DNA from: a virus
Strand: one strand, 5' to 3'
Virus record (IMG/VR): IMGVR_UViG_3300049893_000902
Span: 1 to 22,768 of that record
Length of the DNA stretch: 22,768 bases
The notes beneath the pieces were generated by a model, which saw nothing but the letters and a program-made list of their open reading frames with translations, did no database searches and was not told the origin of the DNA. The translations under genes and the position numbers were made by a program. Positions 1 to 22,768 of this stretch are shown one piece after another; within the stretch, counting starts at the first letter, position 1; the number at the start of each line of letters is the position of its first letter.

Positions 1-147
1 GAGGGCGCCAAGCTCCGGGCCGAGGGCGACAAGCTCCGGGCCGAGGGCGACAAGCTCCGGGCCGAGGGCGACAAGCTCTGGGCAGAGGGCGACAAGCTCT
101 GGGCCGAGGGCGACAAGCTCTGGGCCGAGGGCGCCAAGCTCTGGGCC
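1..147 (+). repeat. 21-bp in-frame tandem repeat, 7 units
   Basis: Seven contiguous 21-bp units (1-21, 22-42, 43-63, 64-84, 85-105, 106-126, 127-147) share the core GAGGGCGACAAGCTC. The first three carry CGG (Arg) at codon 6 and the last four TGG (Trp). Units 1 and 7 have GCC (Ala) instead of GAC (Asp) at codon 3. The array probably continues left of the window. The near-identity of the DNA, not just the protein, points to recent expansion by slippage or unequal recombination. Confidence 0.95.
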
Positions 148-267
148 GAGGCTGTGATCGAGGCGCACGGCAACATCACGATCGAGTGGCGCTGGCGGTC
201 GGACAAGCACGCATACGACTGCGCCATCGGCAACGGCGAGGTTTACACGGTGGAGGATGCGGAGTGA
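1..267 (+). CDS. heptapeptide-repeat phage protein, 3' part
   Basis: The reading frame is open from base 1 to TGA at 265-267, so only the last 88 codons are seen; the start lies outside the window. Residues 1-49 are seven back-to-back copies of a heptapeptide of the form EG(D/A)KL(R/W)A. The 7-residue period with regularly placed Leu and Trp/Arg suggests a long amphipathic helix or coiled coil. The remaining 39 residues form a non-repetitive tail beginning AVIEAHGNITIEW and ending VYTVEDAE. From memory, phages of Gram-negative bacteria carry proteins with this repeat plus a similar 'GNxTxEW...GNGEV' tail, but I know of no established function. The next gene begins at a GTG overlapping this stop, so the two are translationally coupled. 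Repeat number is likely to vary between relatives. Confidence 0.8.
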   Translation, partial: EGAKLRAEGDKLRAEGDKLRAEGDKLWAEGDKLWAEGDKLWAEGAKLWAEAVIEAHGNITIEWRWRSDKHAYDCAIGNGEVYTVEDAE

Positions 268-524
268 ACCAACGCAGCATGCACGGCCCGCGGCGGGTCG
301 ACACCGCTTGGCCGCAGACGCAGGTGATGCGGAGGCGGCGGTGCTACGTTTGCGGAGCCACGCCGGACGACGTTTGCAAGGCTGTTGACGGGCAAGTGGC
401 TGAATGCCCGCGCATCGTGCGGTCGCTGATCGACTGGCGCAACCCGCTCGAAGCCAGCGCCGCAGTCTGCGCTGGGATCGGGTTCGCGGTGCTCGCGGCG
501 ATGTGGGCGGGGGTGGTGGCATGA
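264..524 (+). CDS. small CxxC protein with C-terminal membrane helix
   Basis: I chose GTG 264 as the start: it overlaps the previous stop (GTGA) and has GGAGG at 252-256 with a 7-base spacer. The upstream ATG at 186 lies inside the previous gene. The 86-aa product has a basic N-terminus, a cysteine cluster around residues 30-50 (CYVCGA, then further Cys in DDVCKAV and AECPRI) that could bind a metal, and a hydrophobic C-terminal segment (about residues 66-86) that looks like a single membrane helix. I do not recognise a family. The ATG of the next gene overlaps its stop. It belongs to a block of tiny early-region genes. Confidence 0.65.
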   Translation: MNQRSMHGPRRVDTAWPQTQVMRRRRCYVCGATPDDVCKAVDGQVAECPRIVRSLIDWRNPLEASAAVCAGIGFAVLAAMWAGVVA

Positions 525-682
525 GCCGCCTAGCCGACGCCTTGATGTTCTGCTGCGTCGCCGTCGCGCTCGTCGTGCTCGGGCACTATGTGCTTTCGCC
601 GTCGCCGTGGTACGTGGCAATGAGCTACGGGTATCTGTCTGGGGTTCTCGCACTGGTGATCACGCGCAAGGGACTCGCATGA
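521..682 (+). CDS. 53-aa membrane protein
   Basis: ATG 521 overlaps the TGA of the preceding gene (ATGA). The product is 53 aa and mostly hydrophobic: one segment at about residues 6-25 (MFCCVAVALVVLGHYVL) and a second at about 33-48 (YVAMSYGYLSGVLALVI) suggest two membrane helices with a short turn. The same frame stays open upstream to 404, but that part lies inside the previous gene. There is no catalytic motif and I do not recognise a family. Small hydrophobic proteins of this kind are common in phage early regions. Translation probably depends on coupling with the genes on both sides. Confidence 0.6.
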   Translation: MSRLADALMFCCVAVALVVLGHYVLSPSPWYVAMSYGYLSGVLALVITRKGLA

Positions 683-873
683 CCACCCGCGGCAAGCAAC
701 CGAAGCAGCGCCAGCACCGCCTCAAACATCGGGCGTCGCACGGCAGCCCGATCTACAGCAAGCGTGTCGCGGCGTGGGTCACGCCGGGGCAACGGCAAGA
801 GTTCGAGCGCCGCGGAGGCAGCGAATGGCTGCGCAGGGTGCTCGATGTCGCGATTTTTCACGACATCCGTTAA
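679..873 (+). CDS. small basic protein, unknown function
   Basis: ATG 679 overlaps the previous stop (ATGA) and is preceded by AAGGGA at about 668-673. The 64-aa product is very basic in its N-terminal half (many Lys, Arg, His and Gln through residue 30). It then has a more ordered part with WVTPGQRQEFERRGGSEWLRRVL, which looks helical. The high charge could fit nucleic-acid binding, but no motif proves this. It ends the first coupled block; a 42-base gap follows before the next gene, in which I see only that gene's ribosome binding site. Confidence 0.6.
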   Translation: MTTRGKQPKQRQHRLKHRASHGSPIYSKRVAAWVTPGQRQEFERRGGSEWLRRVLDVAIFHDIR

Positions 874-915
874 TCCGGTGCCCGTAAGTGGCCACAACCA
901 CCACAGGAGCCACCA

Positions 916-1215
916 ATGACAACTGAACAACTCAAGCTGATCCTTGACGCGTTCGCCACCCTCACGGCCACCGGCAAGGAGGCGTTCGTCTGGTGGCTGT
1001 TCGCTGATCGTGTGCTAGGTTCGCTGACCGTCATCATCTGCATCTCGATCGTGGCATATGTGGCGCTGCGCATTCTGACCCGCGCTATCGGCAGCCGCAT
1101 GGAAGGATTCCGGGAACAACTGGGCGTCGACATTACCGACGGCATCCTGTACGGATTCCGCGAGACACGGCGCCAGGTGTTTGACCTGATCGAGCAAAGC
1201 CGGGCTAAGAAATGA
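916..1215 (+). CDS. single-pass membrane protein, unknown
   Basis: ATG 916 has a clear AGGAG about 6 bases upstream. The 99-aa product starts with a short amphipathic stretch (residues 1-25), has a hydrophobic helix at about residues 34-54 (LGSLTVIICISIVAYVALRIL), and ends in a charged helical tail of about 45 residues ending in KK. The layout is one membrane helix plus a cytoplasmic helix. Phage membrane proteins of this shape are common but I cannot name a family. It is the first gene of a second coupled block; the next ATG overlaps its stop. Confidence 0.7.
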   Translation: MTTEQLKLILDAFATLTATGKEAFVWWLFADRVLGSLTVIICISIVAYVALRILTRAIGSRMEGFREQLGVDITDGILYGFRETRRQVFDLIEQSRAKK

Positions 1216-1424
1216 TCGCCACCATCACCTACACCCGCCGCCCGCTGTGGGTCCGCCTGCTGCGCCCGCTCGCGTGCTGGTATCTGCGGCGCGACATCGC
1301 GAGCGCCGAAGCCTACGCACGCAACACGCTGGACGGCGGGGTGCTGACAGCCGAACAGGTCGCGCAGCTGCGCGCGAACATCACTCCGCGCCGGGCGCTG
1401 CTGGTGTGGTGGGAGAGGTCATGA
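1212..1424 (+). CDS. 70-aa hypothetical protein
   Basis: ATG 1212 overlaps the TGA at 1213-1215. The 70-aa product is basic at the start (TRRPLWVRLLRPLACWYLRR), followed by a helix-like stretch with SAEAYARNTLDGGVLTAEQVAQLRAN. A membrane-surface or nucleic-acid contact is possible for the first part, but nothing recognisable supports a function. No strong Shine-Dalgarno is seen, so it is probably read by termination-reinitiation from the gene before. It is followed by another ATGA overlap. Confidence 0.6.
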   Translation: MIATITYTRRPLWVRLLRPLACWYLRRDIASAEAYARNTLDGGVLTAEQVAQLRANITPRRALLVWWERS

Positions 1425-1675
1425 TGACCACAGACGAAATCATGGCACTGGCAGATGACTATTTGAAAACTGGCCTCGAAAGGGTGGTCATTGCCTCAGA
1501 GGTGCGCCTAGCCCGTGAGAAAATTCGATCCGCCATCGAAGCCCTACAGGCAGAGGCGACGCGGTATCGGTGGCTGCGTGACGATGCTCCTCACGGTGAG
1601 ACCGCGCGCATTTTGACCAGACTGCCCGGCGACGAGTGGTGCTCAGTAATCGACGCCGCAATGGAACAGAAATGA
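1421..1675 (+). CDS. phage hypothetical protein with RYRWLRD motif
   Basis: Two ATGs in frame lie at 1421 and 1424; 1421 overlaps the previous stop and is preceded by GGAGAGG. The product is 84 aa (83 from 1424). Residues 20-55 look helical, leading to the motif EATRYRWLRDDAP, which recurs in many small phage proteins of unknown function encoded near recombination genes. The C-terminal part contains GDEWCSVIDAAM, also typical of this loosely defined group. It lies directly before the RecE-like nuclease, whose ATG overlaps its stop. Confidence 0.7.
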   Translation: MMTTDEIMALADDYLKTGLERVVIASEVRLAREKIRSAIEALQAEATRYRWLRDDAPHGETARILTRLPGDEWCSVIDAAMEQK

Positions 1676-2487
1676 CACCTACTGAGTACGCCGCGCTCGA
1701 CGGGGTGAACTGGTCGACGCTGAAGTACCTACGCGACTCCGGCCTCGCCTATCACTACGCGCTGTCGAACCCGCGCGAAGACACTAACGACCTCGCGCTC
1801 GGCCGCCTCACGCATGCCCTCGTGTTCGAGCCCGATACGTTCGAGCGCGACTTCGCAATCTACGAGGGCGGCACCCGTCGCGGCAAAGAGTGGGAGGCGT
1901 TCAAGGCCGAGCACCATGGCCAGACGATCTTCAAGCCCGACGAGATCGAGGTTGCCGTCGCGATGGCCGACGCGGTGAAGCGACACCCGCTCGTGCAACC
2001 GTACCTGGACGGCGGCGAATACGAGCGCGTGCTGCGCTGGGTCGACGACCGGACTGGCATGCGGTGCAAGGCGCGGCCGGACTGGCTGCAGCCGCACCGG
2101 CGCGCACTCATTGACCTGAAGACCGCCAAGAGCATCGAGGGGCGCCAGTTCGGCAACGCCGCCGCGCGCTACGGCTATCACTGCCAGCTCGCGCACTACG
2201 GCGCCGGTGTTACTGCCGCGCTCGGGTGGCGGCCGGAACAAGTGCGGTTGATCGCAGTCGAAAAGACGCCGCCGCACGATGTCGGTGTCTTCGTCGTAAC
2301 CGAGGATGACCTCTACGCCGGCGCAGAGGAGGTCGGCGAACTGATGCAGAAACTGCGCGCCTACACCGACGCGCAATCGTGGCCCGGGCGCTATTCTGAG
2401 GAACAGGCGCTGCAACTACCGGCCTGGCTGTTCCTCGACGAAGAGGACGCCGACGCAGATGGTCTCGGCCTGTCCTTAGGGGCATGA
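1672..2487 (+). CDS. RecE-like exonuclease, PD-(D/E)XK family
   Basis: A 271-aa protein from ATG 1672, which overlaps the previous stop. It matches the pattern of the phage/prophage 'exodeoxyribonuclease VIII, PDDEXK-like' family (DUF3799 type). Visible signatures are YAALDGVNWSTLKYL at the N-terminus, ALGRLTHALVFEP (about residues 42-54; the His lies on the first conserved helix), KARPDWLQP with ALIDLKTAKS (the D...DxK active-site core, about residues 129-153), and YHCQLAHY (the QxxxY motif, about 170-177). In known members this nuclease resects double-stranded DNA 5' to 3' to leave single strands for annealing. Residues after about 255 are acidic. The partner may be the next gene. No RecT, Beta or Erf annealase is present in the window. 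Confidence 0.88.
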   Translation: MTPTEYAALDGVNWSTLKYLRDSGLAYHYALSNPREDTNDLALGRLTHALVFEPDTFERDFAIYEGGTRRGKEWEAFKAEHHGQTIFKPDEIEVAVAMADAVKRHPLVQPYLDGGEYERVLRWVDDRTGMRCKARPDWLQPHRRALIDLKTAKSIEGRQFGNAAARYGYHCQLAHYGAGVTAALGWRPEQVRLIAVEKTPPHDVGVFVVTEDDLYAGAEEVGELMQKLRAYTDAQSWPGRYSEEQALQLPAWLFLDEEDADADGLGLSLGA

Positions 2488-2488
2488 A

Positions 2489-3082
2489 ATGGACATGGGA
2501 CTCGGGTTTCTCGGAACCTACATCACCGCGGCGGAGCTGGTCGGCAAGGAACCGACGTTGACGATCGGTAGGGTCACGCTCGAGAAGGTTGAGTCGTTGA
2601 AGGCAACCGACGACGCAGGCGCGGGCAAGATGAAGGATCGCGTGATCGTCTACTTCAAGGAATCGAAGAGCGAGCGCGGCTGGCTCCTCAACCGCACAAA
2701 CGCCGAGTGTATCAAGGAGTTGTGGGGGCGCGAGACCGACAACTGGCTCGGGCACAAGGTCACGCTCTACACGACGCCGGTGCGTGTCGGGCCGAAGGTC
2801 GAACCAGGCATCCGCGTGAAGGGATCGCCTGAGCTGGACAAGCCGCGGACATTCGACCTCAAGTTGCCGCGAAAGAAGCCGACGCCGATGACGCTGGTGC
2901 CGACCGGCAAGACGAAGCCGGCGGATGCGCCGCCCGCCGCCCGCACCGCCGCCGACTACATCGCCGCAATCGAGTCCGCGACGAGCGCGGAGACGGCCGG
3001 GCTCGAGCTGGACGCCGCGCGCGATCTGCCGGCGGAAGAGGCGGCGAAGGTGGTCGCGGCGTATCGGGCGAGGTGGGAATGA
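2489..3082 (+). CDS. possible ssDNA-binding (OB-fold-like) recombination partner
   Basis: ATG 2489 is one base past the nuclease stop and has AGGGG about 7 bases upstream. The 197-aa protein has a beta-rich N-terminal domain of about 115 residues containing KDRVIVYFKE, a Trp-rich segment LNRTNAECIKELWG and NWLGHKVTLYT, then VGPKVEPGIRVKGSPEL. A proline-rich linker (about residues 125-150) and a helical C-terminal tail follow. Proteins with the 'W.G..v.LY...V..G....GIRV' pattern occur next to phage exonucleases. I infer an OB-fold-like single-strand binding role from the fold pattern and position, without a decisive motif. It may protect the strand produced by the nuclease. Confidence 0.75.
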   Translation: MDMGLGFLGTYITAAELVGKEPTLTIGRVTLEKVESLKATDDAGAGKMKDRVIVYFKESKSERGWLLNRTNAECIKELWGRETDNWLGHKVTLYTTPVRVGPKVEPGIRVKGSPELDKPRTFDLKLPRKKPTPMTLVPTGKTKPADAPPAARTAADYIAAIESATSAETAGLELDAARDLPAEEAAKVVAAYRARWE

Positions 3083-3356
3083 GTGCGCTTATTAGTCCGT
3101 TCGCAGATTGGTCTCCGGTGCGGGTGCTCGATTACTGCATCGCGCGACAAGCGGCGGCGCTGCTCAAACCACCCGACGCGATGCGGGGCCACGAGGTCTC
3201 CACATGGGGCAACTGCACGGATCACGCACAGCCTACATCACTGGATACAAAGCCGGCATCCGCGCCATCGAAGCAGAGCTATCTGGGCAGGCGCAGCCGG
3301 TGGCATGGTGCGACCCGGCTAGCGCGTCAACGCATCCCACCGCCACTCGGCGCTGA
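3079..3356 (+). pseudogene. small phage gene apparently split by a 1-base deletion
   Basis: ATG 3079 overlaps the previous stop. Its frame reads sensibly for about 50 residues (MSALISPFADWSPVRVLDYC, then EVSTWGNCTDHAQ) and then degrades into a Ser/Pro/Arg-rich sequence antisense to the spanin gene. In the -1 frame a sensible sequence picks up exactly there (AYITGYKAGIRAIEAEL, then VAWCDP) and stops at 3354-3356. Joining the frames around 3229-3233 gives a protein of about 92 aa that ends before the convergent late operon, with a 'GYxAGIxAxE' helix common in small phage proteins. No slippery site is visible at the junction. A one-base loss or sequencing error is likeliest. Alternatives are two overlapping genes, the second starting at ATG 3204 (50 aa). 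Confidence 0.5.
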
Positions 3357-3920
3357 GGCCGGCGGCGCGTTCAGCGTTGCGGCCTCGGCCCAGTCGAGCC
3401 CGCGCTGCCTCCGCGCTCGGTACTCGTCCAGTAGTACCGCACCCTCGCTGCCCAAGTCGCCGCCTGCTGCAAGGCTGCCTGCGAGGTCTGCGACCACTCC
3501 TGCACCCTCGTCGAGTAGCTGCTCGCAGCGGGCGAGTCTGGCTCCGTCAGCGCCGCCGGTATCGGCGGGACGCTCGGCGGCGGCACGGCGAGCGGCTGCG
3601 AGGTCGTCGCGCAGCTGGACAACCACAGCGCCGCGGCGCACATCAGCAGCCTTGCGGTCGGCATCTGCCTTCTCCTTGGCCTGCATGGCCTCGAGGTAGC
3701 GGAACTCGCCGCGGGAGTCGAGCTGCGCTCGAGCGGCGCTGGTGGCGGCGTTCGCCGCCTTCTGCCGTTCGCCCTCGGCGATGAACGGCGCGGCGCCCGC
3801 CTTTCGCCCCGCCTCGAAGGTCTCTTCCTTGGCGTACTCGTGCCACCGCCACGCGCCCCACAGCAGCACGGCGATGCCGCCGACGACGAGGATGCGGGGA
3901 AGGAGGGCGGCGCCGATCAC
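3327..3920 (-). CDS. Rz: inner-membrane spanin subunit (Rz-like)
   Basis: A 197-aa protein from GTG 3920. It has an N-terminal membrane anchor (about residues 5-23, LLPRILVVGGIAVLLWGAW), then a long charged, Ala-rich helical part with predicted coiled coil (about residues 30-130), and a less ordered Gly/Pro/Ala C-terminus. This is the layout of an i-spanin: the anchor sits in the inner membrane and the coiled coil spans the periplasm. The identification rests mainly on the lipoprotein gene nested in another frame (3371-3664), the hallmark of Rz/Rz1 pairs, and on its place after the endolysin. After endolysin action the pair fuses inner and outer membranes. It is the last gene of the late operon in the window. 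Confidence 0.85.
   Translation of the reverse strand: MIGAALLPRILVVGGIAVLLWGAWRWHEYAKEETFEAGRKAGAAPFIAEGERQKAANAATSAARAQLDSRGEFRYLEAMQAKEKADADRKAADVRRGAVVVQLRDDLAAARRAAAERPADTGGADGARLARCEQLLDEGAGVVADLAGSLAAGGDLGSEGAVLLDEYRARRQRGLDWAEAATLNAPPASAPSGGGMR
3348..3379. terminator. possible bidirectional terminator hairpin
   Basis: CGCTGA (3351-3356) and TCAGCG (3371-3376) pair perfectly around a GC-rich 14-base loop. The stem extends outward by two G-T pairs and a C-G pair in the + strand RNA (3348-3379). It lies exactly where the + operon ends (stop at 3354-3356) and the - operon ends (3327). There is no clear T-tract on either side, so this is a suggestion based on position and pairing. Confidence 0.3.
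3371..3664 (-). CDS. Rz1: outer-membrane spanin lipoprotein (Rz1-like), nested in Rz
   Basis: This 97-aa frame lies wholly inside the Rz-like gene in another - strand frame. ATG 3664 is preceded by GGAGAAGG. The product has a basic start (MPTAR), a hydrophobic stretch (LLMCAAALWL) and a lipobox ending LSSC, with the lipidated cysteine at residue 18. It is followed by ATT and a proline-rich segment (VPPPSVPPIP). Signal peptidase II cleavage, an Asp-free +2 position and the Pro-rich mature part fit Rz1 outer-membrane lipoproteins. The mature protein is about 80 aa, longer than the 40 of lambda Rz1 but within the range of other nested spanins. It would bind the C-terminus of the Rz-like partner. 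Confidence 0.88.
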   Translation of the reverse strand: MPTARLLMCAAALWLSSCATTSQPLAVPPPSVPPIPAALTEPDSPAASSYSTRVQEWSQTSQAALQQAATWAARVRYYWTSTERGGSAGSTGPRPQR

Positions 3921-3926
3921 GGCGTC

Positions 3927-4166
3927 TCACATCGAAGTTATGGTGATGGTGCCTGCGTATTGATCAGCTGCGCCAGAAGTTAGCGGGCGGTGGGTCGTTC
4001 CCGGTATCCCGCACCACACAAGCGGATACCATGGGTGCGGCTGCGACGGCCATTGTGGTGGCGCGGGCGGCTGGACATAGTACGGAACATACACCACCTG
4101 CGGCCTCGTCTCCAGCTCGCGCACGCGGCGCTCAAGTTCCTCGATGCGCTGCTTGTCAGTGTTCAT
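3927..4166 (-). CDS. small coiled-coil, proline/tyrosine-rich protein
   Basis: A 79-aa protein from ATG 4166 with AAGGG about 6 bases upstream. Residues 4-21 form a short coiled coil with heptad leucines (RIEELERRVRELE). A Pro/Tyr/Trp-rich middle follows (VVYVPYYVQPPAPPQW and HPWYPLVW), then a polar tail. The N-terminal pattern resembles SlyX-like or other short coiled-coil phage proteins, but I assign no family. It lies between the tRNA and the spanin genes, 17 bases after the CCA end of the tRNA; the Rz-like GTG begins 6 bases after its stop. Confidence 0.65.
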   Translation of the reverse strand: MNTDKQRIEELERRVRELETRPQVVYVPYYVQPPAPPQWPSQPHPWYPLVWCGIPGTTHRPLTSGAADQYAGTITITSM

Positions 4167-4183
4167 GTGCGCCCTTCATGCGG

Positions 4184-4258
4184 TGGTTGCGGGCCTCGGA
4201 GTCGAACCGAGTATCTCCGGCTTATGAGACCGGCGGATTGCCGTCTTCCACGCCCACG
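4184..4258 (-). tRNA. tRNA-Met (CAT anticodon), CCA encoded
   Basis: On the - strand a full cloverleaf can be drawn. The acceptor arms are 4258-4252 and 4194-4188 (six pairs including one G-U, with a C-A at the end). The D stem is GGA/TCC (4249-4247, 4237-4235) with GG in the loop. The anticodon stem is CCGGT/GCCGG (4233-4229, 4221-4217) around loop CTCATAA. There is a 5-base variable loop, and a perfect 5-bp T stem (CTCGG/CCGAG) around TTCGACT. The discriminator A is at 4187 and CCA at 4186-4184. The anticodon CAT (4226-4224) indicates elongator Met, or Ile if the C is modified to lysidine. Its 5' half overlaps the end of the zinc-ribbon gene by 37 bases, including the anticodon loop. Confidence 0.92.
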
Positions 4259-4440
4259 GCGCGATTGTTGCACGACTCGCACAGCCACGGATGTTCAAGC
4301 CCCGCGACGATCATCGCTCCGCAGTCTGGGCAGTGGTACATGCCGATGGGCATGTCTTTCAGCCGTTCGGGCTTCTCCTCGCAGCGCGCGTGGTAGAGAG
4401 GCCCGGGGCCGAAGCAGGCTGCGCAGGTGTCGTCGGTCAC
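4222..4440 (-). CDS. small zinc-ribbon protein
   Basis: GTG 4440 overlaps the endolysin stop (GTGA), giving 72 aa. The frame extends further upstream only inside the endolysin gene. Cysteines come in pairs: CAAC at residues 6-9 with Cys 20, and YHCPDCGAM (37, 40) with WLCESCNN (54, 57). The second set is a classic zinc ribbon. Its role is unknown; such proteins can act as small nucleic-acid or protein adaptors. The last 12 residues (AVGVEDGNPPVS) and the TAA stop are encoded by tRNA-Met sequence, so the protein end is constrained by the tRNA or was acquired by running into it. Confidence 0.72.
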   Translation of the reverse strand: MTDDTCAACFGPGPLYHARCEEKPERLKDMPIGMYHCPDCGAMIVAGLEHPWLCESCNNRAVGVEDGNPPVS

Positions 4441-4916
4441 GGGTAGAACACCCTGCGCCCGCTCGCCGGCGGCACCGTCTGCAGGTGGCACCAGCCCTTC
4501 GTCGCCGCGGGGTGCTCCATCCATAGCCCGAGGTCTTCGAGCGCACGCTGCCCGGCGTCGCTCAGCAGCCACTCGTCGAGCACGCCGTCATCGTCCGAGA
4601 CATCGATCGCCTGCCCGGTCATGTGCTTACTGTTCTTCGCCGCGCGCGGGGTCTGCGCGTTGACCGATGCCGGCCGCCACCCGCTGTTCACGCAGCCGAA
4701 CCCGTTGTCGGACTTGCTCGCGCACACGCCCTCCGCGGCCGCGCGCTCGAGCAGCCGATTCGCCAAGTCGACCGTGCGCTCGGCATTGGCGCGGATGTCG
4801 GTGCTGAGCTGCAGCGCGTAGTGCGCGTCGCGGTGCATCCAGTAGTCGCGCATGGTGATGTATGGCTCGTCTGCAGCGAGCGCCGCAGCGACTGGATCGG
4901 ATACGGCAGCCGTCAT
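4437..4916 (-). CDS. endolysin, M15-type L-Ala-D-Glu/D-Ala peptidase
   Basis: A 159-aa protein from ATG 4916, which overlaps the stop of the mini-gene before it. The upstream 12 codons of the open frame are unlikely to be used. The C-terminal half carries the peptidase M15 (VanY/DUF882-like) zinc site: SGWRPASVN (78-86), SKHMTGQAIDVSD (96-108; His 98 and Asp 105 as ligands) and GWCHLQ (141-146; His 144). A nearby acidic residue, such as Glu 134 of LWMEH, could be the catalytic base. The N-terminal 60 residues are helical without a signal peptide, so release needs a holin. It would cut peptide stems of peptidoglycan. It sits between holin candidates and spanins, as expected for a lysis cassette. 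Confidence 0.88.
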   Translation of the reverse strand: MTAAVSDPVAAALAADEPYITMRDYWMHRDAHYALQLSTDIRANAERTVDLANRLLERAAAEGVCASKSDNGFGCVNSGWRPASVNAQTPRAAKNSKHMTGQAIDVSDDDGVLDEWLLSDAGQRALEDLGLWMEHPAATKGWCHLQTVPPASGRRVFYP

Positions 4917-4999
4917 GAGTGCACCTTCCCGTCGATCACCTTCAGCCCGCACTGGCGGGCGAGTTCAGCCCACGGCACCGGCGCGGCGAGCGGCGGCAT
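4913..4999 (-). CDS. 28-aa mini-gene coupled to the endolysin
   Basis: ATG 4999 overlaps the TGA of the exported protein before it, and the TGA at 4915-4913 overlaps the ATG of the endolysin. A GGAG lies about 9 bases upstream. The peptide begins MPPLAAPVPW and ends GKVHS, with a helix-like middle (AELARQCGLKVID). Both borders follow the ATGA pattern used by its neighbours, and no other frame covers this stretch, which is why I call it real. It may be a functional micropeptide or only a translational bridge that carries ribosomes to the endolysin start. Confidence 0.5.
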   Translation of the reverse strand: MPPLAAPVPWAELARQCGLKVIDGKVHS

Positions 5000-5397
5000 C
5001 AGGGCGCGCTCCGGTACTCCGTATCGCACACGGGGTCGATCGGCCCGGTCACGAACGTGCGCCACATCAATCGCATCGCGGTCGCGCGGTCGGGCGAGTC
5101 TGCGAGCAGGCGCATGCGCCCCAGCAGCGTCGCGATCGGATTGCTGTCCTTCCGCCCCGCGATCACTGGCTGTACCGGCGAGCTGGCGGCAGAGGTCGGC
5201 GAGCACACCCACGTCGCCCAGCGGCACGTCGGCCCCTCGCCGATGATGATCTCGGAGCCCTGGTAGTCGGCGTTCTTCAGTAGCGGCCAGCACGACGGGA
5301 CAGCAGGCGCCTGCGCTTCAACCGATCGAGGCCAAAGCAGCGCTGAGGTCAGACACAGCGGTGCGAGCCATCGCCAGTTTCGCCTCGACTGCACCAT
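4999..5397 (-). CDS. exported four-cysteine protein of the lysis region
   Basis: A 132-aa protein. I chose ATG 5397 because it has GGAGA at 5408-5404 and begins a clean signal peptide: MVQSRRNWRW, hydrophobic LAPLCLTSALLW, and likely cleavage after VEA (about residue 28). The mature part has cysteines at about 36, 58, 65 and 124, enough for two disulfides, so it probably works in the periplasm. It contains SEIIIGEGPTCRWATW, and I do not recognise a family. Its first 80 bases, encoding the signal peptide, overlap the end of the coiled-coil gene (5318-5590) in another frame. It might affect wall access, lysis timing or superinfection. Confidence 0.68.
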   Translation of the reverse strand: MVQSRRNWRWLAPLCLTSALLWPRSVEAQAPAVPSCWPLLKNADYQGSEIIIGEGPTCRWATWVCSPTSAASSPVQPVIAGRKDSNPIATLLGRMRLLADSPDRATAMRLMWRTFVTGPIDPVCDTEYRSAP

Positions 5398-5590
5398 TGC
5401 GAATCTCCATGTCGTTGAGCCGTTGGGCCTGCTGCGCGACCGTCGCATTGGCTGCGTCGAGCTGCGCCTGCAGCGTGGGATCGACCGGCGGCGCCGGCTC
5501 CTCGACCGCGATGCCGTTGACGGCGTTCAGCGCGCCCTCGAACGCCGCGCGGAAGGCGGACATGATCGTGTCTTTCTCGGATTGCAGCAT
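5318..5590 (-). CDS. 90-aa helical/coiled-coil protein
   Basis: ATG 5590 overlaps the stop of the preceding holin-like gene and has AAAGGA about 6 bases upstream; the longer open frame to 5737 lies inside that gene. Residues 1-25 are helical (SEKDTIMSAFRAAFEGAL), then comes a Pro linker (VEEPAPPVDP). Residues 36-90 are a strong coiled-coil candidate rich in Gln, Ala and Asn (TLQAQLDAANATVAQQAQRL) ending AALASIG. No membrane segment is seen. It may assemble with one of the membrane proteins of the cassette. Its last 80 bases also encode the signal peptide of the next gene. Confidence 0.7.
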   Translation of the reverse strand: MLQSEKDTIMSAFRAAFEGALNAVNGIAVEEPAPPVDPTLQAQLDAANATVAQQAQRLNDMEIRNGAVEAKLAMARTAVSDLSAALASIG

Positions 5591-5970
5591 CACGGTCCTT
5601 TCGGTTGTGCGGCAGCCGCTACGGCCGGCCGCGTGTTGAGCCAGTGCTTCGTCAGGTCCACACCGCCCCATCCGACCATGTAAAGGCCCATTGCCTCGAT
5701 GGTGAGCTGCGGCTGACTGAACACGATCACCGCGCACATCCAGCCCGTGATGATGACCGCGACCAGCTTGACGATGCGATCGCTGCTCGGCTTGCCTGCC
5801 TCGTCGCTCAGCATGCGGCCGAAGAATCCGCCCGGCTCGGCGACGGCGCCGAGCACCATCGCGCGCAGCCCGAAGAACAGGCCGAACAGGATCAACAGGG
5901 GGATGAGCACGCCGACGACGGCGGTCGAGAGGACGGCCGCCAGGTAGTTGCCGGCGAGTTCAGGTGTCAC
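5590..5970 (-). CDS. three-helix membrane protein, holin candidate
   Basis: GTG 5970 overlaps the preceding stop (GTGA), giving 126 aa; the longer frame to 6216 runs inside the previous gene. Three hydrophobic segments are seen: about residues 9-42 (long, possibly with a kink), 66-85 (IVKLVAVIITGWMCAVIVFS) and 91-111 (ending GGVDLTKHWLN). The layout and the closing 'GWGGxDxxKxW' pattern resemble phage membrane proteins annotated as 3TM holins. In the usual model a holin opens the inner membrane so that the endolysin reaches the wall. It lies upstream of the endolysin but is one of several candidates in the cassette. Alternative: a membrane partner or antiholin. Confidence 0.7.
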   Translation of the reverse strand: MTPELAGNYLAAVLSTAVVGVLIPLLILFGLFFGLRAMVLGAVAEPGGFFGRMLSDEAGKPSSDRIVKLVAVIITGWMCAVIVFSQPQLTIEAMGLYMVGWGGVDLTKHWLNTRPAVAAAAQPKGP

Positions 5971-6347
5971 GGCTTCATCATCCCGTGCCAGCGGTCGCAG
6001 TCCTGGCGGTCGACCTTCTGCTGCAGCCCTGCCTGGATCGCCTGCAGCATCTCCATCACCTGTTTGCGCTCCTCGCGCTGCGCCTCCACGAGCCTGTCGA
6101 TCGCCTTCTCCAGCTCCGGCCGCTTGACGTACTCGCCGACCACGAGGCGGTCGATCTCGGTCACCTGCGCCTGCATCAGCCGCACGGTGCGTTCCATGTC
6201 CCGCCACTTTCCCCACAGCAGCGCGACCGTGACCGACACGAAGAGCGACAACAGCCCGGACAGCCCGACGATGCCGAGGATGGCGAGTTCGTACTGCGGC
6301 ACTCCCGCAGCGGCGTCGACGACGGCCCGAGCCTGCTCCGGCGTCAT
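5967..6347 (-). CDS. membrane-anchored coiled-coil protein
   Basis: A 126-aa protein from ATG 6347, which overlaps the previous stop. After a short N-terminal stretch it has one membrane helix (about residues 22-45, LAILGIVGLSGLLSLFVSVTV) followed by about 75 charged residues with heptad character (MERTVRLMQAQVTEIDRLV and LEKAIDRLVEAQREERKQV). A similar layout (anchor plus long coiled coil) occurs in spanins and in phage proteins of unknown function. The true spanin pair is at 3327-3920, so this is probably a structural or regulatory partner of the holin-like neighbours. Confidence 0.72.
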   Translation of the reverse strand: MTPEQARAVVDAAAGVPQYELAILGIVGLSGLLSLFVSVTVALLWGKWRDMERTVRLMQAQVTEIDRLVVGEYVKRPELEKAIDRLVEAQREERKQVMEMLQAIQAGLQQKVDRQDCDRWHGMMKP

Positions 6348-6526
6348 CGCAGCACCTTGGCGACTGCGACGACGAACCCGACCACCGCGACGACGGCGGT
6401 GACGATGACGGCGACGACGAGCCCGAGGCCGTCTTCCGACGCCTCGTCGAGGGCGCGCTCCAGTTCTGCGAGCCTGCGCCGGCGTCGATCGTCTGCGGAC
6501 TCCATGATGTGAGTGACCGCTATCAT
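6344..6526 (-). CDS. 60-aa single-pass membrane protein
   Basis: ATG 6526 overlaps the stop of the gene before it and has AAGGGG about 8 bases upstream, which supports it over the in-frame ATG at 6505. The product has a basic, charged N-terminal part (residues 10-32, DDRRRRRLAELERALDE) and one very hydrophobic Val/Ala helix (about 33-57) followed by KVLR. This resembles small class III-like holins or antiholins with one membrane helix, but no family is recognised. It lies in the middle of the run of membrane-protein genes. Confidence 0.65.
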   Translation of the reverse strand: MIAVTHIMESADDRRRRRLAELERALDEASEDGLGLVVAVIVTAVVAVVGFVVAVAKVLR

Positions 6527-6912
6527 GGTCGAATCCCCTTCGCGGCGGACCTGTCAGCTCTAACAGCTTGACAGAGCACCAGCGCTATGATAACGAGCCC
6601 GAGCGCGCCGAGGTTGAACCCTAGCTTGCCCGAGCACATCGGCTCGCCCACCTCGAGCGGCCACGGCGCGAACACGTAGGCCGTCGCGCAGATCACGATC
6701 AGCAGCGCCTCGTAGCTCCACCAGGCGAGCACTAGCAGCATCATCCGCGTCGGGCAGGCGCGCCAGAGGAACGGCACCACGACCAGCAGCGCCGCGCCGC
6801 CGAGCGCCTTGCTCACGTCGCCGCGGATGGCCGGGTCGAACCACGACCAGCCGTAGTGCCGCAGGAATCCCACCAGCAGCACGATCGCCCAGGCGCCGCG
6901 CCAGTGGGTCAC
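6523..6912 (-). CDS. four-helix membrane protein
   Basis: GTG 6912 overlaps the stop of the preceding 56-aa gene (GTGA) and gives 129 aa; the longer frame to 7026 lies in other genes. Four hydrophobic segments are seen: about residues 6-20, 37-53, 57-81 (LVLAWWSYEALLIVICATAY) and 97-116 (FNLGALGLVIIALVLCQAV). Charged loops include RGDVSK and WRACPTR. No catalytic motif is visible. It may be a holin, an antiholin or a membrane protein that alters the infected cell. I cannot choose between these from sequence alone. Confidence 0.68.
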   Translation of the reverse strand: MTHWRGAWAIVLLVGFLRHYGWSWFDPAIRGDVSKALGGAALLVVVPFLWRACPTRMMLLVLAWWSYEALLIVICATAYVFAPWPLEVGEPMCSGKLGFNLGALGLVIIALVLCQAVRADRSAAKGIRP

Positions 6913-7079
6913 GGGTTCTCGCGCGGGCCGCCGCCACCGCCGCCCTGCACGAGCGTGGCCGCGATGGCCTCGATGCGGCCGGCGCCTTCGTTGCGCGCCT
7001 TGCGGTAGTTCGCACGCAGGGTCCACATGCGCGCGACGATGAGGCCGAGGAGGAGGCCGGAGAGGAATGCGGTTGCCAT
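6909..7079 (-). CDS. 56-aa membrane-anchored protein
   Basis: This frame is short but well supported: ATG 7079 overlaps the stop of the YfiM-like gene, AAGGAG lies about 6 bases upstream, and its TGA (6911-6909) overlaps the GTG of the next gene. The product begins MATAFLSGLLLGLIVARMW (one membrane helix) and continues with a basic/helical part (LRANYRKARNEGAGRIEAIA) and a glycine run near the end (QGGGGGGPRENP). An N-terminal anchor with a short cytoplasmic helix is a common layout for small phage lysis accessory proteins. Function is unknown. Confidence 0.68.
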   Translation of the reverse strand: MATAFLSGLLLGLIVARMWTLRANYRKARNEGAGRIEAIAATLVQGGGGGGPRENP

Positions 7080-7468
7080 CAGAACTCCTTCACGTAGCGG
7101 AAGAGGCCGACGCCAGCAGCGCAGCCCAGGGCATCCATTTTCAGGTCATTGCGGGAGAACAGTCCATGCCTGAAGCCGGGCGGCGCTTTGTCCCGGTCGC
7201 GCAGCTCCTTCATCACCCCGACGCCGAGGCAGCCGAAGAACACGGGCCACGGGTGCTTCGGCGCGACGTAGGAGCCGAGCATGCCCATGCCTGCGCTGTA
7301 GCCGAAGTGCGCGCTGGCACCGCCCCAGCCGTCGGGCGGCATGTTGCGCAGCGCCGGCGGCGGCTCGGGCTTGTCGTATGCGCGGGCATCCAGTGCTGGC
7401 AGGATCGCCAGTGTTGCACAGGCGAGCCAAATGGCATATCGTGCGGCTGTACTTTGGAGGTAGATCAT
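7079..7468 (-). CDS. YfiM-like (DUF2279-type) exported protein
   Basis: ATG 7468 gives 129 aa with an N-terminal signal-like segment (AARYAIWLACATLAILPALDARA, cleavage near residue 30). The extra 25 codons upstream are antisense to the lipoprotein gene and low in sense. The rest shows the pattern of the YfiM/DUF2279 group: AHFGYSAGMGML, then FFGCLGVGVMKELRDRD, then FSRNDLKMDALGCAAGVGL, i.e. 'HF..S', 'G..KE..D' and 'Dl..D..G...G'. There is no lipobox Cys. Its cellular role is not established. It is the first gene after the tail-tip gene and starts the membrane/lysis cluster. Its ATG and the ATG of the + strand lipoprotein share one CATG. Confidence 0.72.
   Translation of the reverse strand: MIYLQSTAARYAIWLACATLAILPALDARAYDKPEPPPALRNMPPDGWGGASAHFGYSAGMGMLGSYVAPKHPWPVFFGCLGVGVMKELRDRDKAPPGFRHGLFSRNDLKMDALGCAAGVGLFRYVKEF
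7414..7442 (+). promoter_or_regulatory. possible promoter for the lipoprotein gene
   Basis: TTGCAC (7414-7419) and TATCGT (7437-7442) are separated by exactly 17 bases and lie 25 bases before the lipoprotein ATG. The matches to the sigma-70 consensus are 3/6 and 4/6, so this is weak evidence, but the local sequence is less GC-rich than its surroundings. It lies within the coding region of the YfiM-like gene on the other strand. Confidence 0.3.
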
Positions 7469-7643
7469 GCGTGCGATTCTCTTGGCGGTGGTGGTAGTGC
7501 TGGTGGGGTGTGGAGGCGGAGGAGATGACGGATGCCGCGTCATAGATGGCGTGGCCTATGGCCCGAACGGTGTTCCGGCTTGCATCAAACGAGCAGACGG
7601 TGCGGCCTCTACATGCCAGTGCCTCACCGCTTCAGAACAGTGA
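7467..7643 (+). CDS. cysteine-rich lipoprotein on the opposite strand (moron candidate)
   Basis: ATG 7467 has a near-ideal GGAGG at 7456-7460 with a 6-base spacer. The 58-aa product is a clear lipoprotein precursor: MR, hydrophobic AILLAVVVVL, lipobox LVGC with the lipidated cysteine at residue 15, then a GGGGDD linker. The mature 44-aa protein has four further cysteines (23, 39, 50, 52; CRVIDG, PACIK, TCQCLT) and ends TASEQ. It is the only + strand gene inside the late operon. Its 3' end overlaps the end of the J-like gene by 20 bases. Asp at +5/+6 rather than +2 suggests outer-membrane sorting. By position and type it resembles lysogenic-conversion or superinfection-exclusion lipoproteins (as lambda Bor or T5 Llp), but I see no sequence match. 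Confidence 0.78.
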   Translation: MRAILLAVVVVLVGCGGGGDDGCRVIDGVAYGPNGVPACIKRADGAASTCQCLTASEQ

Positions 7644-10600
7644 TTCTGAGATTGCCGCCGCCGGAGTAATCCGTCGTGGTGCCGGCTGCGGTGTTGATGT
7701 ACGCCGTCAGGCAAAAGTACAAGGTCGAGCCGCTCGACACATCGACAACCTCGTTGTGCGCATACCGCTTGTGGCTTGATGTTGCGTCTGTGTGTTGCAG
7801 GTCGGCTGATAGGGACGAGAAGTCACCGCTCGTCATTGCCGAACTAAACTGCTTGTTCGCATCGAGCCACACACTACCGGCGCCAGCAGATTTGGTCCCA
7901 TAAATTAGCGAGGCGAGTTCGACAGTGACCGTTGCCCCCGTGTTGTTGGTCCAGCTAATTTGAAGAAAACGCTCGACCCGGTACGGGAATCCGGCGCTCG
8001 CCGTGAAAGACTTCGACAGCGTCGTGCTCGTGTTTTGCACGACGTCCGTCGCTGCGTTCGGGACAATGTGCTCTGTATTCGCCGGCGTCCGCAGTTCGCA
8101 CGTCACAGAGTCCCAGATGATGTCGCCGAGCCAGCGGCCCCCCGAGGCCCCGGACCATGAGCACATGAGGTAGAGATAGACGCCGTAGATTCGCTCGCCG
8201 CTGTTGACGGCGCACAGGCCCTTCACGGTCTGCCACGCACCGGTCTGCGTCTTGTCGATCACCACCGCTGTATCACGCTGTGTGGTGAACGCGCTGTTTG
8301 TGAATAGCCTCGCGAAGAGCTGCGGCGAGCCGCCGCTCGTGTTCGACACCACGTAGGCGTCGACGCCGACCTCGAAGAACGACCCCGCCGGCAGCGGCGC
8401 AGAGGTGAACGCAGCCTGAATCCATTGCAGGCCAACGTCGTTGCTCGACGACGCGTTCGTCATGCGCACCGCGTTCGGTCCGGTGCGTGTGGTCGTGGTT
8501 TCCTTGGTGATCGTGCCTGCAGGGTTGTTCCATGCCGTCCACGAATCAGGCTCCGTCTGCCCAAGCACCCAGTTCGTGAACTGCCCGTTCAGTGAGTACG
8601 CGTCGGCGAAGCTGATCGGCCGGTTCGTTGAACCGCTTGTCTTGGCAACGGCAAGCAGTTCGTCGATGCTTGGCATCGCAGCGTCAGCCATCTCGAGGCG
8701 CTGGAAGCGCCGATCCCAGCGCGTCTTGTTGCCCGTGCTGCTGTAGAACTGGAATGTACGGTGCGCAACTCGCGCAGCGTCACTCATCCACTTGAAATCC
8801 GCCCCGTTGGCTACACGCTGCCCAGTCACGGTGTCATAGAGCCCGCTCATGCTGGGGCTCGGTGGCGTCGTCCCGAAGCTCGCCGGGAAGATCCAGCCTT
8901 CGCCCAGGTACAGCCGCCCTGGCACGAGCTGTGAGCGCGCAATGGAAAAGAAGTACGGGTTGTCTACCTGTGCGCCGGTGGCAATGTCTGCGACACGCAG
9001 ATTGGAGAACGACGGCCCGGGACCGAAGAAGAAAGTCCCTGCAGTGCCAGTCACCGTGTGCAGGTAGAACGCAGTCACGAACCTGTACGGCTGCGTCGCA
9101 TCAATCGGCACGTAGTCCGTCACCCAACCACCATCACCTGCGCCGGCAGCGTCGGTGATAACGTCCTCGCTCGACGTGGCCTCCCAGTAGACCGCCTGCT
9201 TGCCATCCGGCCCCGCGGCCATGATGACTATGTCTTCCGTTGCCGGATCTCCGGCGCGGACGAATCTATTGCCTCCACTGGTCCCCTGGTCTGCGCTCGT
9301 ACCCGTGACCGTCCAGCTACCGGTGTCGAGCAGGTTGCCGCGCGGCGCTGGCGACAGCGCCTCGAACTTGATGTTGGAGACCTCGGCGCCGACGCCGTAG
9401 AGCGCCACTGCTGCAGATAACGTCAGCCCGGGCGGCACCGCAAGCTGGCGCAGCAGCGTCGACCCCTTGCGATAGATCACCGCACTGCCGGTGTAGTCGA
9501 TCGAGTACCCATCGGCAGCCGCGTGCGTGGTCACATTGTCTGCACGCAGCGATGCCAGCTCGTAGATGTCGATCGTGTTGGCGGCCGCGCCGTTGATCCC
9601 GTAGTCGAACGAGGTGTAGTCGGTACTTGCGGACGGGTTGAGTTTCAGCCCGACGTGCCAATCGGTGCCCGCCACCGGCACCACCCACGACACCCGGCAC
9701 GCCCCTTGGATCGGCGACTTGCTGTACACCCCGGCGTTCCACGCGCCGCCGTTGGCGATCTTGACCACGCGCCCCGGCGTGACGAGCAGAGAGCCGGCGG
9801 TGCCGTGGGCAACCAGCACCGTCGACGCGAAGGTGTTCGGGTCCTGCGTCACAGCCACCGTGTGGCTCAGAAACGCGGGCGGCCCATACTGCCCTAGAGA
9901 ATTCAGCGCGACGGCCTCAATGACGACAGGATCTCCCTCGCGCACCCCCGGCAGGAACGCAGAGGTTTCTCCGCCCGGCACCTCGACGCGCAGCCACTCA
10001 GTGCCGCGCGGCGTGCGGTACATGACGACGATACGGCCCGCATCTGTGATGTAGGCGTCGGTGACGGCAGCCCACGTCACTTTGATGCGCGCCTGCCAAG
10101 AGCCGTCGGCTGTGAGGATGCCTGTCGTCAGGCCGCTCGATGCACTCAGGCTGCCGAGCTGCGCCACGACCCACGGACTCGGCAACCCGGTGTTCGGCGT
10201 CGCATCTGCGCTAGCCTGGTCGGCGAGGTCCAGAGCGGCAGAGTCATCCTCCTGGCACGTGAGCACCACCGCTTGCGGCGCGTCCTGCCAGTCTGTCACG
10301 CGGTAGTTCTTGAGCGTCAGCCCGTACTCGGTGCTGCTGATCCGCACGCGGTCGCCGCGCTGGATCGGCCATGCCTTGAGCGTCGCGGGGAACCGGATGA
10401 CCTGCCCGTTGCGCCCGGTCTCGACGCGGATGCGGCTGAGGTTGCGGGCGCGAACCTTCGAGTCGGTGAACGGCAGCGCGAGGTCTTCCCAGTGCTCCTG
10501 CCCGTCCTCGGTCACCAGCGTCGAGTTGACGTAGTTGTCGAATTCCTGCGGCACACTCTTGCCGGCCGGGATGTAGGTGCCGCGCACGCTGTTGATGAGC

Positions 10601-12234
10601 TGGTCGAGCGGCGTGTCGGCCTGCACGATCTCGATCTGACCGGCGAGGTCGTTGTCGCCGAGGTCCATGATCGGCGATGTCCAGACGCCGGCGATCAGTT
10701 CCCACTGCGCGCCGTAGACCGCTTCTCCGGCCATCGACTCGGCAAGGTCGTCCAGTGTTGCCTCCTTGCCGTCGCCCTCGGTGACGATGACGCCATTGGC
10801 CTTGTACGGCGCGTAATCGTGCCAGGTGCAGGTGTGCGTGCCGCTGCCGGTCGACGTGATGTCGATCGCGGTGCCGGCGTAGGCGTTAGCGACGCTCGTC
10901 GCGAGGCGGTAGTTCTTCGCGTCGGCATCCTTGATCACGTAGTACGTGGTCGCGGTGGCGAGCGGTGCAGGCAGCGTGCCGGTGGTCGTGAATCGCAGGC
11001 CGTCTCCGACCGCGTATGGCTGGTCGGTCGTGAAGATGATCGTATTCGCCGTCGCGCTTGCGGTTACCGTGTCGCTCTTGGCCTGCACCGCCGCGCTGTG
11101 GCGGAAATACGGCGAATCACCGCCGCACACGTTGGCAGCGACGATCGTGAACGCGTCGTTGATGTCAGACGGGTCGTTGTCGTATCCCCACTCGGCTTGC
11201 AGGTAGTCGCGGGTTGCCAGGGCAGCGTTGTCGCTCCACTCCCACGTCGTCGAGTCGGTTGCGCGATGCGATCCGCTGCCGCCGTTCGTCGAGTCCTTAC
11301 GCGGGTCGTATACCTTGCGGCCGCTGATGTCGGCCACGATGCCGGGCGGCGCCCCTTGAAAGCGCTGATCCTCGAGGTCGAGCGTCAGCACGATATAGCA
11401 CTTGTTCAGCAGTCGGTCGGTGCTCGTCCACTGGCTCGGCACGACGCTGTTTAGGTAGGTGTCTACCGTCTGTGTGCTGGTGCCGAGGTGCTTCTGCACA
11501 CGCACCGTGTTCAGGTTGGCCTGCACCGTGTAGTCGACGACCGCGTTCGCAGGGCCGTTGATCGTCAGGTTACCGTTCGTCAGCGTGATCGAGCCGGCAA
11601 CGTTGGTCGTGCTGTAGTTGTCACCACTGCCCTGCTGCGTATACGCCTGCAGCACAGTGACCACCGGGCGGGCAACGGTCACACTGCCGCCGCCCTCAAT
11701 CACGGCCTGTTGCGTGTCGACGCGGGTCGAGAAAAACTCGCCACCCGTCGGGAACCCACTCCCATCGAGCGGCCCGAGCGGCACGCCGTCGATGTATAGC
11801 TCGTGGATCGCCTGGCACTCGTGGTCGGCGAAGACAATCACCAGGTGCTTAAGCGCATCCGGCCGGGTGTACGTGGTGCCGTTCTCCCGGTAGCCTGTCT
11901 TGTCGGTCGTGAAGATGGCGTGTACGTCACCGCCGGTGAGCGCGCGACCGACCACGATCCGCCAGGGCGGCAGCGCCTGCAGCTCCGTGATGTTGCGATC
12001 CTGCAGGCTGGCGTTGTACTCAGCCCGCGCGCGGGCCTGCGCCTTGCGGGCTTTCTTGCGGGCGCGGGAGGCGCCGTAGACGTAGAGGCCGACGAGGATG
12101 ATCGTCTTGACGGAGATGACCGCCGTGCCGATCGCGATGCTCGACGACAGAATGAAACTGATCGTCCCCGGGTCCGCCCACGCCGCAGCACCGGCGCCGA
12201 ACAATGCACTGCCGAGCAGCAGGCTGCGGATCAT
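7624..12234 (-). CDS. J-like tail tip / host-specificity protein
   Basis: A 1536-aa protein from ATG 12234, which overlaps the previous stop; the open frame extends 64 codons upstream but only inside the previous gene. The N-terminus is hydrophobic (about residues 1-55), then basic (RARKKARKAQARARAEY), followed by LPPWRIVVGRALTGGDVHAI near residue 90, typical of phage tail proteins of this kind. Residues about 515-690 (LGDNDLAGQIEIVQADTPLD and VRISSTEYGLTLKNYRVTDW) match the central hub region of J-type proteins. From about residue 966, and again from about 1216, beta-rich stretches resemble carbohydrate-binding jelly rolls. Residues 1395-1536 form a separate C-terminal domain. It should cap the tail tip and recognise the host. 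The last seven codons and stop overlap the lipoprotein gene. Confidence 0.88.
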   Translation of the reverse strand: MIRSLLLGSALFGAGAAAWADPGTISFILSSSIAIGTAVISVKTIILVGLYVYGASRARKKARKAQARARAEYNASLQDRNITELQALPPWRIVVGRALTGGDVHAIFTTDKTGYRENGTTYTRPDALKHLVIVFADHECQAIHELYIDGVPLGPLDGSGFPTGGEFFSTRVDTQQAVIEGGGSVTVARPVVTVLQAYTQQGSGDNYSTTNVAGSITLTNGNLTINGPANAVVDYTVQANLNTVRVQKHLGTSTQTVDTYLNSVVPSQWTSTDRLLNKCYIVLTLDLEDQRFQGAPPGIVADISGRKVYDPRKDSTNGGSGSHRATDSTTWEWSDNAALATRDYLQAEWGYDNDPSDINDAFTIVAANVCGGDSPYFRHSAAVQAKSDTVTASATANTIIFTTDQPYAVGDGLRFTTTGTLPAPLATATTYYVIKDADAKNYRLATSVANAYAGTAIDITSTGSGTHTCTWHDYAPYKANGVIVTEGDGKEATLDDLAESMAGEAVYGAQWELIAGVWTSPIMDLGDNDLAGQIEIVQADTPLDQLINSVRGTYIPAGKSVPQEFDNYVNSTLVTEDGQEHWEDLALPFTDSKVRARNLSRIRVETGRNGQVIRFPATLKAWPIQRGDRVRISSTEYGLTLKNYRVTDWQDAPQAVVLTCQEDDSAALDLADQASADATPNTGLPSPWVVAQLGSLSASSGLTTGILTADGSWQARIKVTWAAVTDAYITDAGRIVVMYRTPRGTEWLRVEVPGGETSAFLPGVREGDPVVIEAVALNSLGQYGPPAFLSHTVAVTQDPNTFASTVLVAHGTAGSLLVTPGRVVKIANGGAWNAGVYSKSPIQGACRVSWVVPVAGTDWHVGLKLNPSASTDYTSFDYGINGAAANTIDIYELASLRADNVTTHAAADGYSIDYTGSAVIYRKGSTLLRQLAVPPGLTLSAAVALYGVGAEVSNIKFEALSPAPRGNLLDTGSWTVTGTSADQGTSGGNRFVRAGDPATEDIVIMAAGPDGKQAVYWEATSSEDVITDAAGAGDGGWVTDYVPIDATQPYRFVTAFYLHTVTGTAGTFFFGPGPSFSNLRVADIATGAQVDNPYFFSIARSQLVPGRLYLGEGWIFPASFGTTPPSPSMSGLYDTVTGQRVANGADFKWMSDAARVAHRTFQFYSSTGNKTRWDRRFQRLEMADAAMPSIDELLAVAKTSGSTNRPISFADAYSLNGQFTNWVLGQTEPDSWTAWNNPAGTITKETTTTRTGPNAVRMTNASSSNDVGLQWIQAAFTSAPLPAGSFFEVGVDAYVVSNTSGGSPQLFARLFTNSAFTTQRDTAVVIDKTQTGAWQTVKGLCAVNSGERIYGVYLYLMCSWSGASGGRWLGDIIWDSVTCELRTPANTEHIVPNAATDVVQNTSTTLSKSFTASAGFPYRVERFLQISWTNNTGATVTVELASLIYGTKSAGAGSVWLDANKQFSSAMTSGDFSSLSADLQHTDATSSHKRYAHNEVVDVSSGSTLYFCLTAYINTAAGTTTDYSGGGNLRITVLKR
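7655..7691 (+). terminator. possible terminator hairpin after the lipoprotein gene
   Basis: CCGCCGCCGG (7655-7664) pairs with CCGGCTGCGG (7682-7691) over 9 of 10 positions, with a 17-base loop, starting 12 bases after the lipoprotein stop. Only a weak T-rich stretch (TGTTGATGT) follows. A smaller perfect hairpin, TCAGAA/TTCTGA (7632-7649), spans the stop codon itself. Both lie in the J-like coding sequence on the other strand, so chance pairing in GC-rich DNA is possible. Confidence 0.25.
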
Positions 12235-12740
12235 GCGCGCACCGCCCACGCGTGCGAGCAGTCGGACGTCGGCCACCAGATCGCGCCGCCGCCCTCGCGC
12301 AGAAACACCGCGACCGTGGCCGGTACCAGCGCAGCGCTCTCGCCGCAGCAGATGCCGAGCGTGTAGCCGGGCCGCTGCTTGCCTAGCCGCTGGAGCGGCA
12401 GCGCCACGAGGTCGCCCATCTTGCACTGTGCGGGCTCGATAGGGGCTCGCCCGAGGCGCTGCGTCACGGCCGCCGGCAGCCCGCCGAGCCAGCGCAACAG
12501 GCGCCGCGCGGACCTGGCGCCGTCGAGCGGTGGCAGGTTGTCGAGCGGATCACGCCCCTCTACCGCGCGGACCCATCCGGCTGCGAAGTGGCAGCAGTTG
12601 TACTCGGCCCAGTCGAACGGGCGGGCGAGCGCACGGACCAGGTAGGCGTCGAGCCGTGAACGCAGCACCGCGACGGCGACGCTGCTCCGCACGATCTCTG
12701 GATCGCAGGCCGAGTCGATCGTGATCGTTTGCGCGAGCAT
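12231..12740 (-). CDS. tail assembly NlpC/P60-like protein (DUF6950 type)
   Basis: ATG 12740 overlaps the previous stop (a TTG one codon earlier is unlikely), giving 169 aa. Residues 41-51, PFDWAEYNCCH, followed by FAAGWVRAVEGRDP, match the 'F.W...DC..F...W' core of the DUF6950/NlpC-like group, with Cys 49 or 50 as the likely nucleophile. Further signatures are MGDLVALP and LGICCGESAAL, and the closing SDCSHAWAV. A catalytic His in the usual place before the GI(C/Y) strand is not evident, so activity is uncertain. Its position directly before the J-like gene corresponds to lambda gpK, which acts in tail-tip assembly and possibly wall entry. Confidence 0.78.
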   Translation of the reverse strand: MLAQTITIDSACDPEIVRSSVAVAVLRSRLDAYLVRALARPFDWAEYNCCHFAAGWVRAVEGRDPLDNLPPLDGARSARRLLRWLGGLPAAVTQRLGRAPIEPAQCKMGDLVALPLQRLGKQRPGYTLGICCGESAALVPATVAVFLREGGGAIWWPTSDCSHAWAVRA

Positions 12741-13009
12741 CAACGCGTCCCGAGCGAACGGCCGAGCAGGCTGTCAGGCGGGATCTCGACGCGGACCAGC
12801 CCGTAGAGCGTCTTCTTGCGAATCGCGCGGCGTGCATGGTCCAGTCGTGAGCGGCCGAACTCATCCAGGTCAGCGACGATGACTAGCCCGCGTTCCTCGT
12901 CGGCTGTGAACACGCAGCGGATCTCGACGCCATCGAGCAACACGCGCACGCGGCTGCCTAGGGCCTCACGCACGTAGCCGCTGTCGGTGGGATCGACGCT
13001 GAGCCTCAT
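12740..13009 (-). CDS. small tail-module protein, unknown
   Basis: An 89-aa protein from ATG 13009, one base after the stop of the gene before it; its TGA overlaps the ATG of the DUF6950 gene. The sequence is compact and beta-rich at first (VRVLLDGVEIRCVFTADEER, then LVIVADLDEFGRSRL) and basic later (ARRAIRKKTLYGLVRVEIPP). There is no signal peptide or membrane helix. Homologues seem common between the hub and NlpC-like genes of siphophages with this order, but I know of no established role. A minor tail-tip part or assembly factor is the best guess from position. Confidence 0.75.
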   Translation of the reverse strand: MRLSVDPTDSGYVREALGSRVRVLLDGVEIRCVFTADEERGLVIVADLDEFGRSRLDHARRAIRKKTLYGLVRVEIPPDSLLGRSLGTR

Positions 13010-13010
13010 T

Positions 13011-13616
13011 TCACACCTGCTGAAAGCGCTTGCTCAGCCATTGGCTCGGTTGCTCGATGAGTTGCTGCGTGTAGCGCAGGCCGGTGTCTGCGCCGGCGGT
13101 GCGTTGGAGCTGCTGCGCGTGCGTGCGCCGGAGCCCCTGCGCGGTGCGCATGCGGGCCTGACCCGCGCGCCAGCACGGAAGCACGATCTTGCCGAGCGAT
13201 GCGCCGCCTTCCGGTGGTGATGGCGTGCGTTCGACGCGCGGCGCGTCCATGTACCCGCGCCAGCGCATCACTGCGGCACCGGCGGCCTGGTACGTGTCGT
13301 CGATCAGCTGCCCGTAGATCGTGACTCGGCGGTTGCGGTAGACGCTCGCCGGTCCGATCATCGCCGCCAGAATCGCGGTGTTGACGATCGAGAATGCCAT
13401 CTCGATCCGGTCGCGGTTCTGGTCCTCGCTCTCGCTCAGCGGAGTGATGTCGACCAGATCGCCGAGCGCGGTGTACGTGTTGCCGGCATGCACGATCGGC
13501 AGCGCGTGCGTGGTGTAGCGCAGCATGCCGGTCGAGAAGTCGAGGTCGACGAGGTAGTGGCGGCCGGCGACTGATGCCGAGGCGCGGGCGGATGCGGTGC
13601 CGTCGAGGGTGAGCAT
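13011..13616 (-). CDS. distal tail hub protein (gpL/DUF2163-like)
   Basis: A 201-aa protein from ATG 13616. It contains DFSTGMLRYTTHALPIVHAG and YTALGDLVDITPLSES near the start, then VYRNRRVTIYGQLID and MRWRGYMDAPRVERT. The end reads GLRYTQQLIEQPSQWLSKRF. The 'W.G.(M/L)(D/E)' stretch and the beta-rich N-terminal domain are typical of minor tail proteins of the gpL/DUF2163 group, which connect the tube to the tip. A cysteine in LPCWRAG may correspond to the Fe-S cluster region of gpL, but only this one conserved-looking Cys is visible, so I do not claim a cluster. It lies between two other distal tail genes. Confidence 0.78.
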   Translation of the reverse strand: MLTLDGTASARASASVAGRHYLVDLDFSTGMLRYTTHALPIVHAGNTYTALGDLVDITPLSESEDQNRDRIEMAFSIVNTAILAAMIGPASVYRNRRVTIYGQLIDDTYQAAGAAVMRWRGYMDAPRVERTPSPPEGGASLGKIVLPCWRAGQARMRTAQGLRRTHAQQLQRTAGADTGLRYTQQLIEQPSQWLSKRFQQV

Positions 13617-13620
13617 GGCG

Positions 13621-14271
13621 TCAGGTCCAGCGCTCGATCAGGTCGAGCGCGAAGCCCTGCATCACGCGCCCGGTGTGGTAGGTCCAAACCGATGCGTCTG
13701 TCTGCTGCTTGAAGTACGCGAGCGCCTTGTCCCACGTCACAGCAGCGCCGCCGGAGAATGCAAGCCGCAGCGGCGGCTCGACGGTAACGGTGATGGTCGA
13801 ATTGCCTGCGGTGTTGACCGCAGTGCCGCCGGTGACGACGCGCACAAGTTGGCTTGTGCCGAGCCCGGTCCCTAGTTGCAGTGGGTCACCGGCTAGCAGC
13901 GTCGTCCCGACCTGTCCTGTGCCTGTGACGATGATGTTGACCGTCGTCGCTCCGGCGCTGTGCGCACCGTTGAGCGTCATCGTGCCGCGCATGGTTCCAC
14001 GTGGAGCCGGTCGCTTCGGGTCCCAGGCCGCGAGGTGGTTCACGCGGCCGCGCATCTGCAGCGACAGCGTTTCCCACAGCACGGCCTTGTCGACCTCGAT
14101 CCATTCAGGCGCGGCGAGCGTTATCGTCCACCGCGGCGGCGCACCGAGGCGATCCTGCGTGTTGCCGGTGGCATCGTTGCCTCCGGCGATGTCGTATCGA
14201 CGCTGGCCCCATTGCACGCCGCCCACGCCGAGCGTGGACACCAGCGATTGAGTCAGGGTGATGATCGCCAT
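13621..14271 (-). CDS. minor tail protein (distal tail, gpM-like position)
   Basis: A 216-aa protein from ATG 14271, two bases after the tape-measure stop. It begins MAIITLTQSLVSTLGVGGVQ, contains APPRWTITLAAPEW and GRVNHLAAWDPKRPAPRGT, and a Thr/Gly-rich beta region (TTVNIIVTGTGQVGTTLLAG) before a final helix-like segment ending LDLIERWT. The 'W.....P.....G..RG' region occurs in siphophage minor tail proteins that follow the tape measure. By position it corresponds to lambda gpM. Function is inferred from gene order and composition; no catalytic motif is present. Confidence 0.75.
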   Translation of the reverse strand: MAIITLTQSLVSTLGVGGVQWGQRRYDIAGGNDATGNTQDRLGAPPRWTITLAAPEWIEVDKAVLWETLSLQMRGRVNHLAAWDPKRPAPRGTMRGTMTLNGAHSAGATTVNIIVTGTGQVGTTLLAGDPLQLGTGLGTSQLVRVVTGGTAVNTAGNSTITVTVEPPLRLAFSGGAAVTWDKALAYFKQQTDASVWTYHTGRVMQGFALDLIERWT

Positions 14272-14273
14272 GC

Positions 14274-16061
14274 CTACAGCCTGCCCATCGCGTGCATCTG
14301 GTCGACCAGCTGCTTGTTGCCCTGCGTGATGCCGGCCAACACCAGACGCTGCACCTCGGCCTGATCGGTGCGCGAGTCGATGTGGATCTGGTACGTGGGC
14401 GCTACCGTGGTGCCGGTGCGCATGCTCTTGGCCCGGCCGTTGGGGATGATCTCACCTGTCGCTCGCGGCACGAAGATTTCCGGCCCGCGCTCGCCGACGA
14501 GGTAGGCATGCCGGCCGTCAACAGACCCGCCTACTGCCTTGCCGCCGCCGAAGATGCCGCCCAAGAATCCGCCGAGCAGACCTCCTGTGCCAGTGACTCC
14601 AAACAGTGCCTCACTGAGCCGGGCCTCTAGCGCGCGGACAATCATACGCTGGAGCAGATTGCGCCACAGATCGTCGATGTCTTCAAAGCGGCCTTCGATT
14701 CCAGCGAGAAGTGTGTCTCCGATTGCGTCCTGCACCGGCGCTATCTGCCGCTCCCACGACTCAGCCATCTTCTTGTGGTTGGCGAGTTGTTGATCCTCCC
14801 AGAATAGCCACGCCTCAGTGGTATCGCGCGCCGCCTGCTCGTCAGCCTCGATTTGAGCGCGGGTCGCCGCATCACGCGCATCGATCAGTGCTTTGTAGTC
14901 TGCAAGTTGCTGTCCCTCCCAGAACTTCCACGCCTCCGCCGTGTCTTTCGCGGCCTGCTCCTCGGCCTCGGCCTGCAGTTTGGCGATCTGTTCGGCGGTC
15001 AGGCGAGCGTCGCGCACCGGGTCGGTGACGCGCCCCGCCTTGGCACGTCCACCGGAGAACCGACGCGCCAGTTCGTTGTCGGACTCTGCCTGCGCTGCGC
15101 GATCGCCCTGCCTGCGAAGCAGGTGGTCGAGTCTTTCCTGCGCGCGCATGGCCTCGCTTTCCAGCCGAAGCAGCTCGCGCTCGTTGTCCTCCTTGCTGCC
15201 GATCGTCCGCGTGAACAGGCTCGGCCCGGCCTCGAGCGCGCGTTGTGCAGCATCGAGTGCGTTCTTCGCGTGACGGATTGCGTTCGCTTCGCGGTCTGCT
15301 TCCGTCAATCCGAGCAGAGCGCCACCAGCGGCCGACAACCCTCCGGTGCGCTTCGCCTCGAACAGGCGGTTCAGCGCCGGCACCAGTTCCATCACGAGCG
15401 CGCGAGCTGCATCCGTCGCGTTCTTCTGAAGCGTCAGCAGTTCCTTGTTGAACTGCTCCGCCGCGGCCGCTTGCTCGCTGGTTACCTTACCAGTCAGTTT
15501 GGTTTGCGCCGCCAGTTCGGCGAGGAATGGCCCGGCTTCGCTGATGCTCTTGCCGAACAACTCTTGGACGATGCGCGCCTTGTCTCCGTCGACCGAATAG
15601 CCGGCCAAGGCAACGGCGGTACGGCGCAGCGCTTCCGCAGGGTCCAAGTCGCGCAGTTCGCGCGCGCTCAGCCCGATCTGTCGCAGCACTCGCTCGGTGC
15701 GACTGCCTGGGTCTGCCTCTTGCAGCGACTTGTTGAACTTGACCAGCGTGGACGCCATGCCGTCGAAGCTGGTGCCGGTGCGTGCGGCTACGTCTTCGAG
15801 CGCGCTCAAGTTCGGCACGGTGGCGCCGGTGGCGTCGCGAAGGTCGTTGAGCCGATCGATGCCGCGCACGATGGAACCGAAGAACGCAGTCAGTGTCCCG
15901 GCCGCCAACGCACCACCAAACGCGCCGGCCACAGTGCCGAGCGTGGTGTTGAGCACGGCCGCGCTGCGCGCCATACCCTCCAGGTTGCCGCGCACCGAGC
16001 GGAACACCGCCGCGGTGCGGTCGCTCGCCGTGAGCTGGAATGCTACGCGTTTGTCAACCAT
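14274..16061 (-). CDS. tail tape measure protein
   Basis: A 595-aa protein from ATG 16061, which overlaps the end of the GT frame by 8 bases. It starts with AFQLTASDRTAAVFRSVRGN, then has a Gly/Ala-rich hydrophobic stretch (about residues 38-68), then long helical regions rich in Ala, Glu and Arg. The C-terminus has a glycine-rich stretch followed by AYLVGERGPEIFVP and GEIIPNGRA (about residues 520-542), a signature of lambda-like tape measures. About 0.15 nm per residue would give a tail near 90 nm (inference). Residues about 363-427 contain two similar segments (DTAEAWKFWEGQQLADYK and DTTEAWLFWEDQQLANHK). The chaperones G/GT just upstream should coat it during assembly. Confidence 0.93.
   Translation of the reverse strand: MVDKRVAFQLTASDRTAAVFRSVRGNLEGMARSAAVLNTTLGTVAGAFGGALAAGTLTAFFGSIVRGIDRLNDLRDATGATVPNLSALEDVAARTGTSFDGMASTLVKFNKSLQEADPGSRTERVLRQIGLSARELRDLDPAEALRRTAVALAGYSVDGDKARIVQELFGKSISEAGPFLAELAAQTKLTGKVTSEQAAAAEQFNKELLTLQKNATDAARALVMELVPALNRLFEAKRTGGLSAAGGALLGLTEADREANAIRHAKNALDAAQRALEAGPSLFTRTIGSKEDNERELLRLESEAMRAQERLDHLLRRQGDRAAQAESDNELARRFSGGRAKAGRVTDPVRDARLTAEQIAKLQAEAEEQAAKDTAEAWKFWEGQQLADYKALIDARDAATRAQIEADEQAARDTTEAWLFWEDQQLANHKKMAESWERQIAPVQDAIGDTLLAGIEGRFEDIDDLWRNLLQRMIVRALEARLSEALFGVTGTGGLLGGFLGGIFGGGKAVGGSVDGRHAYLVGERGPEIFVPRATGEIIPNGRAKSMRTGTTVAPTYQIHIDSRTDQAEVQRLVLAGITQGNKQLVDQMHAMGRL
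14780..14965 (-). repeat. diverged 120-bp duplication inside the tape measure gene
   Basis: Two segments, about 14780-14850 and 14900-14965, encode near-copies of a 'QAA(K/R)DT(A/T)EAW(K/L)FWE(G/D)QQLA' block. The shared CTCCCAGAA word occurs at 14796 and 14916, exactly 120 bases (40 codons) apart. The copies have diverged at the DNA level. A change of copy number here would change tail length. Confidence 0.7.
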
Positions 16062-16682
16062 GTTCGGTTTGCTCTCGGATGACCTGCATGGCGTCGATCA
16101 AGGCATGCCAGTTTGGCGCCGGGTGCAGCGCGTGATAGACGGGCCAGCGCTCAGGCGCCCAGCCGCCGCAGAAATTCCAGCAGTGGATTGCCTGGCGCGC
16201 CACAGGATCGAGCGGCGGCGCTTCGGCCTGCTGCAGAAGGCTCAGGCCGCTGCCGGCGAGCTTGCGCGCATCGCGCTGGCTTTCGCTCCAGCGGATGCGC
16301 GCGGCGAGTTTTTTGCGGTGGCCTCCGTCGTGCGTCGCTGCGCGTCGAGCCGCTCGAGCAACGGCTCCCACAGTGCATCAGCGATGTCCTGTCGCGCATC
16401 GAGCAGCACGGCGGTCGCGCCATCCTCGAAGGCGAGTTCGTCCTCGCCGTGCTTGTGGTTCGGCAGGATGTGCGCCACCTTGGCGCCAGTCCAGCCGATG
16501 ATCGCGAGTTCGGTCGTAGCGCGCTGCGCTCGCACGACGCCACCCCTAGTCGCGCCGCTGTCCGACGCCACGCACCGGACCTCGTGTGCTGTCGGCAGGC
16601 GCAGGCTGAACGTGATGCCGTCGACCGTGTGCGAGAACTCGCGCTCTGCTTCCGCCGCTCGCTTGATGTCGGAGAGGTCCAT
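16054..16682 (-). CDS. gpGT-like tail chaperone made by -1 ribosomal frameshift
   Basis: Ribosomes slipping back one base at 16314-16308 leave the G frame after 125 codons and continue in the -1 frame from CTC at 16308 to the stop at 16056-16054. This adds 84 residues (beginning LAARIRWSES and ending VIREQTEHG) for a fusion of 209 aa. The added domain contains PPLDPVARQAIHCWNFCGGW. The T frame has no convincing start of its own: its first ATG at 16371 gives 105 aa but lacks a clear ribosome site. In lambda the T part of GT binds tail tube protein while G binds the tape measure. The stop overlaps the tape-measure start. Confidence 0.85.
16242..16682 (-). CDS. tail assembly chaperone, gpG-like (unshifted product)
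   Basis: ATG 16682 overlaps the tail tube stop, giving 146 aa; the frame extends upstream to 16877 only inside the tube gene. The protein begins MDLSDIKRAAEAEREF, continues with HTVDGITFSLRLPTAHEV and VAHILPNHKHGEDELAF, and ends in an Ala/Ser/Arg-rich tail. It sits between tail tube and tape measure, the fixed place of tail assembly chaperones. The -1 frame (16371 to 16054) overlaps its end, and a perfect slippery heptamer lies in the overlap, as in lambda G/T. The role is to bind the tape measure and recruit tube subunits; it is not part of the virion. Confidence 0.85.
   Translation of the reverse strand: MDLSDIKRAAEAEREFSHTVDGITFSLRLPTAHEVRCVASDSGATRGGVVRAQRATTELAIIGWTGAKVAHILPNHKHGEDELAFEDGATAVLLDARQDIADALWEPLLERLDAQRRTTEATAKNSPRASAGAKASAMRASSPAAA
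16308..16314 (-). promoter_or_regulatory. -1 programmed frameshift slippery site A AAA AAC
   Basis: On the - strand the zero-frame codons are GCA (16316-16314), AAA (16313-16311) and AAC (16310-16308). This gives the heptamer A AAA AAC in exactly the X XXY YYZ register. A run of six As is striking in such GC-rich coding DNA. Slippage leads from the G frame to the open T frame. I did not find an obvious downstream pseudoknot by eye. Confidence 0.9.
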
Positions 16683-17332
16683 CAGGTCGAGTACTCCGCC
16701 GGTTGCGCCACGACGGCCAGGCTCACGGCGCGACGCAACGCCTCGTTCAGTCGCAGTTGCGGCATCTGACCGATCGACCAATAGGAGTTCAGGTAGATCT
16801 TCGCGCTGTTGCGGAACGTGAGGCGAGCAGCCTTCGGAGTCTGCGCGGCCTGAGCTGCGCGCACCGTGGTGACCCACGCCAGCGACACGTCGTTCGCGGC
16901 CTGCAGGTTGATCGTCACCGGCGAGGTGACGGTCGGGATGCGGCGCTTGAACAGCTGATCCATGAACTGATACTCGAAGTATTCCTGATCGCCGCCCTCG
17001 CTGTCGATCTCCATCACCTGTGTGACTTGCGACCAGGTGGAGATTTCGCGAACGGTGCCGGTGCCCGCGCCAGCCGGATAGATCGCCGTGTCGCTGGTGT
17101 CGACGCCTTCGAGCGTCACGTCGTTCGTCGCCACCGCGGACACACGGACGACGCGGCCATCGAGCCCGCCCCAGCCCGACGTGATCTCGATGATGTCGTT
17201 GACGGCGACGCCGTGGCTCGCCTCCAGGGTCGCGACGGCCGGGTTCGCGTTCGAGACCGCCGTCATGTTCTTCGACGTGGCGTAGGTGGCTGCGATCGAC
17301 AGCACGGAGCCGTCGGCAAGGGTGACGCTCAT
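16682..17332 (-). CDS. major tail tube protein
   Basis: A 216-aa protein from ATG 17332, preceded by GAAAGG. It is beta-rich with SVTLADGSVLSIAATY at the start and a middle part (VAVNDIIEITSGWGGLDGRVV, then VREISTWSQVTQVMEIDSEG) that is characteristic of siphophage tail tube proteins of the TTP_3/TTP_12 kind. The C-terminal half holds QFMDQLFKRRIPT and YLNSYWSIGQMPQLRLNEA. It lies between the terminator-like gene and the chaperones, the position of lambda gpV. Stacked hexamer rings would form the tail channel wall. Its stop overlaps the ATG of the gpG-like gene, which may help set their ratio. Confidence 0.85.
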   Translation of the reverse strand: MSVTLADGSVLSIAATYATSKNMTAVSNANPAVATLEASHGVAVNDIIEITSGWGGLDGRVVRVSAVATNDVTLEGVDTSDTAIYPAGAGTGTVREISTWSQVTQVMEIDSEGGDQEYFEYQFMDQLFKRRIPTVTSPVTINLQAANDVSLAWVTTVRAAQAAQTPKAARLTFRNSAKIYLNSYWSIGQMPQLRLNEALRRAVSLAVVAQPAEYST

Positions 17333-17357
17333 GATGAGGGCCTTTCGTTGGGGTGGG

Positions 17358-17783
17358 TCAGAGAAACGCCTCGGGGGCGGTGCGGTCTGTGTAGTAGGTT
17401 GCGCGCAGGCGCAGTAGCACGGCGCCGAAGTCGGCGCCGTTCTCGCTCAGTGTCTGCCACTGCACGCTGATCGTCTGCAGCGACCATTGCGCCGCCTGCG
17501 CTCCATGCACGGCCGCTAGGCCGGAAGCGAGCAGCGCGTGCATCGCGTCGTCTCCGCCGCTGACGGCACGCACGTAGCCGCGGCACTCGACGGTGAGGTC
17601 GTGCTTCTCCGTCGCGCCGTCGGTGCTGGCCTCGATGTCGTCACCAAGCGGGAACACCTTCCACCACGGGCAGTCGGCCGTCGTGATGGGATGGAATCGG
17701 TCGGCGGTGACGTGCCCGGCGGTCACTGTGGGCACGAGGCGAGCAGCGATCGCGTCGACGACTTGGGCGGCGGCGAGCGTCAT
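17358..17783 (-). CDS. tail terminator-like protein (gpU position)
   Basis: A 141-aa protein from ATG 17783, four bases after the joiner-gene stop. It starts with a helix (AAAQVVDAIAARLVPTV), has a beta-strand region with CPWWKVFPLGDDIE and HDLTVECRGYVRAV, a helix (DDAMHALLASGLAAVHG), and closes with a beta strand (FGAVLLRLRATYYTDR). This alpha-beta pattern ending in 'R..Y.T' fits tail terminator/tail completion proteins such as gpU, which cap the tail tube where it joins the head. The call rests on fold pattern and gene order. Confidence 0.72.
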   Translation of the reverse strand: MTLAAAQVVDAIAARLVPTVTAGHVTADRFHPITTADCPWWKVFPLGDDIEASTDGATEKHDLTVECRGYVRAVSGGDDAMHALLASGLAAVHGAQAAQWSLQTISVQWQTLSENGADFGAVLLRLRATYYTDRTAPEAFL

Positions 17784-17787
17784 GCGC

Positions 17788-18072
17788 TCACACCTTCACG
17801 AGCACGAGCCGCACGAGCGCGCCGTCAGGCGGCTCCTGCAGTACCTGGCGAATCAGGTACGCCGCGCCGCGCACGGTGCATGCCTGCCCTTCGGCCGCGG
17901 CTGGTACGGCGGATGCCGGAAGCAGCAGCGTCGTCGCCGTGTAGAGCACATCCGAAAGTGCGACCTGCGTATCGAGGTCGACGATCGCCGAGACTGTCAC
18001 CGCATTCACGACGACGGCCTCGGCGAATCCGGACTCGTCCATGAACACAGACATGTCTTCAGCGAACGCCAT
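17788..18072 (-). CDS. head-tail joining protein (FII-like)
   Basis: I chose ATG 18072, giving 94 aa, because AAGG lies about 7 bases upstream and the product starts with the pattern MAFAEDMSVFMDESGFAEA typical of the lambda FII/Gifsy-2 head-tail joiner group. The frame is open up to 18123 but that part has no ribosome site. The protein continues as a beta-rich domain (VSAIVDLDTQVAL, then CTVRGAAYLIRQVLQEP) and ends ALVRLVLVKV. It would sit at the bottom of the head connector and receive the tail. Neighbours on both sides are structural genes. Confidence 0.78.
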   Translation of the reverse strand: MAFAEDMSVFMDESGFAEAVVVNAVTVSAIVDLDTQVALSDVLYTATTLLLPASAVPAAAEGQACTVRGAAYLIRQVLQEPPDGALVRLVLVKV

Positions 18073-18123
18073 GTGGTTGCCTTGCAGAAAGGACGCCGAG
18101 CGACACGCGCCGCCCGGCGCCAA

Positions 18124-18141
18124 TGGCCCCTAGGCGGGCCA
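18124..18141 (-). promoter_or_regulatory. 6-bp perfect hairpin between structural genes
   Basis: On the - strand TGGCCC and GGGCCA (18141-18136 and 18129-18124) pair perfectly around a 6-base loop. The hairpin lies in the 79-base gap after the 122-aa structural gene and before the joiner gene. No T-tract follows. It could act as an mRNA-stabilising 3' end or attenuator after the abundant capsid genes. I see nothing else in this gap. Confidence 0.35.
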
Positions 18142-18151
18142 GGAGGAGACC

Positions 18152-18520
18152 TCAGACGATCTTCGGGATGAACTTCACGGTCGCGCCCATCACGATCGGC
18201 CCGGTGGTCACCGTCGCGACGGCACGGATCGCCTTGCGCGAGCTGCTGGCCGGGAAGGTCAGCTTGGTCACGCTGTTCGCGGTGCTGTAGCTCGCGGTCG
18301 TCACCCCTGCAAGGTCGGCCACGTTGGTGCCGCCGGTGTCGTCGGCATCCTGCACCTTGACGACGACGGAGCCGGTGACGGCGCCGACCGGGATTTCGAC
18401 GAGCACCTCGCCCTCGGCCGCGCTGATGTCGACATAAGCGCCGTTGTTCGCGCCAGCTGCCAACGATGCGGGGTTAATGCTTGGGTTGTTCGTGGCCGCG
18501 CTGGCCCACACGTTGAGCAT
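18152..18520 (-). CDS. head decoration-like structural protein
   Basis: ATG 18520 has AGGAGA about 7 bases upstream; the frame upstream to 18601 overlaps the previous gene and is not used. The 122-aa product is rich in Ala, Val, Thr and Ser, with few Cys or aromatic residues, and predicted mostly beta: SLAAGANNGAYVDISAAEG, VLVEIPVGAVTGSVVVKVQD and IRAVATVTTGPIVMGATVKF. This composition and place, two genes after the capsid, suit a capsid decoration or head-completion protein. I do not recognise the family with certainty. It has its own strong ribosome site, as expected for an abundant virion protein. Confidence 0.7.
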   Translation of the reverse strand: MLNVWASAATNNPSINPASLAAGANNGAYVDISAAEGEVLVEIPVGAVTGSVVVKVQDADDTGGTNVADLAGVTTASYSTANSVTKLTFPASSSRKAIRAVATVTTGPIVMGATVKFIPKIV

Positions 18521-18548
18521 GGTCGTTCTCCTGTGGCTGTGGTGATGG

Positions 18549-18794
18549 TCAGGCGGCGACCGGTTTCGCGGTCTTCTTCCGCGCCTGCCGAGCCTTGGCA
18601 TCGGCGAGCTGCTGCCGGTGGTAGTCGCTCGGCTCGTTCTCGGCGCGCTCGACCTTGCCCGCTGCGTAGAGTTCGCTCGCGAGTGCGGCCGGCAAGACGA
18701 GTTCGCTGCCGATATCGTGCACTCGGCCGTCCTTCCAGAACGGGCGGTTGACGCGGCACTTGATCTGCGATTCGGTCTGACGTTGCGTTGCCAT
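18549..18794 (-). CDS. 81-aa protein after the capsid gene
   Basis: ATG 18794 has GGAGA about 7 bases upstream; an earlier in-frame ATG at 18851 would add 19 residues but lies inside the hairpin region. The product has a compact middle (VNRPFWKDGRVHDIGSELVL, then LPAALASELYAAGKVE) and a basic Lys/Arg/Gln/Ala tail ending KKTAKPVAA. Proteins with 'RPFxxxGxxxxxGxxxxxP...AxxLxxxGKxE' are common next to phage capsid genes and are usually left unnamed. It may be a head-completion or capsid-associated factor. Confidence 0.72.
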   Translation of the reverse strand: MATQRQTESQIKCRVNRPFWKDGRVHDIGSELVLPAALASELYAAGKVERAENEPSDYHRQQLADAKARQARKKTAKPVAA

Positions 18795-18812
18795 GTGGTC
18801 TCCAGTTGCGCC

Positions 18813-18846
18813 GCCGACGAGCGCAGATGTGTTTGCGCTCGTCAGC
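18813..18846 (-). terminator. strong 13-bp stem-loop downstream of the capsid gene
   Basis: In the - strand RNA, the arm from 18846 to 18834 (GCTGACGAGCGCA) pairs with the arm from 18825 to 18813 (TGCGCTCGTCGGC) over 13 base pairs with a single U-G wobble and an 8-base loop. It lies in the 89-base gap between the capsid stop and the next ATG, and leaves that gene's ribosome site free. There is no U-tract, so a partial terminator, RNase processing site or mRNA stabiliser is more likely than a full terminator. Confidence 0.6.
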
Positions 18847-18870
18847 GGCATGGTTGCGAAGATGGGATCA

Positions 18871-18894
18871 ATCAGGTGATCGATCAGGTGATCG
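18871..18894. repeat. perfect 12-bp tandem duplication over the capsid stop codon
   Basis: ATCAGGTGATCG occurs twice in direct tandem (18871-18882 and 18883-18894). On the - strand the unit encodes Ser-Ile-Thr-stop in the capsid frame, so the stop codon itself is duplicated, giving an in-frame back-up stop 12 bases downstream (18874-18872). Confidence 0.85.
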
Positions 18895-20920
18895 AGCTGG
18901 CGAGGCTGAACGCGCCGGCGTAGCGCAGGCCGCAGTCCATCGTGTAGATCGCCCGGATGCCGATGATGGCAGCGGTGAAGCCGGCGTAGGGGTTCACGTC
19001 GACCTCGAGCACGCCCCATTCCGGCACGAGGACCTGCGACCAGTCGCCGAACAGCATCGTTGCCGACGCCATCTGGTTGGACGCCATCGCCGGGAAGCCC
19101 TGCATCGAGCCGTCCCACACGTTGCCTTCCCACAGCGGCGAGGCGGTCGACGTGTACTTGACGCGCTGAATGCACAGCGAAGCCACCGCGTGCGTGGTGG
19201 CGTACCCGCCACGCTGCGGCATCACGTTCGCGCCGGCGACGTCGGTCTGGAACTCCAGGATGTCGTCGAACGCCAGCGAGGTGCCAGTCACAGACCCGAT
19301 GCCCGCCGTGTTGGTGATGCCCGTCGGCTGGCCGCTCGCGCCGCTGCCGGTGAGCACCGCCGTGTCGACGGCCAGCGCGGTGACGGTCGACAGGTCGGAC
19401 GTGACGATACCCTCGATCGCCGGATTGCTCTGCAGCATGAGCAGGCGCGACACCTCGGTGTAGGCGCCGACCGTCTTCGGCGTCAGCGAGAGCTGGCCGA
19501 AGGTCTGCGTGATCTCGGAGATCGTCGAGGCTTCGTTCGCCAGCCACGTCGCGGAGCCGCTTGCGGTCTGCCGCGGGATGGTCACGTTGTCGCGCATGCC
19601 GGGCAGCGGGGTCGCACCGAGGCGGAACGCGACAGCGCGGTTACGCAGCATCTCGACCAGGTAGCCGCCGGCCGCCGCCGTGCCGACCGTCAGGTCTCGC
19701 TGTTGGTAGCCGGCGAAGCCACGCGCGTGCGGGCCGACCATCATCGACGCGCCCGGAGGCACGACGATCTGCCGCTCCTGCACCTCGGTCGGTACGAAGA
19801 ACTTCTTCGGGTCGACCGCCTCGCGCCCGAGGCGCTTGGCGATGGTCTGCGTGCACTCCAGTTCAAAGCCGGCCTTCGACCAGTTGCCGTCGGCGATCGC
19901 GAGCGCCGCGCGGAAGATGGAGAAGCGCTGCGTCTCCTTGTCGGTCAGGCCGAGGCGCGCCGGTTCGTCGGTGCGGTGGCTCTTCGAGCGCTCCTTCACG
20001 ACCTTCAGGATTTCGTCGGCGACCTGTTCCGTCGACAGGCCGTCGCCGACCCAGGAATCGCGGAACGTGGCGTCCAGCTTGTTCGCCTCGCACAGCGTCT
20101 CGATCGTGCGAACACGGGCCTTCTCGAGGTCGAGTGCGGTCGGGCCTTGGCGCGCTTGCGCGGCGGCGGCTTGCGTACCCTTGTCTTCCGCGACTGCGCC
20201 CGCGGCGGCTTGAGTGTCAGCCATGTTGGCTTTCCTTTCGGTGGATGCCGCGGGTGCGGCGGGTTGGGAAACTTGGTGCTGTCGGCCCACGCCGACGCCG
20301 TTGTCTGCCGGAACCGTGACGAACGAGTTCTCGAGCGGTTCCCAGTCGACGACTCGGTAGACGGGCGGCTCGTCGTCCGCCCGGTTCTTAATGGGGCCTG
20401 CAATCTCGTCCAGTTCGCGGCGCAGGTCGCGCCAGCTGCCGCGCTTGGCGTCTCGGTGCGACTCGCGCTCGCCGATCAGTCGCTCGAACGTTGCGCCGTC
20501 GATCTCGCGCTCGACGACCTTGCCGGCCTTGGTCTTGCTCTGCTCGACGATCTTGTGGATCTGGTAGCCGACGCTCGCCTTCGACAGCACCTTGCTCTCG
20601 ATCAGCGCGATGGTGTCTCGCGTTGCTTGGGTCGCTGCGGGGATGATGACCTGCCCACGAAGCACCCCGTCGGAGTCCGCGCGGACGCTGCCCGGGACGT
20701 GCCGGCCGCGCAGTTCGTTCCAGTCGTGGTTATAGAGGACCGGGCCTCCGTCGCCATCGTTGAGGCGGCCGAGGCGGACTCCCTTCATGTCCAGCACCTC
20801 GATCCCCCACCAGCGTTCGTATGGCACTTCGCTCGCGAACGCCATCTCGACGGTGAGGTCGCCGCCCTCTTTCTCGCGACGCATCGTTGCGCCGCGTAGA
20901 TCGAATGCTCGCTCCGCCAT
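18884..20920 (-). CDS. prohead protease fused to HK97-fold major capsid protein
   Basis: I chose ATG 20920 (678 aa), with GAGGTGA upstream, over a TTG at 20935. Residues 1-205 are a prohead serine protease of the HK97/U35 kind: VLYNHDW with His 65, VLSKASVGY with Ser 116, and PLENSFVTVPAD with Glu 197 as a likely acid. A linker (205-235) leads to a helical delta-like scaffold region (about 250-385). Then comes the capsid domain of the HK97 family: GGYLVEMLRNRAVAFRLGA, SATWLANEASTISEITQTFG, VGAYTEVSRLLMLQSNPAIE and GSGASGQPTGI. In lambda and HK97 the protease and capsid are separate genes; here they are one frame. A strong internal ribosome site before Met 233 may make capsid alone. Confidence 0.92.
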   Translation of the reverse strand: MAERAFDLRGATMRREKEGGDLTVEMAFASEVPYERWWGIEVLDMKGVRLGRLNDGDGGPVLYNHDWNELRGRHVPGSVRADSDGVLRGQVIIPAATQATRDTIALIESKVLSKASVGYQIHKIVEQSKTKAGKVVEREIDGATFERLIGERESHRDAKRGSWRDLRRELDEIAGPIKNRADDEPPVYRVVDWEPLENSFVTVPADNGVGVGRQHQVSQPAAPAASTERKANMADTQAAAGAVAEDKGTQAAAAQARQGPTALDLEKARVRTIETLCEANKLDATFRDSWVGDGLSTEQVADEILKVVKERSKSHRTDEPARLGLTDKETQRFSIFRAALAIADGNWSKAGFELECTQTIAKRLGREAVDPKKFFVPTEVQERQIVVPPGASMMVGPHARGFAGYQQRDLTVGTAAAGGYLVEMLRNRAVAFRLGATPLPGMRDNVTIPRQTASGSATWLANEASTISEITQTFGQLSLTPKTVGAYTEVSRLLMLQSNPAIEGIVTSDLSTVTALAVDTAVLTGSGASGQPTGITNTAGIGSVTGTSLAFDDILEFQTDVAGANVMPQRGGYATTHAVASLCIQRVKYTSTASPLWEGNVWDGSMQGFPAMASNQMASATMLFGDWSQVLVPEWGVLEVDVNPYAGFTAAIIGIRAIYTMDCGLRYAGAFSLASSIT
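20222..20238 (-). promoter_or_regulatory. internal ribosome binding site for capsid-only product
   Basis: On the - strand GAAAGGAAAG precedes the ATG at 20224-20222, with AGGA at 20236-20233 and an 8-base spacer. The ATG is in frame with the fusion (Met 233) and lies exactly in the linker between protease and capsid parts. It would give a 446-aa protein starting MADTQAAAGAV, holding scaffold plus capsid domains. Confidence 0.65.
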
Positions 20921-20924
20921 CACT

Positions 20925-22553
20925 TCACCTCGCAATCGAAACGACGCGCCGCGGTGGCTCGTCGGTGTTGTCTTCCGGCTCGGTCTCCGGCGTGGCGCTG
21001 GCCGCGCCGGCCGGCGCCGTCTCCGCCGCGGTCACCGTGGTATCGACCTCGATGTCGGCCTCCTCGAACATCTCCAGTTCGTTGCGCCGTGTCTCGATGA
21101 TGTCCTCGATGTCGCGGCCGTCGGCCGTCTGCGCGATGACGTCGGTCGTGGTCGTCAATCCGGCCTTGATCGCCTCCTTGTAGGCGGCAACTTCCTTTGT
21201 CGGGTCGACCCAGTTCCAGCCGCGGAGCTTGAACTTGACCGCGAGGTAGCGCTCCGGCTCGGACGCATGCGCGTCGATCGGCACGTTCACCGCTCGCGCC
21301 ATCACGGCCAAGCGCAGCCACTCGCGATGCAGCGGCTCGCGGAATGAGCGAATCCACCACTGCTGCAACACGCGCCACGTGTCGCGATCATCGAGCAGCG
21401 ACAGGCGGCTCGACGAGTAGTTGCTCTGGCTGTAGTCGCGGCTCAGGCTTTCGTAGCTGACCCCGAGGCCGGCGCTGATCTCGCGCAGCATGTAGCGCAT
21501 GAACGGGTCGAGCGCGCTGTTCGGGCGGTTCGGGCTGTGGAACTTGAGGGACTGCCCGGCCTCCAGCTCCTGGATCATGAGCGGCTCGATCGCCATCGTC
21601 TGTCGGCCGGTGTCGTCCGTCTCGGTCGCGAGTGAGTTCGGCGCTCCGACACCGTCGAGCCCTGGCGGCGGGCCGTCCGTGGGGTCCTGCTCGATCGAGG
21701 CGAACGTCATCGCTTGCGCGCGCGCCGCCATCAATTCGCTGCCGGTGTACTCGTTGGTGTCGTCGAGGCGCGTCAGCACCGTGTGCATCCACGGCTCACC
21801 GCGCGTCTGCGGCCACCGCGTGATGACGCGCAGATGCCACAGGTCTTCGGCCGGCACGCGGCGTACCTGGTCGGTGCCGGACACGCGCCCACGGATGTCG
21901 CCGGGATGGCGGTCGCGAACCCACGCAGCGAGAGCGCGCCCGAACTGATCGACCTCGATCCCCATGCGCAGTTCGGCCGGCGTCGCGGCGAACGTGCCCG
22001 GGTCCATGAGCGTGTCGGCGATGCGCTCGGCCTCGATCAGTTCGAGGGCGAGCGGCACCTTGCTTTCGCCGAAGCGGTAGCGATGCAGACGGATGAAGAC
22101 CTCGCCAGCGTCGACGACCTGCCCGAGCGCGGCGCGCTCGAGGTCGAAGAAGTGGAGCGCACCGCCGGTATGGCACGAGCCCGGGCGCATCCATTCGCAC
22201 CATGCGCGCTCGATGCTTTCGTTCACAGACTTGTTCGGCTCACCGCGCACGCCCTTGACCTGAGATTGGATGCCGATGCCGCCGCCGATGACGTTGTTCA
22301 CGATGATGCTACGCGCGCGCTTGGCATAGCTCGCGTCGCGCACCATCTGACGGCTGCGTGCCCGCATCCGCGTTAGGTCGAGCGACAGTTCGGCGTCCGC
22401 GCTGGCGTTGCCGCTCGACCCGAATCCGGTAGTCGTGCGTGTGTCTCGCGCGTTGGCGTAGTTCCGCGTCGCAGTCGCTGGGCGGCGCTGCACGAGCTGC
22501 ATCCCAGCGGCTCGGACGAGCACGCGCTTCCACCAGGCGATGCGGTTAGGCAC
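20925..22553 (-). CDS. portal protein, lambda gpB family
   Basis: A 542-aa protein from GTG 22553, which overlaps the end of the gpW-like gene by 8 bases. It starts PNRIAWWKRVL and contains DLTRMRARSRQMVRDASYAK followed by IIVNNVIGGGIGIQSQVKG, then LGQVVDAGEVFIRLHRYRF, PAEDLWHLRV, and LGVSYESLSRDYSQSNYSSS with RLSLLDDRD. These are the typical signatures of lambda-type portals (Phage_portal_2). The C-terminal 45 residues are acidic and low in complexity (EEADIEVDTTVTAAETAP). Twelve copies form the ring at the head vertex through which DNA is packaged. It is followed after four bases by the protease-capsid gene. Confidence 0.93.
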   Translation of the reverse strand: MPNRIAWWKRVLVRAAGMQLVQRRPATATRNYANARDTRTTTGFGSSGNASADAELSLDLTRMRARSRQMVRDASYAKRARSIIVNNVIGGGIGIQSQVKGVRGEPNKSVNESIERAWCEWMRPGSCHTGGALHFFDLERAALGQVVDAGEVFIRLHRYRFGESKVPLALELIEAERIADTLMDPGTFAATPAELRMGIEVDQFGRALAAWVRDRHPGDIRGRVSGTDQVRRVPAEDLWHLRVITRWPQTRGEPWMHTVLTRLDDTNEYTGSELMAARAQAMTFASIEQDPTDGPPPGLDGVGAPNSLATETDDTGRQTMAIEPLMIQELEAGQSLKFHSPNRPNSALDPFMRYMLREISAGLGVSYESLSRDYSQSNYSSSRLSLLDDRDTWRVLQQWWIRSFREPLHREWLRLAVMARAVNVPIDAHASEPERYLAVKFKLRGWNWVDPTKEVAAYKEAIKAGLTTTTDVIAQTADGRDIEDIIETRRNELEMFEEADIEVDTTVTAAETAPAGAASATPETEPEDNTDEPPRRVVSIAR

Positions 22554-22768
22554 GATCGAGTCTCACGTAGGTTTTGCGCGGGTCGGCGAGACCCTTCGCG
22601 AGCGCATCTGCACGCTGGGCGCGTCGGACCTCGTTCGTCCAGTAGCTGATCGTCCGCACGATCTCCGCCGCGCTGGTGAACTCGACCTCGCGCTCGCCGA
22701 TGCGGTAGCGACGGCGCGTACCACCGCTGGCTGTGAACGTCGCATATGCAGCGTTCGCGACTTCGAGC
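22546..22768 (-). CDS. gpW-like head-tail connector, 3' part
   Basis: The frame enters from the right edge and stops with TAA at 22548-22546, leaving 73 visible codons and no start; the true start is probably just outside. The visible sequence contains FTASGGTRRRYRIGEREVEF, then TSAAEIVRTISYWTNEVRRA, and ends RKTYVRLDRA. This matches the small gpW family: a beta hairpin 'G.....v..g...v.FT' followed by a helix. In lambda gpW lies between the large terminase and the portal, as here. It helps stabilise packaged DNA and prepares the head for FII and tail attachment. The portal GTG overlaps its last codons. Confidence 0.75.
   Translation of the reverse strand, partial: LEVANAAYATFTASGGTRRRYRIGEREVEFTSAAEIVRTISYWTNEVRRAQRADALAKGLADPRKTYVRLDRA

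Follow-up and report, generated by a model that had tools for sequence, protein, structure and literature searches.

The window analysed is an entire IMG/VR contig of 22,768 bases with a GC content of 66.5%. At its left end the + strand carries a RecE-like exonuclease gene plus neighbouring genes, and the - strand holds a late block encoding portal, capsid, tail tube, tape measure, distal tail, J-like fibre, YfiM-like, membrane, M15-peptidase-like and Rz/Rz1 proteins. The J-like tail fibre gene (7624..12426, - strand, 1600 aa) was assigned from PHROG 5616 (tail fiber, E-value 4.8e-47) and from phage matches. The Rz-like i-spanin (3327..3920, - strand) has an N-terminal TM segment and a charged helix, and nested within its gene in another frame lies an Rz1-like o-spanin (3371..3664, - strand) with a lipobox LSSC followed by a Pro-rich stretch and a match to PHROG 456 (Rz-like spanin, E-value 2e-4). 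Since the phage carries its own Rz/Rz1, its host is likely Gram-negative.

The YfiM-like gene (7079..7468, - strand) encodes a predicted secreted protein of 129 aa with a Sec-type signal peptide, which has relatives in three other IMG/VR records (L002, L003 and L005) and a weak lipoprotein match to PHROG 26616/29588 (E-values of about 2e-4 to 4e-4). The name given to it in the first-pass annotation is plausible, but we found no match to PF10043 (DUF2279) at E≤1. A relative of this protein in a Vibrio phage matched VanZ with an E-value of 0.08. As a side observation, the conserved Asp, His, Lys-Glu and Asp-Leu positions of the family are reminiscent of the Lipocone superfamily (PMC12419801), again with no match to Pfam DUF2279.

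Between the stop codon of the J-like gene (7624-7626) and the ATG of the YfiM-like gene (7468-7466) the late block leaves a gap of 155 nt (7469..7623), which is occupied by an ORF of 58 aa on the + strand (7467..7643; ATG 7467-7469, stop 7641-7643) whose 3’ end overlaps that of the J-like gene by 20 nt. Its translation is MRAILLAVVVVLVGCGGGGDDGCRVIDGVAYGPNGVPACIKRADGAASTCQCLTASEQ. An in-frame TAG at 7461-7463 makes this ATG the first possible start of the frame. The product fits the pattern of a bacterial lipoprotein processed by signal peptidase II, with a basic n-region, a hydrophobic h-region and a lipobox cysteine (MR-AILLAVVVV-LVGC), so that lipidation is predicted at Cys 15 after a signal peptide of residues 1-14. 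The gene start, the lipobox and the four further cysteines in a mature part of 44 aa (Cys 23, 39, 50 and 52) are all as first described, as is the Shine-Dalgarno-like GGAGG (7456..7460, + strand), which lies 6 nt before the ATG, within codons 3-5 of the opposite gene, and is part of a 6-nt match to the anti-Shine-Dalgarno sequence. The two divergent ATG codons do have a CATG in common (7466..7469), as had been pointed out, but this is less telling than it had seemed, because any ATG preceded by a C makes a divergent ATG.

To assess how often such an ORF is expected by chance, we used second-order Markov copies of the window, in which lipobox-containing ORFs that start with ATG and span 35 aa or more were expected 0.31 times per window, and 0.03 times when a Shine-Dalgarno match of at least 5 bases was also required. 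The probability that a random ATG starts an ORF with a lipobox and 40 aa or more was 0.0007. Two features of the ORF have little weight in this respect: its length alone is no evidence, because one in two random ATGs opens 40 codons or more in DNA this rich in GC, and the Shine-Dalgarno match is weak evidence, because 30% of the synonymous recodings of the opposite peptide MIYLQ yield a 6-nt match. Four extra cysteines in 43 residues would occur with a probability of 0.04 in random sequence with the same composition, but cysteines make up 11% here versus 0.5% in the genes of the phage. The codon score of the ORF is -0.27, versus +0.2 to +0.6 for phage genes, and its GC content by codon position (0.69/0.56/0.58) does not follow the GC3 bias of the phage (GC3 of 0.58 versus about 0.8). 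Such un-phage-like codon usage fits a recent acquisition, and also a non-coding frame.

We searched for the 58-aa protein in PHROGs, Pfam and NCBIfam, which gave no family match (no PHROG at E≤1; the best Pfam match was DUF7537, E-value 0.18), in phages, IMG/VR, GTDB genomes and the records of L002, L003 and L005, which gave no homologue, and in plasmids, which gave chance matches only. The comparison with phage proteins that had been proposed as a check of the gene was thus negative. Very weak matches to a lysozyme inhibitor and to LptM cover only the signal peptide. A search of IMG/VR with the degenerate DNA motif for YGPNGxPxC hit 33 places, none of them a lipoprotein. Separately, we noted that a frame of 17-35 residues, G[TI]RPGRSYGPNG[CS]PRCG, recurs across many unrelated IMG/VR contigs (L009-L041), perhaps as one repeated element or as contamination. 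The AlphaFold model of the protein was poor (pLDDT 61), and neither this model nor that of the YfiM-like protein was strong enough for a structure search.

The first-pass annotation had also suggested that the ORF is an autonomous unit, from a candidate -35/-10 pair spaced by 17 bases and a hairpin after the stop. The pair (TTGCAC-17-TATCGT, 7414..7442, + strand) is a weak promoter candidate that matches 7 of 12 positions and is not above chance, as roughly one in three random segments of 86 nt does as well; the best alternative pair upstream of the ORF reaches 8/12, as do 7% of such segments, and no sigma-70-type promoter was found near the ORF at 9/12. The hairpin 3’ of the stop has ordinary stability (z -0.8) and is not followed by a T run, so it is not borne out as a terminator, and scans of the locus for promoters, terminators and RNA families found nothing. 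The reading as an autonomous unit is therefore unsupported, and the promoter and terminator of their own that mark morons were not seen (with promoters scanned for the sigma-70 type only). A dip in GC content to 53% at 7420-7470, among the lowest 2.3% of windows, gives a slight hint. We found no evidence that the two genes are coupled at the CATG or that initiation at one start interferes with the other, as had been suggested: the two start codons sit on different mRNAs, which leaves antisense pairing or transcriptional interference as the sole possible links.

We then compared the junction of the fibre and YfiM-like genes in the three records with a relative of the YfiM-like gene. In L002, a distant phage, the fibre stop overlaps the YfiM-like start (GTATGA, 4941-4944), leaving no gap. 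In L003 (IMGVR_UViG_3300049847_000569), likewise distant, a gap of 475 nt separates the fibre stop (4501) from the YfiM-like ATG (4977) and holds a run of three small ORFs on the strand opposite to the two genes (4498-4978, - strand; 74 aa, about 44 aa and a predicted lipoprotein of 44 aa). The first encodes a soluble protein of 74 aa, has GAGGA upstream and shares a CATG (4976-4979) with the YfiM-like ATG; the last, MKYVIALWISLLAGCGGGDPLPDEHEAKLPPTTCKDIPRTVECL (beginning MKYVIALWISLLAGCGGG), ends against the fibre stop. The number of lipobox ORFs expected in this gap by chance is 0.0015. This cassette resembles our locus in its junction, its strand, a lipoprotein with a GCGGG linker and late cysteines, and the CATG shared with the YfiM-like ATG. 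It differs in that the partner at the CATG is the soluble ORF, with the lipoprotein further on, whereas in the window the partner is the lipoprotein ORF itself, and the alignment of the two lipoproteins is limited to the signal peptide and the GGG linker. In L005 the YfiM-like gene is placed elsewhere. Pattern and profile searches for further YfiM-like junctions returned the same three loci and no more (one match in a Cryobacterium genome was judged to be due to chance), and searches with the J-like and major tail proteins found no close relatives of the phage.

Through the empty junction of L002, the ORF appears as an extra gene between genes that are adjacent in a related phage. A junction that is empty in one phage and filled by different opposite-strand lipoproteins in two favours the pattern of a moron site, as far as can be read from three loci whose fibres are not close relatives. 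A bolder version, in which opposite-strand cassettes for envelope lipoproteins would land at the junction repeatedly, with the first start fused to the YfiM-like start as one CATG and antisense transcription keeping host-modifying and late genes apart, strikes us as improbable.

Together, the lipobox statistics, the empty junction of L002 and the different opposite-strand lipoprotein of L003 lead us to read the ORF as probably a real orphan moron lipoprotein. The opposite-strand lipoprotein of the first-pass annotation thus stands as the best reading, without the autonomous unit. We also counted in favour that the + strand carries the early RecE-like gene, and against it the missing homologue, the codon usage, the promoter at chance level, a mature part shorter than in Llp and Cor, and the poor AlphaFold model. 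The main alternative to a real gene is an open frame that arose by chance in spacer DNA that is not translated and separates the fibre gene from the YfiM/lysis genes. Such a chance frame would account for the codon usage and the missing homologue and would gain from the ease with which long frames and Shine-Dalgarno matches arise in this DNA; the lipobox probability per ATG, its rarity per window once a Shine-Dalgarno match is required, the location of the frame in the gap and nowhere else, and the lipoprotein analogue of L003 speak against such a frame, and we regard it as unlikely.

As to what a real product would do, small phage lipoproteins offer three comparisons. The first is Cor/Llp. 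In the genomes that we compared, T5 llp adjoins oad on the opposite strand and N15 cor lies downstream of the tail-tip fibre gene; cor cassettes follow the fibre cluster in T1, HK022, N15, ES18 and phi80 (PMC13164509), and mEpimmI encodes its Lpp, shown to exclude phages, inside the cluster of structural genes (PMC11893012). Llp, which contains an intramolecular disulfide, acts from the periplasm to jam FhuA (PMC9586334). Our ORF shares with these genes the small size, the lipobox, extra cysteines, the position beside a receptor-binding or tail-tip gene (here the J-like gene) and, with T5, the opposite strand. It differs in having a mature part of 44 aa with four extra cysteines, versus 62 aa with two, and in being convergent with the fibre gene and divergent from the YfiM-like gene. 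No sequence or profile match links them: PHROG 1119 did not detect the ORF, whereas Llp and Cor were recovered with that library at E-values of 1.1e-19 and 3.4e-32. The functional class that the first-pass annotation had suggested, that of Bor and Llp, is plausible by analogy, whereas membership in either family finds no support in PHROG 1119 or Pfam.

Lambda bor is likewise a small opposite-strand lipoprotein moron near late and lysis genes, but it follows Rz whereas the ORF follows the fibre gene and is shorter, and the ORF gave no Pfam match to the Bor family. This likeness bears on other roles for a real moron lipoprotein, namely serum or complement resistance as for Bor, a part in envelope stress, inhibition of the host's lysozyme, or action as a partner of the YfiM-like protein. 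They draw on the same gene-level evidence and on the very weak matches named above (lysozyme inhibitor, LptM), against which stand the missing Pfam match and the restriction of these matches to the signal peptide, and we consider such roles possible, if somewhat doubtful. The third comparison, with Rz1 o-spanins of the lysis cassette, was prompted by similar size, a lipobox and closeness to lysis genes. We rejected this role as extremely improbable, since the phage already has a nested, Pro-rich Rz1 in its Rz gene and has no need of another, and the ORF is on the opposite strand, is not nested in Rz, encodes few prolines and has no Rz partner.

Because known exclusion lipoproteins adjoin receptor-binding or J genes, we tentatively favour an outer-membrane moron lipoprotein that would serve superinfection exclusion, surface conversion or a like task directed at a receptor, as Cor and Llp work. 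The gene would have been inserted in reverse orientation between the tail-fibre and YfiM-like genes, and signal peptidase II would process its precursor to a lipidated protein of 44 residues. By the Lol rule, established in E. coli, a Gly at position +2 directs sorting to the outer membrane. The Gly at +2 of this product would accordingly place it there, its mature part lying in the periplasm and possibly kept compact by one or two disulfides. Acting on the envelope of the infected (or lysogenic) host, it may bind the phage’s own outer-membrane receptor from the periplasm and block superinfection or re-adsorption. This kind of gene is already known in phages; its sequence is new. If it is real, the small phage lipoproteins that alter the host envelope would gain a member of unrelated sequence, its fixed place in the genome, on the opposite strand behind the receptor-binding fibre, would be one where such genes can be sought without homology, and pairs of fibre and lipoprotein could be tested for receptor matching.

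Two further features of the contig were recorded. A tRNA-Met gene (CAT anticodon; 4184-4258, - strand) lies within the lysis region, flanked by the M15-peptidase-like gene and Rz, and a protein of 683 aa (18884-20935, - strand) has an N-terminus like a head maturation protease and the major capsid protein at its C-terminus, apparently as a fused protease-capsid.
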